DNA of 61,096 nt from Bacteroidaceae bacterium. Lineage in GTDB: Bacteria > Bacteroidota > Bacteroidia > Bacteroidales > Bacteroidaceae. The DNA is taken from positions 1-61,096 of the forward strand of contig JAGBKI010000016.1 of NCBI GenBank assembly GCA_017933995.1, in the 5' to 3' direction. Positions 1 through 61,096 of this stretch are shown here, piece after piece. The stretch's first letter is position 1; every line of letters begins with the position of its first letter. The notes under the pieces are model-generated. The model had not been told where the DNA came from. It did no database searches and was given only the letters and a program-made list of their open reading frames with translations. The translations under genes were made by a program, and so were the position numbers.

Positions 1-1
1 C

Positions 2-985
2 GACGTGTTCGACCCGCGCCTGCCCGACCACGGCGTGCCGATGGCCGTGCGAGGCACCATCACGTTCTCCGTCGGCGACTACCGCAGCTTCATCAAACTC
101 CACCGCCTCATCGACTTCAACCACGAGCAGTTCCGCCGACAAGTGAAGGACGCCGTGGCGAAATACGTCAAGGGCGTCGTGACGAACATACCCGACGAGG
201 CGGGCATTCCCGTCGTGCAGATGGAGCGCCGCATACTCGACATCAACGACCGCATACAGGGCTATGTCAAGCCGCGCATGGAGGGCGACTTCGGCGTGCT
301 GCTGAAAGCCTTGGACATCGAGGCATTAGAGATTGACAAGGAAAGCCCCTACTACGCCGAACTGCGCCAGCTCACCGCAGGCAACACCGCACGCACACTC
401 AACGCGCAGACCGACGTGAACATCAAGAACCTGCAGGACATGCAGGCCATCAACGCCGAGAACCTCGCCGAGACGATGCGCATACAGCGCGAGGAGGCGC
501 AGCGTGCCCAGCGGCTGTAGACCGAGACGAACTTCATCGGCGCGCACGCCCTCAACCAGCAGACCGAGGTGTTGCGCACCGGCGCGCAGAGCCTCGGGCA
601 GATGGGCGCGATGGGCACCGGCGGGGGCGGCGGCGCGATGAACCCCGCCGGCATGATGACGGGCATGATGATGGGCGGCGCAATGGGACAGCAGATGGCA
701 GGCATGATGCAGCAGATGGGCCAGCAGGCGCAGGGCGCGATGAACACCCCGCCGCCCATGCCGAGCGTCTCCTTCTTTGTGTCGAACAACGGGCAGCAGG
801 CCGGCCCCTACACGGTGCAGCAGCTCGCCGCCTTCGTGCAGCAGGGCGTGGTCACGCCGCAGAGCTACGTCTGGCGGCAAGGTATGGCAAACTGGGCGCA
901 GGCCGCCGCCGTGCCCGAACTGGCCGCCATCTTCGCACCGCCCGCGCCCGGCGCAGGCACACCCCCACCCCCGCCCGCGCCGTGA
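2..985 (+). pseudogene. SPFH-domain protein with C-terminal GYF_2 domain, 5' partial, interrupted by an amber codon
   Basis: The frame is open from the left edge to a TAG at 518-520, then open again in the same frame to the TGA at 983-985. The first part is the end of an SPFH/band-7 domain (DPRLPDHGVPMAVRGT) followed by a long Gln/Glu/Ala helix. The part after the TAG has a Met/Gly/Gln-rich stretch and a GYF_2 domain (GPYTVQQLAAF, then VWRQGMANW). In this family these parts belong to one polypeptide of the YdjI/virion-core-like type. A single C-to-T change (CAG to TAG) would give this break. TAG ends several neighbouring genes, so it is a real stop here. The true start lies outside the window. 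A sequencing error or some readthrough cannot be excluded. Confidence 0.8.
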
Positions 986-1027
986 AACGCTAATAAACAA
1001 GGAACAACGCAATAAATAAGAATAACC

Positions 1028-1903
1028 ATGAAACACATACGAACACTGGCCCTCGTGGCCATGGCAGGCGCGGCGCTGCTTGCCGCCTCCTGCAAAAAGG
1101 AGGAACAGAAAGCCGAACCCGTCGCGGCGGAAGCACCCGCCGTCTATGCACACGAAACCATCACGCTTAGCGGCACGGTGGACAAGTACCCTGTGGTGAT
1201 GGTGCTTCAATGCGCCGGCGACACCATCACCGGATACGACTATTACGTAAGAGGCAACCGCAAAGCCAGCGCCGACCTGCAACTTAAAGGCACGCTCAGC
1301 GAAGACGGCACGATGGAACTCTTTGAGTGGGTGGAGAGCAACGGGCTTCACTCTTCGCATTTCCTTGGGTGCTTCAGTGCCGACAAAGGTTTCCAGGGCA
1401 AGTTTGACCGTAATGACGGCACGGAAATGATGTTCTCATTCACCATCGACAGCATCTCTGTAGACGCGGCAGCCAACACGCCGCTCGGTTTCAGCCGCAC
1501 GAAACCCGCAGACTTCGCACAAGTTGTGGAACGTTTGCGCAACGCCCCCGTCAGCCACTCCTGGTTTGTCGGCCCCGAACCCGACGTGGTTTATGGCGGC
1601 GACGAAGGAGAGGTCTACGACGGCGACGGCGCGGACAACTCCACCACCATGGGCGACGGCAGCATCGACAGTTATCTCGACAGCTACGAGCGTTGCCTGA
1701 ACAAGTACGTCGCCTTTATGAAGAAGATGGACCGCGACGACCCCACCGCCCTCGTTGAGGCCGGGCGTTACTACCAGGAACTTTACGAACTCTCCCAAAA
1801 GGCCGACAAGGTCAAGGGTCAGATGAGCGACGCGCAGAGACGCCGCCTGCTCCGCATCCAGCAGAACTTCAACAAGGCTCTGGAGCAATTCGGACAGCCA
1901 TAA
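1028..1903 (+). CDS. Putative lipoprotein of unknown function
   Basis: A 291-residue protein with a lipoprotein signal: the hydrophobic N-terminus ends in lipobox LAASC at about residue 22, followed by a KKEEQK linker, so it is probably anchored in the envelope. The body is polar. It begins with a beta-rich half (residues about 38-150, with THE ITLSG-like and VVMVLQC strands), then an acidic Gly/Asp segment (GGDEGEVYDGDGAD), then a helical C-terminus (YLDSYERCLNKYVAFMKKM) rich in Arg, Lys and Gln. I do not recognise the family. It follows the SPFH-GYF gene by 42 bp with no promoter or terminator visible between them, so it probably shares its transcript. ATG at 1028 is chosen because the signal peptide starts there. 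Confidence 0.85.
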   Translation: MKHIRTLALVAMAGAALLAASCKKEEQKAEPVAAEAPAVYAHETITLSGTVDKYPVVMVLQCAGDTITGYDYYVRGNRKASADLQLKGTLSEDGTMELFEWVESNGLHSSHFLGCFSADKGFQGKFDRNDGTEMMFSFTIDSISVDAAANTPLGFSRTKPADFAQVVERLRNAPVSHSWFVGPEPDVVYGGDEGEVYDGDGADNSTTMGDGSIDSYLDSYERCLNKYVAFMKKMDRDDPTALVEAGRYYQELYELSQKADKVKGQMSDAQRRRLLRIQQNFNKALEQFGQP

Positions 1904-1910
1904 TTTTTAA

Positions 1911-2000
1911 GGTTCTTAGGTTTTTAGGTTTTTGCGTTGCCGTGAGAACCTAAAAACCTAAAAACGTAAAACCTAAAAACGTAAAAACCTACAAACCTAA
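1911..2000. repeat. Iterated-unit hairpin, AGGTTTTT class
   Basis: The left arm (1911-1936) is built from degenerate GGTTTTTA units. The right arm (1947-2000) is built from the complementary AACCTAAAA units. A short loop, TTGCCGTGAG, separates them. The structure fills the spacer between two genes read in the same direction. The loop and arms match those at 4811-4937 and 55627-55729. Confidence 0.85.
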
Positions 2001-2001
2001 T

Positions 2002-2508
2002 ATGAAAAAGACCTTTCTATTATCCCTGTTGCTCACGCTCAGCCTGACCGCCGTGGCACAGAAAAGGTGGGACGCCGTTACGGCGAAGGAGGTTGTGAAC
2101 CTCGTGCTGGAAGGCGGCTACGGTTTCGGCGACGTGATGGCACGAAACGGGTACACGCTGGTGAACTACGTCACCTTATCGGGCGACTCATTCGTCACCA
2201 TCTACCGCCGCAACTGCGTCACGGACAACAACGGCGACGTCCTCCGCTTGGGACAGGGCGTCAGCAGTGTCGTCATTTGCTCTAACAACACAGACCAGCC
2301 GTCGGAAATTGCCGTTTCGCTGTTCTCCACGACAAACGCCAACCTGTTCCGCCAGCAGTGCTTCGACTTGGGATTCAAGAAGTCCGGCACGGTGCGGGGC
2401 AACACGGTGTACAAGATTCCCGGCTACGAATTTGCCATCGTGGAAAGCAAGGGCAAGAGCGGGCGCTACGCCGTCACGATGTTCTACTTCACGCAGGAAT
2501 ACCATTAG
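2002..2508 (+). CDS. Small secreted protein of unknown function
   Basis: A 168-residue protein. Residues 1-19 form a signal peptide (MKKTFLLSLLLTLSLTAVAQ, cleavage expected after AVA), so it is probably periplasmic or exported. The mature part begins KRWDAVTAKEV and alternates short helices and strands, with two or three Cys (for example NNCV and QQCFD). I recognise no domain. The start is 2 nt after the end of an iterated-unit hairpin, which would therefore sit directly before the initiation site. The gene belongs to the row of small envelope proteins that runs from the window edge to 5982 in one direction. Confidence 0.82.
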   Translation: MKKTFLLSLLLTLSLTAVAQKRWDAVTAKEVVNLVLEGGYGFGDVMARNGYTLVNYVTLSGDSFVTIYRRNCVTDNNGDVLRLGQGVSSVVICSNNTDQPSEIAVSLFSTTNANLFRQQCFDLGFKKSGTVRGNTVYKIPGYEFAIVESKGKSGRYAVTMFYFTQEYH

Positions 2509-2566
2509 GAAGCAACCTGTTCCGCAAGAGCTATCCATCCAATAACACCAATAAACAAATCAAACA

Positions 2567-3010
2567 ATGAAACAGATTTTTCTTATTTCTCTCTTCAGCC
2601 TCTTTTTAGGCATTTCATCCGGCTTCGCCCAGTCAGCCAAACTTGTCGTGACCACTTCCGGCCAGATCAAAGGCAAATATCTCGGTGAGAACCGCAGCCA
2701 ATACAAAGTTGAATGGTCCGACATCTATTGGGTGCCCAAGCGCGGACACAAGGTCGTGACTTATTCCGCCGCAAACGGACAGGGCTATGTCCATGTAAAA
2801 TACGGAAAGGGCGCGGTGAATGTCCGGCAGCAGCCTAACACCAACTCTCCCGTCGTTGCAAAAATCGTCAATGCGGAGGAGGCCATCGGAGATATTGACG
2901 AAGGATACCGCTGTCTTGGAAAGAGCGGTAATTGGTATAAGATACAGGCGGACGGCAAGGTCGGCTTTGTCCGCTCCGACCTGGTTGAATGGGATTGGGG
3001 TTCTTATTAA
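2567..3010 (+). CDS. Secreted protein with a bacterial SH3 domain
   Basis: A 147-residue protein with a signal peptide ending near residue 22 (GISSGFAQ). The C-terminal half, about residues 66-140, has the SH3_3 pattern: VNVRQQPNTNSPVVAKI, then GYRCLGKSGNWYKIQ, then GKVGFVRSDLV. Such domains usually bind peptidoglycan or protein partners in the periplasm. The N-terminal part (TSGQIKGKYLGENRSQYKVEW) looks like a small beta domain. It lies between a secreted protein and a GYF-domain protein and is probably cotranscribed with them. The fold call is good; the ligand is unknown. Confidence 0.85.
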   Translation: MKQIFLISLFSLFLGISSGFAQSAKLVVTTSGQIKGKYLGENRSQYKVEWSDIYWVPKRGHKVVTYSAANGQGYVHVKYGKGAVNVRQQPNTNSPVVAKIVNAEEAIGDIDEGYRCLGKSGNWYKIQADGKVGFVRSDLVEWDWGSY

Positions 3011-3038
3011 GACCTATAATCCCAAGGATTCTGTGGCC

Positions 3039-3437
3039 ATGAATACCGACCAAAGTTTCTTTTCCGTCGACCGCCTCGTGGAGTTCGGCCTCGGCATGGC
3101 CGTGGCGCAGCAAATGGTGGGCGTGATGAACCGGGCGATGCAGGGGATGTACATTCCCGGAAGCATCCAGGCCATGCCGCCCGCTAACCCCGCCGCCGCG
3201 CCCACGCTCGCACCGCCGCCCCTTCCCGCCACCTACTATGTGGCGGTTGAAGGGCGGCAGGTGGGGCCGCTCGGCGAGACCGACCTCTGCGCGCTCATCA
3301 AGAACGGGCAGGTCACCAAGGACACCCTCTGCTGGCACCCCGGCCTCGCCGCCTGGCAGCCCGTGGAGCGCACCCCCGCCGTGCTAAGGCTTGTGGCACT
3401 CACTCCGCCGCCGGTGCCTAATAAAGAGAACAACTAG
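3039..3437 (+). CDS. GYF_2 domain protein, short relative of the SPFH-GYF C-terminus
   Basis: A 132-residue protein. Residues 1-40 (FGLGMAVAQQMVGVMNRAMQ) resemble the Met/Gln-rich segment just before the GYF domain of the broken SPFH gene at the left edge. A Pro/Ala linker follows, then a GYF_2 domain (VGPLGETDLCALIKNGQVT, then CWHPGLAAWQPV). It therefore looks like a stand-alone copy of that C-terminal region, without the SPFH part. There is no signal peptide. GYF_2 domains are thought to bind proline-rich peptides. ATG at 3039 is chosen because AAGGA lies about 11 nt upstream and the homologous segment begins there, although the frame stays open upstream over the preceding gene. Confidence 0.82.
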   Translation: MNTDQSFFSVDRLVEFGLGMAVAQQMVGVMNRAMQGMYIPGSIQAMPPANPAAAPTLAPPPLPATYYVAVEGRQVGPLGETDLCALIKNGQVTKDTLCWHPGLAAWQPVERTPAVLRLVALTPPPVPNKENN

Positions 3438-3498
3438 TAATACTAGAGATACTAGAGATACTAGAAATCCTAGAAACTCTAGAAACACGAGCCCCCCC
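3438..3498. repeat. Iterated ACTAGAGAT-type short repeat
   Basis: About six degenerate 9 nt units (ACTAGAGAT, ACTAGAAAT, CTAGAAACT) fill the spacer, followed by a C7 run directly before the ATG at 3499. It resembles one arm of the iterated-unit hairpins elsewhere in this window, but I see no matching second arm. Confidence 0.75.
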
Positions 3499-3849
3499 AT
3501 GAAACTCAAAGCATTTCCCGCCCTCTTGTCGCTCATCGTGTCGTGTGCGCTGGGCTACCTGGCTTGGCACATCGCCGGGGACGACGAAGGCTGTTTAGTC
3601 GTCGGCATCGGCACGGGCGTGGCTGTCCTAAGCACGCTACTTCCGCTCCTTGCCCTGCGCCTTGAAAACGGCAGGCAGAGCGTCAATATGAAGGCGTGGA
3701 GTTTCGCCGCCCTCATCGTGCTGTTAGCCGTGAACCTCGGCTTCGCCCTGCTCGGCGTGGCGGAACCCTACTACGCCGTCACCCTCCTCCTGCTCCTCTG
3801 CCTCCACCTCCTCGTCGTGTGGAAACTTGCGGAAATCAAGGATGTGTGA
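3499..3849 (+). CDS. Small integral membrane protein
   Basis: A 116-residue protein with about four transmembrane segments: ALLSLIVSCALGYLAWHI, VVGIGTGVAVLSTLLPLLAL, SFAALIVLLAVNLGFALLG and YYAVTLLLLLCLHLLVVW. It ends in a short charged tail (KLAEIKDV). The ATG at 3499 follows a run of seven C and no Shine-Dalgarno sequence, which is usual for this phylum. I recognise no family. It is the fourth membrane or envelope gene of the left-edge cluster and may be cotranscribed with the GYF protein 61 bp upstream. The frame upstream of 3499 is only the ACTAGA repeat, so the longer version is rejected. Confidence 0.75.
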   Translation: MKLKAFPALLSLIVSCALGYLAWHIAGDDEGCLVVGIGTGVAVLSTLLPLLALRLENGRQSVNMKAWSFAALIVLLAVNLGFALLGVAEPYYAVTLLLLLCLHLLVVWKLAEIKDV

Positions 3850-3905
3850 TAGTCAGGCGACCATACGGACAGTCTATAACATATACATTTCTATTGAGAA
3901 ATCAC

Positions 3906-3914
3906 TACCTTTGC
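3906..3914 (+). promoter_or_regulatory. Promoter -7 box before the 3965 lipoprotein gene
   Basis: TACCTTTGC fits the Bacteroidetes -7 consensus TAnnTTTG(C). No clear TTTG -33 box sits 19-21 nt upstream; only a T-rich stretch (ACATTTCTATTG) does. The predicted 5' leader is about 45 nt. Confidence 0.6.
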
Positions 3915-3964
3915 ATCCAGCAATCACAAGAACAAACGTATTATCATTTTCCCTACACACATTT

Positions 3965-4804
3965 ATGAAAAAGTTCTTTTTCCTCCTTTGCGGCTTCGCA
4001 GCGGTGGCGTTGACCTCGTGCGACAGCAGCGAAAAGCAGGCAAAGCAGTTTGCCGAAAACTTTGCCACCGCCGTGGCGCGTGGTGACACCGCCGCCATCG
4101 CGCGGATGTATCCCGCCGCAGCGGGTGCCGACTCCCTCGCACTGGCATTTGAGGCCGACAGCCTCACCGTGGAGTTCAACGAAGCGGGCGACACCATCCG
4201 CTTCCGCTTCGCGCCCGACGTGACGATGACCGCCGTCAAAGACGCGCAGGACAGCATCCGCGTCGTTTCCTCAAAGGGCATCTTCGCCTACACGCCCGAA
4301 CGCCTGAAGTTCGCCAAGGGAACGGGCTGGTACGACGAAGCGCTTGACGACCTTGCCAATGCCGAGCGCCTCTCCGACACGCTTTTTGTAGAAACGCTCA
4401 CCCAGCAGGTCGCCGCCAAATTCCTGACGGAGATGAAGAGCAAGGTGAAAGTGACCCGCACCGACGTCTCCAACACCTCCGAAATGGGACGGTATAAGTT
4501 TACGGTGGTCGTGTCCAACCAAAGCGACAAGGAAGTCGGCGGCAACGACTACACGGTGCGTGCCGCCATCTATTCCATCTATCACATGGGCGTGGAGATT
4601 GGCGAAGACCTCACTTCCACCCGCACGCTGACGGGGCAGCCCATCCCTGCCAAGGGTACGACTACCTATTCGTGGGTGGAAGCCGCACCGATGCAGGGCA
4701 ACGACCTGCGCGCCACGCTGACGTATAACCCCAGCGTGGAGAACGTCCTCGCCGACTACCAGCCCACCGGCACCGAATACGCCGACTATCTGAGCACGAA
4801 GTAG
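3965..4804 (+). CDS. Lipoprotein of unknown function
   Basis: A 279-residue protein with a type II signal peptide: MKKFFFLLCGFAAVALTSC, lipobox LTSC, Cys at about residue 19, then DSSEKQ. Residues 20-150 resemble small lipoproteins with a helical DUF4878/NTF2-like start (AKQFAENFATAVARGDTAAIARMYP). The C-terminal half (about 175-265) looks like a beta sandwich (YKFTVVVSNQSDKEVGGNDY, then GTTTYSW). The domain guess is weak; the lipoprotein call is firm. A -7 promoter box lies about 50 bp upstream, so it can be transcribed separately from the cluster before it. The ATG at 3965 gives the signal peptide; the longer upstream frame does not. Confidence 0.85.
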   Translation: MKKFFFLLCGFAAVALTSCDSSEKQAKQFAENFATAVARGDTAAIARMYPAAAGADSLALAFEADSLTVEFNEAGDTIRFRFAPDVTMTAVKDAQDSIRVVSSKGIFAYTPERLKFAKGTGWYDEALDDLANAERLSDTLFVETLTQQVAAKFLTEMKSKVKVTRTDVSNTSEMGRYKFTVVVSNQSDKEVGGNDYTVRAAIYSIYHMGVEIGEDLTSTRTLTGQPIPAKGTTTYSWVEAAPMQGNDLRATLTYNPSVENVLADYQPTGTEYADYLSTK

Positions 4805-4810
4805 CAATAA

Positions 4811-4937
4811 GTTGATTAGTTAATCAGTTGATAAGTTGTTTGGTTTTTGCATTTGTAGGTTTTTGCGTTGCGCGATAACCTAAAACCTAAGAACGTATGA
4901 ACCCTAAAACCAAACAACTTATCAACTGATTAACTCT
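4811..4937. repeat. Iterated-unit hairpin with a perfect 29 bp arm
   Basis: Positions 4819-4847 and 4906-4934 are exact reverse complements over 29 bp (start GTTAATCAGTTGATAAG). Inside them is a second pair of arms made of AGGTTTTT and AACCTAAAA units, with the loop TTGCGTTGCGCGAT, as at 1911-2000. The outer arms are themselves iterated (GTTGATTAGTTAATCAGTTGATAAGTT in 8 nt steps). The structure sits between two genes read in the same direction and ends 17 bp before the next ATG. Confidence 0.9.
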
Positions 4938-4953
4938 TAAAACCCGACACACC

Positions 4954-5982
4954 ATGAAAAAGACCACACTATTCTCCCTGCTTTGCGCATTCTGCCTATG
5001 TGCCGCAGCACAGAGCAAGAAAGAACTTCAGGCGAAAGTCACCGAACTGGAATCGACCGTCACAACCTTGCAAACCGAGAACGCCACGCTGACCGCCCGC
5101 ATCGGCGAGAAGGACGCGCAGATTGGGCAACTGACGGGGCAGGTCGCCACCTTGCAGCAGCAGATAGGCCGCCTTGAAAGTCAAAACGCGAGCCTGAACC
5201 AAAGGCTCACGGAAATGCAGGGGCAAGTGGCGGCGCTACAGTCACAGGTAGCAAATGCACAAGCCGCCGCATCCAGCGAACCCAAGTTCCTCTCCGACAG
5301 CATCGCCGACTTCCTCTTGCAGTTCTACCGCGCCTCGACGGTGGAGGAGCGCGCCAAGTACGTGATGGATCCAGGTCGCGTGCTGCCCAAGATGCGCGAC
5401 TACTATAAGAACGGTGTCACTACGCTGGACGAGTTTGACTGGTACGCAGGAATGGAGACCAAATCGCATGCCGCCTCTGAAGGTGCAGTATTCATCGCTA
5501 CTTCCTTGTACGTGCTGAACATTGGCCTGACAAAGGACTACACAATTCCTCACTATGTAATTCGTACACCCGAAGGCTTCAAACTTGACTGGGAAGCCAC
5601 AACGCTCTATGGCCAGACCACAGTGAACCAGCTAAATAGCACAAGAAACAACGAGGGGAAAACATTCACCATATCTTGTGCTCCTGTATTAACAGACATA
5701 TATAGTTGGAATGATGATTATGATTATATTTTCGCCAAACAAAGGGCTGACGGCAAAACACAGACTATATCCATTATTTTCCAAACGAACAGCAGCGTAG
5801 GTCGCCAGTTCCGCAATCTCATTGAGAACAAGAACGTACACGTTGATATCCACAACCAATTCATCTTGAAAGGCGTTTTTTATGAGGACAACGGTGGTTT
5901 TATCGAACTCAAAGAAATCGTCAGCGAAACGCCGTCTATGATTATCCGCACGCGTCCGAACAAGTCGCAGACGCGGTTCTGA
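4954..5982 (+). CDS. Secreted coiled-coil protein of unknown function
   Basis: A 342-residue protein. Residues 1-19 are a signal peptide (LCAFCLCAAAQ). Residues 20-105 form a clear coiled coil with heptads (KVTELESTVTTLQTENATL, then IGQLTGQVATLQQQIGRLE). Residues 110-342 are a globular domain I do not recognise (FLSDSIADFLLQFYRASTVEERAKYV and later strands). From about 5640 to 5980 the base composition is more AT-rich than its neighbours, which may mean a different origin for the 3' end. It is the last gene of the left-edge envelope cluster and is followed by a 26 bp tandem array. Confidence 0.85.
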   Translation: MKKTTLFSLLCAFCLCAAAQSKKELQAKVTELESTVTTLQTENATLTARIGEKDAQIGQLTGQVATLQQQIGRLESQNASLNQRLTEMQGQVAALQSQVANAQAAASSEPKFLSDSIADFLLQFYRASTVEERAKYVMDPGRVLPKMRDYYKNGVTTLDEFDWYAGMETKSHAASEGAVFIATSLYVLNIGLTKDYTIPHYVIRTPEGFKLDWEATTLYGQTTVNQLNSTRNNEGKTFTISCAPVLTDIYSWNDDYDYIFAKQRADGKTQTISIIFQTNSSVGRQFRNLIENKNVHVDIHNQFILKGVFYEDNGGFIELKEIVSETPSMIIRTRPNKSQTRF

Positions 5983-6005
5983 GTTCTAATTTAAAGTTAA
6001 ACGTT

Positions 6006-6161
6006 CTTGCTCTGCAAGCGCTTCGCGGTTACTTGCTCTGCAAGCGCTTCGCGGTTACTTGCTCTGCAAGCGCTTCGCGGTTACTTGCCCTACAAGCGCT
6101 TCGCAGTTACTTGCCCTACAAGCGCTTCGCGGTTACTTGCCCTACAAGCGCTTCGCGGTTA
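6006..6161. repeat. Tandem array of six 26 bp units
   Basis: Unit starts lie at 6006, 6032, 6058, 6084, 6110 and 6136. Each unit contains CAAGCGCTTCGCGGTTA. The first three carry TTGCTCTG and the last three TTGCCCTA. A decayed seventh copy (CTTTGCTGGGCAAAG) follows. AAGCGCTT in each unit is self-complementary. The units are contiguous, so there are no spacers as in CRISPR. The array begins 24 bp after a stop codon. Confidence 0.92.
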
Positions 6162-6402
6162 CTTTGCTGGGCAAAGCACTTTGCGATTAGAGTTTGGGGG
6201 CGTGCCGCTTCCAAATCCCCAAAACCAATCCCGCCATCCCCTCTCGCCGTAAAGGCAAGGGAATGGCGGAATTTCATTGTTAGGAGGTTTTGTATAGGTA
6301 TGCCCACCAGAGGTGTTAGGAGGTGTTAGGAGCTCTTTGCCTCTCCCACGACGGGTGGTAGGAACTTGATTGCTTAAGTAGAGACAGGCCAGTGGCGAGC
6401 AT
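6162..6402. other. Gene-free spacer with a weak hairpin and GTTAGGAG repeats
   Basis: I see no gene here. Positions 6231-6237 and 6263-6269 (CCGCCAT and ATGGCGG) form a hairpin that could help end the upstream transcript. At 6280-6332 an 8-9 nt unit, GTTAGGAGGT, recurs three times, like the iterated units in other spacers. Confidence 0.5.
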
Positions 6403-7290
6403 TCAGCGCCGATGCTTCCAACGTCGGTGCGACCAGAGCCAGAGGCGCGGGTTGCGGCGTATCATCTCTTCAAGCAGCTGCATGTAACGCTCGGTCAGCT
6501 CATACTCGCCTTTCGCATTGGTGGCGTGAGCCTCCATACGGCGGAAGCGGCACAAATACTGCCCTCGGGCGGGGCGTGTCACGTCGGCAAAATATACGGC
6601 TGCGCCCACCTTTTTGGCTATGCGCTCCGTACCCGTAAACACGGGCGTGTCCTGTGAGAGGAATGTCACCCAGTCGTGAATGCTGTCCACACGCGGCGAC
6701 TGGTCGCTGATGAAACCGATAACGCTGCGCCGACCCTCTTGCTTCAACTGCACGATGCGGCGCAGCGCGATATTCTTGTCGATGCACTCGGAGCCGAAAC
6801 GTGTACGCATTTTGAGGAAAAGGCCGTCGAGTGCCTTGTCGTGGAGCGGTTTGTAGAGCTGGGCGGCGTGCAAACCTTCGGAAAGCCAGAGTCCGAGCGT
6901 GGAAATCCACTCCCAATTGCCATAATGACCCAAGTAGACAAAAACAAAAGGCTCTTGTTCTAAGTCGCGTTCCATTTCGTCAATACCCTCAAAGCGCATT
7001 CTGCGGCGTATTTCGTCCTCGGATATGGTCAGAAATTTTATCTGCTCCACCACAAGGTCACAGAAAAAGTGGTAAAAACTCCGTGCATGCATCGCCACAC
7101 GCTTTTCGTTCATGCTTGGAAAAGCGTTACGCAGGTTCTCCGTCACCACTTTGCGCCTATAGCTCCACACAAAAGGTCGCAGCATGTCGGCAAGCAAATA
7201 AAGCACTCGCAACGGCAAACGGGAAAGAAGCACAAGGAAGTAGTAGGCTGTATGGTAACAGAGAGACTTCATAAAACGGTCTTTCGACAA
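6403..7290 (-). CDS. Lysophospholipid acyltransferase of the LpxL/HtrB type
   Basis: A 295-residue inner-membrane acyltransferase. It probably adds a secondary acyl chain during lipid A synthesis. Evidence: an N-terminal membrane segment (YYFLVLLSRLPLRVLYLLADML), the NLRNAFP motif near residue 52, and the catalytic HX4E motif GHYGNWEW (H122, E127). Later blocks fit the family (GFISDQSPR, then DTPVFTGTERIAKK). The length is normal. The start at 7290 could also be Met7 at 7272. The gene is monocistronic, with a strong promoter at 7435-7467. The intervening leader of about 135 nt is almost entirely an iterated-unit hairpin. Which acyl position it serves cannot be read from the sequence. Confidence 0.88.
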   Translation of the reverse strand: MSKDRFMKSLCYHTAYYFLVLLSRLPLRVLYLLADMLRPFVWSYRRKVVTENLRNAFPSMNEKRVAMHARSFYHFFCDLVVEQIKFLTISEDEIRRRMRFEGIDEMERDLEQEPFVFVYLGHYGNWEWISTLGLWLSEGLHAAQLYKPLHDKALDGLFLKMRTRFGSECIDKNIALRRIVQLKQEGRRSVIGFISDQSPRVDSIHDWVTFLSQDTPVFTGTERIAKKVGAAVYFADVTRPARGQYLCRFRRMEAHATNAKGEYELTERYMQLLEEMIRRNPRLWLWSHRRWKHRR

Positions 7291-7295
7291 AGGAT

Positions 7296-7429
7296 AGGGA
7301 TGAGAAATAAGGAATTAGGCTGCGCCACGGCGGAATTAGGAATTAGGCCAGCGCGAAGGGTGGGCGGAGTGTTGTGCCAGACGGCAATTCCTAATTCCTC
7401 ACCCCTAATCCCAAACTCCTAATCTCTTC
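7296..7429. repeat. Iterated-unit hairpin, GGAATTA class, in a 5' leader
   Basis: One arm (7296-7357) carries GGAATTAG units (AAGGAATTAGG, GGAATTAGGAATTAGG). The other (7384-7424) carries AATTCCTA, CCCCTAAT and CTCCTAAT units. The loop is GC-rich (CGCGAAGGGTGGGCGG). It lies between the acyltransferase start and its promoter and would be transcribed as the leader. Confidence 0.82.
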
Positions 7430-7434
7430 GCGGT

Positions 7435-7467
7435 GCAAAAGTAGCGTGTATCGGGCAAAAGAGCAAA
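7435..7467 (-). promoter_or_regulatory. Promoter of the LpxL-like gene
   Basis: On the minus strand, TTTG (7464-7467) is followed after 20 nt by TACTTTTGC (7435-7443). Both boxes and the spacing fit the Bacteroidetes housekeeping consensus. Confidence 0.82.
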
Positions 7468-7524
7468 ACCCGCCCCCATTTTCTTGGTTTGCAGGAACGG
7501 AAATATTGATATCGGTACACAGAG

Positions 7525-7565
7525 AAAGGCCGTGCCCCACGCGTTATTCGCGTCGGCACGGCCTT
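7525..7565 (-). terminator. Intrinsic terminator after the HU gene
   Basis: AAGGCCGTGCC and GGCACGGCCTT form an 11 bp stem. On the minus strand it is followed by TTTCTCT. It lies 25 nt past the HU stop. Confidence 0.85.
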
Positions 7566-7589
7566 CAGACCTAAGGAAGTTCTGTGTGC

Positions 7590-7862
7590 TTAGTTTACAG
7601 CAGCTGCCAACTCAGCACCGGCCTTGAACTTAACCACCTTGCGTGCAGCGATGGTAATCTTTGCACCGGTAGCGGGGTTCACGCCCTCACGAGCGGGACG
7701 GTCGGCAACAGCGAGCGTGCCAAAACCAATGAGAGCAACCTTGTCGCCCTTAACGAGGGTTTCGGTCACGGCCTCCAGGGCAGCATCAATGGCAGCCTTA
7801 GCAGCAGCCTTGCTCAGACCAGCTTTTGCGGCAACCTGAGCAACGAGTTCAGTCTTGTTCAT
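7590..7862 (-). CDS. HU-family nucleoid protein
   Basis: A 90-residue DNA-binding protein that bends and packages DNA as a dimer. The sequence has the full family pattern: MNKTELVAQVAAKAGLSKAA at the N-terminus, GDKVALIGFGTL in the middle, then the arm (ADRPAREGVNPATGAKITI) and the closing KVVKFKAGAELAAAVN. The length is the usual 90 residues. ATG at 7862 is chosen on homology; the open frame upstream is not conserved HU sequence. It stands alone with its own promoter (7910-7943) and terminator (7525-7565), and it is divergent from the M16 peptidase gene. Confidence 0.96.
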   Translation of the reverse strand: MNKTELVAQVAAKAGLSKAAAKAAIDAALEAVTETLVKGDKVALIGFGTLAVADRPAREGVNPATGAKITIAARKVVKFKAGAELAAAVN

Positions 7863-7909
7863 AATGTTGATTGTTGAATAAAAATGGTAAATGTTTCTGG
7901 TTTCTGACC

Positions 7910-7943
7910 GCAAATATAGCGGTTTGGCCATTACGCCACCAAA
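7910..7943 (-). promoter_or_regulatory. Promoter of the HU gene
   Basis: On the minus strand, TTTG (7940-7943) and TATATTTGC (7910-7918) are separated by 21 nt. The predicted leader is about 40 nt. Confidence 0.82.
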
Positions 7944-8014
7944 CTTTTTTGTCATAAATTGTCGCAAAAAGCTGTTTTTCCCCCATTTTAAGTGCTGGCA
8001 AGCCTTAAAGTATG

Positions 8015-8023
8015 TACTTTTGC
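8015..8023 (+). promoter_or_regulatory. Promoter -7 box of the M16 peptidase gene
   Basis: TACTTTTGC matches the -7 consensus. Only a T-run (TTTTA) is found upstream, so the -33 box is weak. The predicted leader is about 115 nt. Confidence 0.62.
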
Positions 8024-8143
8024 TTCGCGAAAAGGTCTCAAGACAAGTGGCACAACCAATATTCCCTGTAGCCGCGCCATTCCCCCCGCTACCAGTCACG
8101 GAGCGGGAATCGACGAAATCTTTTAATCCTTTACTTCATAAAA

Positions 8144-10936
8144 ATGAAAAGACTCATTTTACTGATTCTCCTTCTGCCCCTTCTTACGCTGAAGGCGCAG
8201 ATGGGCGAGATGCCGGCCGACCCGGCCGTGCGAACCGGCAAATTGCCAAACGGCCTGACCTACTACATCCGCCACAATGAGCTGCCCAAAGATCGCGCGA
8301 ACTTCTACATCGCGCAGCGCGTGGGCTCCGTGCAGGAGGAGGAGAGCCAGCGCGGCCTGGCACACTTCCTGGAGCACATGTGCTTCAACGGCACCACCAA
8401 CTATCCCGGCAACAGCATCGTGGAGTACCTACAGAGCATCGGCATCAACTTCGGCGGTGAGCTGAACGCTTACACCAGCACCGACGAAATTGTCTATAAC
8501 ATCAACAACGTGCCCGTCACACCCGGCCACGTCGACTCCTGCTTGCTCATCCTCCACGACTGGTCGCACGACGTGCTGCTGCTCGACGAGGAAATCGACA
8601 AGGAGCGCGGCGCCATCCACGAGGAGTGGCGTCTGCGCAGCAGTGCCATGATGCGCATGTACGAGCGCAACCTGGAGACCATGTACCCCGGCTCGCGCTA
8701 CGGACGCCGCCTGCCCATCGGTCTGATGAGCGTCGTTGACGAATGCCCCTACGACACCCTGCGCGCCTACTACCACCGCTGGTTCCGCCCCGAACTACAA
8801 GGCATCATCGTCGTCGGCGACATCGACGTCAACGAGGTCGAGCAAAAGGTCATCGCTCTGTTCAGCGGCATAGCCAACCCTGAGAATCCCGAACCCTACG
8901 TCGACTACCCCGTGCCCGACAACGCCGAGCCTATCTACATCGTCGACAAGGACAAGGAGCAGCAGCAGGTGCTCCTTGAGGTCATGTTCAAGCACGACGT
9001 CATGCCGCGCGAATACCGCAACACGCCCGTCTTCCTTGTGCAGGACTACCTCGACAACGTCATTATGCTGGCTGTCGATGCCCGCTTCGAGGAACTGTCA
9101 CAGAAGCCCGACTGCCCCTTCCTACAGGCAGGCTGCTACGACGGCAACTACTTCATCAGCAAGACCAAGGGTGCTTTCACCGTGGTCATCGTGCCCAAGC
9201 CCGGACAGGACGTGGCCGCCACCGAGGCTGTCATGACCGAGGTGCAGCGCCTGCGCCAATACGGCCTCACACCCAGCGAGGTTGACCGCGCAGCGCAGGA
9301 ATACATGAGCCAGCTCGAACGCCGCTACGACAACCGCGACAAGCAGCAGAACTCCTACTTCGTAAACCGCTATGTCCGTGCTTACCTTGACGGCAGCCCC
9401 ATCTCCAGCATTGAGCAGGACTACCAAATGTACCAACTCTTCTCCAGCCAGCTCGGTGCCGAGGTGGTGAACGCCCTGTTGCTGGAGCGCGTGGGTAGCG
9501 TCGACACCAACTTTGTCTTCGCAGGCTTCTATCCCGAGCGCGATGACGTCACTGTACCCGCTGTAGCCGACCTCCGCGCCGCCGTTGAGCGCGGCATCGC
9601 CGCTGACGTGCAGCCCTATGCCGACAATGTGCGCAACGAGCCGCTTGTACCTGTGCAGCCCAAGCCTGGCAAGATTAAGAAGGAAACGCCTTCGGCCTTC
9701 GGCTATACGGAATGGACACTGGCCAACGGCGCACGTGTCTATTTCAAAAAGACCGACTTCAACGAGAGCCAGGTGGTGTTCGGCGCACGCAGCTTCGGTG
9801 GCCTAAAGGCCGTCAAGGCAGGCGATGTCATCAACGCACGTCTTGCAACCGACATCGTGGACGGTGCCGGACTGGGCGCGTTCAGTGCCACCGAGTTCCA
9901 GAAAGCGATGAGCGGCAAGCAGGTCAACGTCTCCTCCACCATCGGCCAGACCACGGAAGCCCTCGACGGCTCGTCCACGCCCAAAGACCTGCGCACGCTC
10001 TTCGAGATTATCTACCTGAAGTTCACCGCTCCTGGCAGCGACGTGGACAGCTACAACCGCGCTATCCAGAGCCGCCGCACACAGCTTGAGGCAGCCGACC
10101 GCGTGCCCGAGACCACGCTGATGGACAGCCTCTACGCCACCTTCTACAACAGCCATCCCTACGAGCGCCGTATCGTAAAGGCCGACCTCGATCAAGCCAA
10201 CTTCGAAACCATGCGCGCCATCTACGCAGAGCGTTTCAACAGCCCTGGTGACTTCGACTTCTACTTCACTGGCAACTTCGACGTAGACTCCCTGCGCCTC
10301 TTCACCGAGACCTACCTCGCCTCCCTGCCCAAGGTGAAGCGCGAAGCCAAGCCCAAGACCAAGGTGAGCGTCGTGGACGGCGTGCGTATGAACCGCTTCA
10401 CGCGCCAGATGGAGACGCCCAAGTCCTACATCATCCAGCTGTGGCACGGCGACCAACCTTGGACGGTGCGCGACGAAGCCGTCGTTGACGTACTCGGCCA
10501 AATCCTTTCGCAGCGCTACCTCAAGAGCATCCGCGAGGAAGGCTCCATGGCCTACAGCGTAGGCGCCAGCGGCGACCTCAGTTACGGCATCCGCGACGAG
10601 TACACCCTGCAAATCTACTGCCCCGTCAAGCCCGAAAAGGCCGACAGCGCGCTCATCCTCATGCGCCAGGGCATCGACGAGATAGCCCAGGGCGGCGTCA
10701 CTGCCGACGAGCTTGAGAAGGCCATCAGCTACAACGTCAAGACCTTCGCCGACAACCAGCGTGAGAACAACTACTGGGAGGGCCTCATCCGCGCCTACAC
10801 CATCTGGGGCAAGGACAAGCAGAAGGACTACGAAGCCATCCAGCGCAGCATCACCAGCGCCGACATCCAGGCGTTCGTGAAGAACCAGCTGCTCAAGCAG
10901 AACAACTGTGCCACCGTGCTGATGCTGCCCGAATAA
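8144..10936 (+). CDS. M16 (insulinase/pitrilysin) family zinc peptidase
   Basis: A 930-residue exported metallopeptidase. Residues 1-19 are a signal peptide ending LKAQ. The zinc site is HFLEH at 74-78 (H74, E77 base, H78), with Glu154 (in DKERGAIHEEW) at the expected distance. The protein has the two-half architecture of pitrilysin. The second half, from about residue 515 (FGYTEWTLANGARVYFKKT), repeats the fold without the HxxEH motif and contains the usual SYNVKTFADNQRENNYW region near the C-terminus. It probably degrades peptides in the periplasm. It is monocistronic: its own promoter lies upstream and a terminator at 10970-11010 closes it. No truncation is seen. Confidence 0.95.
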   Translation: MKRLILLILLLPLLTLKAQMGEMPADPAVRTGKLPNGLTYYIRHNELPKDRANFYIAQRVGSVQEEESQRGLAHFLEHMCFNGTTNYPGNSIVEYLQSIGINFGGELNAYTSTDEIVYNINNVPVTPGHVDSCLLILHDWSHDVLLLDEEIDKERGAIHEEWRLRSSAMMRMYERNLETMYPGSRYGRRLPIGLMSVVDECPYDTLRAYYHRWFRPELQGIIVVGDIDVNEVEQKVIALFSGIANPENPEPYVDYPVPDNAEPIYIVDKDKEQQQVLLEVMFKHDVMPREYRNTPVFLVQDYLDNVIMLAVDARFEELSQKPDCPFLQAGCYDGNYFISKTKGAFTVVIVPKPGQDVAATEAVMTEVQRLRQYGLTPSEVDRAAQEYMSQLERRYDNRDKQQNSYFVNRYVRAYLDGSPISSIEQDYQMYQLFSSQLGAEVVNALLLERVGSVDTNFVFAGFYPERDDVTVPAVADLRAAVERGIAADVQPYADNVRNEPLVPVQPKPGKIKKETPSAFGYTEWTLANGARVYFKKTDFNESQVVFGARSFGGLKAVKAGDVINARLATDIVDGAGLGAFSATEFQKAMSGKQVNVSSTIGQTTEALDGSSTPKDLRTLFEIIYLKFTAPGSDVDSYNRAIQSRRTQLEAADRVPETTLMDSLYATFYNSHPYERRIVKADLDQANFETMRAIYAERFNSPGDFDFYFTGNFDVDSLRLFTETYLASLPKVKREAKPKTKVSVVDGVRMNRFTRQMETPKSYIIQLWHGDQPWTVRDEAVVDVLGQILSQRYLKSIREEGSMAYSVGASGDLSYGIRDEYTLQIYCPVKPEKADSALILMRQGIDEIAQGGVTADELEKAISYNVKTFADNQRENNYWEGLIRAYTIWGKDKQKDYEAIQRSITSADIQAFVKNQLLKQNNCATVLMLPE

Positions 10937-10969
10937 CAAAAGACAATAAACGTCCAACAACAAACATTA

Positions 10970-11010
10970 AACGTGGCTGCACCGTTGAATATCGGTGCGG
11001 CCACGTTTGC
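10970..11010 (+). terminator. Intrinsic terminator after the M16 peptidase gene
   Basis: AACGTGGC and GCACCG pair with CGGTGC and GCCACGTT (10970-10984 with 10993-11007), with one bulge. TTGCGTTT follows. It directly abuts the MITE-like element. Confidence 0.8.
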
Positions 11011-11014
11011 GTTT

Positions 11015-11210
11015 AACCCAAATTGGTCATTAGAATTTATGTGAGAGTGGTATTTGTTTCGAGAAGATTGTAAAAGTCTTTATCGAAGGCGTAGCGAGCT
11101 ACGTCGAGATAAAGAGTTTTGCAAGATTCCGAAAGAAATGCCGCTATCGCATAAATAGACTCAGAAATGGGTGAATTAACGTATTAACGGTCTAATAACC
11201 GATTTGGGTT
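11015..11210. mobile_element. MITE-like 196 bp quasi-palindrome, copy 1
   Basis: The ends are inverted: AACCCAAATTGGTCATTAGA on the left, and on the right TCTAATAACCGATTTGGGTT, with two mismatches. The left arm pairs with the right arm along nearly its whole length up to the centre GGCGTAGCGAGCTACGTC. The right arm holds about 30 extra nt next to the terminal repeat. There is no open frame. Copy 2 is at 14317-14506. Confidence 0.82.
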
Positions 11211-11255
11211 TAATACTATTTAAGGCGTAAACCAACGGTAATTCAGCCGCTTGAC

Positions 11256-11264
11256 GTACTTTTG
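11256..11264 (+). promoter_or_regulatory. Promoter -7 box of the dapB operon
   Basis: TACTTTTGC, 26 nt before the dapB ATG. No clear -33 TTTG is visible. Confidence 0.6.
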
Positions 11265-11289
11265 CAGCCGCAAAAGAAACACTTCCCGA

Positions 11290-12045
11290 ATGAACATAGC
11301 ACTGATCGGCCATGGCAAGATGGGCCGTATGATTGAAGAGATAGCCCGCCAACGCGGACACGAGATTGTCAGCATCATCGACGTGGACAACCGCGCCGAC
11401 TTCGACACCGACGCTTTCCGCTCCGCCGACGTCGCCATCGAGTTCACCGTGCCCCAGGCGGCCTACGACAACGTCTGCGCCGCCTTCCGCCAGGGCGTCA
11501 AGGTGGTCAGCGGCTCGACCGGCTGGATTGCGCAGCACGGCGAGGAGATGCGCCAGCGGTGCTGGAACGATGGGCAGACGCTGCTTTGGTCGTCGAACTT
11601 CAGCGTGGGCGTGGCCATCTTCCGCGCGCTGAACCGCAAGCTCGCGCTGATGATGAACAACTTCCCGCAATACGACGTGACGCTCCAGGAGACCCACCAC
11701 GTCCACAAACTCGACGCCCCGAGCGGCACGGCCATTACACTGGCCGAGCAGATTGTGGGCGCGCTCGACCGCAAGGAGGGCTGGCAGTCCGGCCTCTACC
11801 GCCGCGCCGACGGCGGGCTGGAGGGCGGCACGGCCTGCCCGGCGGACAAGGTGCGCGTCGACGCCGTGCGGAGCGGCGAGGTGCCGGGCATCCACACCAT
11901 CACCTACGACAGCCCCGAGGACTGCATCAGCATCACCCACAGCGCGCACTCACGCCGAGGCTTCGCCCTCGGTGCCGTCCTCGCCGCCGAATATGTGGCG
12001 CAGCACCAGGGCTGGCTCACCATCGACGATTTGTTTGACTTCTGA
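11290..12045 (+). CDS. dapB: 4-hydroxy-tetrahydrodipicolinate reductase
   Basis: A 251-residue cytosolic enzyme of the lysine/diaminopimelate pathway. It reduces 4-hydroxy-tetrahydrodipicolinate with NAD(P)H. The N-terminal Rossmann motif is GHGKMG (7-12), and a conserved SGSTGW block lies near residue 75. The catalytic region HHVHKLDAPSGTA has His136, His137 and Lys140. The product feeds meso-DAP to MurE; MurE in this same window has the DAP-type DNPR motif. The length is usual. ATG at 11290 is chosen because the Rossmann strand starts there. lepB follows after 20 bp, so the two probably share a transcript. Confidence 0.96.
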   Translation: MNIALIGHGKMGRMIEEIARQRGHEIVSIIDVDNRADFDTDAFRSADVAIEFTVPQAAYDNVCAAFRQGVKVVSGSTGWIAQHGEEMRQRCWNDGQTLLWSSNFSVGVAIFRALNRKLALMMNNFPQYDVTLQETHHVHKLDAPSGTAITLAEQIVGALDRKEGWQSGLYRRADGGLEGGTACPADKVRVDAVRSGEVPGIHTITYDSPEDCISITHSAHSRRGFALGAVLAAEYVAQHQGWLTIDDLFDF

Positions 12046-12065
12046 ATATAGAAACTCCTCCCCCC

Positions 12066-13514
12066 ATGCCCGCAACCAACACTTCCCGCCCCCGCCCCAC
12101 CGCCAAGAGCTGGGCGAAGTTCGCCATAGCCTGCACGCTCTACCTCCTCTTCCTCCTTTGGGTCGAGTCGTGGTGGGGACTGCTCGTCGTGCCCTTCATC
12201 TTCGACCTATACATCACGAAGCGCATACCCTGGGGCTGGTGGAAAAACACGAAGAACGCCACCGCGCGCACCGTCCTCGGCTGGATCGACGCCATCGTCT
12301 TCGCCCTCGTGGCCGTCTATTTCCTCAACCAGTTCTTCTTCCAGAACTTCGTCATTCCCAGCTCGTCGCTCGAAGAGACGCTGCTCACGGGCGACTACCT
12401 GCTCGTGTCCAAGATGAGTTACGGCCCGCGCATCCCGCAGACGCCGCTCTATATGCCCCTGACGCAGCACACGATGCCCGTCACCGGCACGAAGTCCTAC
12501 CTCGACTGGCCCCACTGGGAATACCGCCGCGCCAAGGGCTTCGGCCACCCCGAACTGAACGACATCGTCGTCTTCAACTACCCCAGCGGCGACACCGTGG
12601 CCCTCAAGGCGCAGGACAAGGACTTCTACCGCCTGTGCTACCAGTTCGGTGACGACATCACCCAACTGGGCCAGACCGTCACCGCCAGCACACCCTACGA
12701 CGAGGCGCAGCGCATCTACAGCCGCATCTACGCCGCCGGCCGCAACTACATCGCGCAGAATCCCGAGCAGTTCGGCGACATCGTGGCGCGCCCCACCGAC
12801 CGCCGCGAGAACTACGTGAAACGCCTCGTCGGGATGCCCGGCGACACACTGCGCATCAAGGCCGGAAAGGTCTACCTCAACGGGCGACACAACCCTGACG
12901 GCGAGCAGGTGCAGCGTGGCTACATCATCAACTGGAGCGGCGGCCTCAGCGACGAAATGAAGCGCGAATTGGGCATCACCAATGAGGACTTGCAGGCCAT
13001 CAGCCCCGGCCAGCCCATAACCTACACCCCCTTGACACGCCACACCTACGAGGTGCTGAGCAGCCGCAAGGACATCGCCAGTTCCGTGGAACTCGCCCCG
13101 GCGGCCTCCGACTGGCTCTATCCGCAGAACAAGCGCACCGGCTGGACCGCCGAGGACTACGGCCCCATCTGGATTCCCAAGAAAGGTGCCACGCTGCGCC
13201 TCACGCTCGACAACCTGCCCCTTTACGAACGCCCCATCCGCATCTACGAGGGCAACAGTCTTGAAGTGCGCGACGGAAAAGTATTTATAAACGGCCAGCA
13301 GGCCACGCAGTACACCTTCAAGCAGGACTACTATTGGATGCAGGGCGACAACCGCGACAACAGCGCAGACTCCCGCTTCTGGGGCTTTGTGCCTGAAGAC
13401 CACATCGTGGGCAAGCCCCTTTTCATCTGGCTCTCGCTTGATCCCGACTACGGCTGGTTCGACGGCAAGGTGCGCTGGTCAAGGCTTTTTACGTGGGTGG
13501 CTAACATTAAGTAG
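12066..13514 (+). CDS. lepB: Signal peptidase I
   Basis: A 482-residue membrane-bound serine/lysine protease that removes signal peptides from exported proteins. Two or three N-terminal hydrophobic segments lie at about 18-50 and 70-90. The nucleophile motif is PSSSLEE with Ser101 (the usual form is PSGSM). The general base is Lys252 in NYVKRLVGMPGD. The last family box is GDNRDNSADSRFWG near residue 428. It is longer than the roughly 300 residues of E. coli-like enzymes because of inserts between the boxes, which is common in Bacteroidetes. It lies 20 bp after dapB. Confidence 0.95.
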   Translation: MPATNTSRPRPTAKSWAKFAIACTLYLLFLLWVESWWGLLVVPFIFDLYITKRIPWGWWKNTKNATARTVLGWIDAIVFALVAVYFLNQFFFQNFVIPSSSLEETLLTGDYLLVSKMSYGPRIPQTPLYMPLTQHTMPVTGTKSYLDWPHWEYRRAKGFGHPELNDIVVFNYPSGDTVALKAQDKDFYRLCYQFGDDITQLGQTVTASTPYDEAQRIYSRIYAAGRNYIAQNPEQFGDIVARPTDRRENYVKRLVGMPGDTLRIKAGKVYLNGRHNPDGEQVQRGYIINWSGGLSDEMKRELGITNEDLQAISPGQPITYTPLTRHTYEVLSSRKDIASSVELAPAASDWLYPQNKRTGWTAEDYGPIWIPKKGATLRLTLDNLPLYERPIRIYEGNSLEVRDGKVFINGQQATQYTFKQDYYWMQGDNRDNSADSRFWGFVPEDHIVGKPLFIWLSLDPDYGWFDGKVRWSRLFTWVANIK

Positions 13515-13516
13515 TG

Positions 13517-13690
13517 AAAAATTAAAAGTGAATAGTTAAAAGTTGAGTTACTGCTTGCAGCGGTCTCTTGCCTAACATTTTTTCCGCGTAGCCTTTCGTC
13601 CATTGGGCGGCCTTGTAGGCCGCCGAAGCCAGCCCCCCCGCAAACAGTAACTCCACTTTTCACTATTCACTTTCTCATTTTTAACTAAAA
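13517..13690. repeat. Iterated-unit hairpin, AGTTAAAA class, with a long GC-rich loop
   Basis: The left arm (13517-13560, AATTAAAAGTGAATAGTTAA continuing to GAGTTACTG) pairs with the right arm (13645-13690, CAGTAACTCC to TTTTTAACT) at roughly 85 percent. The loop of about 85 nt contains its own stem (GGCGGCC/GGCCGCC) and a C7 run. It separates lepB and the WbqC-like gene. Confidence 0.85.
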
Positions 13691-13694
13691 ACGA

Positions 13695-14318
13695 GTGTTG
13701 CTCCTCTCCTCCTCCTACCTCGCCCCCGTGCAGTGGTACACGAAACTGCTCACGGGGCTTCCCGTAGTGGAAGACCGGGGCGAGCACTTCGTGAAACAGA
13801 CCTACCGCAACCGCTGCCGCATACTGGGCGCGCAGGGCGTGGAGACGCTCGTCGTGCCTGTGGAGCACGGCGCGGGCGCAAGCCACACCCCGATGCGCGA
13901 CATCCGTATCTCCGCCCACGAACCCGCTTGGCAGCGACGCCACTGGCACGCTCTGCGCACCGCTTACGAGGGCACACCTTTTTTCGACTACTACGCCGAC
14001 GACCTACAGCCGCTCTACGAACGCCCCTTCCGTTTCCTCTGCGACTGGAACGCCGCGCTCCACGAGGCAGTGTGCCGCCTGCTCGGCATCAAGCCCGTCG
14101 CCAACGTCAGCGACACCTACATACACCCCACGGCGACGGACACCGACTTGCGCCTTTCCATTCGCCCCAAGTCCGCACCTGCCGACCCTGCGTTCCATCC
14201 CGCGCCCTATTGGCAGTTGCGCGCCCCGGGACGCTTCGTACCCAACCTTAGCATCGCCGACCTCCTTTTCAACATGGGGCCAGAGGCACGTCTCGTGTTG
14301 CGCAAGTCGAGGCTTTAA
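13695..14318 (+). CDS. WbqC-like family protein
   Basis: A 207-residue protein resembling the WbqC-like family, which is often found with O-antigen or polysaccharide genes but also as a stand-alone gene beside lepB in Bacteroidetes. Typical parts: the N-terminal strand LLLSSSYLAPVQWYTKLL, ETLVVPVEH and the later conserved HWHALRTAYEGTPFFDYY. The biochemical role is not established. The start is GTG at 13695; no in-frame ATG fits the family N-terminus. The TAA stop (14316-14318) overlaps the first two bases of MITE-like copy 2, so that element may have set the C-terminus. Confidence 0.85.
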   Translation: MLLLSSSYLAPVQWYTKLLTGLPVVEDRGEHFVKQTYRNRCRILGAQGVETLVVPVEHGAGASHTPMRDIRISAHEPAWQRRHWHALRTAYEGTPFFDYYADDLQPLYERPFRFLCDWNAALHEAVCRLLGIKPVANVSDTYIHPTATDTDLRLSIRPKSAPADPAFHPAPYWQLRAPGRFVPNLSIADLLFNMGPEARLVLRKSRL

Positions 14319-14506
14319 CCCAAATAGGTCATTAGAGTTTGTAGGAGAATGTTTTTTTATTTTGAGGGGCTTTGGGCTGATGTTCGCGACGGCATAGCGG
14401 GCTATGCCGAGCGGGCATAAGCCAAAAGACACCAAAATAAAAGCCATTATCCTGCAAAAAGACAAACATAAAAACATACTCGTCGGTCTAATGACCGATT
14501 TGGGTT
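14317..14506. mobile_element. MITE-like 190 bp quasi-palindrome, copy 2
   Basis: The ends (AACCCAAATAGGTCATTAGA and its near-complement TCTAATGACCGATTTGGGTT) match copy 1. The body has diverged but keeps the same plan: a long pairing stem, the centre GGCATAGCGGGCTATGCC, and extra sequence next to the right terminal repeat. It lies in the same orientation as copy 1. Confidence 0.82.
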
Positions 14507-14569
14507 TAACATCTGGTGCCTACAAAAGCCCAGCCTTCCCACACAAAAAACGTCTCGTGGCTTTCTTTT

Positions 14570-14657
14570 CTGCAAATTAAGCCTAAGTTTGTAGAAACTG
14601 AGGCTTAGTTTGTACAAATTAAGCCTTGATTTGGCGAAACTTAGGCTTAATTTGCAG
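14570..14657. repeat. 88 bp element of four 21 bp units, copy A
   Basis: Units start at 14574, 14595, 14616 and 14637, exactly 21 bp apart. The unit cores alternate AAGCCTAAG, GAGGCTTAG, AAGCCTTGA and TAGGCTTAA, with TTTGTACAAA or similar between them. The ends are inverted (CTGCAAATTAAGCC and GGCTTAATTTGCAG). Copies B and C are at 36048 and 43941. Confidence 0.92.
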
Positions 14658-14700
14658 AATTAACCCACGCAAAAACTTCTTTGCATGGATTTTGAACCGA

Positions 14701-14738
14701 TTTTCCCCGCTCTTAGAAAATTCTAAGAGCGGGGAAAA
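14701..14738. terminator. Bidirectional intrinsic terminator
   Basis: TTTTCCCCGCTCTTAGAA and TTCTAAGAGCGGGGAAAA form a perfect stem with a 2 nt loop. It carries a T-run on either strand. It ends the minus-strand kinase gene and any plus-strand readthrough. Confidence 0.92.
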
Positions 14739-14779
14739 ACTGCGTATATGCGCGGTGGGGAAACGATACGCCCAGCCTA

Positions 14780-16450
14780 TCAGTACTTGAAAGTGCTTCC
14801 GCCGAGGAACTCGCGCAACAGCGAGGTGGGCGGCAGGGCTTTGGTGTCGAGCGGGGGGAGATAGGAGAGGAATTTGCGCAGGCGATAGGCTTCGCTGTAT
14901 TCGGGTTCGCTTTCGGGAACGGCCTCCAAGAGCGGCAGGGCTTCGCCGCGCAGGGCTGCAAGCTCGAAGAGCAGGGCCGTATTGACCATTTCGTCGGCCT
15001 CTTCCTGGAAGGGGAAAATCCAGCGGTCCTCTCCGCGACGCACACTGGGCCAGCGGCGGATGGTGTCGAGGGCGCTGTAGCCTCGGTACTTGTTGTCGCG
15101 CACGATGCGGCGAAGCAAGCGGTTGTCGGTGGTGGGAATGTAGTTGTGAAAGTCAAGTAGGACGGACGTAAGGGCACTGGCGTAAATGCGGAACTTGCAC
15201 TCGGCGGGCAGTTCGGCAGTCAGTTCGGGATTGAGGGCGTGTATGCCTTCCAGCACAAGGAGGTCGCCCTGGCGCAAACGCAGCCGGTTGCCGCTCTGCT
15301 CGCTCTTGCCTGTGAGGAAGTTGTAGCGGGGCAGTTCAACCTCCTCGCCCGCCAAGAGGGCGCGCATCTGCTGGTTGAAGAGCGGGATGTTGAGAGCGTG
15401 AATGTGCTCAAAGTCGTACTGGCCGTCGGCATCGAGGGGTGTTTTTTCGCGGTCCACGAAGTAGTCGTCCAACGACACGGGCACGGGACGCAGGCCGCAG
15501 ACGGCGAGTTGCACGCTGAGGCGTTTGGCAAAGGTTGTCTTGCCGCTCGACGAGGGACCAGCGATGAGGATGACGCGCAGTTCGGGACGCGCGGCAATGC
15601 GGTCGGCCAAGGCAGCAATCTTTTTCTCTTGTAGGGCTTCGCTCACGTTGATCAGCGTGCCGCCGTAGCCTTGTCGGCAGGCTTCGGCAAGCTGCCCAAT
15701 GGTGCTCACGCCAAGAATGTCCTGCCAACGGTGGTTTTCGCGAAAGACGTCGAACATCTTGTCCTGCTTGCGCCACGGGCGTAGTTCATCGGGCGCACCC
15801 GCGTCGGGCAAGCGCAGTATGAGGCCGCCGCCCCAGGGCATCACGTCAAAAAGATAAATCTGGCTGGTGCGCACTAAGAGCGAGCCGTAGAAATAGTCGG
15901 GCAGGCCGTCGAGGGTGTAGTAGTGCGTATAGAGCTTTCCGCAGCTCTCGAGCAGCTGCGCCTTGTCCTCCTGCCCGTGCTGGCGGAACAGGGCTGCGGC
16001 CTCGGTGGTCGGGGCGGTGACACGGCGGAAAGGCAGGTCGGCGGCAATGATTTCCTGCATGGCCTGTTTCAGCGCGGCAACCTCGTCGGCGGTGAGTGTG
16101 TCGGTTCCCTCGCGCAACAGGCGGCAGTAGAAACCGCCTGCCAAGGAAATTTCTATGCGCAGGCGCGAGCCGGGAAACAACGTGGCGGCGGCTTTGTAGA
16201 GCACAAAGAAGAGCGAACGGGTGTAAGTGCGCAGACCAGAGGCCGACGACGTGTCGAGAAACTCCACGTCCTTGCCCGAGAAGAGGGTGTAGTGCAGACC
16301 CTCGACTTTGTTGTTCACCTTTGCGCTGGTGGCGCCGTGGGGCATGTCGAGCTGGAGCATGTCGTAGACTTGCTCGAGGTTATAGCCTGCGGGAACGCTG
16401 TGGGTGCGCCCGGTGTTGCTGACGCGTATGGTGATGGTCTGTAGTGCCAT
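14780..16450 (-). CDS. Uridine kinase-like nucleoside kinase with N-terminal TGS-like domain
   Basis: A 556-residue cytosolic protein. The N-terminal 70 residues resemble a TGS/ubiquitin-like domain. Residues 70-285 resemble the threonyl-tRNA synthetase editing-type region (YYTLDGLPDYFYG). The C-terminal third is a PRK/uridine kinase domain with P-loop GPSSSGKTT (298-306) and PVSLDDYFVDREKTP after it. The expected reaction is phosphorylation of uridine or a similar nucleoside. This multi-domain form is common in Bacteroidetes and clostridia. It is monocistronic: the promoter lies at 16535-16543 and the bidirectional terminator at 14701-14738. The substrate has not been proven by sequence. Confidence 0.88.
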   Translation of the reverse strand: MALQTITIRVSNTGRTHSVPAGYNLEQVYDMLQLDMPHGATSAKVNNKVEGLHYTLFSGKDVEFLDTSSASGLRTYTRSLFFVLYKAAATLFPGSRLRIEISLAGGFYCRLLREGTDTLTADEVAALKQAMQEIIAADLPFRRVTAPTTEAAALFRQHGQEDKAQLLESCGKLYTHYYTLDGLPDYFYGSLLVRTSQIYLFDVMPWGGGLILRLPDAGAPDELRPWRKQDKMFDVFRENHRWQDILGVSTIGQLAEACRQGYGGTLINVSEALQEKKIAALADRIAARPELRVILIAGPSSSGKTTFAKRLSVQLAVCGLRPVPVSLDDYFVDREKTPLDADGQYDFEHIHALNIPLFNQQMRALLAGEEVELPRYNFLTGKSEQSGNRLRLRQGDLLVLEGIHALNPELTAELPAECKFRIYASALTSVLLDFHNYIPTTDNRLLRRIVRDNKYRGYSALDTIRRWPSVRRGEDRWIFPFQEEADEMVNTALLFELAALRGEALPLLEAVPESEPEYSEAYRLRKFLSYLPPLDTKALPPTSLLREFLGGSTFKY

Positions 16451-16534
16451 AAAGCGGATTGTTTATCAGTTTTTACAAGGTTGGGAAACACGCGCGGCGA
16501 GAGGCCGACAGAGCGTTCCGCTGCGCATACGGCG

Positions 16535-16543
16535 GCAAATATA
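16535..16543 (-). promoter_or_regulatory. Promoter -7 box of the uridine kinase-like gene
   Basis: On the minus strand the box reads TATATTTGC. A weak CTTG lies about 21 nt upstream. The predicted leader is about 80 nt. Confidence 0.68.
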
Positions 16544-16632
16544 TACAATTTCCCCGTGGCGCACAAGCCGACAGGCCGTATGCCACGGGGCAAAAGGAAG
16601 ATGTTTGCGAATTACAGGACAGACGACGGGCT

Positions 16633-17016
16633 TTATAGTTGCTGTTCGAGGAACTCGGCGGCGTCGGCCACACAGTCGGGGCATTCGCGCAGCACCTTGC
16701 CGGTGCCCACGCCTTTGAGCAACTTGCACTGCGTGGCGCCGTTGCGCTGGTGGAACTGCGTCATCACCTTACGCATACGCTGCCGGGCCACATTTCTGTC
16801 GCCGCTGGCCAGTCCCAACACGATGCCCGCACCGACCAGCGCCCCGCAGGAGCCTTCCATCGTGCCCATGCCCACGGCGAACGCCCCGCCGAGCGCTTGG
16901 GCCGTGGCGTCGTCGATGCCGGCCTTGTCGCGGTAGGTGCACAACACGGCCTGCGCACAGTTGTACTGCCCGCTGCGCTTCTTTTCGGCGGCTTCGGTTT
17001 TTCTACTTTCCATCAT
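16633..17016 (-). CDS. C_GCAxxG_C_C family (redox-type) protein
   Basis: A 127-residue cytosolic protein with the family's spaced cysteines: C20, C26, C57 in GSCGALVGAG, C97, C112 and C115 (ECPDC). The family is thought to bind a redox cofactor through these Cys, but its role is not settled. It starts inside the end of the upstream membrane Fe-S gene (14 nt overlap), which implies translational coupling. With the ferredoxin first in the operon, the three genes read as one electron-transfer unit. That functional link is inferred from context. Confidence 0.9.
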   Translation of the reverse strand: MMESRKTEAAEKKRSGQYNCAQAVLCTYRDKAGIDDATAQALGGAFAVGMGTMEGSCGALVGAGIVLGLASGDRNVARQRMRKVMTQFHQRNGATQCKLLKGVGTGKVLRECPDCVADAAEFLEQQL

Positions 17017-17593
17017 ACTGCTTGTTTTTGGCTTTACAAATCATCTGTGTCATGTTGCCCATCGGACAGAACACGCACCATGTCCTCGGGCGAAAGAAAA
17101 CGGTGAGCAGCACACCCACGATGAGCGATGTGAGCATGATGCCGTACAGACCGAAGGCGAACTGCGCCCGCCACGGCTCCACTGCAACGGGATAGGCCCA
17201 ATGCCAAGGCACGTGGAACGTCCAGAGCAGATGAATGGTCTCGGAGAGGCTCGAAGCGCCCTGCGCCACAAGCACGGTGATATAGACCATCTGCACGAAG
17301 AAGAACAGGAAAAACACGAGGAAACCGTTGCGGAACCAGCGTGAGGAGAGCCAGCGCGGAGCCAGGCGGCGGCGCGAAAGTTTCAGCGTGTTGCCGATGA
17401 GCAGGAAAAGCTGGCCGCGACCGCAATAGTTGTTGCAATATCCCTTCGTGCCGCCGAAAATGGCCATCAGCAAGGGGATGAGAAAACAGATGACGCCGAG
17501 CCAGGCGAACACAATGTTGAAAAAACCGAGGGTGAAGTAGGTTGCGGAGACGATCCACAGGTAGTCGCTCCACTTTTTGCGCTGCTGTTTCAT
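17003..17593 (-). CDS. Membrane protein with Cys motifs of the NapH/polyferredoxin type
   Basis: A 196-residue inner-membrane protein with about four or five hydrophobic segments (VSATYFTLGFFNIVFAWLGV, FLVFFLFFFVQMVYITVLVA, GIMLTSLIVGVLLTVFF). Two short Cys motifs face the same side: GYCNNYCGRG (C53, C57) and CVFCPMGN (C173, C176). They resemble the CxxxCP loops of NapH and related proteins. The classic double 4Fe-4S ferredoxin tail is absent here and is instead encoded by the gene just upstream, which overlaps by 4 nt (ATGA). Together the two make a split polyferredoxin. Confidence 0.88.
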   Translation of the reverse strand: MKQQRKKWSDYLWIVSATYFTLGFFNIVFAWLGVICFLIPLLMAIFGGTKGYCNNYCGRGQLFLLIGNTLKLSRRRLAPRWLSSRWFRNGFLVFFLFFFVQMVYITVLVAQGASSLSETIHLLWTFHVPWHWAYPVAVEPWRAQFAFGLYGIMLTSLIVGVLLTVFFRPRTWCVFCPMGNMTQMICKAKNKQYDGK

Positions 17594-17820
17594 TCGTTTT
17601 CGACTTTATGCATTACACCTGCGGGGCACGCCTTTACGCAAAGGCCGCAACCGATACACTTCTCATCGTTGACCACGGCGTAACAGCCACGCCACACACT
17701 GACCGCTCCACGCGGGCAGGCTTTGACACAGACTCCGCACGCCACACAGCGCTTGCGCTCGTTCTCGGCGCGGAAACGCGGACGGCGGCGGACGTGGGGA
17801 GTTTTTTTCATCTCGTCCAT
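17590..17820 (-). CDS. 2[4Fe-4S] ferredoxin
   Basis: A 76-residue ferredoxin. It has two complete cluster motifs, CVACGVCVKACP and CIGCGLCVKACP, each with the proline after the fourth Cys. The N-terminus (KKTPHVRRRPRFRAENERKR) is strongly basic. Start at 17820 (MDEMKK) or at Met4 (17811); the much longer open frame upstream overlaps the OstA-like region and has no ferredoxin features. It overlaps the next gene by 4 nt. It can pass electrons to the membrane protein and on to the C_GCAxxG_C_C protein. Confidence 0.88.
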   Translation of the reverse strand: MDEMKKTPHVRRRPRFRAENERKRCVACGVCVKACPRGAVSVWRGCYAVVNDEKCIGCGLCVKACPAGVMHKVENE

Positions 17821-17939
17821 AAAAAATCGGAGTTTAGGTTTGATAACGTCCCCTATCGGGCAAAAAGGATGCCAAAACAAACAGAGAGGGCATCCGGCAA
17901 GCCATCGCGCAGAAGCAACACGCGTCCGCGCGGGCAGAA

Positions 17940-19928
17940 TCAGTCGCTGGGCGGAAGGGTTTGGAGGGGTGCGGCGCGGCGCACGGTGGTGCGCAGTTCG
18001 GTGCCGCTCTTCTTGGGCCGCCACTCCATCAGGTCGTCGGCGGAGAGCGGGCGTATGTAGTCGAACCAGGCGAAGTTGTCGAGATAGGTCTGCGAGCGCG
18101 GCGCGAGACCCACGGCGTAGAAATAACTTTCGGCGGCGGGCGTCCAGATGCGGCGCAGTTTGCGCTCACGGATGTCCATACGCATGGCGGTGGTCTCGGT
18201 GTAGTTGTGGTAGAGCAGCAGGCTGTCCTTCTCAAGCGGGAACATCACGGCGCGGACGTTGCCCTGGGCCTCGTTGCGCACAATTTCGCCCTCGTCGAAA
18301 TAGGCGCGCAACTGGTGGGCGGAGAGTTGGTTGAAGTGGGTGCTGTCCACCTGCTCGGCGACGAGGGCCTGGCGGTTGACGTAGATGCTGTCGACGGTGC
18401 TGTCGTTCACGTAGACGACGATTTCCTCGCCGAGCACCTGCCGCTGGTCGCTCCACACAATGGGGTCGCGCAGGAGGCGTATGGTGCTGGCGCGCTGGTC
18501 GAAGACGAGGGTGTCGCAGACGGCCTGCACGTCGTCGCGGTAGGCGCGGACGTGGCGGATGCCGCGCACCACGCGGTAGGCGGTGTCGGTGTCGAGGTTG
18601 TAGGTGTGGATGCGCAGCGTGTCGGCGTGGGCGGAGAGCACCTGCGGCTGCGAGAAGTCCTCGACGAGGGCGTGGCCGGTGGCCATCCCCTCGCCGGTGA
18701 GTTGGTTGTAGGCCACGCTGTCGCCGCGCAGGCGCGCCCGTCGCTTGAAGTCCTGCATATCGACCTCGCCGACGGCACGCAGCCAGCCGGTCTTGTCGTT
18801 GTATTCGCCGCGATGGGCGGTGAGGTCCTGCTGCGCGAGGTGGTCTTGGAAGTGCATATTGTCGTAGGCGTGGGCCTCGCCGGTCACTTCGTTGTAGTCA
18901 CCGCGCTCGCAGGTGAGGGTGCGCTGGGTGGGTATCTCGGTGAAGACGACGTGGCCGTAGCCCTTGACGAGTTTCTCGCGCTCGTAGTACTCGCCCCGGT
19001 CACAGGTAAGGGTGCGCTGGTTGAGGCGGTCGGTGTAGCGCACGTTGCCGTCGGCGTTGAGCAGGCCGGTGTTCTCGTTGTAGACGGCGTTGTCGCTGAC
19101 GAGGGTGCGCTGCTGCGGGCGGTCGGTGTAGGTGACGTGGCCGTAGACGTGGGCCAGGCCGGTGCGCTTGTCGTAGTGGAGGGAGTCGCCGGTGAGTTCG
19201 CGCCCCTGGGGCTTGATGAGTTTGCTGTTGCGCGTCATGCGGGCCTCGCGCGTGTCGGTGTTGTAGTAGGCGTCCTCGGTGTAGATGTTGTTGTCGCGGC
19301 TGATGATGTTGCTGGGACCCAGCAGGTGCGCCCAGTGCGTGTGGAGGTTGTAGTGGAGGTCGTTGGTGGTGAGGTTGAACCGCTCACCCCGCAGGTGGAC
19401 GTTGTTGGAGAAGTAGGACTCGCGCGAGCCGGTGAAGTACTCGCCGTTGTCGCTGGTGAGCGTGCTGCCGCCGTCGATGAGTTTGCCGCCGTCGAAGTAG
19501 CGTCCGCAGCCCTCGGCGCGATAATAAACGAGGCTGTCGGTGATGAGCGTGCGGGCGCGGTGCTTGAGGGTGACGTCGCGCCCGGTCATGCGGCCTATCT
19601 GCGACTGTCCGTCGTAGAACAGGCGTTCGCCGGTGAGCGATAGGGTGTCGCCCTGGAGGAGACGGACGTGGCCGAAGGCTTTGAAGGAGTTGGTGCTCTG
19701 GTAGAAAACGGCGCTGTCGCTGAAAAGTTGCATCGCGCCCTGCTTGAAGTGCACCTTGCCGGCCAGGCGGCGGGCGTCGGGGTCGACGGCGCGGTCGTAC
19801 ATGTTGCGGTCGGCGTGGACCAGTTCCACACGCTCGTCGGCGGTGCCGCCCCGCTGCGCAAATGCAGCAAGCCCTCCTGCGAGCAGGAGGGATGCGAAAA
19901 GGAATATGCGCCGCAGGCGTAGGGTCAT
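17940..19928 (-). CDS. OstA/LptA-like outer-membrane biogenesis protein
   Basis: A 662-residue exported protein. The signal peptide is residues 1-24 (RRIFLFASLLLAGGLAAFAQ). It consists of repeating beta strands of the OstA/LptD N-terminal type. About 10 repeats of a motif such as DNAVYNENTGLLNADGNVRY are visible from residue 60 to 480 (for example ERGDYNEVTGEAHAYDNMHF). The C-terminal about 150 residues are less repetitive. It probably takes part in transport of lipopolysaccharide across the periplasm, but it lacks an obvious LptD barrel. ATG at 19928 gives the signal peptide; upstream codons in this frame overlap the SurA-like gene. The SurA-like gene lies 23 bp upstream. Confidence 0.88.
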   Translation of the reverse strand: MTLRLRRIFLFASLLLAGGLAAFAQRGGTADERVELVHADRNMYDRAVDPDARRLAGKVHFKQGAMQLFSDSAVFYQSTNSFKAFGHVRLLQGDTLSLTGERLFYDGQSQIGRMTGRDVTLKHRARTLITDSLVYYRAEGCGRYFDGGKLIDGGSTLTSDNGEYFTGSRESYFSNNVHLRGERFNLTTNDLHYNLHTHWAHLLGPSNIISRDNNIYTEDAYYNTDTREARMTRNSKLIKPQGRELTGDSLHYDKRTGLAHVYGHVTYTDRPQQRTLVSDNAVYNENTGLLNADGNVRYTDRLNQRTLTCDRGEYYEREKLVKGYGHVVFTEIPTQRTLTCERGDYNEVTGEAHAYDNMHFQDHLAQQDLTAHRGEYNDKTGWLRAVGEVDMQDFKRRARLRGDSVAYNQLTGEGMATGHALVEDFSQPQVLSAHADTLRIHTYNLDTDTAYRVVRGIRHVRAYRDDVQAVCDTLVFDQRASTIRLLRDPIVWSDQRQVLGEEIVVYVNDSTVDSIYVNRQALVAEQVDSTHFNQLSAHQLRAYFDEGEIVRNEAQGNVRAVMFPLEKDSLLLYHNYTETTAMRMDIRERKLRRIWTPAAESYFYAVGLAPRSQTYLDNFAWFDYIRPLSADDLMEWRPKKSGTELRTTVRRAAPLQTLPPSD

Positions 19929-19951
19929 AGCGGGCGGAAGGGATCGTGCAG

Positions 19952-21304
19952 TTATTGCTGGGCGGTGCCCCAGCCGTCGTAGTGGAAGGTGCAGCCCTGC
20001 CAGTCGGGGTCGATGCGCACGTAGGTGGTGCGTATCTTCTCGCGTACCCACTCCTCCAGGCGCGCCTCGCGGCGTTCGTTGAGGAGCATCTCCTGGAGGG
20101 CTTCGTAGTCGCTGGCGAGGGTGGCGCGGTGGGCGGGGATGCGGTTCTTGAGGCGCACGATGGCGCAGACGGTCTGGTGCTTCTGGTTGGTGAAGATGAA
20201 CGAGCGCGACACTTCGCCCACCTGTAGCGTGTCGACGGCGCGGGCCAGTTCGCGCGACATGTCGGCCAGGGCGAAGCGCGAGGACATGTCGTAGCCGTCG
20301 GTGTTGGCCATCAGACCGTCGGAGAGGCGCGTGTCCTTGTCGTCGCTGAACAGCAGCACGGCGCGGCTGAAGTCGATGTGGCCGCTGCGGATGCTGTCGC
20401 CGATGGAGTCGAGGCGCACGAGGTAGCGCTGGTACTCGCTGTCGTCGATGTGGGGCTTCATCAGGATGTGGCGCACGTTGACCTTGTCGCCACGCTTCTC
20501 GACGAGCTGGATGATGTGGTAGCCGAACTGCGTCTTGACGACCTTTGACACCTTGCCCGGCTCGGTGAGCGAGAAGGCGACGTTCGAGAACTCGGGCACC
20601 CACTCGCTCTTGCCGTGGAAGCCGAGTTCGCCGCCGCCGCTGGCGCTGCCGTCCTGACTATAGGATCGCGCCAACACGCGGAAGTCGGCCTGGCCGGTAT
20701 TGACGCGGCGCGCCATATCGCGCAGTTGGTCGGTGATGTAGGCCACCTCCTCGGGCGAGGCCTGCGGCTCAAGGGTGATGACCTGCAACTCGTACTGGTC
20801 GGGGATGAGGGGCAGGCTGTCGGCGGGCAGGCTCTCGAAGCGGGCGCGAACCTCGGCGGGCGTGACGCGGATGTTCTTCACAAGGCTCTGCTGTACGCTC
20901 TGCACCATGCTCTGCTCGCGCTGACGCTGGATGAGGTCCTCGCGCAGTTGGGCGAAGGTCTTGTGGGCCTGCAACTCGACGTTCTCGCGCGAGCCGTAAG
21001 CCTCGATGTAGCGGTCGAGCATCGTCTCGACGCGGCTCTTGATGGTGGCCTCGCTCACCTCCACGCTGTCAAGTTCGGCCTGGTGGAGGTAGAGTTTCTG
21101 CACGGCGATCTGCTCGGGTATCTCGCAATAGGGGTTGGTGACGGGGATGCCCTGCATCTCGTAGCTGACGCGCGTCTCCTCGACGTCGCTGAGCAGGATG
21201 GGCTCGTTGCCTACAACCCACACCACCTTGTCAATCACCTGCTGGCCGCTGGCGCAGAGCGTGGAGGCGGCGCAGAGGGCAAGGGCAAAGAGTTTCTTAC
21301 GCAT
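19952..21304 (-). CDS. SurA-like periplasmic peptidyl-prolyl isomerase
   Basis: A 450-residue exported chaperone. Signal peptide residues 1-20 (ALCAASTLCASGQ). The N-terminal SurA-type helical region starts VIDKVVWVVGNEPILLSDVE. Two parvulin-like domains follow: one near 170-275 (with SGGGELGFHGKSEWVPEFSN and TQFGYHIIQLVEKRG) and a second, more divergent one near 278-375. The protein should fold outer-membrane proteins during transit. It sits between a second parvulin gene (16 bp upstream) and the OstA-like gene, a usual Bacteroidetes arrangement. The conserved order supports a shared operon. Confidence 0.93.
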   Translation of the reverse strand: MRKKLFALALCAASTLCASGQQVIDKVVWVVGNEPILLSDVEETRVSYEMQGIPVTNPYCEIPEQIAVQKLYLHQAELDSVEVSEATIKSRVETMLDRYIEAYGSRENVELQAHKTFAQLREDLIQRQREQSMVQSVQQSLVKNIRVTPAEVRARFESLPADSLPLIPDQYELQVITLEPQASPEEVAYITDQLRDMARRVNTGQADFRVLARSYSQDGSASGGGELGFHGKSEWVPEFSNVAFSLTEPGKVSKVVKTQFGYHIIQLVEKRGDKVNVRHILMKPHIDDSEYQRYLVRLDSIGDSIRSGHIDFSRAVLLFSDDKDTRLSDGLMANTDGYDMSSRFALADMSRELARAVDTLQVGEVSRSFIFTNQKHQTVCAIVRLKNRIPAHRATLASDYEALQEMLLNERREARLEEWVREKIRTTYVRIDPDWQGCTFHYDGWGTAQQ

Positions 21305-21320
21305 AACGTGAGGATGAGGG

Positions 21321-22745
21321 TCAGTCGTGGTTGTTCACCGTGCGGAGCACGTCGGGGTTGATGTGATGGGGATAGCGCTGGCGCAGCTGCTCTACCCACT
21401 GGTCTTCGAGCACGCGCTGGTAGTCGCCGACCACCTGCTGCAGCACGTCCTCGTAGCCCGTGGGCTGCTTGTAGGTCTTGCCCACCACTTTCTCGTAGGG
21501 GAAGGCGGCGAGGGGCTGGCCGCTGCCGCCAAAGACGAGGCGGTCGATCGTGGCGTTCTCGCCCTGGCGCGCCACGAGGAACTTGCTGACGCGCACCTGC
21601 TGGCCGTCGCGGTTGAACTCGGCGTCGACGAGTTGGGAGAGGTTGTCGGCCCCGGCGTTCTTCTTGACAAAGGAGAGGGCGCGCTTGAAGATTTTCTTCG
21701 ACTTGGCCTGCACGATGTAGCCACGGAAGCGGGGGGCGTCCCAGGCGTACTGCGCGCGATTGGCCTCGAAGTGGCGGCGCAGCCCGGCCTCGTCGGCGAC
21801 GGCGGGCTTCCACACCTGGTTCTGCGACGCCTCGAAGAAGAGCAGGCCCTCGCGGTATTCCTGCACGAGGTAGCGCAGCGACGTGGTGTCGCCGAGGTGG
21901 GCGTTGAGCACGCTGTCGAGGATGGCCTCGCGGGTGAGGCGGCCTCCGCTCTGTGCCACGAGGCGCTCGATGCGGTGCTCGGCGCTGGCCTCCTCAATGC
22001 CCTGGCGCTTGAGGTTGTTGACGATGGTGGGATAGAGTTCCTCAAAGGGCTGCAGGGGCTGGCGGTCGCGCATCTGGATGATGTGGTAGCCGTAGGCCGT
22101 GAGCACGGGCTGGGAGATGTCGCCCTTGTTGAGTTTATAGGCGGCGTCCTCAAACTCCTTGACCAGTTCACCCGGGCCGACGGGGCGGAGCATACCGCCG
22201 TAGCGGGCGGAGCCGGGGTCCTGGCTCACCTGCATGGCCAGTTGGGCGAAGTCGGCACCGGCGCGCAGGGCGTTGTAGACGCTGTCGGCGCGCTGCTTAA
22301 TGACAGCGCGCTGGCCCTCGGTGGCATCGGCGGGGACGAGCAGCAGGATGTGGGAAAGCGTCAGGATGTCCTTGCCCTGCAAACGCCCGGCGACGTCATC
22401 GTAGAGGCTGCGCGCCACGCTGTCGATGAACTGCTGGTAGACGAGGTAGGGCGTGAGTTGGGCGTCGCGGTAGGTGCGGTACTCGGCCTGGAGGGCACCC
22501 AACGTATCAAGCCCGGCGTCCTCGGCGGCAAGCACCTTGAGTTTGTAGTTGAGGTACATCTCGGCGTACTCCTCGGGCGTCTTCTCCTCGACGGCACCCT
22601 GCTCGCCGCTGTTCTTGTTGTAGGCATACTCGAACTCGCCGCGCGTCACCTTGAAATGGCCCACGGTCATCAGCACGGGGTCGGTCTGCGCCGTGACGCC
22701 GAGGGCGGCGGCGAAAAGGAGGAGGGAGGAAAGTATCTTCTTCAT
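21321..22745 (-). CDS. PpiC/parvulin-type peptidyl-prolyl isomerase
   Basis: A 474-residue exported protein with a signal peptide (residues 1-19, LLLFAAALGVTAQ). A parvulin domain lies near 120-240, with ILTLSHILLLVPA, then GSARYGGMLRPVGPGELVKEF and TAYGYHIIQMRDR. The C-terminal half (245-474) is helical and less conserved. Start at 22745 is chosen for the signal peptide. The upstream open frame runs into the iterated repeat at 22748-22852. It is first in the PpiC-SurA-OstA run. The role is envelope protein folding, in parallel with SurA. Confidence 0.92.
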   Translation of the reverse strand: MKKILSSLLLFAAALGVTAQTDPVLMTVGHFKVTRGEFEYAYNKNSGEQGAVEEKTPEEYAEMYLNYKLKVLAAEDAGLDTLGALQAEYRTYRDAQLTPYLVYQQFIDSVARSLYDDVAGRLQGKDILTLSHILLLVPADATEGQRAVIKQRADSVYNALRAGADFAQLAMQVSQDPGSARYGGMLRPVGPGELVKEFEDAAYKLNKGDISQPVLTAYGYHIIQMRDRQPLQPFEELYPTIVNNLKRQGIEEASAEHRIERLVAQSGGRLTREAILDSVLNAHLGDTTSLRYLVQEYREGLLFFEASQNQVWKPAVADEAGLRRHFEANRAQYAWDAPRFRGYIVQAKSKKIFKRALSFVKKNAGADNLSQLVDAEFNRDGQQVRVSKFLVARQGENATIDRLVFGGSGQPLAAFPYEKVVGKTYKQPTGYEDVLQQVVGDYQRVLEDQWVEQLRQRYPHHINPDVLRTVNNHD

Positions 22746-22747
22746 CA

Positions 22748-22852
22748 GTTTACAATTAAAAGATAAAAGGTAAAAAGTAAAAGATGAGTTACTGAAAGCC
22801 ATTAGTCTCGCGCAAGCCAATGGCCAATGGTCAATGGTCAATGGTCAATGGC
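22748..22852. repeat. Iterated-unit repeat: AAAAGATA-type arm plus four 7 nt CAATGGT units
   Basis: One side (22754-22798, AATTAAAAGATAAAAGG to GATGAGTTACTG) is homologous to the left arm of the hairpin at 13517. The other side (22820-22850) consists of CCAATGG and TCAATGG tandem units with a 7 nt period. The two sides do not pair well. It occupies the whole guaB-ppiC spacer. Confidence 0.8.
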
Positions 22853-22853
22853 C

Positions 22854-24338
22854 TCAATCGTTGGGGCGGCTGTAGTTGGGGGCTTCGCTGGTGATGGTGA
22901 TGTCGTGGGGGTGGCTCTCGTGGACACCGGCACCCGTGATGCGGACGAACTTGGCCGCGTGCAGATCGTCGATGGACGCCGCGCCGCAGTAACCCATGCC
23001 CGAACGGAGGCCGCCGCACAGTTGGTAGAGGACTTCCTGCACGCTGCCTTTGTAAGGCACGCGCCCGGCGATGCCCTCCGGCACGAGTTTCTTGGTCTCT
23101 TTCACGCCGCCCTGGAAGTAGCGGTCGCTGGAGCCGTTCTCCATGGCTTCGAGCGAGCCCATGCCACGGTAGGTCTTGAACTTACGGCCGTTGAAGATGA
23201 TGGTTTCGCCGGGGGATTCCTCGGTACCGGCCACGAGGCTGCCAATCATCACGCAACTGCCACCGGCTGCGAGTGCCTTGACGACGTCGCCGCTGTAGCG
23301 CAGGCCGCCGTCGGCGATAAGAGGTACGCCGGTGCCTTGCAGCGCGCTGTAGACGTCGTAGACGGCGCTGAGTTGGGGCACGCCCACACCGGCCACGACG
23401 CGCGTGGTGCAGATGCTGCCCGGGCCGATGCCCACCTTCACGCCGTCGGCGCCGTTGGCGGCAAGCAAAGCGGCGGCTTCGCCCGTGGCCACGTTGCCCA
23501 CCACGACATCCACCTGCGGGAATGCGGCTTTGGCCTCGCGCAGTTTCTCGACCACACCCCGGCTGTGGCCGTGGGCGGTGTCGATGACGATGGCGTCCAC
23601 TCCGGCGCTGACAAGGGCCTGCATACGGTCGAGCGTGTCGGGGGTGACACCCACACCGGCGGCCACGCGCAGGCGGCCCTTGTCGTCCTTGCAGGCCATG
23701 GGTTTGTCTTTGGCCTTGGTGATGTCCTTATAGGTGATGAGCCCCACGAGGTGGCCCTGAGCGTCGACAACGGGGAGTTTCTCAATCTTGTTCTCCTGCA
23801 AAATGCGGGCGGCCTCGGCCAGGTCGACCTGCTGCTGTGTGACAACAAGGTTCTCGCTGGTCATCACGGTGTCGATGGGCTTCGACTGGTCGCGCTCGAA
23901 ACGCAGGTCACGGTTGGTGACGATGCCTACAAGGCGCTTCTCCTCGTCTACAACGGGGATGCCGCCGATGTGGTACTCAGCCATCAGGTCGAGCGCGTCG
24001 CCCACAGTGCGGCCGCGCGCGATGGTCACGGGGTCGTAAATCATACCGTTCTCGGCGCGCTTGACAATGGCCACCTGGCGTGCCTGCTCGTCGATGCTCA
24101 TGTTCTTGTGGATGACACCGATGCCGCCCTCGCGGGCTATGGCGATGGCCATCTTGGCTTCGGTCACTGTGTCCATGGCAGCGGTGACGAACGGGATTTG
24201 CAGGGGGATGTGGCGGGAGAAACGGGCGTTGAGACTGACTTCGCGGGGAAGCACTTCGCTGTAGGCGGGGATGAGCAGCACATCGTCGAACGTGAGACCG
24301 TCCATGACGATTTTGTCTTGAGTGAAATTGGAGGCCAT
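22854..24338 (-). CDS. guaB: IMP dehydrogenase
   Basis: A 494-residue cytosolic enzyme that oxidises IMP to XMP with NAD, the committed step of GMP synthesis. A TIM barrel starts at residue 10 ([19 protein letters not shown]). It is interrupted near 95-215 by two CBS domains ([20 protein letters not shown], then [20 protein letters not shown]). The catalytic Cys is in GPGSICTTR near residue 307, followed by [10 protein letters not shown] and the flap. The length is standard. A -7 box is present at 24364-24372. The gene precedes the PpiC-SurA-OstA genes on the same strand and may share their transcript through the repeat-filled spacer. Confidence 0.96.
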
Positions 24339-24363
24339 AAAAAACAGTCGTTTCTAATTGGCC

Positions 24364-24372
24364 GCAAAAATA
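24364..24372 (-). promoter_or_regulatory. Promoter -7 box of guaB
   Basis: The minus strand reads TATTTTTGC, about 25 nt before the guaB ATG. No strong -33 box is seen. Confidence 0.65.
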
Positions 24373-24510
24373 CGAAAAAGGCGCGGTTTCGCCTTGAGTC
24401 CGCACCTAATCTTTTTATTTATAGACAAATATATAGTTTCTTAACATAAAAGGGGTTCCCAGCGTTTCTTCCGAGACAAGAAAACTGCCATTTGAGATTT
24501 AGGGGAAGTG

Positions 24511-25185
24511 CTATTCCTCTACTATTTCTGCACGAATTATGCGCAAGTCGGTTTCAGGTCGGTCGTTGCGGTCTGTTGGAACGACACTTATGGCTTCAAC
24601 AACATCCATCCCATCTGTAATTTCACCAAAGATGGTGTACTGTCCATCAAGATGGGGAACACCACCACGCTTAGCGTAATCTTCAGCCACAGCATAGGGG
24701 AACACCACCTTTCCGTCTGTCATACGGCTTACATAAGAGCGGATATCGGCAAACCTGCTACTCGCCCATTTTGACCCTGTGACAATATAGAACTGCGCAC
24801 CGCTGCTTCGACGTTCCGGGTTCACGTCATCAGCCTCGCGGGCAGCAGCCAAGGCGCCCCGATGGTGGTAGTGCGTGGGGAAACGAATCTCAGCGGGCAA
24901 AGTGTAAGGCACGTCGTTCTCTCCGTATAATATATAAGGACGGGCATGTCGCGTGGAGCTGTCACCAGCCTGCACCATAAAGTTCTTGATGACGCGGTGA
25001 AAAAGCGTACCGTCGTAATAGCCCTCGCGGACGAGGTGCAAGAAGTTATCACGGTGCTGCGGCGTGTCGTCGAAGAGAACAACCGTAAAAACACCCTTGT
25101 CGGTCGTGAAACGTACATGGCTGTTCTGTGCCACCGCTGCGGACAGCAGCATGGAGAGAACAAAGGTGGATAAAATGCGTTTCAT
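24511..25185 (-). CDS. Cyclophilin-type peptidyl-prolyl isomerase
   Basis: A 224-residue exported isomerase. Residues 1-19 are a signal peptide (STFVLSMLLSAAVAQ). The cyclophilin core is complete: HRDNFLHLVREGYYDGTLFH, then RVIKNFMVQAGD and SSGAQFYIVTGS, then YTIFGEITDGMDVVEAIS. Loops between blocks are longer than in E. coli PpiA, as is usual in Bacteroidetes. ATG at 25185 is chosen for the signal peptide. It begins 34 bp after ftsW and so occupies the place where murG is usually found. Confidence 0.93.
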   Translation of the reverse strand: MKRILSTFVLSMLLSAAVAQNSHVRFTTDKGVFTVVLFDDTPQHRDNFLHLVREGYYDGTLFHRVIKNFMVQAGDSSTRHARPYILYGENDVPYTLPAEIRFPTHYHHRGALAAAREADDVNPERRSSGAQFYIVTGSKWASSRFADIRSYVSRMTDGKVVFPYAVAEDYAKRGGVPHLDGQYTIFGEITDGMDVVEAISVVPTDRNDRPETDLRIIRAEIVEE

Positions 25186-25219
25186 TGCACTGGTGTCGTA
25201 TCTGGGTAGGAGTTTTGTG

Positions 25220-26527
25220 TCAGTTGATTCCCTCGTCGCTATCAAACTCGGCTGTCACCTCTGGATCTTCGTCAGGAACGGTTTGCTTGTCGCCACGCTT
25301 GCGCGCATAGCGGCTGACGCTCAACATCATGCCAATACTTATGCTCACAGAAATGATGGAGCTTCCGCCTCGGCTTATCAAAGGGAGCGTCTGTCCCGTC
25401 ACTGGCATCAGCCCCACTGCAACAGCCATGTTGAGCAATGCCTGGAACACAATGAGGATTGCCAGCCCGAGTATGAGAAACGCCGGGAAGTTGCGTTCGC
25501 ATCTGTTAGCTATTCGGGCGGCGCGTACAAGTAGTATGATATAGAGCAATATGACGAAGACGGCTCCCATTATTCCCAGTTCTTCTATGATAATGGCGAA
25601 GATGAAATCCGAGAAAGCTTGGCTGAGGAAGTCGCGCTGCACGCTGTTTCCTGGTCCCTTTCCGATGATATGGGCAGAGGCGATGGCAATGTTAGCGTGC
25701 CCCACCTGCGCGTGTTCTTTGTCCATAATGGGATACCTCGCCGCCTCAAGGCTGTCGCGATTCAGTTCTCCCGCTTCGGCGGCGGCCAAGGCGCGTTCAT
25801 AAGTCGTGTCAGTTTCTTTGCTATCGGCCTTGAACGAGGATATGCGATTTTTCCATGTCAGGGCACGCCCGAAGCCGGGCATGTCGAACAAAAAACTGTT
25901 CTTGGGAAGTGAGAGCAGCATCAGGAAGAACAGCAGCCCTACTCCTGCCAACACGCCTGTGAGTTTCAACATTTGGCGCAGCGGCACACGCCCGATAAGC
26001 ATCATCATATAGACTACAGCGAAGATGAGCGCAGCAGTGGAGAAGTTCTGCGTCAGGATGAGGCCGCAAACAATGGCTGTGATGATGAGTATTTTGTTGA
26101 AGACCCGTGGATCTGCGCTCTCCTCTTTCTGGTTGAAAGACAAGAACAGCGCCACAGTCGTAACAATTATAGGTTTTGCGAATTCTGAAGGCTGGAGCTG
26201 GAAACCAAACACACGAAGCCAGCGCGCACCTTCGTTGGACGAGTGGCCGAACAAAAGTGTGCAAACAAGGGCGATGCTGATGATTGTCAGTCCAAAGATG
26301 GGGACAACCTTGAACCATCGGCAAGGGATGTTGTGTGTGACCCACAAAAAGACAAAACCAAAGAAGAGCATCTCGGCGTGGTTAGAAAACAGACTCCAAT
26401 AGTCCCCGCTCTTGTATGCCAGCGTGCTCGCCGCGCTAAATTCCTCAACAAGCGAAATGGCGACAAGTAGGCAATATACTCCCCAAATAACTGTATCGCC
26501 TTTGAATATGCCGCGTGCTTTTATCAT
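25220..26527 (-). CDS. ftsW: FtsW/RodA-family lipid II glycosyltransferase
   Basis: A 435-residue inner-membrane protein of the SEDS family. It polymerises lipid II at the septum together with its class B PBP partner (FtsI in the same cluster). About 10 transmembrane segments are visible. Conserved pieces: GARWLRVFGFQLQPSEFAKP (SEDS block near residue 110), AFSDFIFAIIIEELG and the closing PLISRGGSSIISVSISIGM. The C-terminal tail is acidic (PDEDPEVTAEFDSDEGIN). It lies 56 bp after murD. It is the last recognised division gene of the cluster here. Confidence 0.95.
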   Translation of the reverse strand: MIKARGIFKGDTVIWGVYCLLVAISLVEEFSAASTLAYKSGDYWSLFSNHAEMLFFGFVFLWVTHNIPCRWFKVVPIFGLTIISIALVCTLLFGHSSNEGARWLRVFGFQLQPSEFAKPIIVTTVALFLSFNQKEESADPRVFNKILIITAIVCGLILTQNFSTAALIFAVVYMMMLIGRVPLRQMLKLTGVLAGVGLLFFLMLLSLPKNSFLFDMPGFGRALTWKNRISSFKADSKETDTTYERALAAAEAGELNRDSLEAARYPIMDKEHAQVGHANIAIASAHIIGKGPGNSVQRDFLSQAFSDFIFAIIIEELGIMGAVFVILLYIILLVRAARIANRCERNFPAFLILGLAILIVFQALLNMAVAVGLMPVTGQTLPLISRGGSSIISVSISIGMMLSVSRYARKRGDKQTVPDEDPEVTAEFDSDEGIN

Positions 26528-26583
26528 AATTCGGACTTTTATTTTGCTGAAACGCTTTTAGCTTAATTTTTATATGGACATCG

Positions 26584-27918
26584 CTATTTTGAAAAAGCTT
26601 TGACCGCCTCCTTGAACATATTGCCGCGCTGTGCCATGCCGTTGAAGAGGTCGAAGCTGGCGCAGCAGGGGCTGAGCAATACGGTGTCGCCAGGGCGCGC
26701 CAGCTCGCGGCAGGCGACCATACAGTCGTCCATAGAGTGCGTGTCGCGCACGGGCAGGCCAAGGGCGTCGAACGTGGCGTGGAGTTTGGCGTTGTCGGCA
26801 CCGAGGTAGACCAGCGCGCGGCATTTCTCCTTGACCAGCGGCATTATCTGCGCGTAGTCGTTGCCCTTGTCCAGTCCGCCGAGGATGAGGACGACGGGCG
26901 TGGTCATCGCGTCGAGGGCGTAGAAGCAGGCGTCGACGTTGGTGGCCTTGGAGTCGTTGATGTAGGTGACACCGTCGGCCTGACCCGCCGGTTCGAGGCG
27001 GTGGGGCACGGCGGGGAAGTCGGCCAGCGCGCTGCGCAGGGCATCTTCCGGCACACCGGCGGCCAGCGCGGCCATTGCGGCGGCCATGCAGTTGCGCACG
27101 TTGTGGCGTCCGCGCAGTGACAGGTCGGCCACGGGCATAAAGAACACGCAGGGCTGCTCGACGGTCATCACGCCGTCCTTGACGTAGGCCACGGCGCGTC
27201 CGCCGCGCGTGTCGGCGAAGACGTACTCGCGGGCGGGGGTGGGGGTGCGCTTCAAGAGCGACGGCACGTGGTCGTCGTCGCGCCAGTAGATGAAACTATC
27301 CTCAGGCTCCTGGTTGCGCGTAATGCGCATCTTGGCCTCGGCGTAGCCCTCGATGCGGCCTCCGTAGCGGTCGAGGTGGTCGGGCGTGATGTTGAGTACC
27401 AGGGCGATGTTGGCACGGAAGTCGTACATGTTCTCCAGTTGGAACGACGAGAGTTCCAGGACGTACAAGTCGTAGCGCTCCTCGGCCACTTGCAGGGCCA
27501 TGCTGCGCCCGATGTTGCCCGCCAGCCCGGCGTTGTAGCCCGCGCGGGTCAGGATGTGGTGGATGAGGCGCGTGGTGGTGGTCTTGCCGTTGCTGCCCGT
27601 GATGCATATCATACGGGCGTTGGTGTAGCGGGCGGCAAACTCGATTTCGCTCAGAATCTTGATGCCCCGCTCCACGGCTGCCACCACGATGGGGGCGGTG
27701 GGCGGTATGCCTGGGCTTTTCACGACTATGTCGGCGCGCAGCACGAGGTCGGGCGTGTGGCCGTTCTCTTCCCAGGCGAGGGCGTGTCCGTCGAGCACCT
27801 GCTTGTATTTGTCGGCAATGGGGCCGGCGTCGGACACGAACACGTCGTATCCTTTCTTGCGGGCCAGCACGGCTGTACCCGCGCCGGTTTCGCCGGCTCC
27901 GAGGATGGTGAGGCGCAT
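26584..27918 (-). CDS. murD: UDP-N-acetylmuramoyl-L-alanine--D-glutamate ligase
   Basis: A 444-residue cytosolic ligase that adds D-Glu to UDP-MurNAc-L-Ala. The N-terminal Rossmann motif GAGETGAG (7-14) is followed by the Mur-ligase P-loop GSNGKTTTT (108-116), the central domain with NITPDHLDRYGG, and the C-terminal domain with ALDAMTTPVVLILGGLDKG and LLSPCCASFDLF. The length is usual. It lies within the dcw cluster, between mraY and ftsW. The mraY spacer is filled by an iterated-unit hairpin of about 180 bp. Confidence 0.96.
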   Translation of the reverse strand: MRLTILGAGETGAGTAVLARKKGYDVFVSDAGPIADKYKQVLDGHALAWEENGHTPDLVLRADIVVKSPGIPPTAPIVVAAVERGIKILSEIEFAARYTNARMICITGSNGKTTTTRLIHHILTRAGYNAGLAGNIGRSMALQVAEERYDLYVLELSSFQLENMYDFRANIALVLNITPDHLDRYGGRIEGYAEAKMRITRNQEPEDSFIYWRDDDHVPSLLKRTPTPAREYVFADTRGGRAVAYVKDGVMTVEQPCVFFMPVADLSLRGRHNVRNCMAAAMAALAAGVPEDALRSALADFPAVPHRLEPAGQADGVTYINDSKATNVDACFYALDAMTTPVVLILGGLDKGNDYAQIMPLVKEKCRALVYLGADNAKLHATFDALGLPVRDTHSMDDCMVACRELARPGDTVLLSPCCASFDLFNGMAQRGNMFKEAVKAFSK

Positions 27919-27934
27919 AGGTTCTATTTCATGA

Positions 27935-28111
27935 AAGTTTAAGAGGTTTCCTATAAGGTTTAATAAGGTTTAAAGGGTTTAAAAGGTTTAATCCGTCCGG
28001 CGTTGCACAAGGGCTGAGAGGCTTAATCTTTCCTTTTACAGGCTACCATCGTCGCGTAGCATTAAACCTCTTAAACCTCATTAAACCTCTTAAACCTTGT
28101 ATTAAACCTTA
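27935..28111. repeat. Iterated-unit hairpin, GGTTTAA class, between mraY and murD
   Basis: The first arm (27935-27992) is made of AGGTTTAA/AAGGGTTT units. The second arm (28059-28110) is made of TTAAACCTC units. Landmarks shared with 29388-29537 are TTTAATCCGTCCGGC (27987-28001) and GCATTAAACCTCTTAAACC (28059-28077). It fills the spacer inside the operon. Confidence 0.88.
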
Positions 28112-28113
28112 TT

Positions 28114-29382
28114 CTATCGTATCTTGAGTGTAATGATTGCCGCTGCGGCCAGCAGGATGCTGGTAATCCAGAAGCGCACGGTGATTTTGCTCTCGTGCCA
28201 GGCACCGCGCGGCCACTTGAAGACGTACTTGCAGTCCGGGTCGAGGTGTTCGGGCAGCACGCGGAAGTTGTCGTGGATGGGTGTGCGCTTGAAGATGCGC
28301 TGTTTCACGCCCTTGCGCTTGCCCAGTTTGTAGTAGCCCACCTGCATCATCACGCTGAGGCTCTCCAGCAGGAAGATGAAGCAGAGGATGGGCAGCAGCA
28401 GTTCCTTGTGGACGATGACGGCCAGTACGGCGATGATGCCGCCGATGCACAGTGAGCCGGTGTCGCCCATAAAGATTTGCGCGGGGAAGGCGTTGTACCA
28501 CAGGAAACCTATCAGCGCGCCCACCATGGCGGCGGTGAAGACGACGAGTTCCTGCGAGCCGGGGATGTACATAATGTTGAAGTAACTGGCGAACTCGATG
28601 TGGCTGCTGACGTAGGCCAGCACGCCGAGCGCCAGCAGGATAATGGCCGAGTTGCCCGCCGCCATGCCGTCCATACCGTCGTTGAGGTTGGCGCCGTTGC
28701 TCACGGCCATAATCACGAAGACGGTCATCAGCACGAACACGACCCATCCGCCCGCGCCCTGGTATTCGCCGAGGAAGGCGGTCATGGAGGAGTAGTCGAA
28801 GTTGTTGTTCTTGACGAAGGGAATGGTGGTCTTGGTGCTTTTGACGGGGCTGCTCTTGTGGACAATCTCCACGCGGTTCTCGCCGCGCTCGCGCGTCACG
28901 TTCTCGTGGATGGTAGCGTCGGGGCTGAGGTAGAGCGTCAGCCCCACGACGAGACCCAGCAGCATCTGCGCCACGAGTTTGTAGCGTCCGGCCAGACCCT
29001 CCTTGTTCTTGCGGAATATCTTGATGTAGTCGTCGGCGAAGCCCACCAGGCCGAGCCACACGGTGGTGACGACCATCAGGATGAGGTACGTGTTGCGCAG
29101 GCGTCCCAGCAACAGTGTGGGCACGAGGACGGAGACGATGATGATGATGCCGCCCATCGAGGGCACGTTCTGCTTCAGCACGCCGAAGGGGTCGATTTTC
29201 ACGTCGCGCTGCGTCTCGCTGATGCGCTTGCGCTTCATAAACTTGATGAAGTGCTCACCAAACCACGCCGAGATGACCAGCGCGAGAATGAGAGCCAGCA
29301 GGGCGCGGAACGATATGTAGTGCCACATACCCGAGCCGGGTATGCCGAATTGTTCAAGGAAGCGGAAAAGGTAGTAGAGCAT
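28114..29382 (-). CDS. mraY: Phospho-N-acetylmuramoyl-pentapeptide-transferase
   Basis: A 422-residue inner-membrane enzyme. It transfers phospho-MurNAc-pentapeptide to undecaprenyl phosphate, giving lipid I. About 10 membrane segments are seen. Motifs: PSMGGIIIIVSV, LVGFADDYIK (Asp pair), GANLNDGMDGMAAG and MGDTGSLCIGG. At 422 residues it is longer than the E. coli protein (360). The extra residues form a hydrophilic insert of about 50 near 170-215 (TRERGENRVEIVHKSSPVKS), a known Bacteroidetes feature. Iterated-unit hairpins lie on both sides. Confidence 0.96.
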   Translation of the reverse strand: MLYYLFRFLEQFGIPGSGMWHYISFRALLALILALVISAWFGEHFIKFMKRKRISETQRDVKIDPFGVLKQNVPSMGGIIIIVSVLVPTLLLGRLRNTYLILMVVTTVWLGLVGFADDYIKIFRKNKEGLAGRYKLVAQMLLGLVVGLTLYLSPDATIHENVTRERGENRVEIVHKSSPVKSTKTTIPFVKNNNFDYSSMTAFLGEYQGAGGWVVFVLMTVFVIMAVSNGANLNDGMDGMAAGNSAIILLALGVLAYVSSHIEFASYFNIMYIPGSQELVVFTAAMVGALIGFLWYNAFPAQIFMGDTGSLCIGGIIAVLAVIVHKELLLPILCFIFLLESLSVMMQVGYYKLGKRKGVKQRIFKRTPIHDNFRVLPEHLDPDCKYVFKWPRGAWHESKITVRFWITSILLAAAAIITLKIR

Positions 29383-29387
29383 ATAAT

Positions 29388-29537
29388 AAAAGGTTTAATG
29401 AGGTTGGTTACAAAGTTTAAGAGGTTTAATGAGGTTTAAGAGGTTTAATCCGTCCGGCAAAGAACTGTGAGTTCGTGGCGCAGCATTAAACCTCTTAAAC
29501 CTTTTCAACCTTATTAAACCTTGAAAGAACCACTTAA
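29388..29537. repeat. Iterated-unit hairpin, GGTTTAA class, between murE and mraY
   Basis: The first arm (29388-29449) is made of GAGGTTTAA units and the second (29483-29537) of TTAAACCT units. The loop is TCCGTCCGGCAAAGAACTG and following. It is homologous to the hairpin at 27935-28111, and both lie in the same orientation around mraY. Confidence 0.88.
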
Positions 29538-29540
29538 ACT

Positions 29541-30995
29541 TCATTCGAGTCCAAACGCTGCGCGTATTTCCTCGTGGTCGTCGAAGTGGTGCTTCACGCC
29601 CTTGACCTCCTGGTAGGGTTCGTGTCCCTTTCCGGCCACGAGGATGATGTCGCCGGGCTGCGCCAGTAGGGCAGCGGTGCGTATGGCCTCGCGTCGGTCG
29701 ACGATGCAGACGGTCTTCTGTTTCTGCGCCTCGTCCAGCCCGGCGGCCATATCGGCCACGATGGCGGCGGGTTCCTCGAAGCGCGGGTTGTCGCTGGTCA
29801 GGATGACGCGGTCGCTGTGGTCGGCGGCGGCGCGTGCCATAAGCGGGCGTTTGCCCTTGTCGCGGTTACCGCCCGCACCGCAGACGGTGATGACGCGCCC
29901 CTCGCGCTTGATTTCGTTGATGGCCTCCAGGACGTTGATGAGGGCGTCGGGCGTGTGGGCGTAGTCCACGATGGCGCTGAAGCCCTTGGGCGAGCGTATG
30001 GCCTCGAAGCGTCCGTTCACGGGGTGGAGCGTGGAGAGGGCGCGCAGGGCGTCCTCGCGACTCACGCCAAGTTGGCGCGCCGCGCCGTAGACGGCCAGCA
30101 GGTTCTGCACGTTGAAGCGGCCCACGAAGCGCACGCTCACCTCCTGTCCGTCCATGTTGAGCAACATACCTTCGAGGCTCTCCTCAAGGATGTGCCCCTT
30201 GTAGTCGGCGGCGGTGCGCACGGAGTAGGTGCTGACGCGAGCGGCGCAGTTCTGCACCATCACGCCGCCGTTCTTGTCGTCGGCGTTGGTGATGGCGAAT
30301 GCCTCGCGCGGCAGGCCGTCGAAAAAGAGTTTCTTGGCGTCGCGGTAGTTCTCGAACGTCTTGTGGTAGTCCAGGTGGTCGCGCGTCAGGTTGGTGAAGA
30401 TGCCGCCCGCAAACGTCAGGCCGCCTATGCGCCGCTGCTGCACGGCGTGCGAGGAGCACTCCATAAAGGCGTACTCGCAACCGGCCTCCACCATCTCGGC
30501 CAGCAGGGCGTTGAGCGATACGGGGTCGGGCGTGGTGTGCGTGGCGGGCACTTCGCGGTCGTCGATGTAGTTGCAGACGGTGCTGAGCAGGCCGCTCTTG
30601 TGGCCCAGGGCGCGCAGCAACTGGTAGAGCACGGTGGCAATGGTGGTCTTGCCATTGGTGCCGGTGACGCCGACCAGGCGCAGTTTGCTCGACGGGTCGC
30701 CGTAGAAGACGGTGGCCACGGGGCCCACGGCGGCCTCGGTGTCGGCCACGCGGACGAAGGTGACGCCCTCGGGCGCGTCGGCGGGGATGGGGTCGCTCAC
30801 CAGCACGGCAGCCGCGCCCTGTTCCAGCGCTTTGGGGATGAAGGCGTGGCCGTCGGCCTGCGTGCCTTTCACGGCGATGAAGAGCGTGCCGGGCGCCACT
30901 TGGCGCGAGTCGGTGCTGACGGCTGTTATGTCGGTGTCGAGCGTGCCGCGCGTTTCGAGTGGCGCGACGCGGTTGAGCAGTTCCTGAAGTTTCAT
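29541..30995 (-). CDS. murE: UDP-N-acetylmuramoyl-L-alanyl-D-glutamate--2,6-diaminopimelate ligase
   Basis: A 484-residue cytosolic ligase that adds meso-diaminopimelate to the peptidoglycan precursor. The P-loop is [10 protein letters not shown] (GTNGKTT 112-118). [19 protein letters not shown] and SSHAVQQRR are family blocks. The C-terminal substrate motif DNPR (in [11 protein letters not shown]) marks a DAP-specific enzyme, in contrast to Lys-adding ligases. This fits the presence of dapB in the window. It begins 17 bp after ftsI, so the two genes are almost certainly cotranscribed. Confidence 0.96.
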
Positions 30996-31012
30996 AGGGA
31001 TGGGGTGTTACG

Positions 31013-33574
31013 TTATTTCTTTTTGGGCTTTGCCGGTGTCTTGTCTTTCTTGGGCGCGGCCTTTTGTTTCGGTTTTGTGGCGGCGGGCTTCGCGGCTGGC
31101 TTGGGTTTCGCCGCAGATTTTGCAGCGGGCTTCGCGGTCTGCTTGGGCTTCTGTGCGGGTTTCGATGCAGGTTTCGTGGCGGCGGGTTTGGGCGGTGTGG
31201 CCTTGGGCGGCGTCTGACGTGGCGTGGCGGGCTTGTCACTGCGCGCGGGTGCGGCCTCGGTGCGTCGGGCGGAGTCGCGCTTGGCTCGTTCGGCACGCTC
31301 GGCGGCCTTGAGGCTGTCGGCACGCTCGGCGGCGCGCAGGCTGTCGGCGCGGTGGGCGGCTGCGGCCTCCTCGGCGCGCACGCTGTCGGCCATAGCCCGC
31401 CGCTCCTCGTGGTTGCCCAGGTATATATATACGGTATCGCCGCGCGAAATGTGTTTCCCGGCTGCCACGCTCTGCCGCCCCACATAGCCCACGCCCTTGG
31501 CCTTGACGCGCAGGCCGAGGCTTTCGAGGCGGAACACGGCGTCGCGCAGGCCGTAGCCCGTCACGTCGGGCATCAGCCCGGCTGCCTGCAGGGTGTCGGC
31601 GCGGTAGGTCGCTGTCTGGCCGCTGCCGGTGATGTCGCCCCACAGCGGCATGTCGGTGTCGGCGGGCGGCGCTGGGGCGGGCAGTCCGATGCCCAGCGAG
31701 TTGATGACGCGCGAGGCGGCGGTGAGGTTGCCCGCGCTGACGGTCGGCGTGTGGGGATAGACACTGTCGGTGGCGCTGGTGAGATCATCGGTGCGGCGTT
31801 GTGACATCACGGTCTCGGCGATGCGCTTGAACACGGGGCCGCAGGTGCTGCCGCCATAGACACTGCCACCCGATTGTACACACACAATCATCGAATACTG
31901 CGGTGCGTCGCTGGGGAAATAGCCCACGAACGACACCAGGTAGGCATTGACGAAGTGTCCTTTCTCGTAAATCTGCGCCGTTCCCGTCTTGCCCGATATT
32001 TCAAAGAGTTTGCTGCGCACCTGCTTGGCCGTGGCGTGTTTTCCCTTCACGACAGCCGAGAGGCACTTCTGTATGTCGGCCACTGCTTCGGGCTTGGCCA
32101 TGCGCTCGCGCACGGCCTCGACGGGATACTCCTCAACCGTCTCGTCGCCGCGCGTGACGTGGGTGACGAAACGGGGCTTCACCATGCGTCCGCCGTTGGC
32201 AATGCCGTTGTAGAACGTCACGGTTGTTATCGGGGGGATTTGCGTTTCGTAGCCGAAGCTCATCCAAGCCAGTGCCGTGGACGACCAGTTGCTCAAGTCC
32301 TTTTTGGGCATACGGATTCGCGGCTTGGCGTAACCGGGCAACTGCAAGTGAAGGTCTTCACGCACACCGATGCGATCCAATCCCGCCACAAAGTCCCACG
32401 GACGGTTGTGATAAATGCGGTCGATGGTCGTGCCGACGGCTACGTTCGACGAGCGTTCGATAGCCTCTATGGCCGGGATTTTTCCGGGGCCGCCCTTGCG
32501 CCAACTGGCGTCTCTTATGACGGCATCTTTGTTGACACGGTATTGCCCGCCGTGGGCATCGACCATATCAGTGAGCCTCAGTTCGCCATCGTCAAGGGCA
32601 ACGAGCCATGACATGGGCTTGAAGACCGAACCAGGCTCCATCAGCTGCGACAGGGCGCGGTGATCCCAATAATAGAAGTGGCCGTCCTGTCCCCTGGTGA
32701 GGGATACCATCGCCTTGACGTCGCCCGTGGGCACGTCCATAAGGATACACATTCCTGCGGTGGCTTGATCCATCGTGGCAAGTTTGTCGCGCAACGCTTC
32801 CTCCACAATGTCCTGCATATTGACGTCCATTGTGGTGTGTACATCGCAACCGTCGATGGCCGGGCGGTCTATGTAGTCGGCATAGGTGTTGAATGTGCGC
32901 TGGCGGTGTTTCAGTCCAGGCGTGCCGCGAAGCAGGCTGTCAAAACTTAGTTCCAGTCCCGATCGCGGCTTGTCCATAGCCCCGAACATCTCGCCTATGG
33001 TGTGGATGCCCAGACGCCCATAAGGGTTTTTGCGCTTGAAGAAACGCTCCGCCGTGAAGCCGCCTTCGCCAACACCCTTGCAGAATACGGGAAGTTGTTT
33101 CAGGGCCGTGTACTGCACGTGGGTCACACGCCGGTTGTAGAGTTTCCAGTGATGGCTGGCCCGGGCGCGCCCTTGCAGGATGCGGTCGCGGAACTGGGCC
33201 GCCGTGGTGCCGGGGATAATCCGCGCCATCCCCTCGGCGATTGTGTCGAGCGAGGCCAGCAACGTGCTGTCGCGCAGATACTGTTCGTTCTCACGCCGCG
33301 CGCTGTCTTTCTTCTCGTAGGACATGAAGTCCATGTAGAGTTCGTATTCGGGTATACTGGCCGCAAGAATTTCCCCGTTCGCACTGAGAATGTTTCCTCG
33401 CGTGGACCACAGGGTGTCGCCCGTGCGCACAAAGCGTTTGTCCACTTCCATCCAGAAGCCGCGCCGTGCCGTCATGAGGTAGCCCACCTTGGCCACCACG
33501 GCAATGCCGACCAGCAAAAAGATGACGGCAAAAAATATGTAGCGCGGCATCACGCTCTTCGACGGGAAGTTCAT
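31013..33574 (-). CDS. ftsI: Class B penicillin-binding protein (FtsI) with PASTA domain and long Lys/Pro/Ala-rich tail
   Basis: An 853-residue septal transpeptidase that cross-links peptidoglycan. One N-terminal membrane segment (about 11-33) anchors the periplasmic domains. Active-site motifs: SVFK (S316, K319), SSN (375-377) and KTGT (529-532). A PASTA-like domain spans about 666-720. A tail of about 130 residues follows: first charged helical repeats (RADSLRAAERADSLKAAER), then a low-complexity Lys/Pro/Ala stretch (780-853) that resembles histone H1-like tails. I know of no such tail in typical FtsI. Start at 33574 (MNFPSKS); Met9 (33550) is possible, and further upstream codons are probably leader. 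Confidence 0.93.
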   Translation of the reverse strand: MNFPSKSVMPRYIFFAVIFLLVGIAVVAKVGYLMTARRGFWMEVDKRFVRTGDTLWSTRGNILSANGEILAASIPEYELYMDFMSYEKKDSARRENEQYLRDSTLLASLDTIAEGMARIIPGTTAAQFRDRILQGRARASHHWKLYNRRVTHVQYTALKQLPVFCKGVGEGGFTAERFFKRKNPYGRLGIHTIGEMFGAMDKPRSGLELSFDSLLRGTPGLKHRQRTFNTYADYIDRPAIDGCDVHTTMDVNMQDIVEEALRDKLATMDQATAGMCILMDVPTGDVKAMVSLTRGQDGHFYYWDHRALSQLMEPGSVFKPMSWLVALDDGELRLTDMVDAHGGQYRVNKDAVIRDASWRKGGPGKIPAIEAIERSSNVAVGTTIDRIYHNRPWDFVAGLDRIGVREDLHLQLPGYAKPRIRMPKKDLSNWSSTALAWMSFGYETQIPPITTVTFYNGIANGGRMVKPRFVTHVTRGDETVEEYPVEAVRERMAKPEAVADIQKCLSAVVKGKHATAKQVRSKLFEISGKTGTAQIYEKGHFVNAYLVSFVGYFPSDAPQYSMIVCVQSGGSVYGGSTCGPVFKRIAETVMSQRRTDDLTSATDSVYPHTPTVSAGNLTAASRVINSLGIGLPAPAPPADTDMPLWGDITGSGQTATYRADTLQAAGLMPDVTGYGLRDAVFRLESLGLRVKAKGVGYVGRQSVAAGKHISRGDTVYIYLGNHEERRAMADSVRAEEAAAAHRADSLRAAERADSLKAAERAERAKRDSARRTEAAPARSDKPATPRQTPPKATPPKPAATKPASKPAQKPKQTAKPAAKSAAKPKPAAKPAATKPKQKAAPKKDKTPAKPKKK

Positions 33575-33733
33575 AGCTGAAAGGGAGGTGGGTAATGGTT
33601 TTTCTTTGAGGGCTGACGGAGATGCTTGCGACGTTTGTCGGACGGAGGCAACTGCTATTTGCTGAAAATGCACTGTGAAAGCGCTGCGCCCAAGCCTACA
33701 GGGCGATGGCGCTACAGCACGGTGGTACTACGC

Positions 33734-34159
33734 TCACTCCCCTACCTCTAATTGGTAGAGCGGCTGCGTGGAAGTGCCCAGCGTGGTGTCGTGCAGGTTT
33801 TCCTCGACAAAACTGCGGCGTGTTTTCTCCTTGATTTCGCTCGAAATGGTGAGGAGTTGCCAGCGGCGGTCCTGCAACGTGTCGAGCAGGCGGGTCTGTT
33901 CGAGATACTCCTGCTGGCACGCGTAGCGATTGCTGACGTACACCACCAGTAGCACAACCACCAGCAGAATGAAGAACACGTAGCGGCGGAAGAACGCGCC
34001 CGACAGCATATCACCGCCAAGCACGCTGCGCCACGTGATGCGCGTGCGCTGCTCGTTGTCAATGTCGATGATTTCGCGTAGGGCGCGTTCTGCCCGGCGC
34101 TCTCCAGAGACGGCGCGACGGGACGTTCTTTCCTTTTCCTTTTCTTTGTTGTCCGCCAT
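33734..34159 (-). CDS. FtsL-like division protein
   Basis: A 141-residue bitopic membrane protein. A basic cytosolic N-terminus of about 55 residues (KEKEKERTSRRAVSGERRAE) is followed by one membrane segment (YVFFILLVVVLLVVYVSNRY, about 60-80) and a periplasmic coiled coil (QEYLEQTRLLDTLQDRRWQL). The position between rsmH and ftsI is that of ftsL, which links FtsQ/B and FtsI/W. Sequence similarity is naturally low, so the call rests on size, topology and position. The 159 bp between its stop and the ftsI start is longer than usual for this cluster. Confidence 0.8.
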   Translation of the reverse strand: MADNKEKEKERTSRRAVSGERRAERALREIIDIDNEQRTRITWRSVLGGDMLSGAFFRRYVFFILLVVVLLVVYVSNRYACQQEYLEQTRLLDTLQDRRWQLLTISSEIKEKTRRSFVEENLHDTTLGTSTQPLYQLEVGE

Positions 34160-34271
34160 GTCCTTATGTCCTTTTCCTTATATCGTAACAGGCAAGAGGG
34201 ATTTTTGGGAACGCATCGGCTTTCGCGCCGCACAGCCTCCCGTTTTCTCCCGGCCCGTGTCTTGAAACTAT

Positions 34272-35189
34272 CTAATTCGCCTCGTCGGCCACTCGTTCGG
34301 CCACCCGCAGTTTCGCACTGCGGCTACGCGGATTGGTCTCCTGTTCGGCCACGTCGGGAACAATGGGCTTGCCACCCGCTGTGCGGAACGGCGCGCGCAC
34401 CCGGCCAAAGAAGTCCTGCTCCACGCTGCCCGCCACATTCCCGCTGCGCATTACGTTCTTCACCATCCTGTCTTCCAGCGAATGGTAGGTCAGCACAACC
34501 AGTCGTCCGCCCGGTTTCAGCACGTGCGCGGCGGCTTCGAGCATACGGCGCAGCGACTCCATCTCGGCGTTCACCTCGATGCGCAGCGCCTGAAACACCT
34601 TGGCCATCTCTTTCTTCACCCGCAGGCGGGGCAGCAAGGGTTCCACGGCCTCCGTGAGCTGACCCACGGTGAGCAACGGTGCTTTCGCCCGCGCCTGCAC
34701 AACGGCATCGGCCAGGCGGTGCGCGCCCTGCAACTCGCCATAAAGGCGAAAAACCGTGGCAAGTTGCCCAGCGTCGTAACCGTTCAGCACATCGGCTGCC
34801 GTCTGCCCGCCGCGCTGGTTCATACGCATGTCGAGCGGGGCGTCGAAACGGAACGAAAAACCGCGCGAAGCGTCGTCCAGATGGTGACTCGACACACCCA
34901 GATCGGCCAAAATGCCATCGGCTTTTTCCACACCGAGAAAGCGCGCCCACTGGGCCACATAGCGGTAGTCGCTCGCCACGAACGTGAAACGCGCATCGTC
35001 GGCAGGAACGTTGGAAGCAGCGTCAGCATCGCGGTCGAACGCCACGAGGCGACCCGAAGGCCCCAGACGACGCAGTATCTCGCGGCTGTGGCCGCCCCCG
35101 CCAAACGTCAAGTCGAAATAAACGCCGCCAGGCTTCACGCCAAGCGCTTCAACGCTCGCTTCAAGCAACACGGGCACATGGTACGTCAT
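34272..35189 (-). CDS. rsmH: 16S rRNA (cytosine-1402 N4) methyltransferase
   Basis: A 305-residue SAM-dependent enzyme that methylates 16S rRNA position C1402. The start MTYHVPVLLEASVEAL is the family N-terminus. The SAM motif is FDLTFGGGGHS (25-35). Then come LADLGVSSHHLDDASRGFSF, MDMRMNQ-type LDMRMNQRGG, and near the C-terminus GGRLVVLTYHSLEDRMVK. The length is standard. It lies 57 bp downstream of mraZ, as in nearly all bacteria with a dcw cluster. Confidence 0.97.
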   Translation of the reverse strand: MTYHVPVLLEASVEALGVKPGGVYFDLTFGGGGHSREILRRLGPSGRLVAFDRDADAASNVPADDARFTFVASDYRYVAQWARFLGVEKADGILADLGVSSHHLDDASRGFSFRFDAPLDMRMNQRGGQTAADVLNGYDAGQLATVFRLYGELQGAHRLADAVVQARAKAPLLTVGQLTEAVEPLLPRLRVKKEMAKVFQALRIEVNAEMESLRRMLEAAAHVLKPGGRLVVLTYHSLEDRMVKNVMRSGNVAGSVEQDFFGRVRAPFRTAGGKPIVPDVAEQETNPRSRSAKLRVAERVADEAN

Positions 35190-35246
35190 CTCTCCTCACG
35201 TCTTTAGGGGAACACTGCGCTTACTGGCTTCGCCGTCGAACAATCG

Positions 35247-35687
35247 CTATACGATTCCGCCACCAAGCAGCGCCTGCACGTCGGCTCCCATATCGCCACT
35301 GTAGAGGGCCTCGGAGCCTGCCGCCCAGATTTCTATGCGGTCGTCCACGCCGACAAAGGCCACCTCGTGACCCAAAGCGGCAGCCTCGACCCACCGGCGG
35401 GACAGCAGCAAACGCCCAGAAGCGTCGAGCTGCACTTTCTCAGAGTCGCCCACGAAACGGCGAAAAACAGCCGCGCCACGGGCGTCCCAACGGTTCAGGC
35501 GGGCACGCAGAGCGGACACCTCGGCCTCCCATGCGGCAAGCGGATAGACCGAAATGCACGGCTGGTGCACGTCGCGGCGCAGCACAAACTGCTGCTCGCC
35601 CGCTCCAAGCAGGCGGCGGAAAGCGGCGGGGAAAAACACCCGTCCCTTTGCATCCATTTTGGCTGTCACTGTGCCGCTAAACATCAT
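35247..35687 (-). CDS. mraZ: Transcriptional regulator MraZ
   Basis: A 146-residue DNA-binding protein with two SpoVT-AbrB-type half domains: residues 5-50 (TAKMDAKGRVFFPAAFRRLL) and 85-125 (VQLDASGRLLLSRRWVEAA). MraZ represses its own dcw promoter by binding TGGGN repeats. Such repeats are present upstream (35724-35738). Start at 35687 or the adjacent ATG at 35684; both agree with the family N-terminus. The longer open frame upstream covers the promoter and is rejected. It is first in the cluster. Confidence 0.95.
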   Translation of the reverse strand: MMFSGTVTAKMDAKGRVFFPAAFRRLLGAGEQQFVLRRDVHQPCISVYPLAAWEAEVSALRARLNRWDARGAAVFRRFVGDSEKVQLDASGRLLLSRRWVEAAALGHEVAFVGVDDRIEIWAAGSEALYSGDMGADVQALLGGGIV

Positions 35688-35705
35688 TCCTATGCGCTTT
35701 GTGCG

Positions 35706-35714
35706 CCAAAAGTA
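35706..35714 (-). promoter_or_regulatory. Promoter -7 box of the dcw cluster
   Basis: The minus strand reads TACTTTTGG about 20 nt before mraZ. A TTTG lies 24 nt upstream, slightly further than the consensus. Confidence 0.7.
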
Positions 35715-35723
35715 CACAGTTTC

Positions 35724-35738
35724 CCCCACATTTCCCCA
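35724..35738 (-). promoter_or_regulatory. MraZ operator: two TGGGN repeats
   Basis: On the minus strand TGGGG (35734-35738) is followed by the 5 nt spacer AAATG and TGGGG (35724-35728). This is the TGGGN-N5-TGGGN arrangement known for MraZ. It lies directly upstream of the -7 box, which fits repression of its own cluster. A third repeat is not seen. Confidence 0.78.
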
Positions 35739-35810
35739 CAAATTAGATTCCTTTTTTACCAAAAAAAATAATTTATATTTCCATTCCTCTAAAAAACAGA
35801 TACTTAACAA

Positions 35811-36047
35811 GCAAAAATATCAGTGGGGCAAATTTTTCCTAAAAGCCTCAGAAACGCTCCACCACAGCACCCCGTGCGCCGTAAAACAGCACAAAACAGA
35901 GCGAAACAAGCCACAAACTCCCGCTAAGCCTATAAAAGTTCCCGCTAAGCCTATAAAAAAAGCTTTTCTAAACCCACAGAAAAACCACCCCCAAGCCTTG
36001 AAATCTTTCCCGAAACCCTCGCAAAAACTTTTCAGTGGCTTTTAATT
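35811..36047. other. Gene-free spacer upstream of the dcw promoter
   Basis: I see no supported gene. A plus-strand frame through here has biased, low-complexity composition and starts inside mraZ. The spacer contains a two-unit 21 bp repeat (35920-35961) and ends at the 88 bp element copy B. Confidence 0.6.
35920..35961. repeat. Two-unit 21 bp repeat
   Basis: CCCGCTAAGCCTATAAAA starts at 35920 and again at 35941, a period of exactly 21 bp. The core, TAAGCCTA, resembles that of the 88 bp elements, whose copy B begins 87 bp further on. Confidence 0.85.
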
Positions 36048-36135
36048 CTGCAAATTAAGCCTAAGTTTCGCCAAATTAAGCCTTAGTTTGTACAAACTTA
36101 ACCTTAGTTTTTACAAATTAAGCCTTAATTTGCAG
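36048..36135. repeat. 88 bp element of four 21 bp units, copy B
   Basis: Units start at 36052, 36073, 36094 and 36115. Ends are CTGCAAATTAAGCC and GCCTTAATTTGCAG. TTTGTACAAA joins the two middle units, as in the other copies. Confidence 0.92.
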
Positions 36136-36172
36136 ATTTAGAAGCCACGAGGAAACTTTTGCGGCTTTCGGG

Positions 36173-36218
36173 CGCAAAAAGAGAGCGCACACGGATAGGA
36201 AAAACTCCGTGTGCGCTC
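36173..36218 (-). terminator. Intrinsic terminator after the ABC exporter gene
   Basis: GAGCGCACACGGA (36183-36195) and TCCGTGTGCGCTC (36206-36218) form a 13 bp perfect stem. On the minus strand it is followed by TCTTTTTG. Confidence 0.88.
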
Positions 36219-36254
36219 CTGTATGGAAGCAAGGGGGAAAGCCTGGATGGGGGC

Positions 36255-38087
36255 TTAGAGCTGCTGCATGTCGTTGAGTTTCTTGTAATAGCCGTCGGCG
36301 GCAAGCAGGGCGTCGTGTGTGCCGCGTTCCACAATGCGTCCCTCGTGAAGCACAAGGATTTCGTCGGCGTTCTTGATGGTCGAAAGCCGGTGGGCAATGG
36401 CAATGGTGGTGCGTGTGGTCATCAGGCGGTTGAGCGCCTCCTGCACCAGGCGCTCGCTCTCGGTGTCGAGCGCTCTGGTGGCCTCGTCGAGGATAAGAAT
36501 GTCGGGATTCTTGAGAATGGCGCGTGCGATACTGATGCGCTGGCGCTGGCCGCCGGAAAGCCGGCAGCCACGGTCGCCCACAGGAGTGTCGTAACCCTGC
36601 TCGCTCTCCATGATGAAGTCGTGCGCGTTGGCCACCTTGGCCGCCTCAATAACCTCTTCCATCGTGGCGTTCTCGACGCCGAAGGTGATGTTGTTGTAGA
36701 AGGAGTCGTTGAAGAGGATGGCCTCTTGGTTTACGTTGCCGATGAGCGCGCGCAGGTCGCTGATGGCCAGCGTGCGAATGTCCTTGCCGTCGACGGAGAT
36801 GCTTCCGGCGGTGACATCGTGGTAACGCGGCAGGAGGTCGACGAGTGTGCTCTTGCCGCCGCCGCTTTGGCCGACGATTGCCACGGTCTGACCTTTTTTT
36901 ACAGTGAAGCTGACGCCGTGCAAAACCTCTTGGCCTTTGCCATAGGCAAAGTGCACGTCGTCGAAAACCACTTCGCTTTGCAGCCCGTCCACATGAACCG
37001 GCTCTACAGGCTCTTTAATCGGATTGGGAGCGCCCAGAATTTTGTTCACACGCTCTACGCTGGCCATTCCCTTGGGTATGTTATAAGTTGCCTTGGAGAA
37101 ATCCTTGAGCGGTTGGATGATGCTGTAAAGGATGACCATATAAAAAATGAACGTCGGGGCGTCAATGATGTTCGTCTCGCTGAAAATCAGCGTTCCGCCG
37201 TACCACATCACGAGCACAATGAGCACCGTTCCGAGGAACTCGCTCACAGGGTGTGCCGAAGCCTGTCTGAGCGACACGCGGACGCTGAGCCTGCGAAATT
37301 CCTCGGTCACCGTCTCGAATCTACCCACCATCTTCTTTTCTGCCGTGAATGCCTTGACGATTCTCATCCCGCCAAGCGTTTCTTCAAGCTGCGACATCGT
37401 TTCGCTCCACTTGTCCTGTGCGGCCAGTGACCTGCTTTTTAGCTTTCTGCCGATGGCACTCATCGCCCAGATGAGCAGCGGCATCACCAGAATGGCGAAA
37501 ATCGTGAGTTGCCAGCTTGTGTAAATGAGCACGGCGATGTAGCACGTTATCAGTATGGGATTCTTGATGAGCATCTCCAGTGAACCCGTGATGGAGTTCT
37601 CTATCTCTCCGACGTCACCGCTCATGCGCGCGATGATGTCGCCTTTGCGCTCGTCGCTGAAGAAAGAAAGCGGCAGCGAAACAATCTTGGTGTAGACCGT
37701 GTTGCGGATGTCGCGCACGATGCCCGCACGCATCGGAACCATGATGCCCGCCGAGGCAAAATAGCTGCCTGTCTTGAGAAGCGTGGTGCCTATGAGGAAG
37801 AGCCCGATGAAGAGCAGCGTCTGCGAAGGCCCGTAAGCGGCCATCATCTGCGTGGTGTAGTAATACAGGTTGTTGAGCAGGATGTCCTTGAGGCTCATAT
37901 CGGCGTCCCAAGGTATGAATGTGTAATCGTTCTTGTCGATGCCAAAAAGGAGCTGAAGCATCGGGATGAGCGACAGAAACGAGAACACGTTGAGCACAGC
38001 CGAGAGCAGATTGAACGCTAACGAACCTGCGAGGTAGCCTTTGTACGGCGCCACGTAGTGGGCCATTATGCGGAAAAACTCTTTCAT
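36255..38087 (-). CDS. ABC exporter, MsbA-like (fused permease and ATPase)
   Basis: A 610-residue inner-membrane half transporter that works as a homodimer. Six membrane segments span about 15-330. The ATPase has Walker A GQSGGGKST (406-414), signature LSGGQRQR (510-517) and Walker B ILILDEATRALD (about 530-541; ALD replaces the frequent SALD run only at one position), then the H-loop in AIAHRLSTI. It most resembles MsbA-type lipid or multidrug exporters. The substrate is not readable. It is followed on its 3' side by a strong terminator and preceded at 85 bp by the RNase H gene, so argS, RNase H and this gene may be cotranscribed. Confidence 0.93.
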   Translation of the reverse strand: MKEFFRIMAHYVAPYKGYLAGSLAFNLLSAVLNVFSFLSLIPMLQLLFGIDKNDYTFIPWDADMSLKDILLNNLYYYTTQMMAAYGPSQTLLFIGLFLIGTTLLKTGSYFASAGIMVPMRAGIVRDIRNTVYTKIVSLPLSFFSDERKGDIIARMSGDVGEIENSITGSLEMLIKNPILITCYIAVLIYTSWQLTIFAILVMPLLIWAMSAIGRKLKSRSLAAQDKWSETMSQLEETLGGMRIVKAFTAEKKMVGRFETVTEEFRRLSVRVSLRQASAHPVSEFLGTVLIVLVMWYGGTLIFSETNIIDAPTFIFYMVILYSIIQPLKDFSKATYNIPKGMASVERVNKILGAPNPIKEPVEPVHVDGLQSEVVFDDVHFAYGKGQEVLHGVSFTVKKGQTVAIVGQSGGGKSTLVDLLPRYHDVTAGSISVDGKDIRTLAISDLRALIGNVNQEAILFNDSFYNNITFGVENATMEEVIEAAKVANAHDFIMESEQGYDTPVGDRGCRLSGGQRQRISIARAILKNPDILILDEATRALDTESERLVQEALNRLMTTRTTIAIAHRLSTIKNADEILVLHEGRIVERGTHDALLAADGYYKKLNDMQQL

Positions 38088-38172
38088 ATATCAAAAATGA
38101 AGGGTAAAGACTTCGGGAAAGGTTGCTGCGATGCAGCTACAAACACGACACGGAGGCGAAGGCGGCTTTTTA

Positions 38173-38850
38173 CTATCCCTTCCTGCCGAAGTCGGCGGGG
38201 ATTTCGCCCCAGCGGGATGTCTGCCACTTTACAATGGGCGTGCCAAAGCGGTGTGTGGCGAGCCACGTTTCGGCACGGGCTATAATTTCATAAAGACGGG
38301 CGGTGCGAGCGGTGCGATCCAGGGTGGTCTTGCACTTGCCCTTTTTCACCCAGCCCATGGCGATGCGGCTGTCGCTGTAGATGGTTTTGGAAATGCCTTG
38401 TTTGTGAAAAGCAGCAAGGGCATGGACGATAGCCAGGAACTCGCCGATGTTGTTCGTGCCCAGCACGGGGCCGAAGTGGAACACCTCCGCTCCCGTGGCG
38501 AGGTCGACGCCTCGGTATTCCATCTGCCCAGGATTGCCCGAACACGCAGCATCTACTGCCCAAGCGTCGGCTGTCACCTCCGGCGGCAGGGGCAGCACCG
38601 TGTCGTGGCGGTAATCGGGCGGATTTTCCAAGCCTGTCGCCTTGGGTTGTTTCCGGGGGGCTACCGCCGCGCGTTTGTAGACGGGTGCCTCGCCAGCGAA
38701 AGCGGCCTGCGCCTCAGCGAAAGTGGGGAACGACTTGTAGGCCGCGCCCGAAAAACCTTTCACCTGCGCCTGGCACTGCTCCCAAGTGGCGTATACACCC
38801 GGCTCGCGCCCGCGCCAGACGACGTAGAACTTTGTCTGCGGTTTCGCCAT
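38173..38850 (-). CDS. Ribonuclease H with N-terminal viroplasmin domain
   Basis: A 225-residue enzyme that degrades the RNA strand of RNA/DNA hybrids. Residues 1-50 form a caulimovirus viroplasmin-type domain (KFYVVWRGREPGVYATWEQC, ending KSFPTFAEAQAAF), which binds hybrids. The RNase H domain starts near residue 95, with catalytic acidic residues in VDAACSGNPG (Asp), GTNNIGEFLAI (Glu) and IYSDSRIA (Asp). The last part, KWQTSRWGEIPADFGRK, holds the final conserved region. It resembles the RNase H1 of Bacteroidetes. It lies 5 bp downstream of argS and is probably cotranscribed with it. Confidence 0.93.
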   Translation of the reverse strand: MAKPQTKFYVVWRGREPGVYATWEQCQAQVKGFSGAAYKSFPTFAEAQAAFAGEAPVYKRAAVAPRKQPKATGLENPPDYRHDTVLPLPPEVTADAWAVDAACSGNPGQMEYRGVDLATGAEVFHFGPVLGTNNIGEFLAIVHALAAFHKQGISKTIYSDSRIAMGWVKKGKCKTTLDRTARTARLYEIIARAETWLATHRFGTPIVKWQTSRWGEIPADFGRKG

Positions 38851-38855
38851 AGCGT

Positions 38856-40670
38856 CTACATCCTCTCCGGCATCTCGATACCGAGCAGCCCCATGCCGAG
38901 GCGGACGACTTTGGCCACCTGCTGCGACAGCACGAGGCGCAGGGCGCGCGAACGCTCGTCGGCCTCGCGCAGGATGGAATAGTCGTGGTAGAACTGGTTG
39001 TACTCCTTGACCAGGTCGTAGCAGTAGTTGGCGATGCCGCTGGGGCTGTAGTCCTTGGCGGCATCGGACACGACGGCAGCGAAGTCGGCGATGTGCTGAA
39101 TGATGTCGGCCTCCTTCTCACTCAGCGGCGTAGCAGGGTCGAGCCGCTGCGGCACCTCGACGCCGGCCTCTGCGGCCTTGCGCAGGATGGAGCGGATGCG
39201 CGCGTAGGTATACTGGATGAAGGGGCCGGTGTTGCCGTTGAAATCGATGCTTTCTTCGGGATTGAACAGCATGTTCTTGCGGGCGTCGACCTTGAGGAGG
39301 AAGTACTTCAGCGCGCCGAGGCCGACAATGCGTGCCACCTCGGCCTTCTCCTGCTCGTCCATGTCATCGAACTTGCCGGCCTCGTCGGCGGTGCGGCGCG
39401 CCTCGGCCACCATACCGGCGATGAGGTCGTCGGCGTCGACCACGGTGCCCTCGCGGCTCTTCATCTTGCCGTTGGGCAGTTCCACCATGCCGTAGCTGAA
39501 GTGCACGAGGCTCTTGCCCCACTTGAAGCCCAACTTGTCGAGCAGCAGACTCAACACCTGGAAATGGTAGTTCTGCTCGTTGCCGACAACATAGACCATC
39601 TTGTCAATCGGGTAGTCGTCGTAGCGCAGTTTGGCCGTGCCGATGTCTTGCGTCATATAGACGCTCGTGCCGTCGGCACGCAGCAGGAGTTTTTCGTCCA
39701 GCCCGTCCTGCGTCAGGTCAGCCCACACGGAGCCGTCGTCCTTGCGGAAGAAAAGACCCTTGGAGAGCCCCTCCTCCACGAGTGCCTTGCCCACGAGGTA
39801 GGTCTGGCTTTCGTAGTATATTTTGTCGAAGCCCACACCGAGCGCCTTGTAAGTCTCGTCGAAGCCCGCGTAGACCCAACTGTTCATCTTCTCCCAGAGG
39901 GCGCGTACCTCGGGGTCGCCCTGCTCCCACTTGCGTAGCATCTCGCGCGCCTCCTGCATCAGCGGCGAGTCCTGCTCGGCTTTGGCTTTGGCCGCTTCGG
40001 AGGCCATGCCGTCGGCTTCGTACTGCGCTGCGAGGCGCGCCACTTCGGCGCGGTAGTGCTTGTCAAAGGCCACGTAGTAGTCGCCGATGAGGTGGTCGCC
40101 CTTCTTACCGCTGCTCTCGGGCGTTTCGCCACCGAACTTGAGCCAGGCGAGCATAGACTTGCAAATGTGGATACCACGGTCATTGACAATGTTGGTCTTG
40201 ACGACGCGGTTGCCGCCTGCCTCTGCAATCTGGGCTATGGCCCATCCCAGCAAGTTGTTGCGTACATGGCCGAGATGAAGGGGCTTGTTGGTGTTGGGCG
40301 ATGAGTACTCTACCATTACGAGCGGCGAGGCATCGGTGACGGGGCGGAAGCCGTACCTATCCTGCGCGGCCACGTCCTCCAGCAGGGCTATCCACGCCTG
40401 CGGGGCGATGACAAGGTTGAGGAAACCTTTCACGACGTTGAACGCCGCCACGATGTCGGTGTTGGCTTGCAGGAACTGGCCGATGTCTTGGGCGGTGTCC
40501 TCTGGACGTTTGCGCGAAAGGCGCAACAGGGGAAAGGCCACGAGCGTCAGGTGGCCCTCAAACTCGCGCTTGGTTTTCTGCAACTGTATCTGCTCGGGCG
40601 CGGCCTCGACGCCGTAGAGTTCCTTCACGGCACGGAGCGCGACCTGGGTGAGTTCATTCTGGATGTTCAT
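38856..40670 (-). CDS. argS: Arginyl-tRNA synthetase
   Basis: A 604-residue class I aminoacyl-tRNA synthetase that charges tRNA-Arg. An N-terminal Add-1 domain is present. The HIGH-type motif is LHLGHVRNN near residue 137. The KMSKS-like motif is KMKSREGTV near 401. The C-terminal anticodon-binding domain ends in LLGIEMPERM, as in most ArgS proteins (the closing residues are highly conserved). Length and order of blocks are normal. It starts 43 bp after the end of the DASS transporter gene and I see no -7 box in that gap, so it may be transcribed from the DASS promoter. Confidence 0.97.
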   Translation of the reverse strand: MNIQNELTQVALRAVKELYGVEAAPEQIQLQKTKREFEGHLTLVAFPLLRLSRKRPEDTAQDIGQFLQANTDIVAAFNVVKGFLNLVIAPQAWIALLEDVAAQDRYGFRPVTDASPLVMVEYSSPNTNKPLHLGHVRNNLLGWAIAQIAEAGGNRVVKTNIVNDRGIHICKSMLAWLKFGGETPESSGKKGDHLIGDYYVAFDKHYRAEVARLAAQYEADGMASEAAKAKAEQDSPLMQEAREMLRKWEQGDPEVRALWEKMNSWVYAGFDETYKALGVGFDKIYYESQTYLVGKALVEEGLSKGLFFRKDDGSVWADLTQDGLDEKLLLRADGTSVYMTQDIGTAKLRYDDYPIDKMVYVVGNEQNYHFQVLSLLLDKLGFKWGKSLVHFSYGMVELPNGKMKSREGTVVDADDLIAGMVAEARRTADEAGKFDDMDEQEKAEVARIVGLGALKYFLLKVDARKNMLFNPEESIDFNGNTGPFIQYTYARIRSILRKAAEAGVEVPQRLDPATPLSEKEADIIQHIADFAAVVSDAAKDYSPSGIANYCYDLVKEYNQFYHDYSILREADERSRALRLVLSQQVAKVVRLGMGLLGIEMPERM

Positions 40671-40713
40671 ACGTATTAATATATATAGGAACGGAAACCT
40701 CTTTCCAGCGGAA

Positions 40714-42342
40714 TCACAACATTCCCGCCTCGCCCAGCACGAAGAGCATTCCGTAGCCGATCACAAGGCTGACGATGCCCACAAGGAGGCCGATTTTGGC
40801 CATATCCTTCTGTTGCACGAGGTTGGTGGAGTAGGCCAGAGCGTTGGGCGGCGTACTGATGGGGAGCACCATGGCCGAGCTGGCGGCGATGGCAATGCCG
40901 ATGAGCACGGTGGGCGTGCCGCCGATGGGCGCCAGTTTGTCGCCCATACCGATGCACACGGTGGCCAGAATGGGCATCAGCAGCGCCGCAGTGGCCGAAT
41001 TGCTGATGAAGTTCGACAGGCCGTAGCACACCAAGCCACTGATGAGCAGGATGACGATAGGCGAGAACGACCCGAATGGGATGCTCTTCACGGCGTTGTC
41101 GGCCAGGCCGGACTTGTTGAGCGCGTAGCCCAGCGCGAAGCCGCCCGCCACCATCCAGATGACGCTCCAGTTTATCTCGTCAAGGTCGTCCTTCGTGATG
41201 ACACCCGTCAGGGCAAACACTACGAACGGGATGAGCGCCACGGTGTAGGAGTTCATGCCCGTGGCCTTGTCGAAAATCCAAAGCAGCACGGTGATAATAA
41301 ACGTCACAATGACGACGTTCGTTTTGAAACCCCGCTTCATTTCGCCCTCAATCTTGATGTCGATGGTCTTCTGTGTGAAGGGGAAGACGATTTTCAGCAC
41401 GAGCCACGACACGAGGAGCATCACGATAACGAACGGAAGCATGAACGACATCCACTCGCCGAATCCCAGATTAAGGTTCAGCCCCGCAGGATCGTTTAGG
41501 TACTTCAGCGCGATGGCGTTGGGCGGCGTACCGATGGGCGTGCCCATACCACCCAGGTTCGCGGCCAAGGGAATGGAGAGCGTCAGCGCGATGCGCCCCT
41601 TGCCTTCGGGCGGCAGTTGTTTGAACACGGGCGTGAGAAACGTCAGCATCATAGCCGCCGTGGCCGTGTTGGAGACGAACATCGAGAATATGCCCGTGAT
41701 AAGGATGAAGCCGAGCAACACGTTGTCGCTCTTGCGCCCAAATGGCTTGAGCAGGATGCGCGCTAACTGTGCATCGAGGCCGGTCTTCGTGGCCGCGATG
41801 GCCAAGATAAAGCCGCCGATGAACAGCATAATCACGGGGTCGGCGAATGTAGCCATAATGTCTTTATAAGAGAGCAGCGTGCCCACGGGCTGGTCGGCCA
41901 TCGTGGCTACGGTGATGCCCTGTCCCAGCGGCCCGCCCGCAGCAGCCGCAGCCGCTGCACCGGCAGCCGCCGCGCCGCCCGAAAGGAGGTCGCTGCCCAA
42001 CTGCGCGTCGGTGGCCACCGTCTGGAACGGCAGCAGTCCGCTGTCGCTCGTGAAGAGCAGCAACAAGCCGATGATGGCCACGGACGTGGCCCACGAGGGA
42101 ACCACTTCAAAAACCCACATCAGCGTAGCAAAGGCAAAGATGGCGATGACACGCTGCTGCACAATGGTCAGCCCGGCGATGCCGAACATCGCCGAAGGCG
42201 CGTTCCACAGCCACAGCGTGACGAGCAGAATGACAGCCGAAAAGGCCAGCTTCTTCAACAGTTTGTTGGGGTGCGTGCGGCGCGCGTGCCGCTCACGGTG
42301 GTAGGCGTCCAGCAAGTGGAAACCCGTGAATATCTTAAACAT
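40714..42342 (-). CDS. DASS/SLC13-family sodium-coupled anion transporter
   Basis: A 542-residue inner-membrane protein with about 12 membrane segments. Family hallmarks: SNTATAAMMLTFLTPVF (the SNT substrate motif) and a second, NFISNSATAALLMPI. GMGTPIGTPPNAIALKY and SSAMVLPISTPPNALAY are the two Na-binding hairpins. Likely substrates are sulfate or dicarboxylates such as succinate, coupled to Na. Near residues 125-150 there is an Ala/Gly-rich insert (SGGAAAAGAAAAAAAGG), unusual for the family. ATG at 42342 is chosen; the promoter region directly upstream is a triplicated 86 bp repeat. Confidence 0.92.
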   Translation of the reverse strand: MFKIFTGFHLLDAYHRERHARRTHPNKLLKKLAFSAVILLVTLWLWNAPSAMFGIAGLTIVQQRVIAIFAFATLMWVFEVVPSWATSVAIIGLLLLFTSDSGLLPFQTVATDAQLGSDLLSGGAAAAGAAAAAAAGGPLGQGITVATMADQPVGTLLSYKDIMATFADPVIMLFIGGFILAIAATKTGLDAQLARILLKPFGRKSDNVLLGFILITGIFSMFVSNTATAAMMLTFLTPVFKQLPPEGKGRIALTLSIPLAANLGGMGTPIGTPPNAIALKYLNDPAGLNLNLGFGEWMSFMLPFVIVMLLVSWLVLKIVFPFTQKTIDIKIEGEMKRGFKTNVVIVTFIITVLLWIFDKATGMNSYTVALIPFVVFALTGVITKDDLDEINWSVIWMVAGGFALGYALNKSGLADNAVKSIPFGSFSPIVILLISGLVCYGLSNFISNSATAALLMPILATVCIGMGDKLAPIGGTPTVLIGIAIAASSAMVLPISTPPNALAYSTNLVQQKDMAKIGLLVGIVSLVIGYGMLFVLGEAGML

Positions 42343-42372
42343 AGAAAAAGAGTGTGTATTTGCTTTCGGGGT

Positions 42373-42381
42373 GCAAAGATA
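42373..42381 (-). promoter_or_regulatory. Promoter -7 box of the DASS transporter gene
   Basis: The minus strand reads TATCTTTGC, about 30 nt before the start. It belongs to repeat unit 1 of the 86 bp array; equivalents occur in each unit. Confidence 0.7.
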
Positions 42382-42648
42382 CGGCAAGGCGAGTGCCTAA
42401 AGGGAAAAGAGCAACGCTTTTTTCCCCTTTAGGCCGAGCCGCAGCTTATCTTCGCGAAGCAAAAATACGGCAAGGCGAGTGTCAAAAGGGAAAAGAGCAA
42501 CGCTTTTTTCCCCTTTAGGCCGAGCCGCAGCTTATCTTCGCGAAGCAAAAATACGGCAAGGCGAGTGTCAAAAGGGAAAAGAACAACGCTTTTTCCCCCT
42601 TTAGGCCGAGCCGCAGCCTATCTTCGCGAAGCAAAGATACGGCAAGGT
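42375..42648. repeat. Three tandem 86 bp units plus partial fourth, in a divergent promoter region
   Basis: Units start near 42375, 42461 and 42547, with a partial fourth at 42633; the period is exactly 86 bp. Each contains a -7-like box (minus strand TATCTTTGC or TATTTTTGC) and a hairpin with CTAAAGGGGAAAAAAGCG and its complement. The first and later units differ at a few sites (CCTAAAGGG against TCAAAAGGG). Confidence 0.95.
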
Positions 42649-42695
42649 GGGCGGCGAAGCAAGCGAAACGGAGTTTTGATTGGGCGGCGTTTTGC

Positions 42696-42727
42696 TTGCT
42701 TCGCCACGCGCCTTGCACTAACTTTGC
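42696..42727 (+). promoter_or_regulatory. Promoter of the TlpA-like gene
   Basis: TAACTTTGC (42719-42727) is preceded after 20 nt by TTG (42696-42698). The predicted leader is about 25 nt. Confidence 0.75.
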
Positions 42728-42756
42728 GCCTGAAAAAACCAAAACAGACCTTAAAA

Positions 42757-43839
42757 ATGAAACAGACAACCCTTGCACTCGCGCTGCTCGCCACCGCCGC
42801 AACGGCCTCGGCGCAGCAATTCACCGTCGTCGGCACAGCCCCGGACGGAGCCGCCAAAGTTTATCTCGCGCCCATCAGCGAAGACCCCATTGACAGCGTG
42901 GAAATCGGCGAAGCCCGTTCCTTCACGTTCAAGGGCGATGCCCAAGGAAAGCGCTTGGCCTACGTCTATACGCGCGGGGAAGGCGCCACGCGTTTCGCCG
43001 TTGTGCTCGACGGCCAAGTGGAAGTAGACCTCGCCGAAGGCCACGCCAGCGGTTCCGAGGAGAACACCCTACTCTCCGCCTACCAGGAGTTCGACAAGCA
43101 GACCTACGCCCCGCTCACGCCGCTCTATCAGAGCATCGTGGAGCGTCGGCAGCGGGGCGAGCAGGTGGCTGATGAGGAAATCGAGGCTTTCTACAGCCTG
43201 GCCGATTCCCTTTCCAACGTCGTCCAAGCCCGCGCCAAGAGCGACCTGGAAACGTATAAGAACATGCGATTCCCGGCCTACATCCTCATTGATAACATCA
43301 ACGAACTCAGCCACGACTACATCCTGTCGCTCGACAAGCCCGACGCGCTCTACATGGGCGAGCCCTGTCTGAAGCGTGTCCGCACCATGTTCGACGCTTG
43401 GCGCCGCACGCAGACCGGTGCCAAGTTCGCCGACTTCGAAATGGCCGATACGACAGGCGCTATGCGCAAGCTGAGCGAATTTGTAGGGCGCGGCACATAC
43501 GTGTTGCTCGACTTCTGGGCCACATGGTGCGGCCCGTGTATGCGGGAGTTGCCCAACGTGAAAGCGCTCTACGACCAGTACCACGCAAAAGGCTTCGACA
43601 TCGTAGGCATCTCGTTCGACCAGGACGGCGAAGCGTGGCGCAACGTCATCAAACGCCGCCAGATGAACTGGACGCACCTTTCCGACCTACAAGGCTGGAA
43701 GTCGCTCCCCGTGGAGTTCTATGGCGTGCGCGCCATTCCCTTCACGATGCTCATCAGCCCAGACGGCACCATTCTCGAAACGGGGCTTACGGGCGAGGCA
43801 CTGGCCACCAAACTTGCCGAAATCTTCGGCGGGAACTGA
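42757..43839 (+). CDS. TlpA-like thioredoxin-fold oxidoreductase
   Basis: A 360-residue exported thiol protein. Signal peptide 1-20 (LLATAATASAQ). Residues 22-110 form a DUF4369-type beta domain (VVGTAPDGAAKVYLAPI), and about 110-215 are helical. Residues 222-360 are a TlpA/AhpC-TSA domain with the active-site WCGPC (257-261) in LLDFWATWCGPCMRELP, and a cis-Pro region RAIPFTMLISPDG. This layout is frequent in Bacteroidetes envelope thiol-disulfide proteins. It is monocistronic, with a promoter at 42696-42727 and a terminator at 43863-43902. Confidence 0.93.
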   Translation: MKQTTLALALLATAATASAQQFTVVGTAPDGAAKVYLAPISEDPIDSVEIGEARSFTFKGDAQGKRLAYVYTRGEGATRFAVVLDGQVEVDLAEGHASGSEENTLLSAYQEFDKQTYAPLTPLYQSIVERRQRGEQVADEEIEAFYSLADSLSNVVQARAKSDLETYKNMRFPAYILIDNINELSHDYILSLDKPDALYMGEPCLKRVRTMFDAWRRTQTGAKFADFEMADTTGAMRKLSEFVGRGTYVLLDFWATWCGPCMRELPNVKALYDQYHAKGFDIVGISFDQDGEAWRNVIKRRQMNWTHLSDLQGWKSLPVEFYGVRAIPFTMLISPDGTILETGLTGEALATKLAEIFGGN

Positions 43840-43862
43840 CACAAACGCTCCCCCGCGTTTCT

Positions 43863-43902
43863 GCCGGGGCTGGAAGTGATGCTTCCAGCCCCGGCTTTTT
43901 TG
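43863..43902 (+). terminator. Intrinsic terminator after the TlpA-like gene
   Basis: GCCGGGGCTGGAAG (43863-43876) pairs with CTTCCAGCCCCGGC; TTTTTT follows. Confidence 0.93.
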
Positions 43903-43940
43903 TTTAAGCCCAAAGAAAACATTTCTGTCGCGGACTAATT

Positions 43941-44028
43941 CTGCAAATTAAGCCTTAATTTGGCGAAACATAGGCTTAGTTTGTACAAATCGAGCCTTAG
44001 TTTGTACAAATTAAGGCTTAATTTGCAG
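43941..44028. repeat. 88 bp element of four 21 bp units, copy C
   Basis: Units start at 43945, 43966, 43987 and 44008. Ends are CTGCAAATTAAGCC and GGCTTAATTTGCAG. Its last 9 bp also begin the 86 bp direct repeat that follows. Confidence 0.92.
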
Positions 44029-44105
44029 ATTTGCGCGGACTTGCGCAGGATTTAGTCCGCGAAAGGGGAGAATCAGGCCGTTGGGAGCAGGATTTTAGGG
44101 CTATT
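44020..44105. repeat. 86 bp direct repeat, first copy
   Basis: Matches 44402-44487 at all but about three positions (it starts AATTTGCAGATTTGCGCGG). The two copies bracket the palindrome at 44119-44342. Confidence 0.93.
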
Positions 44106-44118
44106 TAAACGGGTGCAA

Positions 44119-44342
44119 GACGCTGGAAGCGTCTCCCCCTCTGTAATCGCGGGTTCGCGCAGTGGAACGGAGCGAACCTGCGATGCGGGCGGGACAAATG
44201 ATGGACGCTGGAAGCGTCCCCCACGACGGGAAAAAGACACTGTTAGCGCTTGTAGGGCACGCTTTCAGCGTGCATTCGGTGGTGTGCCGCCTGCCGCTGG
44301 TGCGCTCCGTTCCACTACGCGCACCAGCGGTTACAGAGGGGG
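44119..44342. repeat. Large palindrome with GACGCTGGAAGCGTC stems
   Basis: CCCCCTCTGTAA (44135-44146) and TTACAGAGGGGG (44331-44342) are exact complements, and pairing continues imperfectly inward to about 44180 and 44297 (GTGGAACGGAGCG against CGCTCCGTTCCAC). Inner stems: GACGCTGGAAGCGTC occurs twice, and GCACGCTTTCAGCGTGC once. No gene is seen. Confidence 0.85.
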
Positions 44343-44401
44343 TGATGCAAAGGCATCAAAACGCATGTTCATCGACTCAAAAGTTCTTAGCGGACACAAA
44401 T

Positions 44402-44487
44402 AATTTGCAGATTTGCGCGGACTTGCGCAGAAATTAGTCCGCGAAAGGGGAGAATCAGGCCGTTGGGAGCAGGATTTTAAGGCTATT
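44402..44487. repeat. 86 bp direct repeat, second copy
   Basis: Second copy of 44020-44105, same orientation. It lacks the 88 bp element in front of it except for the shared first 9 bp. Confidence 0.93.
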
Positions 44488-44523
44488 AAAACCAAATCGG
44501 GTATTAGGCTCTCAACAAAGAAC

Positions 44524-44707
44524 GGCCTGAAGGGCCAACAAGCAATCAGCCCAGGGCAACGCCCTGGGAGAGCGGCACACACTATACCCACCCTGAAAGG
44601 GCAAAAGCCTTTATATAAAAATGCTTTTGCCCTTACAGGGCGAGGACTGACACCGTTCATTCCCCGGGGCGCTGCCCTGGGCTGATTGCTTGTTGGCCTT
44701 TCAGGCC
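44524..44707. repeat. 184 bp palindromic element of the CCCAGGGC type
   Basis: The arms (44524-44568 and 44664-44707) are near-perfect complements (GGCCTGAAGGGCCAAC, CAATCAGCCCAGGGC). The centre has another stem, GGGCAAAAGC with GCTTTTGCCC around 44600-44632. Elements with this CCCAGGGC..GCCCTGGG core are, to my knowledge, common in Bacteroidetes and other phyla as non-coding repeats. Confidence 0.9.
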
Positions 44708-44785
44708 ATTTTACTGCAATTATACGACGTAAACTTGCCAAGATTTTGATGAACGGGGTGGGCTGCGCGACTACTTTCCAGCGCA

Positions 44786-44822
44786 CAAAAAAAAGCGCCG
44801 CCGGGGGAAATCCCGGCGGCGC
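44786..44822 (-). terminator. Intrinsic terminator after the OmpA-like gene
   Basis: GCGCCGCCGGG and CCCGGCGGCGC form an 11 bp stem. On the minus strand it is followed by eight T. Confidence 0.93.
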
Positions 44823-44849
44823 AAGGCTGTTGTAAGAATCTATAAACGC

Positions 44850-45581
44850 TTAGGAAGCCTGCTCGGTGGCTTGCTTGATGAGCGAATCGCTGGCTACGAG
44901 GAACACCTCTACACGGCGGTTCTGCTCACGTCCGGCAGCGGTGCTGTTGTCAGCCACAGGGTTGGCCTCGCCAAGGCCCTCGACCGTCTTGATCTGGGCA
45001 CTCGAAGCACCAATGGCGGCAAGCTGCGCCTTGAGGTAGCTGTTCACAGCCTGAGCGCGCTTCTGCGACAGCTCAACGTTCTTCTGGGCGTTCTGCTCGG
45101 CGGTGTACTGCTTGCCGAAGCCCACATTGTCGGTGTAACCAATGATGGCGACGTCCATATCGGGGTTCTGGGCCATCACGTTCTGGGCAAACTTGGTCAG
45201 CGCGGCCTTTGCCGATGCGTTGAGTTCGCTCTTGCCGGTGGCGAAGAGGATGCCGCTGTCGAACGTCACCTTGACGTACTTCAGGCCAGTGTTTTCGTCT
45301 TCGAGCACCTGGGTTTCAGCCTCTGCAATGGCGGCTGCGGCCTTGGCGGCCTTGTCCATACGGTTGCCGATGAGCACACCGGCACCCGTGCCAACGGCTG
45401 CGCCAATGGCGCCACCGATGGCGGCTCCCTTGCCCTTGCCTGCGAGCGCGCCGATGAGGGCGCCGACGGCTGCGCCGCCGCCACCGCCAATCACGCCGCC
45501 CTTGGCGGTGTTGGACATGTTGCATCCGCTCAGCAGGAGGAGCGAGCTAAGGAAGCCTGCTTTGAGTTTCAAAAATTTCAT
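44850..45581 (-). CDS. OmpA-family lipoprotein with glycine-zipper domain
   Basis: A 243-residue lipoprotein with lipobox LSGC (Cys at about residue 20). Residues 27-78 form a Gly-zipper (GGVIGGGGGAAVGALIGALA), which can insert into the membrane. Residues 105-230 are an OmpA C-terminal domain that binds peptidoglycan: YVKVTFDSGILFATGKSEL, IIGYTDNVG and AAGREQNRRVEVF. It probably links the outer membrane to the cell wall. ATG at 45581 is chosen for the lipobox. The gene is monocistronic, with a -7 box at 45704-45712 (leader about 120 nt) and a strong terminator. Confidence 0.94.
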   Translation of the reverse strand: MKFLKLKAGFLSSLLLLSGCNMSNTAKGGVIGGGGGAAVGALIGALAGKGKGAAIGGAIGAAVGTGAGVLIGNRMDKAAKAAAAIAEAETQVLEDENTGLKYVKVTFDSGILFATGKSELNASAKAALTKFAQNVMAQNPDMDVAIIGYTDNVGFGKQYTAEQNAQKNVELSQKRAQAVNSYLKAQLAAIGASSAQIKTVEGLGEANPVADNSTAAGREQNRRVEVFLVASDSLIKQATEQAS

Positions 45582-45703
45582 AACAGGAATGTGTTTGGGG
45601 TTAATAGTTCGTTTGTGTTGCGACCAGCCGCTTCCGTGTTGCGCACGGCCCCGAAAGGCGTTTCGGGAGGCTTGCAAACCGCTTATTCTTTGGTATTAGC
45701 GGG

Positions 45704-45712
45704 GCAAAAGTA
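45704..45712 (-). promoter_or_regulatory. Promoter -7 box of the OmpA-like gene
   Basis: The minus strand reads TACTTTTGC. No clear -33 box. The leader between it and the start is about 115-120 nt, long enough for regulation, though I see no known riboswitch. Confidence 0.68.
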
Positions 45713-45796
45713 AGAAGAAAATCGGCTCGCCCATGGCTTTTGAACAAGTTTTAACGTATTTCGTCGCACGGAGAGCGGTAGCACGCGGATTTTCCC

Positions 45797-46453
45797 TTAT
45801 AGGTTCAGCAACTCTGGCAGCTCTGCGGGACGGTGTATGATGGTGCCCGCGCCAGCCTCGACGAGTTGCGGCTCGTCGCGAAATCCCCAGGCGCAGGCTA
45901 TGCAGGGCAGCCCGGCGCGGCGGGCGGTTTCGAGGTCCACTTCCGAGTCGCCCACATAGACCGCCTGCCCCGGTTCGGCGCCGAGGCGCGCCATGGCCGA
46001 AAAGACGGCGGCGGGGTCGGGCTTGCGTGGCACGCCGCGCCGCTCGCCCACGGCGATGTCCACCCCGGCGGGGGCAAAGAAACGGCGGTGCAACTCCTGC
46101 ACAGCGTCGTCGGGCTTGTTGGAGACGATGCCCATCCTGTGGCCGGCACGTTTCAGGGCGGCCAGGGCTTCGGCTATGCCCTCGTAGGGACGGGTGGCAT
46201 CGAGGCTGTGAGCCAGGTAGTAGGGACGGAACGTGGCGGTGACGGCTTCGAGCGTGGCGGCATCGGCCTCAGGCGGCACACTCTGCTGCAACAGCGCACC
46301 CACACCGTTTCCGAGCGCGGCGCGCACCTCTTGCAACGTGCGCAGCGGCAGGTTGTGAGCGGCCAGAGCGTGATTGACGGCGGCGTGGAGGTCATGGAGC
46401 GTGTCGAGCAGCGTGCCGTCGAGATCGAAGATGATGACGGGATATTTCAGCAT
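45797..46453 (-). CDS. HAD-family phosphatase, phosphoglycolate phosphatase-like
   Basis: A 218-residue cytosolic hydrolase. Motif I is FDLDGTLLDT with Asp10 (nucleophile) and Asp12. A helical cap spans about 18-85. Motif II is IVSNKPDD. Motif III is the Lys in RKPDPAA. Motif IV is YVGDSEVD. The pattern is closest to Gph-type enzymes that hydrolyse 2-phosphoglycolate, but the substrate cannot be proven. ATG at 46453 is 21 nt from the -7 box, so the transcript is nearly leaderless; the open frame upstream of it is not homologous. Confidence 0.9.
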   Translation of the reverse strand: MLKYPVIIFDLDGTLLDTLHDLHAAVNHALAAHNLPLRTLQEVRAALGNGVGALLQQSVPPEADAATLEAVTATFRPYYLAHSLDATRPYEGIAEALAALKRAGHRMGIVSNKPDDAVQELHRRFFAPAGVDIAVGERRGVPRKPDPAAVFSAMARLGAEPGQAVYVGDSEVDLETARRAGLPCIACAWGFRDEPQLVEAGAGTIIHRPAELPELLNL

Positions 46454-46473
46454 GGTTCTTCGGTTTTTGCGCC

Positions 46474-46505
46474 GCAAAAGTACCGTTTCCAGCCGGGCGG
46501 ACAAA
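46474..46505 (-). promoter_or_regulatory. Promoter of the HAD phosphatase gene
   Basis: On the minus strand TTTG (46502-46505) and TACTTTTGC (46474-46482) are 19 nt apart, the exact Bacteroidetes consensus. Confidence 0.85.
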
Positions 46506-46766
46506 ACAATTTCGCGCCACTGTGCCACGAAAACCCTTGCGAAAACCGAATATACAGACCGCACGAAGCATTTTCCAGCCTGCAACCACGGAGATGCGGA
46601 AACGAAAAAGCGCACAACCACAGCGCGGCGAGGCCGTTTGCTGGCCGTTTCCCTATCGCCGCACAGCGGAAAAAGAAACATCTTTTTCCACAAGACGCAA
46701 TGCGGGGTTTGCAAAAGCATGGCTTTTTATGACTTTTTGCACGCTTTTGTCGCCTTTTTGTAGCAT
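46506..46766. other. Divergent spacer with no recognised gene
   Basis: This holds the gap between the promoters of the HAD gene and the large secreted protein. It is rich in short A and T runs. I see no conserved gene or hairpin in it. Confidence 0.5.
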
Positions 46767-46805
46767 TTTGTAGGGGGGGGGTAATTTTTATGACGCTATT
46801 TTTGC
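46767..46805 (+). promoter_or_regulatory. Promoter with a nine-G run in the spacer
   Basis: TTTG (46767-46770) and the -7 box TATTTTTGC (46797-46805) flank a run of nine G (46773-46781). The 26 nt spacing exceeds the 19-21 nt optimum. Loss or gain of G would change it. Confidence 0.7.
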
Positions 46806-46895
46806 CAAAGAAACGGTAAAAAGGCCAAAAACCGGCGGGCTTTCAGCACGCTTTGTTGTGGCCGCAGTTCCACTTGAAAACATACACACTTGGAT

Positions 46896-49800
46896 ATGAA
46901 GAAGCCCTCAGCTCTCTTTTCCTTTTTCGTGGCCGTATTGCTCAGCGCCACCTCTTTTTCTGCACATGCCCAGCAAGTGGGCGACCTTGTGGAGTTTGTT
47001 GTCGGCGCCAACGGCACGGGCACGTATATGGACGCCTCCAACAACAGCGACTGGGAAGGCGCGAAAGGCATGTTCGGCTGGATGTCGAACGATAAAGCCC
47101 ACGCCGCCACCAGCAGCAACGCCTCGATAGCCTTGGTCAGCCCCAACAACGTGTGGACCTACAGCGGCGACAACGCCTATCCCCTGCGTTGCACGATGAC
47201 CGACTTGCAGAGCATCGTGGGTAGCACGCTGCGCATCTACGGCGGCTTCATCATCGAGAGCGTACAGCTTGAAGTGCGCAACAGCTTCGATGCCGTAGCC
47301 ACGGAAACCAGCACCAGCAACTGGTTCACCGTCAGCGCGGGTACGCATTTGGACGCAGACGGCGAGACGGTGTTGAAAAACCAAGTCACGGCCACGCAAA
47401 ACTCCACGGCCAGCGAAGCGGCCTTCACGCAATTCTCTGCCTACACCACCGTGGCGCTCACCTTTGAGCGCAGTGCCGCCACCACGTTCAGCCGCGACGC
47501 CTCGGGCGCAGTCTATGTGGACTGCAAAATGACGGTGAAGGTGAAAAAAGTGAAGCAAAGCGTTCACTATGCGATATACACCCGTGTGTATGACAGCGAT
47601 GGCAAGGTGACTGAAGACCGCTTGCTTCACAAACGTGACGGTGCTGTCAATCCCGATGGCTATACGCCTTATGAAGATGACGAGTACGAATTGGCGCACA
47701 ACACCGGAACAGGCCGGACGGGCTCCACATCTGACCGCTATTTTCACGAGACCATCACACAATATGTAGGCGAAGCCCCTCAACTGCCCGGTGTCCTTCG
47801 GCGTATGGGCTGTATATATGGCTACGACCAAACCAGCATAGGATTGGTTGATGGCGGTGACTTCTTCGTCAAGGTTTACTACACGGTCGACGACGCTAAC
47901 CTGCCCTTCCACTACAATGAAAGCCTGGAAGAACTGAAGTATGTGTATACGCTTCGCTCCAACGAGAATCGCTGGTTGAGCAAATCCAACGCCAGTGCTA
48001 CGAAAGTGGAACTCGCCGCCTCTGTGGCCTTTATCGGCGATCCATACAACACGATCTTTTACATCGTTGACGGTGACAAAAAAGGCTATCGCTATAGTAA
48101 CGCAGCTCACAACTTTCAATACTGGGACATCCTTCTGTGTTACGAAGGAGCCAATAACACATCCGTCATTTCTTCTGACTTCTTCGCACTGAAAGACCAC
48201 CATCGCAACGAAGACGGCACGTATCAGAACTTCTACTACATCAGAGCTGGTAGCGCGGGTGTTACAGGCGCAACCAAGACAACCGATATTCAATACTACA
48301 ACACAGACGCCACGACTGGCGCTGTCTACATTACCAAGACTTCCAATCCCACGCATAACGCCTTTATGCTCACGCTGGGCGAGCGTGCAGAGAATATCGC
48401 TGTGACCTACATCAAGTACTACAAGGACGGGGAAAGCACCTATGCCCACCAAGACTTCCACGACAGCGACGGCGGCGACTTGGAAGAATTTGTCAAAAGC
48501 GACCTTTACGTAGGCGACCGCATAGACCTGCCCAAGAAATACCTACATCCGTTCCGCCACTACTCCTATTATTATATGGAGGGCCTTCCCGAAATCGACC
48601 CCGTGACAGGACAGCCCAAAGAACTCACCGCAGCACAAGTACAGGCACTGTTCACAGAAAGCAACCTCGTTGCAGAGAATAAGGTGCCGGCGGCATGGGA
48701 CACGCCCGACCCCGTGAAAGGCAAAAAGCAAAAGACTGTTTTTGTACTCGTATCGTGGGATGAAGAAGCACCATTCCAGATATCGCATGGCGACAAGGTA
48801 CATTGGTACTACCTCACGCTCAACGGCAAATTGCTCTCAGCGCATGGGCATACGCCCTACTCCTTAGAAGCCGACATTGCCAACGCGCGTATTTCGCCTA
48901 TGCACCTGTGGAAATTCGTGCGCGCCGAAGATACCAGCATCCATCTTATCAACCGCTGGTTCGGCGACGAATACCAGCTGGCCAACTTGCAAGGCGATTA
49001 CGGCAACAGCACCAACAACTACACGGGCTACACAGGAGCAATGGTCGTCAAACAAGATGCCGATGAAGTATGGTCGAACAAATGGGAACTGCTCTCGGTG
49101 ACGGGTGCTGACTTTGGCCTGCGCAGTATTGCCCCCAACCTGAAACACACCTCGATGAACCTCTGCGACCGTGGCGACGAGGGCATTATGCGCTACTACA
49201 GCAACAACGCTGCGCTCGAAGCCGCCAGCCGTATGCACGCGTATGAGTACATTGAGGGAACTCCCACCAAGATAAACGGCATCACACTCAACCCCGATGC
49301 CTCCGCCGTGCCCGTAGGCACACTCTTCGGCCTCAAAAAAGCCACCAGCGAGCTGGAGGGAAACGCCGAAGACATTCTCGTAAATCCCGAAAACTACATC
49401 ACGGCGTTTAGCGGCTACGCCCGCATACGTTTTCCCTATACCGACAGCAAGGGCAAGGTGCAGAACACCTACCTCGCCGTGCGCGCCAACTTGGCGGGCA
49501 AGGAAGTGGAACACAGGGATGTCATCACCCGCGAGCGCATCCGCGCTTGGGTCACGTCGGCCACGTCGACAACCGACGCCACGGGCATCTTCAACCTGCA
49601 CGGCACGGGCGAAAAAGAGTTTACCGGCACGCTAAGCGCCGAGGGCTACAACGTGAACACGGCCATCGCCGTGGCGGCCAGCACTGTAGACGACTACGCC
49701 GAGCGCACCGTCACCATCTATCCCTACGGTCTGGGCGGCGCGGCCATCTGTGCCAACAAGACGGCCAACAGTTCCGACCTCTACCTCAGCTACAAGCGCG

Positions 49801-50609
49801 CCAACGAGGCTTCGGAAAGCCGCAGCGTGCTGCTCGAAGCGTCGTACCTGGCACCCACGCCCTGCATTATCGAACCCGTCACGACCCACAACCTTGCGCT
49901 GGGCCGCATCGGCGGCACAGGGCCGAGCTACGCCAGCGTGTACCTGCCCTTCGACATCCGCCTGCCCGAAGGCGTCACGGCCTACCGCGCTACAGCCATT
50001 GACGAGGACGAGGACAAACTGTCCATAGCCGCCTGTACGCTGGAGGATCGCGTACTGCCAGCCAACAACCCCGTCATCCTGATTTGCGAGGACGGCAGTG
50101 TGAGCGGCACGCAGCAGGTGGAAATTGTGGGCGATGCGCCCTCCGATGTCAGCGTAGGCGCCAACCTCTTTGTCGGCACGCACTATAATTTCACAGTACC
50201 CAAGGTTAGCAGCGATTTCACGGAGAGCGAGCACGACGTATTCCGCCTCTTCGGGCGAGGCTCTTCGGGCGACGGTAAAAACAAGAACCTCGCCGGTTTC
50301 TACCCCTTTGTCACCGACCAGCACTGCAACGTACCAGCCAACCGCGCCTACATTGACCGCGAGGGCGGAAGCGTGGACGGTGGTGCCACACCCGTCTCCG
50401 TCTCGCCGCAACTGTTCCTCATGGTGGTCGAAGCCGACGAAAACGACAACACCACCGCCGTGCGCGCCGTGGTCAGCACAGACGGTACATGGGACGCCGC
50501 ACCCGAATTCTACGACCTGCAAGGCCGCCGCGTCCGCGCGCCCCACGGTGGCACCTTCATCGTTCGCTCGCCGCTCACCGGCGAGAGCCGCAAGGTGTAC
50601 ATCAAGTAA
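46896..50609 (+). CDS. Large secreted protein of unknown function, with a Bacteroidales-type C-terminal signal
   Basis: A 1237-residue exported protein. Signal peptide to about residue 25 (VAVLLSATSFSAHAQ). The body has many aromatic beta strands and repeats of similar local pattern (for example QVGDLVEFVVGANGTGTYMD, then HFQYWDILLCYEGANN-like text), but I identify no known domain. The last about 35 residues (FYDLQGRRVRAPHGGTFIV, then RKVYIK) match the typical end of many Bacteroidales surface proteins. They resemble a short type IX-like sorting tail; this is suggestive only. ATG at 46896 is preferred to the TTG two codons earlier. Its promoter carries a G9 tract, so expression may switch. 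Confidence 0.86.
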   Translation: MKKPSALFSFFVAVLLSATSFSAHAQQVGDLVEFVVGANGTGTYMDASNNSDWEGAKGMFGWMSNDKAHAATSSNASIALVSPNNVWTYSGDNAYPLRCTMTDLQSIVGSTLRIYGGFIIESVQLEVRNSFDAVATETSTSNWFTVSAGTHLDADGETVLKNQVTATQNSTASEAAFTQFSAYTTVALTFERSAATTFSRDASGAVYVDCKMTVKVKKVKQSVHYAIYTRVYDSDGKVTEDRLLHKRDGAVNPDGYTPYEDDEYELAHNTGTGRTGSTSDRYFHETITQYVGEAPQLPGVLRRMGCIYGYDQTSIGLVDGGDFFVKVYYTVDDANLPFHYNESLEELKYVYTLRSNENRWLSKSNASATKVELAASVAFIGDPYNTIFYIVDGDKKGYRYSNAAHNFQYWDILLCYEGANNTSVISSDFFALKDHHRNEDGTYQNFYYIRAGSAGVTGATKTTDIQYYNTDATTGAVYITKTSNPTHNAFMLTLGERAENIAVTYIKYYKDGESTYAHQDFHDSDGGDLEEFVKSDLYVGDRIDLPKKYLHPFRHYSYYYMEGLPEIDPVTGQPKELTAAQVQALFTESNLVAENKVPAAWDTPDPVKGKKQKTVFVLVSWDEEAPFQISHGDKVHWYYLTLNGKLLSAHGHTPYSLEADIANARISPMHLWKFVRAEDTSIHLINRWFGDEYQLANLQGDYGNSTNNYTGYTGAMVVKQDADEVWSNKWELLSVTGADFGLRSIAPNLKHTSMNLCDRGDEGIMRYYSNNAALEAASRMHAYEYIEGTPTKINGITLNPDASAVPVGTLFGLKKATSELEGNAEDILVNPENYITAFSGYARIRFPYTDSKGKVQNTYLAVRANLAGKEVEHRDVITRERIRAWVTSATSTTDATGIFNLHGTGEKEFTGTLSAEGYNVNTAIAVAASTVDDYAERTVTIYPYGLGGAAICANKTANSSDLYLSYKRANEASESRSVLLEASYLAPTPCIIEPVTTHNLALGRIGGTGPSYASVYLPFDIRLPEGVTAYRATAIDEDEDKLSIAACTLEDRVLPANNPVILICEDGSVSGTQQVEIVGDAPSDVSVGANLFVGTHYNFTVPKVSSDFTESEHDVFRLFGRGSSGDGKNKNLAGFYPFVTDQHCNVPANRAYIDREGGSVDGGATPVSVSPQLFLMVVEADENDNTTAVRAVVSTDGTWDAAPEFYDLQGRRVRAPHGGTFIVRSPLTGESRKVYIK

Positions 50610-50658
50610 AAACGACAGGAACGCTATAAACGCTTAAATAACCAGCCCTCCCCAACCT

Positions 50659-50847
50659 ATGCATTCCCCCAACCGACATACCTACTCCCCGCCCCGTCTG
50701 CGCGTGATCGCTTTCGGTGCATCGCCGCTGTGCGAAGCCACATCCCTGCCTGCCAACGGCAAAGGAAGCGAAGACAACGGTACGCCCCGCAACACCGAGG
50801 ACGACCTCTTCGCACGCCGTCTCGACTTTGACTGGGAAACACAATAA
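50659..50847 (+). CDS. Small protein of unknown function after the large secreted protein
   Basis: A 62-residue frame (MHSPNRHTYSPPRLRVIAFG, later ending RRLDFDWETQ). It starts 49 bp after the large secreted gene in the same direction. Small ORFs with a YxPPxxxVI-like start and an acidic end follow secreted-protein genes in many Bacteroidales. I do not recognise a family and there is no signal peptide. It could be chance, because the GC-rich composition allows long frames; position and codon pattern make it somewhat more likely to be real. Confidence 0.5.
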   Translation: MHSPNRHTYSPPRLRVIAFGASPLCEATSLPANGKGSEDNGTPRNTEDDLFARRLDFDWETQ

Positions 50848-51030
50848 AGATAAACCATAGACATTAGACCATAAACATTTAACAATAAGCGTTGGGCTAT
50901 CGCCACAAAGCCCAAAACGAGAAAACGCTGCCGCGTGCCGCCTTGGCCGTGACGGCGTTTTCTTGCTTTGGCACAAATTGCCGCGAAAGACCCATGCGCA
51001 GCCCGTACGCCGCGAAAAAAGCGTGCGTTT

Positions 51031-51064
51031 TTTGGCCAATACGGCTACTTTGCACTACTTTTGT
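51031..51064 (+). promoter_or_regulatory. Promoter of the AraC-family regulator gene
   Basis: TTTG (51031-51034) is followed after 21 nt by TACTTTTGT (51056-51064). The leader is about 55 nt. Confidence 0.78.
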
Positions 51065-51118
51065 GTGTCAAACTACTATCGTTTGGAATGGGAACCGTTT
51101 CAAGCGTTCAAGGCAACC

Positions 51119-52012
51119 ATGACCGACACACAGAAGAAGGAAATCCCTAAACTGGATTTCGACCTTATACAGCGGGCAGGCTATATAGACTTCATCGGCA
51201 ACGACTTTGCCATCTTCAAAGACTTGCCGCGCACACAGTTCGCCAAAGACCCCGTGCGGCTGGCGCCGACAGTTTTCTGCCTCGTGCTGCAAGGCACGGC
51301 CAACATCCGCGTCAACATGCGGGACTTCCGTTTCGGCGCGAACGAGTTGGTGACGTTCATCTCGCAGCACATCATAGAGAACCTCTCCGTGTCGGCAGAC
51401 TTTTCGGCACTGTTCATCGTCGTTTCGCCATCGTTCATACGCGACTGCATCCCCCACCAAGAGATGGCAATGCCTATGTCGCTCCGATTGGTGCAAAGCC
51501 CCGCACTTTCCCTGAGCCAAGAGGAGTGCCTGCGCATACAGGAGTATTTCAGCCTGCTGCAAGCGCGCACACATCTCAGCGCGCACCCCTATCAAAAGAA
51601 CATCCTGCGCAGCCTCATCACAACCGTATTCTACGATGTCGTGGGCATACTCCAGCGTATGCCCGAAGCCAAGGCGGAAGAAGCCACGTTGCACAAGCAA
51701 GCCGTTTTCACAGAGTTCCTGCGGCTGGTGGCCGACAACTGCACGCGCGAACGCAGTGTGAAGTTTTATGCCGAGCAAATGTGCTACACACCGAAGTACC
51801 TTTCGAGCATCGTCAAGTCGCTGACCGACCGCACTGCCTTGGAGTGGATTGAGGACTACACCATTATAGAAGCACGCACCCTGCTACGCTCCACCTCGCT
51901 CAGCATACAGGAAATAGCCTATCGGCTGAACTTCCCCTCGCAATCGTTCTTCGGAAAATACTTCAAGCAAAACACTGGAATGTCGCCCGGACAGTACCGC
52001 CGTATGTGCTGA
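51119..52012 (+). CDS. AraC-family transcriptional regulator
   Basis: A 297-residue regulator. The N-terminal about 180 residues are a cupin-type sensor domain (VFCLVLQGTANIRVNMRDFR, then FGANELVTFISQHIIENL). The C-terminal 100 residues hold two helix-turn-helix units: SVKFYAEQMCYTPKYLSSIV and LSIQEIAYRLNFPSQSFFGK, with the closing GMSPGQYRRMC typical of the family. It sits 121 bp upstream of the polyferredoxin operon in the same direction and could control it; that is inference. ATG at 51119 agrees with the domain start. Confidence 0.93.
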   Translation: MTDTQKKEIPKLDFDLIQRAGYIDFIGNDFAIFKDLPRTQFAKDPVRLAPTVFCLVLQGTANIRVNMRDFRFGANELVTFISQHIIENLSVSADFSALFIVVSPSFIRDCIPHQEMAMPMSLRLVQSPALSLSQEECLRIQEYFSLLQARTHLSAHPYQKNILRSLITTVFYDVVGILQRMPEAKAEEATLHKQAVFTEFLRLVADNCTRERSVKFYAEQMCYTPKYLSSIVKSLTDRTALEWIEDYTIIEARTLLRSTSLSIQEIAYRLNFPSQSFFGKYFKQNTGMSPGQYRRMC

Positions 52013-52133
52013 AAGGCGGGGTGCGCCAGACCTACTTTACAACATCCCGACGCCCCAGGCCGCTTTGCTGAATGGCGGGAAACATCGACCCGCCTACACA
52101 TCCTTTTCACACTTTTGAACTAACCTCACACTT

Positions 52134-53735
52134 ATGTCTCCCCACCCCCTCCGCCGCATTCGCACGGTGCTGGCCGTGCTGTCGATCGCGGCACTGACGC
52201 TGCTGTTCCTGGACTATACCGGCACGTTCCACCACTGGTTCGCGTGGCTGGCCAAGGTGCAGGCCGTGCCTGCCGTGCTGGCGCTTAACTTCGTCGTGGT
52301 GGCCGCGCTGGTAGCGGTGACGCTCATTTTCGGGCGCATCTACTGCTCCGTGATTTGCCCGCTGGGCATCCTGCAGGATGTCTTCGCCCGCCTGGGCCAC
52401 CGCAAGAAGAAACTGCCCTACAAGTTCTCGACGGCCCACAGTCGGCTGCGCCTCGCCGTGCTGGGCGTCTTCATCGTGGCGCTCGTGCTGGGCGTGGGGT
52501 CGGTGGCGGCGTTGCTGGAACCCTACGGCGCTTTCGGGCGCATCGCGCAGAACCTGCTACAGCCGCTTTACGAGTGGGGCGGCGCACTGGCGGGCTATGT
52601 GGCCGAGCGCACGGGCAGTTACGCTGTCTACGGCACGGAGGTGTGGGTGCGCAGCCTGCCCACGTTCATCGTCGCCGCCCTGACACTGGTGCTGGTCGGC
52701 ACGCTGGCCTGGCGCGGCGGGCGCACGTACTGCAATGCCGTGTGCCCCGTCGGCACGATGCTGGGCTTCCTGTCGCGCTTCAGCCTGCTGAAGGTGCGCA
52801 TCGTGGAGGGCAAGTGCATCTCGTGCGGCATCTGCGCGCGCCACTGCAAGGCGTCGTGCATCGACTCGAAGCACCACAAGGTGGACTACTCGCGCTGCGT
52901 GGCCTGCGGCAACTGTTTGCAACGGTGCAGCCACGGCGCGCTGAAGTACGGGATGGCACTTAAAGGGGAGCAAAGGGGAGGTAAAGAGGAGTTAGAGGGA
53001 ATTAAAGGGTCGAATGTCGTAGCGAACGAAACTGCGGCGAACGGTAACGGCACCATAACTCCCCCTAACTCCCCTATAACTCCCCTTAACTCCCCCTCGA
53101 AAGGTCGCCGCGCCTTCCTCGCCGCCACGGCCACGGTGACCGCTACGGCGGCTATGGCGCAGACGGGCATGAAGGTGGACGGCGGACTGGCGGCTATTGA
53201 GGACGCCAAAGTGCCGCGCCGCCGCCAGCCGCTGACGCCTCCCGGCTCGCTCTCGGCGCAGAACATGGCGCGCCGCTGCACGGGCTGCCAGCTGTGCGTG
53301 TCGGAGTGCCCCAACAACGTGCTGCGCCCCTCGGGCGGACTGATGACGCTGATGCAGCCCGAGATGGGCTACGAGCGCGGCTGGTGCCGCCCGGAGTGCA
53401 ACCGCTGCTCGAAAGTGTGTCCGGCAGGGGCCATACAGCCCGTGGGCCACGGCGAGAAGGTGTCGATACAGATAGGCCGCGCCGTGTGGGTGCGCCAGAA
53501 CTGCATTGTCACCGCCGGTGGAGCGGACGGCCCCTCCGTGCGCTGCGGCCACTGCGCCGAGGTGTGCCCCAACGGAGCCATCGCCATGGTGGCCGACAAG
53601 GAGAACCCCGACCGCCTCATCCCCACCGTGAACGCCGCCCGCTGCATCGGCTGCGGCGCCTGCGAGCACCTCTGCCCCGCCCGCCCCTTCACCGGCATCT
53701 ACGTCGAGGGGCTGGAGCAGCATAGGGAGGTATAA
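52134..53735 (+). CDS. Polyferredoxin: NapH-like membrane half fused to NapG-like Tat-motif half
   Basis: A 533-residue membrane Fe-S protein. Residues 1-220 have about five membrane segments with CSVICPLG (71-78) and CNAVCPVG (200-207). Two 4Fe-4S motifs follow (CISCGICARHCKASC, CVACGNCLQRC, 228-265). After a linker (277-322), an internal Tat-like motif GRRAFLA (324-330) with a hydrophobic stretch precedes four more Cys clusters (CTGCQLCVSECP, CRPECNRCSKVCP, CGHCAEVCP, CIGCGACEHLCP). It should move electrons from the membrane to the periplasm. This fused form is known in Bacteroides. Unusually, the linker is encoded by an iterated-unit hairpin. Confidence 0.93.
   Translation: MSPHPLRRIRTVLAVLSIAALTLLFLDYTGTFHHWFAWLAKVQAVPAVLALNFVVVAALVAVTLIFGRIYCSVICPLGILQDVFARLGHRKKKLPYKFSTAHSRLRLAVLGVFIVALVLGVGSVAALLEPYGAFGRIAQNLLQPLYEWGGALAGYVAERTGSYAVYGTEVWVRSLPTFIVAALTLVLVGTLAWRGGRTYCNAVCPVGTMLGFLSRFSLLKVRIVEGKCISCGICARHCKASCIDSKHHKVDYSRCVACGNCLQRCSHGALKYGMALKGEQRGGKEELEGIKGSNVVANETAANGNGTITPPNSPITPLNSPSKGRRAFLAATATVTATAAMAQTGMKVDGGLAAIEDAKVPRRRQPLTPPGSLSAQNMARRCTGCQLCVSECPNNVLRPSGGLMTLMQPEMGYERGWCRPECNRCSKVCPAGAIQPVGHGEKVSIQIGRAVWVRQNCIVTAGGADGPSVRCGHCAEVCPNGAIAMVADKENPDRLIPTVNAARCIGCGACEHLCPARPFTGIYVEGLEQHREV
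52962..53103. repeat. In-frame iterated-unit hairpin inside the polyferredoxin gene
   Basis: The left arm (52962-53010) carries TTAAAGGGGAG/AGGAGTTAG units. The right arm (53057-53099) carries CTCCCCCTAA and CTCCCCTTAA units of 9-10 nt. The arms are complementary. The loop (53011-53056) is GC-rich. It encodes residues 277-322 without a stop or frameshift. Confidence 0.88.
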
Positions 53736-53777
53736 GTGAACAGTTAAAAAGTAAAAGGCTTTCAGTTAATTAAGTAT
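53736..53777. repeat. Short iterated AGTTAAAA tract
   Basis: GAACAGTTAAAAAGTAAAAG and the following CAGTTAATTAAGT resemble one arm of the hairpin at 13517. No partner arm is seen. Confidence 0.5.
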
Positions 53778-55226
53778 ATGGACCGCCGCTCATTCCTCAA
53801 GACCCTTGGTGCCGCCACCGCCGCCACGACGGCATTGGCCTCGTGCGGCACCGACAGCCGCACCGCCGCCGTGGCCGACCCGCCGAAAGACAAGATGACC
53901 TACCGCACCAACCCCGCCACGGGCGACCGCGTGAGCCTGCTGGGCTACGGCATGATGCGCCTGCCCGTGGAGGGCGGAGGCAGCGGGCGCGAGAACCCCG
54001 AGGCCGACATCGACCAGGAGATGGTGAACCGCCAGGTGGACTATGCCATCGAGCACGGCGTGAACTACTTCGACACGTCGCCCGCCTACTGCCAGGGGCG
54101 CTCCGAACACGCCACCGGCATAGCCCTCCACCGCCACCCGCGCAGCAAGTACTTCATCGCCACCAAACTCTCAAACTTCAGCGAGGAGACGTGGGGGCGC
54201 AAGGAGTCGCAGGAAATCTTCGAAAACTCCCTGCGCGAACTGCAGGTGGACTACGTGGACTACCTCCTGCTGCACGGCATCGGGATGGGCGGCGAGGACG
54301 GCATGGAAGCCTTCAAGGGCCGCTTCCTCGACAACGGTATGCTCGACTGGCTCGTGGAGCAGAAGCGGAAAGGCCGCCTGCGCAACCTCGGTTTCTCCTA
54401 CCACGGCGACATCCGCGTCTTCGACACCCTCCTGAAGTGGCACGACGAGGGCCGCTACCACTGGGACTTCGTGCAGATAGAACTCAACTACCTCGACTGG
54501 AAGCACGCCAAGGAAATCAACGAGCGAAACACCAACGCCGACTACCTCTACGAGGAACTGGTGAAGCGGCAGATCCCCGCCGTGATTATGGAGCCGCTGC
54601 TGGGCGGACGCCTGGCCAACGTGCCCGACGCCATCGCCGCGCAGATGCAGCAGCGCGACCCCGACAGCAGCGTGGCCTCGTGGGCCTTCCGATACGCCGG
54701 TACGCCCGGGGGCGTACTCACCGTGCTGAGCGGCATGACCTATATGGACCACCTCAAGGAGAACATCGCCACCTACGCCCCCCTGCGCCCCATCAGCGCC
54801 GCCGAGAACGCTTTTCTGGAAAGCATCGCCGAACAACTCGTGGCCCTGCAGACCATCCCCTGCAACGACTGCAAGTACTGTATGCCCTGCCCCTACGGCA
54901 TCGACATCCCCGCCATCTTCGTCCACTACAACAAGTGCATCAAGGAGGGCAACCTGCAACGCTCGCGCCAGAACCCCGACTACTTCCGCGCGCGCCACGC
55001 CTACCTCGTGGGCTACGACCGCAGTGTGCCGCGCCTGCGCCAGGCCGACCGCTGCATAGCCTGCGGCGTGTGCGAGCCCCACTGCCCGCAGCGCATCCGC
55101 ATCCCCAAGGAGCTGGGCAAAATCGCACAGTTCGTGGAAGCCCTCAAGCAGCACACCGACCTCGACGACCTGGTGAAGCACCAGGAGGCGCGCCGCTCGT
55201 TCAACCCCGACATACCCGTGAGATGA
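53778..55226 (+). CDS. Aldo/keto reductase with C-terminal 4Fe-4S motifs and Tat lipoprotein signal
   Basis: A 482-residue redox enzyme. The N-terminus MDRRSFLKTLG is a Tat motif (RRxFLK), followed by a hydrophobic stretch and lipobox LASC (Cys23), so it is probably a Tat-exported lipoprotein. The aldo/keto reductase barrel has the D-Y-K-H tetrad: Asp99 and Tyr104 in NYFDTSPAY, Lys130, and His166 in LLLHGIG. The C-terminal about 120 residues hold CNDCKYCMPCPYGIDIP and CIACGVCEPHCPQRI, two Fe-S motifs. It follows the polyferredoxin and could receive electrons from it. The tatA and tatC genes lie 3 kb downstream. Confidence 0.93.
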   Translation: MDRRSFLKTLGAATAATTALASCGTDSRTAAVADPPKDKMTYRTNPATGDRVSLLGYGMMRLPVEGGGSGRENPEADIDQEMVNRQVDYAIEHGVNYFDTSPAYCQGRSEHATGIALHRHPRSKYFIATKLSNFSEETWGRKESQEIFENSLRELQVDYVDYLLLHGIGMGGEDGMEAFKGRFLDNGMLDWLVEQKRKGRLRNLGFSYHGDIRVFDTLLKWHDEGRYHWDFVQIELNYLDWKHAKEINERNTNADYLYEELVKRQIPAVIMEPLLGGRLANVPDAIAAQMQQRDPDSSVASWAFRYAGTPGGVLTVLSGMTYMDHLKENIATYAPLRPISAAENAFLESIAEQLVALQTIPCNDCKYCMPCPYGIDIPAIFVHYNKCIKEGNLQRSRQNPDYFRARHAYLVGYDRSVPRLRQADRCIACGVCEPHCPQRIRIPKELGKIAQFVEALKQHTDLDDLVKHQEARRSFNPDIPVR

Positions 55227-55630
55227 CCGACGCGCTTCTTGAAGAACTTGGGAAGGGGGGCGCCTCGCTCCTCGTCGCCAAGGACAGACAGGTGGCGGCC
55301 TACCACGGGCGCGGCGTCAGCGACCTCTACCGCCTCCTGACCACGCAGCCCGAGCGGCTCCTTGGTGCCGACGTGGCCGACAAGGCCGTGGGCGCGGCGG
55401 CGGCAGCACTGATGATACTCGGTGGGGTGCGCAGCGTGCAGACCTTCCTCGCCAGCGAACCCGCCCTGCGCTTGTTTTCCGACGCCGCCCTGCCCGTGCA
55501 TTACGTCCGCCGCGAGCCAGTCATCCTCAACCGGCGCGGCGACGGCCCCTGCCCCCTCGAAGCACGCTGCAAAGACCTCCACACACCGGCGGAGTGCCTG
55601 GAGGAAATCAGCGCGTTTTTGAGTTCTTAG
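55223..55630 (+). CDS. DUF1893-family protein
   Basis: A 135-residue cytosolic protein with no signal peptide. The family motif region is GRGVSDLYRLLTTQPERLLG, then ADKAVGAAAAALMILGG, and the end carries NRRGDGPCPLEARC. The family is often found next to the Fe-S aldo/keto reductase. Its function is unknown. ATG at 55223 overlaps the previous stop by 4 nt (ATGA), so translation is coupled. The upstream frame overlapping the reductase is rejected. Confidence 0.9.
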   Translation: MTDALLEELGKGGASLLVAKDRQVAAYHGRGVSDLYRLLTTQPERLLGADVADKAVGAAAAALMILGGVRSVQTFLASEPALRLFSDAALPVHYVRREPVILNRRGDGPCPLEARCKDLHTPAECLEEISAFLSS

Positions 55631-55729
55631 GTTTTTGCATTTTTAGGTTCTTGCGTTTTCGCGACGACCTAAAAACCCAAAAACTCCAAAAACCAAAATC
55701 CCAAAACCTAAAAACCTAAAAACCCTAAA
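55627..55729. repeat. Iterated-unit hairpin, AGGTTTTT class (third copy)
   Basis: The left arm (55627-55655) carries TTAGGTTTTTGC/ATTTTTAGGTTC units. The right arm (55667-55727) carries ACCTAAAAACC units. The loop, GTTTTCGCGACG, is related to the loops at 1937 and 4863. It ends 2 bp before the next ATG. Confidence 0.88.
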
Positions 55730-55731
55730 GA

Positions 55732-56235
55732 ATGCAAAGCCTCTCCCCCACCCTCGCCTGGCACGACGCGCGCACCTATATTTACGCCCTTGCCTTCACC
55801 CTGGCCGGCATCGCGCTGCCCGCCCTCTGCCACCTCATCCCCCACGGCGGACTGTCGCTGCTGCCCATCTACTTCTTCACGCTCATCGCCGCCTACCGCT
55901 TCGGCTGGCGCACCGGCCTGCTTACGGCCTTGCTAACGCCATTGGCCAACCACCTGCTGACCGCCATGCCGCCCGCCGCCATGCTGCCCGCCATCCTCAC
56001 CAAGTCGCTGCTGCTCGCGGCCTTCGCCGCCCTCGTCGCCGCGCGGAGCAGGCGACCGCTGTGGCTGGGCCTCGTGGTCGTCGTGGCCGCCTACCAACTG
56101 GCCGGTTCGCTGCTCGAATGGGCCTACACCGGCTCGCTCGCCGCCGCTCTGCAGGACGTGCGCCTCGGCCTGCCCGGCATTCTCCTCCAAATAGGCGGCG
56201 GATGGCTTGTATTGCGGAAGTGGGGCGCAATGTAA
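55732..56235 (+). CDS. ECF transporter S component
   Basis: A 167-residue integral membrane protein with five or six hydrophobic segments (YIYALAFTLAGIALPALCHL, LSLLPIYFFTLIAAYRFGWR, LLAAFAALVAARS, GLVVVVAAYQLAGSLLEWAY, GILLQIGGGWLVLRKW). Size and topology fit the substrate-binding S subunit of energy-coupling factor vitamin transporters. The ATPases and T component are not in this window. In Bacteroidetes this family lies next to the reductase/DUF1893 genes. The substrate cannot be told. Confidence 0.82.
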   Translation: MQSLSPTLAWHDARTYIYALAFTLAGIALPALCHLIPHGGLSLLPIYFFTLIAAYRFGWRTGLLTALLTPLANHLLTAMPPAAMLPAILTKSLLLAAFAALVAARSRRPLWLGLVVVVAAYQLAGSLLEWAYTGSLAAALQDVRLGLPGILLQIGGGWLVLRKWGAM

Positions 56236-56263
56236 CCATAATAAGACACTTGCTAACAGCACT

Positions 56264-58042
56264 ATGAAACATTCTTTTATCGTCACACTGTGCTTGTTGC
56301 TGTTCCTCCCATTCGGGCTGTTGGCGCAGGAAGTGGAAATGCGCATCGAGCAACGCACACCGCTCCACAACGAATACCCCTACGCGCAAGGTACAGGCTA
56401 TCTGGAGCAAAACGAAGTGGTTGTCGTGTATTCTTTTGACAAGAGCAACCTGATAGCCTACGTCTTCAACGACCGCCACTGTGGCTACATCGAGGTGTCA
56501 AAAGCCAGTGCGAAGTTCCTTAAAAGCAACAACGTCCCCTATCTCCAGAAAAAGCCCAACGCGTTCCGTGCCAAGGAGAGCGAGGTCAAGGCGCGCATCG
56601 ACCGCTTCTATTATGTGCAGGACTCCATAGCGCGGCGTGAAGCCTTTGTACGCGACTCCATCGCGCGGCGCGAGGCTTTCTTACGCGACTCGCTGCAACA
56701 CGAAGAAGCACGGCGTGCAGAAGCGAAACGGCGGCAAGACTCCACCCTCCGCGTCGCGCAATATGAAGCCGCCTACTCACAGTGGCTCGAAGACTCTGCG
56801 CAGGCCGTCACGAGGGATTCCCTTCGCTATAAGTACGAGGTGGACACGCTGGGATGGCCTTTGCTGTTTCCGATAACCATCAACGGCAGCATCACAGGCT
56901 ACGCCTCCCCAAACAGCCTCTATCCCAGCGAAACGCTCTACGACCTGGACTGTTCGCTCTACGCCATCGGCCACGAGGGCGACTGCTGGGTATGCGCCTA
57001 TCTCGGCAAGACGGTCTACGTCAAACGGCGAGACGTCACAATGCTAAATACCCCCACCACATATTTCAAGCAATCCAGCACGCGCTATAAGAACTTCGTG
57101 CCGATTGTTTCCGCCTACCAATCTCACCAGGAATTGCTTGCCCTTTTGAAACAAGCCACAGACTTCTACGAACGTGCGAAGCAGCAAGGGGCGGCGGTAG
57201 ACTGGACTTGCTATGACGAGAGCGAGTACACCGACGGCACCAGTTTCAAATTCGAGTTCACCAATCTCGCCAAAAAGCGCGTCAAATACGTGAACATCGC
57301 TTTCCGTGGCTACAACGCCGTGGACGATCCCGTAGGCGGTGTCATCAGCAAGCAATGTGTCGGCCCCATTGAGCCGGACGAAAGCGCCACCTACCGTTTT
57401 GAATACGCTTGGTTCACCGACGTGGTGGAATACGCCAAGATCACAAGCCTCCGTGTGCAGTATATGGACGGCTCTGTCAAGACTTTTAACGCCGACAAAC
57501 TCAAACTGCCCACCGACGTGTGGCTCTACGACCACTATTCCTTGGACAAGTTCGGCGGCATAATGGACTACATCGAAAACCATTCCTACGAAGTGACGAC
57601 CGAACGCCCCGCATGGCTTGACCGCAAGGCGGAAGTCGTGGCGGGCAGCCTCGCCATCCCGACGGAACAGGCCACAAGCGCGCCCACTCCCAGCAGCGAC
57701 CCCACGGACAGCCGCTCGAACGAAGCCGCTGCTACCGACGTGGCCGTTCCAGCACAATTCCCTGGTGGCGAAGCGGCTCTCGGCAACTATCTGGCTAAGA
57801 ACCTCAAATACCCGCAGACAGCTTTGGAACAAAGGCTCCAGGGCACCGCCATCCTGCGATTCGTCGTGGAGAAGGACGGCAGCGTGGGCGACGTCAGCGT
57901 GGTGAGAAGCCTGTCGAAGGAATGCGACGCCGAGGCTATCCGTGTGCTGAAAAGCCTCCCCCGTTTCGCGCCCGCCAAGAACACAAAGGGCGAAGCCGTG
58001 CGCCAAAAGCTCACCGTACCCATCCGCTTCACGCTGCAATAA
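56264..58042 (+). CDS. Exported protein with C-terminal TonB domain
   Basis: A 592-residue protein with a cleavable-looking signal peptide ([14 protein letters not shown], about residue 21) in place of the membrane anchor usual for TonB. Residues 22-110 form a beta-rich SH3-like part. Residues 115-185 are a charged helix with the nine-residue unit DSIARREAF repeated (DSIARREAF, then [17 protein letters not shown]). The middle (190-460) is another globular region. The C-terminal 95 residues are a TonB_C domain ([20 protein letters not shown], then [20 protein letters not shown]). It may act in outer-membrane energy coupling or as a binding protein for another TonB. ATG at 56264 gives the signal peptide. 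Confidence 0.88.
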
Positions 58043-58086
58043 AAAACGCTCCCCCAGTCCCTAACAATCTTAACCCCCGAACACCT

Positions 58087-58314
58087 ATGACCCCACTGTT
58101 TCTCGGCTCGCTCGGCGCGGGCGAAATCCTGCTGATAGCCCTCATCGTGCTGCTGCTCTTCGGCGGCAAGAAGATTCCCGAACTGATGCGCGGCCTCGGG
58201 CGCGGCGTCCGCTCCTTCAAGGAGGGGATGAACGAAATCCAGTCCGCCACGGATGACAAGCCCGGCTCCGACAACGACCTCGACAACAAGGTCTTCGACT
58301 CCGAGCGCAAGTAG
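58087..58314 (+). CDS. tatA: Twin-arginine translocase subunit TatA/E
   Basis: A 75-residue membrane protein. A short periplasmic N-terminus, one membrane helix ([20 protein letters not shown], residues 9-27), the [16 protein letters not shown] hinge/amphipathic helix and an acidic tail ([13 protein letters not shown]). It forms the pore that exports folded Tat substrates. It sits 4 bp before tatC. The preceding TonB_C gene ends 44 bp upstream. Two likely Tat substrates lie in the same window. Confidence 0.95.
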
Positions 58315-58318
58315 GCCG

Positions 58319-59083
58319 ATGGCAGCCGAAGCCGCAATGTCCTTTTGGGAACACCTCGACGTGTTGCGCGGGGTGCTGTGGCGCTGCGTGCTGATTGTCA
58401 CGGTATGTGCCGTAGCGGCTTTCGTTGCGGGCGACGCGCTGTTCGCCGCAGTGCTTGCCCCAAGCCACGATTCCTTTGCCGTCTACCGCCTTTTTGAAAC
58501 GATGGGTTTTCCTGCGAGCGGCTTCCACGTGGATCTTATCAACACTGGGCTCGCCCGCCAGTTTATGCTCCACGTGCAAGTGGCGGGCTACGCCGGGTTG
58601 CTCTGCGCCTCGCCCTACATCCTTTACGCGCTGTTCCGCTTCGCCTCGCCCGGCCTGTACCGACACGAACGGCGCGCGGCACTCTGGGCCTGCGGTGGCG
58701 GGTATGCCATGTTCCTCTTGGGCGCGTCGGTGGCCTATTTCCTTATTTTTCCATTGACGTTCCGCTTTCTCGGCACGTACCAAGTGAGCACCGAAATCCC
58801 CAACTACATCACGCTCGACTCTTACCTCGACACGCTCACGACGTTGTGTCTGCTCATGGGGCTGATGTTCGAACTTCCCGTGGTCTGCGCCCTGTTGGGA
58901 AGGCTGGGACTGCTCACCGCCGCCACGATGCGCCGCTACCGTCGCCACGCCGTCGTCATCGTACTCGTCGCCGCCGCCATCATCACGCCCACCGGCGACC
59001 CGTTCACGCTTCTTGTCACTTCGCTCCCCGTGCTGGTGCTCTACGAAGCGAGCGTATGGGTCGTGGGAAGCGGAAAGAATTAA
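58319..59083 (+). CDS. tatC: Twin-arginine translocase subunit TatC
   Basis: A 254-residue inner-membrane protein with six membrane segments that recognises the RR motif. The signature MSFWEHLDVLRGVLWR (residues 7-22) is the classical TatC start. FELPVVCALLGRLGLLT and IITPTGDPFTLLVTSLPVLVLYE are the late conserved blocks. Start at 58319; Met7 at 58337 is an alternative. It is tightly linked to tatA. The gene converges with a minus-strand gene across a 21 bp repeat array. Confidence 0.96.
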   Translation: MAAEAAMSFWEHLDVLRGVLWRCVLIVTVCAVAAFVAGDALFAAVLAPSHDSFAVYRLFETMGFPASGFHVDLINTGLARQFMLHVQVAGYAGLLCASPYILYALFRFASPGLYRHERRAALWACGGGYAMFLLGASVAYFLIFPLTFRFLGTYQVSTEIPNYITLDSYLDTLTTLCLLMGLMFELPVVCALLGRLGLLTAATMRRYRRHAVVIVLVAAAIITPTGDPFTLLVTSLPVLVLYEASVWVVGSGKN

Positions 59084-59126
59084 GCCTTCTACGGACTTTT
59101 TCAGTCGTGCCAGTGCATGCACGGAC

Positions 59127-59210
59127 AATTCCAAGGCTTGGGAACGTAATTCCAAGGCTTGGGAACGTAATTTCAAGGCTTGGGAATGCAATTCCAAGCC
59201 TCGGAAATTT
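59127..59210. repeat. Four-unit 21 bp array, CCAAGGCTTGG class
   Basis: AATTCC starts at 59127, 59148, 59169 (as AATTTC) and 59190, exactly 21 bp apart. Each unit has the self-complementary core CCAAGGCTTGG (the last is CCAAGCCTCGG) followed by GAACGT or GAATGC. It lies between convergent genes. Confidence 0.93.
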
Positions 59211-59259
59211 CTGGTACTGGGGAGAAAGGGGGATTTTTGTGCGGTAAAAGGGCGGCGTT

Positions 59260-61096
59260 TCAGCGTTCCAGCGACACAGCGCGCCCGTCGTCGGTGAGGC
59301 CGCGCACGGAGATACGCAGCCGCTGCGCGTCGTGGGCGTTGCCGAAGAAGATACAAGTGGCGGGCGAGGCCGACGTGACGCGCAACGCGGGGTTCCAGTA
59401 GAGCGTGCGGCGGTGGTCCTCGTCGGTGGGGATGTCGGTGTGGCTGTAGTCGGGACTGTAGAAACGCGTGGGCGAGGCGAAGCCGTAGACGACGCGCTTC
59501 TCGCCGCGACGGCTCACCTTGCGCTCGCTCTGAAAAAGGTGCTCCTTCGTGTCCCAACTGACGTAGTCCTCGCGCAGGTAGGTGTACATGCCATATTCGC
59601 CGCTGGTGGGTTTCTTCTCGCCCTTGTGCTTTTTCATTATAATTAGGTGGCGCACCCACTCGGCGGGTATCCCGTATATGCCCAGCCCGGCCACGATACG
59701 CTGCTCCGGGTCGCCGATGTTGTTCACATAGAAGTTGGTGCGCGGTGCCACCTTGATAAATTTGCCTGGCATTTCGGGTATAGGCTCTTCGCCGAAGTAT
59801 TCGCTGTGGCGGCGCTTGGCGGGGACGGTGCGCTGCGGCTCTGTCGTGGTGAGCGACCAGGCCATCGTGTCGGCCTCGGCGGTGCCCGCAAGCGTCGTCG
59901 TGCTATAGTCCGAGAGATACTTGCGGCTTATCATCATCGCCGCCCAATAGGCACTGCCCGAGTGCAGCGTCTCGTCCTTGAGCAGTTCCAGTTCGCGGTC
60001 GAAATTGACGTAGACGCTGCCGTGGCGCAATCCGAACGCCTCGCCGCCACGGTAGTTCCAAATGCTGTAGCGCGCCAGCCCCCTCACGGGGTTCCGGGCG
60101 GTGACCACAGCGGTCTGCAGACGGCTGGGAATGGGCAGGCGCGGCAGTGTGTCGGGCCACTCGAAAAGTTCGTCGGCGTAAAGTTCGGAGGCCAGGCGGC
60201 TGTCGTGGCGCGGCGGCAGGATGTCCAGTTCGCGCCAGTCGAACGCCCGCGCGCCACCGCCGAACCAGCGGTTGAGGCGTATGCGGCAGTCGCGCTCGCG
60301 GCCCCGCCGGGGCGAGATGCGGAAGATGGAGATGCAGGCGTCGTGGAAGTCGACGTTGCTGGCGAAGACGAAACGACCCTGCGCGTCGGCCTTACCCTCG
60401 GCCTTGCCGTGGTAGCCCTGCGGGTCGAACATCGTCAGGCGCAGGTCGGCATGGGCGGCGGGGTTCCACTCGGTGCCGTCCTTGCCAGCGGCCTGCATCA
60501 CGGTGCCGCTCACGATGAACGCCTCCTCGATGGGGTGCGGATGGTCGAAACTGTCGCGGCGGCAGAGTTCGGCGAAACTGTTGGCGCGCCAGCCCTGCAC
60601 CATCAGCAGGAGGTCGAGCGCGGGCAGGCGCAGGCTGTCGGCCATTGCGAAATAGGCCGACGGGCGGTGGACGTAGCCGCGCAGTTCGGACGAGAGCAGC
60701 ATGTCGGCGGCCATGTTGTCGTCGTAGCCCTCGGCGATGAGGCTGGCGGCCTCGCGCACGGCGACAGACAGCGTGGCGCGGGCGGTGTCGCGGCGCGCAG
60801 TGTCGGTCGGGGCGGTGAGGGCGATGTTGAGACAAACGGGGTCGAAGGGGCCGTACTCCTGCGCGTTCTGCTGCACGGCGAGGCGCACGGGCGGCCTGTC
60901 GGCGTCGGCCCAGACGAGGCGCGTGGCCAGCGTGCGCCCCGTGGTGTCGATGAGTTCCACAACATTGACGCCCTCGCCCAGAGCCGTGGCGGGCAGGGCG
61001 AGCGTGCGCTCCGCGCTGTCGGCGGCCAGGCTCTCGAAAAAACACAGCGCGCCCCGGCACGTCACCACCACGCCCAGCGTGTCGGCAGCCGACGGC
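59260..61096 (-). CDS. Large surface or periplasmic protein, MG2-like, 5' partial
   Basis: The frame is open from the right edge (61096) to the stop at 59260, at least 612 residues; the start lies beyond the window. The upstream part (GVNVVELIDTTGRTLATRLV, then YGPFDPVCLNI) looks like alpha-2-macroglobulin/MG2-type beta domains followed by a carboxypeptidase-regulatory-like region. The later part (SGTVMQAAGKDG, WNYRGGEAFG, RTLYWNPALRV) resembles large Bacteroidetes proteins with TonB-plug-like parts. The precise family is unsure. No membrane segment is visible in this part. It is transcribed towards tatC and converges with it. Confidence 0.8.
   Translation of the reverse strand, partial: PSAADTLGVVVTCRGALCFFESLAADSAERTLALPATALGEGVNVVELIDTTGRTLATRLVWADADRPPVRLAVQQNAQEYGPFDPVCLNIALTAPTDTARRDTARATLSVAVREAASLIAEGYDDNMAADMLLSSELRGYVHRPSAYFAMADSLRLPALDLLLMVQGWRANSFAELCRRDSFDHPHPIEEAFIVSGTVMQAAGKDGTEWNPAAHADLRLTMFDPQGYHGKAEGKADAQGRFVFASNVDFHDACISIFRISPRRGRERDCRIRLNRWFGGGARAFDWRELDILPPRHDSRLASELYADELFEWPDTLPRLPIPSRLQTAVVTARNPVRGLARYSIWNYRGGEAFGLRHGSVYVNFDRELELLKDETLHSGSAYWAAMMISRKYLSDYSTTTLAGTAEADTMAWSLTTTEPQRTVPAKRRHSEYFGEEPIPEMPGKFIKVAPRTNFYVNNIGDPEQRIVAGLGIYGIPAEWVRHLIIMKKHKGEKKPTSGEYGMYTYLREDYVSWDTKEHLFQSERKVSRRGEKRVVYGFASPTRFYSPDYSHTDIPTDEDHRRTLYWNPALRVTSASPATCIFFGNAHDAQRLRISVRGLTDDGRAVSLER

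Follow-up and report, generated by a model that had tools for sequence, protein, structure and literature searches.

What keeps the two arms of a hairpin complementary when each arm is itself a run of short degenerate repeats? Spacers built in this way recur in the window, the 61,096-nucleotide stretch of DNA analysed here, which is contig C6 of a Bacteroidaceae genome (G000; 2.48 Mb, 66 contigs). The original prediction held that about nine spacer sites with degenerate iterated arms represent a recurrent non-coding architecture with several unit classes, that paired arms always remain complementary, and that this reflects correction between the arms or selection for RNA structure. Reading the window directly, we found iterated units at 9/9 of these sites, confirming the first of these claims. 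Clear two-armed palindromes with both arms of the same class are present at 7/9 sites and the arms at 7300–7430 form a weaker pair, so that complementarity holds at the seven clear sites and fails at 22743–22856, a site listed in the prediction as partial, where a class F arm and a class C arm do not pair with one another.

Iterated palindromic arms fill gaps between genes in the window

Class A elements (unit AGGTTTTT / AAAAACCT) are found on the plus strand at 1905–2000 (left arm 1905–1938, right arm 1947–2000), where the element fills the gap between a gene ending at 1903 and the next start at 2002, and at 55615–55729, where the right arm is about twice the length of the left and the element runs almost up to a gene whose match to an ECF transporter is weak and below the cut-off. 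A nested element on the plus strand (4806–4935) has class D arms (4806–4843 and 4910–4935; unit AGTTGATAAGTT at this site, listed as AGTTGATA) around class A arms, and 4818–4843 pairs with 4910–4935 without mismatch. The class E element (unit GGAATTAG / CTAATTCC; 7300–7430, minus strand) lies 5′ of the gene for a lipid A acyltransferase. At 13512–13687 (plus strand) the left arm of a class C element (units AGTTAAA/AGTGAAA; window example AGTTAAAAGTGAA...) runs from the stop codon and its right arm precedes a WbqC-like gene. The hybrid junction at 22743–22856 (minus strand) carries its class F arm (unit CCATTGA; window example CATTGACC) at 22816–22853 after the stop codon and its class C arm at 22757–22785 before the start codon. 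Two class B elements (unit AGGTTTAAG / CTTAAACCT) on the minus strand flank mraY, one between mraY and murD (27944–28109) and one between a murE-like Mur ligase gene and mraY (29393–29539). The class G element (unit GGAGTTAAAG / AACTCCCC; 52961–53097, plus strand) is in frame within a ferredoxin-type gene, and since the predicted site at 52962 thus sits inside an open gene of 533 aa, "non-coding" is not an apt description of it. A single array of the 9-nt unit ACTAGAAAT on the plus strand (3433–3485; gene end 3437, start 3499) was left out of the two-armed count. Pfam matches were obtained for 18 proteins adjoining the window sites; the gene names mraY, murD, murE, guaB and uvrA are our readings of Pfam matches and alignments.

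Predicted RNA folding, over at most 150 bases per site, is strong at six of the nine sites (z of −5.9 at 1901, −9.2 at 4802, −4.3 at 27958, −7.8 at 29393, −6.0 at 52958 and −6.0 at 55628) and weak at the others (−1.9 at 7300, −1.4 at 22743 and −2.0 at 13512, where the outer arm is cut off at 150 bases). No Rfam model matches the window at its gathering score.

Other repeats are present in the window. GC-rich long inverted repeats at 44129–44710 (GGCCTGAAGGGCC, CCCAGGGCAACGCCCTGGG and others) resemble the flanks of Y1 transposase loci on contigs C27 and C61 and are a second palindrome family, unrelated to the iterated arms. Inverted arrays of 21-nt units like CAAATTAAGCCTTAGTTTGTA, with arms 74–83% complementary, are found at 14568–14659, 36020–36163 and 43937–44032; two of the gaps concerned are convergent and the third is co-directional and long. 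We also note a 26-nt unit (CTTGCCCTACAAGCGCTTCGCGGTTA) that occurs six times at 6006–6164, 3′ of a gene ending at 5982; an 86-nt sequence present in triplicate (copies 96% alike) at 42373–42647; and about 3.4 copies of a 21-nt palindromic unit (AATTCCAAGGCTTGGGAACGT) between convergent genes at 59124–59211. At 518–602 a TAG stop parts two frames in the same register (2–520 and 602–985), which could mean two separate genes, one gene that is broken, or a mistake in the assembly.

Arms are abundant in the genome and are matched in class

To determine how common the arms are in G000, we called genes in the window and in four further contigs (419 kb in total), read co-directional gaps of 55–330 nt by eye and counted those of 40–420 nt (n = 155). 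Some gene starts were misplaced by the gene caller, and the site at 7296 is absent from the gap counts because the called start was set too far downstream. The nine unit classes listed (A–G, I and J, with units CAATAAAC for class I and GTAGTTAA for class J) are found on one side of a gap or on both, and a tenth, class M, which is CCCATAA-type, occurs on the right side only; self-palindromic arrays of class H (9-nt) and class K (21-nt) lie outside the unit lists and were left out of the count of base mismatches between arms.

At least one iterated arm is present in 59/155 co-directional gaps, that is, in more than a third of those sampled, including the gaps around mraY. The corresponding figure for convergent or divergent gaps is 4/22, a difference that falls short of significance (Fisher p 0.09). 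Both arms are present in 37/155 gaps versus 0.2 in dinucleotide shuffles, an arm on the start side only in 20 versus 8.7, and an arm on the stop side only in 2 versus 2.9. Because the unit lists were drawn from the same gaps that were scored, we also ran a tandem score that makes no use of units, which was passed by 49/155 gaps and by 0/775 shuffled gaps.

The two sides of a gap carry the same class in 33/37 two-armed gaps (shuffling gives 6.6, with a maximum of 15 in 5000 trials), the four exceptions being F/C, A/M, B/M and B/D. Contigs C61, C47, C5 and C60 were chosen for their class A matches and were therefore kept apart from the count above; in these, 12/24 co-directional gaps are armed, and all eight of the two-armed gaps (8/8) are of a single class. 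Families nest or form hybrids at 4806–4935 in the window and at C7:16976, C7:21852 and C27:75913, and classes B and F have in common an apex core like GCTACGCGACGA. Like classes do not detectably cluster along contigs (10 adjacent pairs versus 8.1 shuffled, p 0.28). The predicted architecture, recurrent and built from more than one class of unit, is thus borne out in the window and in all four other contigs first sampled.

The palindromes are dispersed in one species and look like recent insertions

For all comparisons with congeners we used one genome per species. The class A apex has 13 matches at 12 places in G000, no match in 55/57 congeners, and one match with three mismatches in each of the other two. 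The class B half-site has 71 matches in G000 and single matches in 2/57 congeners (that in G004 with one mismatch), and class G has 15 matches at 10 places in G000 and none in 57 congeners. Reversed-pattern controls for these three classes gave no match in G000 and single matches in congeners (class A in one, class B in six, class G in one). For classes A, B and G, and from the gap counts, we thus find what marks bacterial MITE families and Rickettsia palindromic elements (RPE), a short palindrome that is multicopy and dispersed in one lineage.

The gaps that hold these elements are mostly short in relatives. The mraY–murD gap is 195 nt in G000 versus 5, 7, 16, 34, 6, 19 and 142 nt in seven congeners; read directly, it measures −4 to 46 nt in 17/21 congeners, and an array or hairpins of different sequence are present among the four that are longer (G001, G003, G009 and G014). 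The murE–mraY gap is 158 nt versus 17, 22, 55, 58, 1, 44 and 103 nt in seven congeners, and the gap at the guaB junction (22743–22856) is 108 nt versus 39 nt in G019, the one congener compared. Because the orthologous gaps are mostly short, the hairpins look like recent insertions when sequences are compared, and at three junctions and in two genes the element is absent from the orthologous site, as expected of MITE or RPE insertion. Gaps free of arms are mostly similar in length in G000 and its relatives; those that differ are C6:33572 (159 nt versus 20–104), C6:30993 (17 versus 206 in G012) and C7:68006 (100 versus 15), the last with C-like units below threshold. The relatives have diverged (about 70–91% protein identity at best), such that exact empty sites are not visible; no target-site duplication or excision was seen, the mraY–murD gaps of the 21 congeners being too diverged for a duplication to be visible.

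Other species carry arrays of the same architecture with their own units. Among 16 congeners, 12/216 gaps pass the tandem score, and two-armed arrays are found in G019 (AGTTTAAAGATTAAAG), G073 (GGGTTAAC), G009 (GGATTAGC), G045 (GACGTTA) and G017 (ATTGACA). In a cell-wall cluster of G009 (L085), related longer units (GTCGGCGGACTAA, CTATCCCGCCGATAG and CTATAGACTAA) occur in five gaps, at 1314, 2962, 4333, 5800 and 7136. A single detector of two-armed AT-rich arrays scored 34 arrays over 358 kb of G000, one in 140 kb of G019, two in 80 kb of G004, none in 451 kb of 44 loci (mostly Bacteroidales) and none in eight loci of the order that total 30 kb. A looser listing of tandem arrays in G004 yielded units other than those of G000. 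We note in G004 (L077, 7568–8523) a duplicated stretch whose tandem units are 7–8 nt long (AGAATTTG, AGTTAGT) and form a further dialect. Among the genomes sampled G000 is by far the heaviest carrier. The concern that only this assembly has such elements is therefore justified for the unit sequences and unfounded for the architecture, which the five congeners with two-armed arrays of their own show to be wider than one assembly.

Two class G copies are in frame within genes

In the ferredoxin-type gene (52134–53735; 533 aa) the class G element lies between the iron-sulphur domains as an interdomain linker. In most congeners with an orthologue the alignment breaks at about residues 272–324; the orthologues of G016 and G065 align across this place in one piece and that of G043 does so partly, and the linkers of G016 and G043, both of which we read, differ from that of G000. 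No class G match is present in G016, G065 or G043. A second in-frame copy (about C61:45231–45434) lies within uvrA (L227 4616–7669, contig C61; 1018 aa from the likely start), where it accounts for about 65 translated residues of a loop that differs from one species to another. In 24/24 other genomes the best match to UvrA is split, ending at query residues 195–217 and resuming at 264–276, and the closest relative, G012, has about 25 unrelated residues between the same flanks. One G009 UvrA paralogue (45% identity) aligns across the class G place. The alignment with a solved structure, 2r6f, among the matches listed, breaks there too. In-frame genic copies, a trait of some RPE families, thus account for 2/10 class G places. 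At the remaining eight we found no spanning reading frame, with the element bounds drawn too wide at C42 and C62; C52:75374 is a one-armed fragment.

Arms match mainly by family and not by site

If the two arms of a site correct each other, the fit of an arm to its own partner should exceed its fit to the partners of other sites. We therefore permuted right arms among sites and compared complementarity within and between sites. For class B (n = 23, after one of 24 elements was left out because an arm was short) complementarity over 30 nt was 0.548 within sites and 0.562 between (sd 0.018, p 0.76), over 20 nt 0.685 and 0.703 (p 0.91), and over 38 nt 0.529 and 0.548 (p 0.88); leaving out the B/M hybrid (n = 22) did not change the outcome (p 0.89, 0.76 and 0.84 over 20, 30 and 38 nt). 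Correction planted at 20% of sites was caught in 12/12 trials and at 10% in 2/12, so that rare correction may have escaped the test. Six classes pooled (31 sites) gave a small excess, 0.636 within versus 0.606 between (p 0.045), with site-specific matching in class C (n = 11, p 0.004) and class D (n = 4, p 0.045) and no site-specific excess in classes A, B, E and F, of which A, E and F have only 2–4 sites each. Arms thus match mainly by family, not by site. Local copying between arms may occur at a minority of sites, the best cases being the class D sites 4802 and C27:35406, whose arms pair at 0.93 with unit variants of their own. Correction between arms, as originally proposed, therefore finds no support in class B and some in classes C and D. 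Complementary iterated arms are by themselves not evidence for co-evolution or RNA function, and a control between sites of the same family is needed.

The site-matched arms of classes C and D are what would be expected if arrays grow in place, slippage making the units and template switching within the hairpin copying one arm onto the other, and the two-armed arrays of five congeners, each with its own units, fit this explanation as well. We nonetheless regard growth in place as unlikely, since class B shows no site-specific matching at a sample size with power to detect it at 20% of sites, classes A, E and F show none either (at 2–4 sites each), and the class A and class G apices recur at 12 and 10 places and the class B half-site 71 times, with two class G copies lying in genes, a spread that local growth cannot yield.

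We consider it probable instead that the hairpins are non-autonomous, mobile-like palindromic elements of about 80–200 bp that multiplied recently in one species. Dispersal over many contigs, near-absence from congeners, the short gaps at the orthologous junctions compared, nesting and mixing of families, in-frame copies in genes and arms matched chiefly by family all favour this reading. Each family would consist of a short apex core with arms of degenerate 7–11 nt units, the unit on the left and its reverse complement on the right; copies would have spread through some enzyme or recombination; and the arms would afterwards gain, lose and change units one at a time, each side independently. 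Because unit order varies beyond what simple copies of one master would give, the mobile reading needs this added slippage step. Against it stand the partial site matching in classes C and D and the finding that some arm-free gaps also vary between relatives; nor did a mover (PF01797), a target-site duplication or an excision come to light, and co-directional gaps are not significantly preferred.

Mismatches between arms do not favour RNA pairing

The hairpin might be kept for the structure of its RNA, for example for translational coupling or as a bridge from stop to start between cistrons, a possibility that we considered in the light of PMC6728339 and PMC12548453. Strong predicted folding at six of the nine window sites accords with such a role, as does the (non-significant) preference for co-directional gaps, and so does the placement of the arms, whose median distance is 5 nt from the preceding stop codon and 15 nt from the start codon that follows (n = 27), although elements inserted into short gaps would likewise come to lie this close. 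If pairing in the RNA is under selection, G-T mismatches should be favoured over A-C on the transcript strand. Among 1475 aligned pairs from 31 co-directional hairpins we counted 1218 Watson-Crick pairs, 36 G-T, 52 A-C and 169 others, so that there is no G-U preference and the difference is in the wrong direction (p 0.11). Together with the lack of covariation between class B arms and the occurrence of hybrid and one-armed gaps, the commoner A-C mismatches count against selection for RNA structure, and we think this explanation, part of the original prediction, improbable.

Left arms are rich in stop codons and right arms poor in G at stop–start junctions

The arms offer specific features to the genes on either side. 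The first 45 nt of the 37 two-armed gaps contain 178 stop triplets versus 142 ± 5 in dinucleotide shuffles, and stops cover all three frames in 24/37 left ends versus 11.4 in mononucleotide shuffles. This signal is weaker than its z-score would imply, as the controls also exceed their shuffles (137 versus 120 ± 5 for reversed left arms, 97 versus 84 ± 5 for their antisense) and the arms draw on only some ten independent types of unit. The last 45 nt contain 6.7% G versus 16.1% in 53 plain gaps. These data suggest that a stop-rich left arm and a G-poor right arm explain why insertions at junctions are tolerated. For the mobile-like elements we favour, insertions would survive chiefly at stop–start junctions because the palindrome, whichever way round it lies, would give the upstream gene a C-poor arm full of stops beyond its own stop codon and the downstream gene a G-poor leader.

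A doubtful extension of this idea is that the palindrome is a portable junction cassette, which either orientation would equip, through palindromy, with multi-frame stops upstream and, downstream, a G-poor leader with no need of a Shine-Dalgarno motif, the arms being selected separately and each species renewing its own dialect. Were this so, selection on each arm would keep the two in one unit family without base-pair covariation. The host group makes little use of Shine-Dalgarno motifs, according to the accessible part of PMC6728339. Selection on the start-side arm is unsupported and was set aside: left-arm C and right-arm G contents are alike (0.060 versus 0.046, p 0.72), the right arm is the longer in 17/27 pairs and the shorter in 10/27, and the excess of gaps with a right arm only is not significant against the shuffled ratio (p 0.14).

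The arms could also be arrays of protein or ribosome binding sites near start codons, as has been proposed for TAACTGA repeats, with pairing incidental. The TAACTGA-like right arms of class D near start codons, the low G content before the start and the 20 right-only gaps (8.7 in shuffles) point that way. Such arrays would leave the matching left arm (33/37) and the in-frame genic copies unexplained, as well as some ten unrelated unit classes in one genome, and the comparison of left and right composition is null; we think this explanation improbable. With the burst reaching more than a third of sampled co-directional gaps and one copy lying within uvrA, G000 offers a natural experiment in how intergenic gaps tolerate or use new sequence in a Shine-Dalgarno-poor group.

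The palindromes resemble, and differ from, known mobile elements and repeats

REP, BIME and REPIN elements are, like the elements described here, palindromic, intergenic, mosaic and genome-specific, and REP/REPIN sequences moved by RAYT proteins have a conserved tag (GTAG/CGTC) beside the palindrome. A REP/REPIN origin, in which a Y1 (RAYT-like) transposase encoded in G000 would move the elements, gains some credit from matches to the Y1 profile PF01797 at five places in G000 and from the elements being palindromic, mostly intergenic and multicopy. At the three of these five places that we read, one of them partial, the gene is not flanked by the same palindromes. The full-length Y1 loci at C61:3907 and C27:82369 lie between GC-rich palindromes (GACGCTGAAAGCGTC; GGCCTGAAAGGCC) and have no iterated arms beside them, and the partial match, in a 939-aa frame at C47:25192, has neither; moreover, G019 has a few iterated arrays of its own, yet no PF01797 match. 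From the three places read and from G019 we regard this origin as very improbable. In searches of G000 with PF01797, the one profile used, we found no mover for the iterated families. Integron attC sites, taken in their usual definition, were also set aside, as the genes here are core genes in conserved order.

In the accessible text of PMC4679880, heptamer TAACTGA repeats are described from Beggiatoaceae, Cyanobacteria and some Bacteroidetes, mostly as one direct array of one unit; of the 170 sets in the principal genome a single one is inverted. The class D right arms are TAACTGA-like by eye and lie close before start codons, as do those repeats; unlike them, our elements have paired inverted arms and many units, and the other classes use other units. 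We did not see this variant, with its iterated, class-matched, species-specific arms, described in the open-licence literature searched, where we found no account of iterated-arm palindromes in Bacteroidales. Along with the TAACTGA repeats, its nearest known likenesses are RPE families and bacterial MITEs, which, in the accessible parts of PMC10969869 and PMC2229807, are short, palindromic, multicopy, lineage-specific and mostly intergenic, with some families in frame in conserved genes, as class G is here. The elements of G000 differ in that their arms are iterated degenerate 7–11 nt units of varying number and order, and in that about ten such families share one genome.
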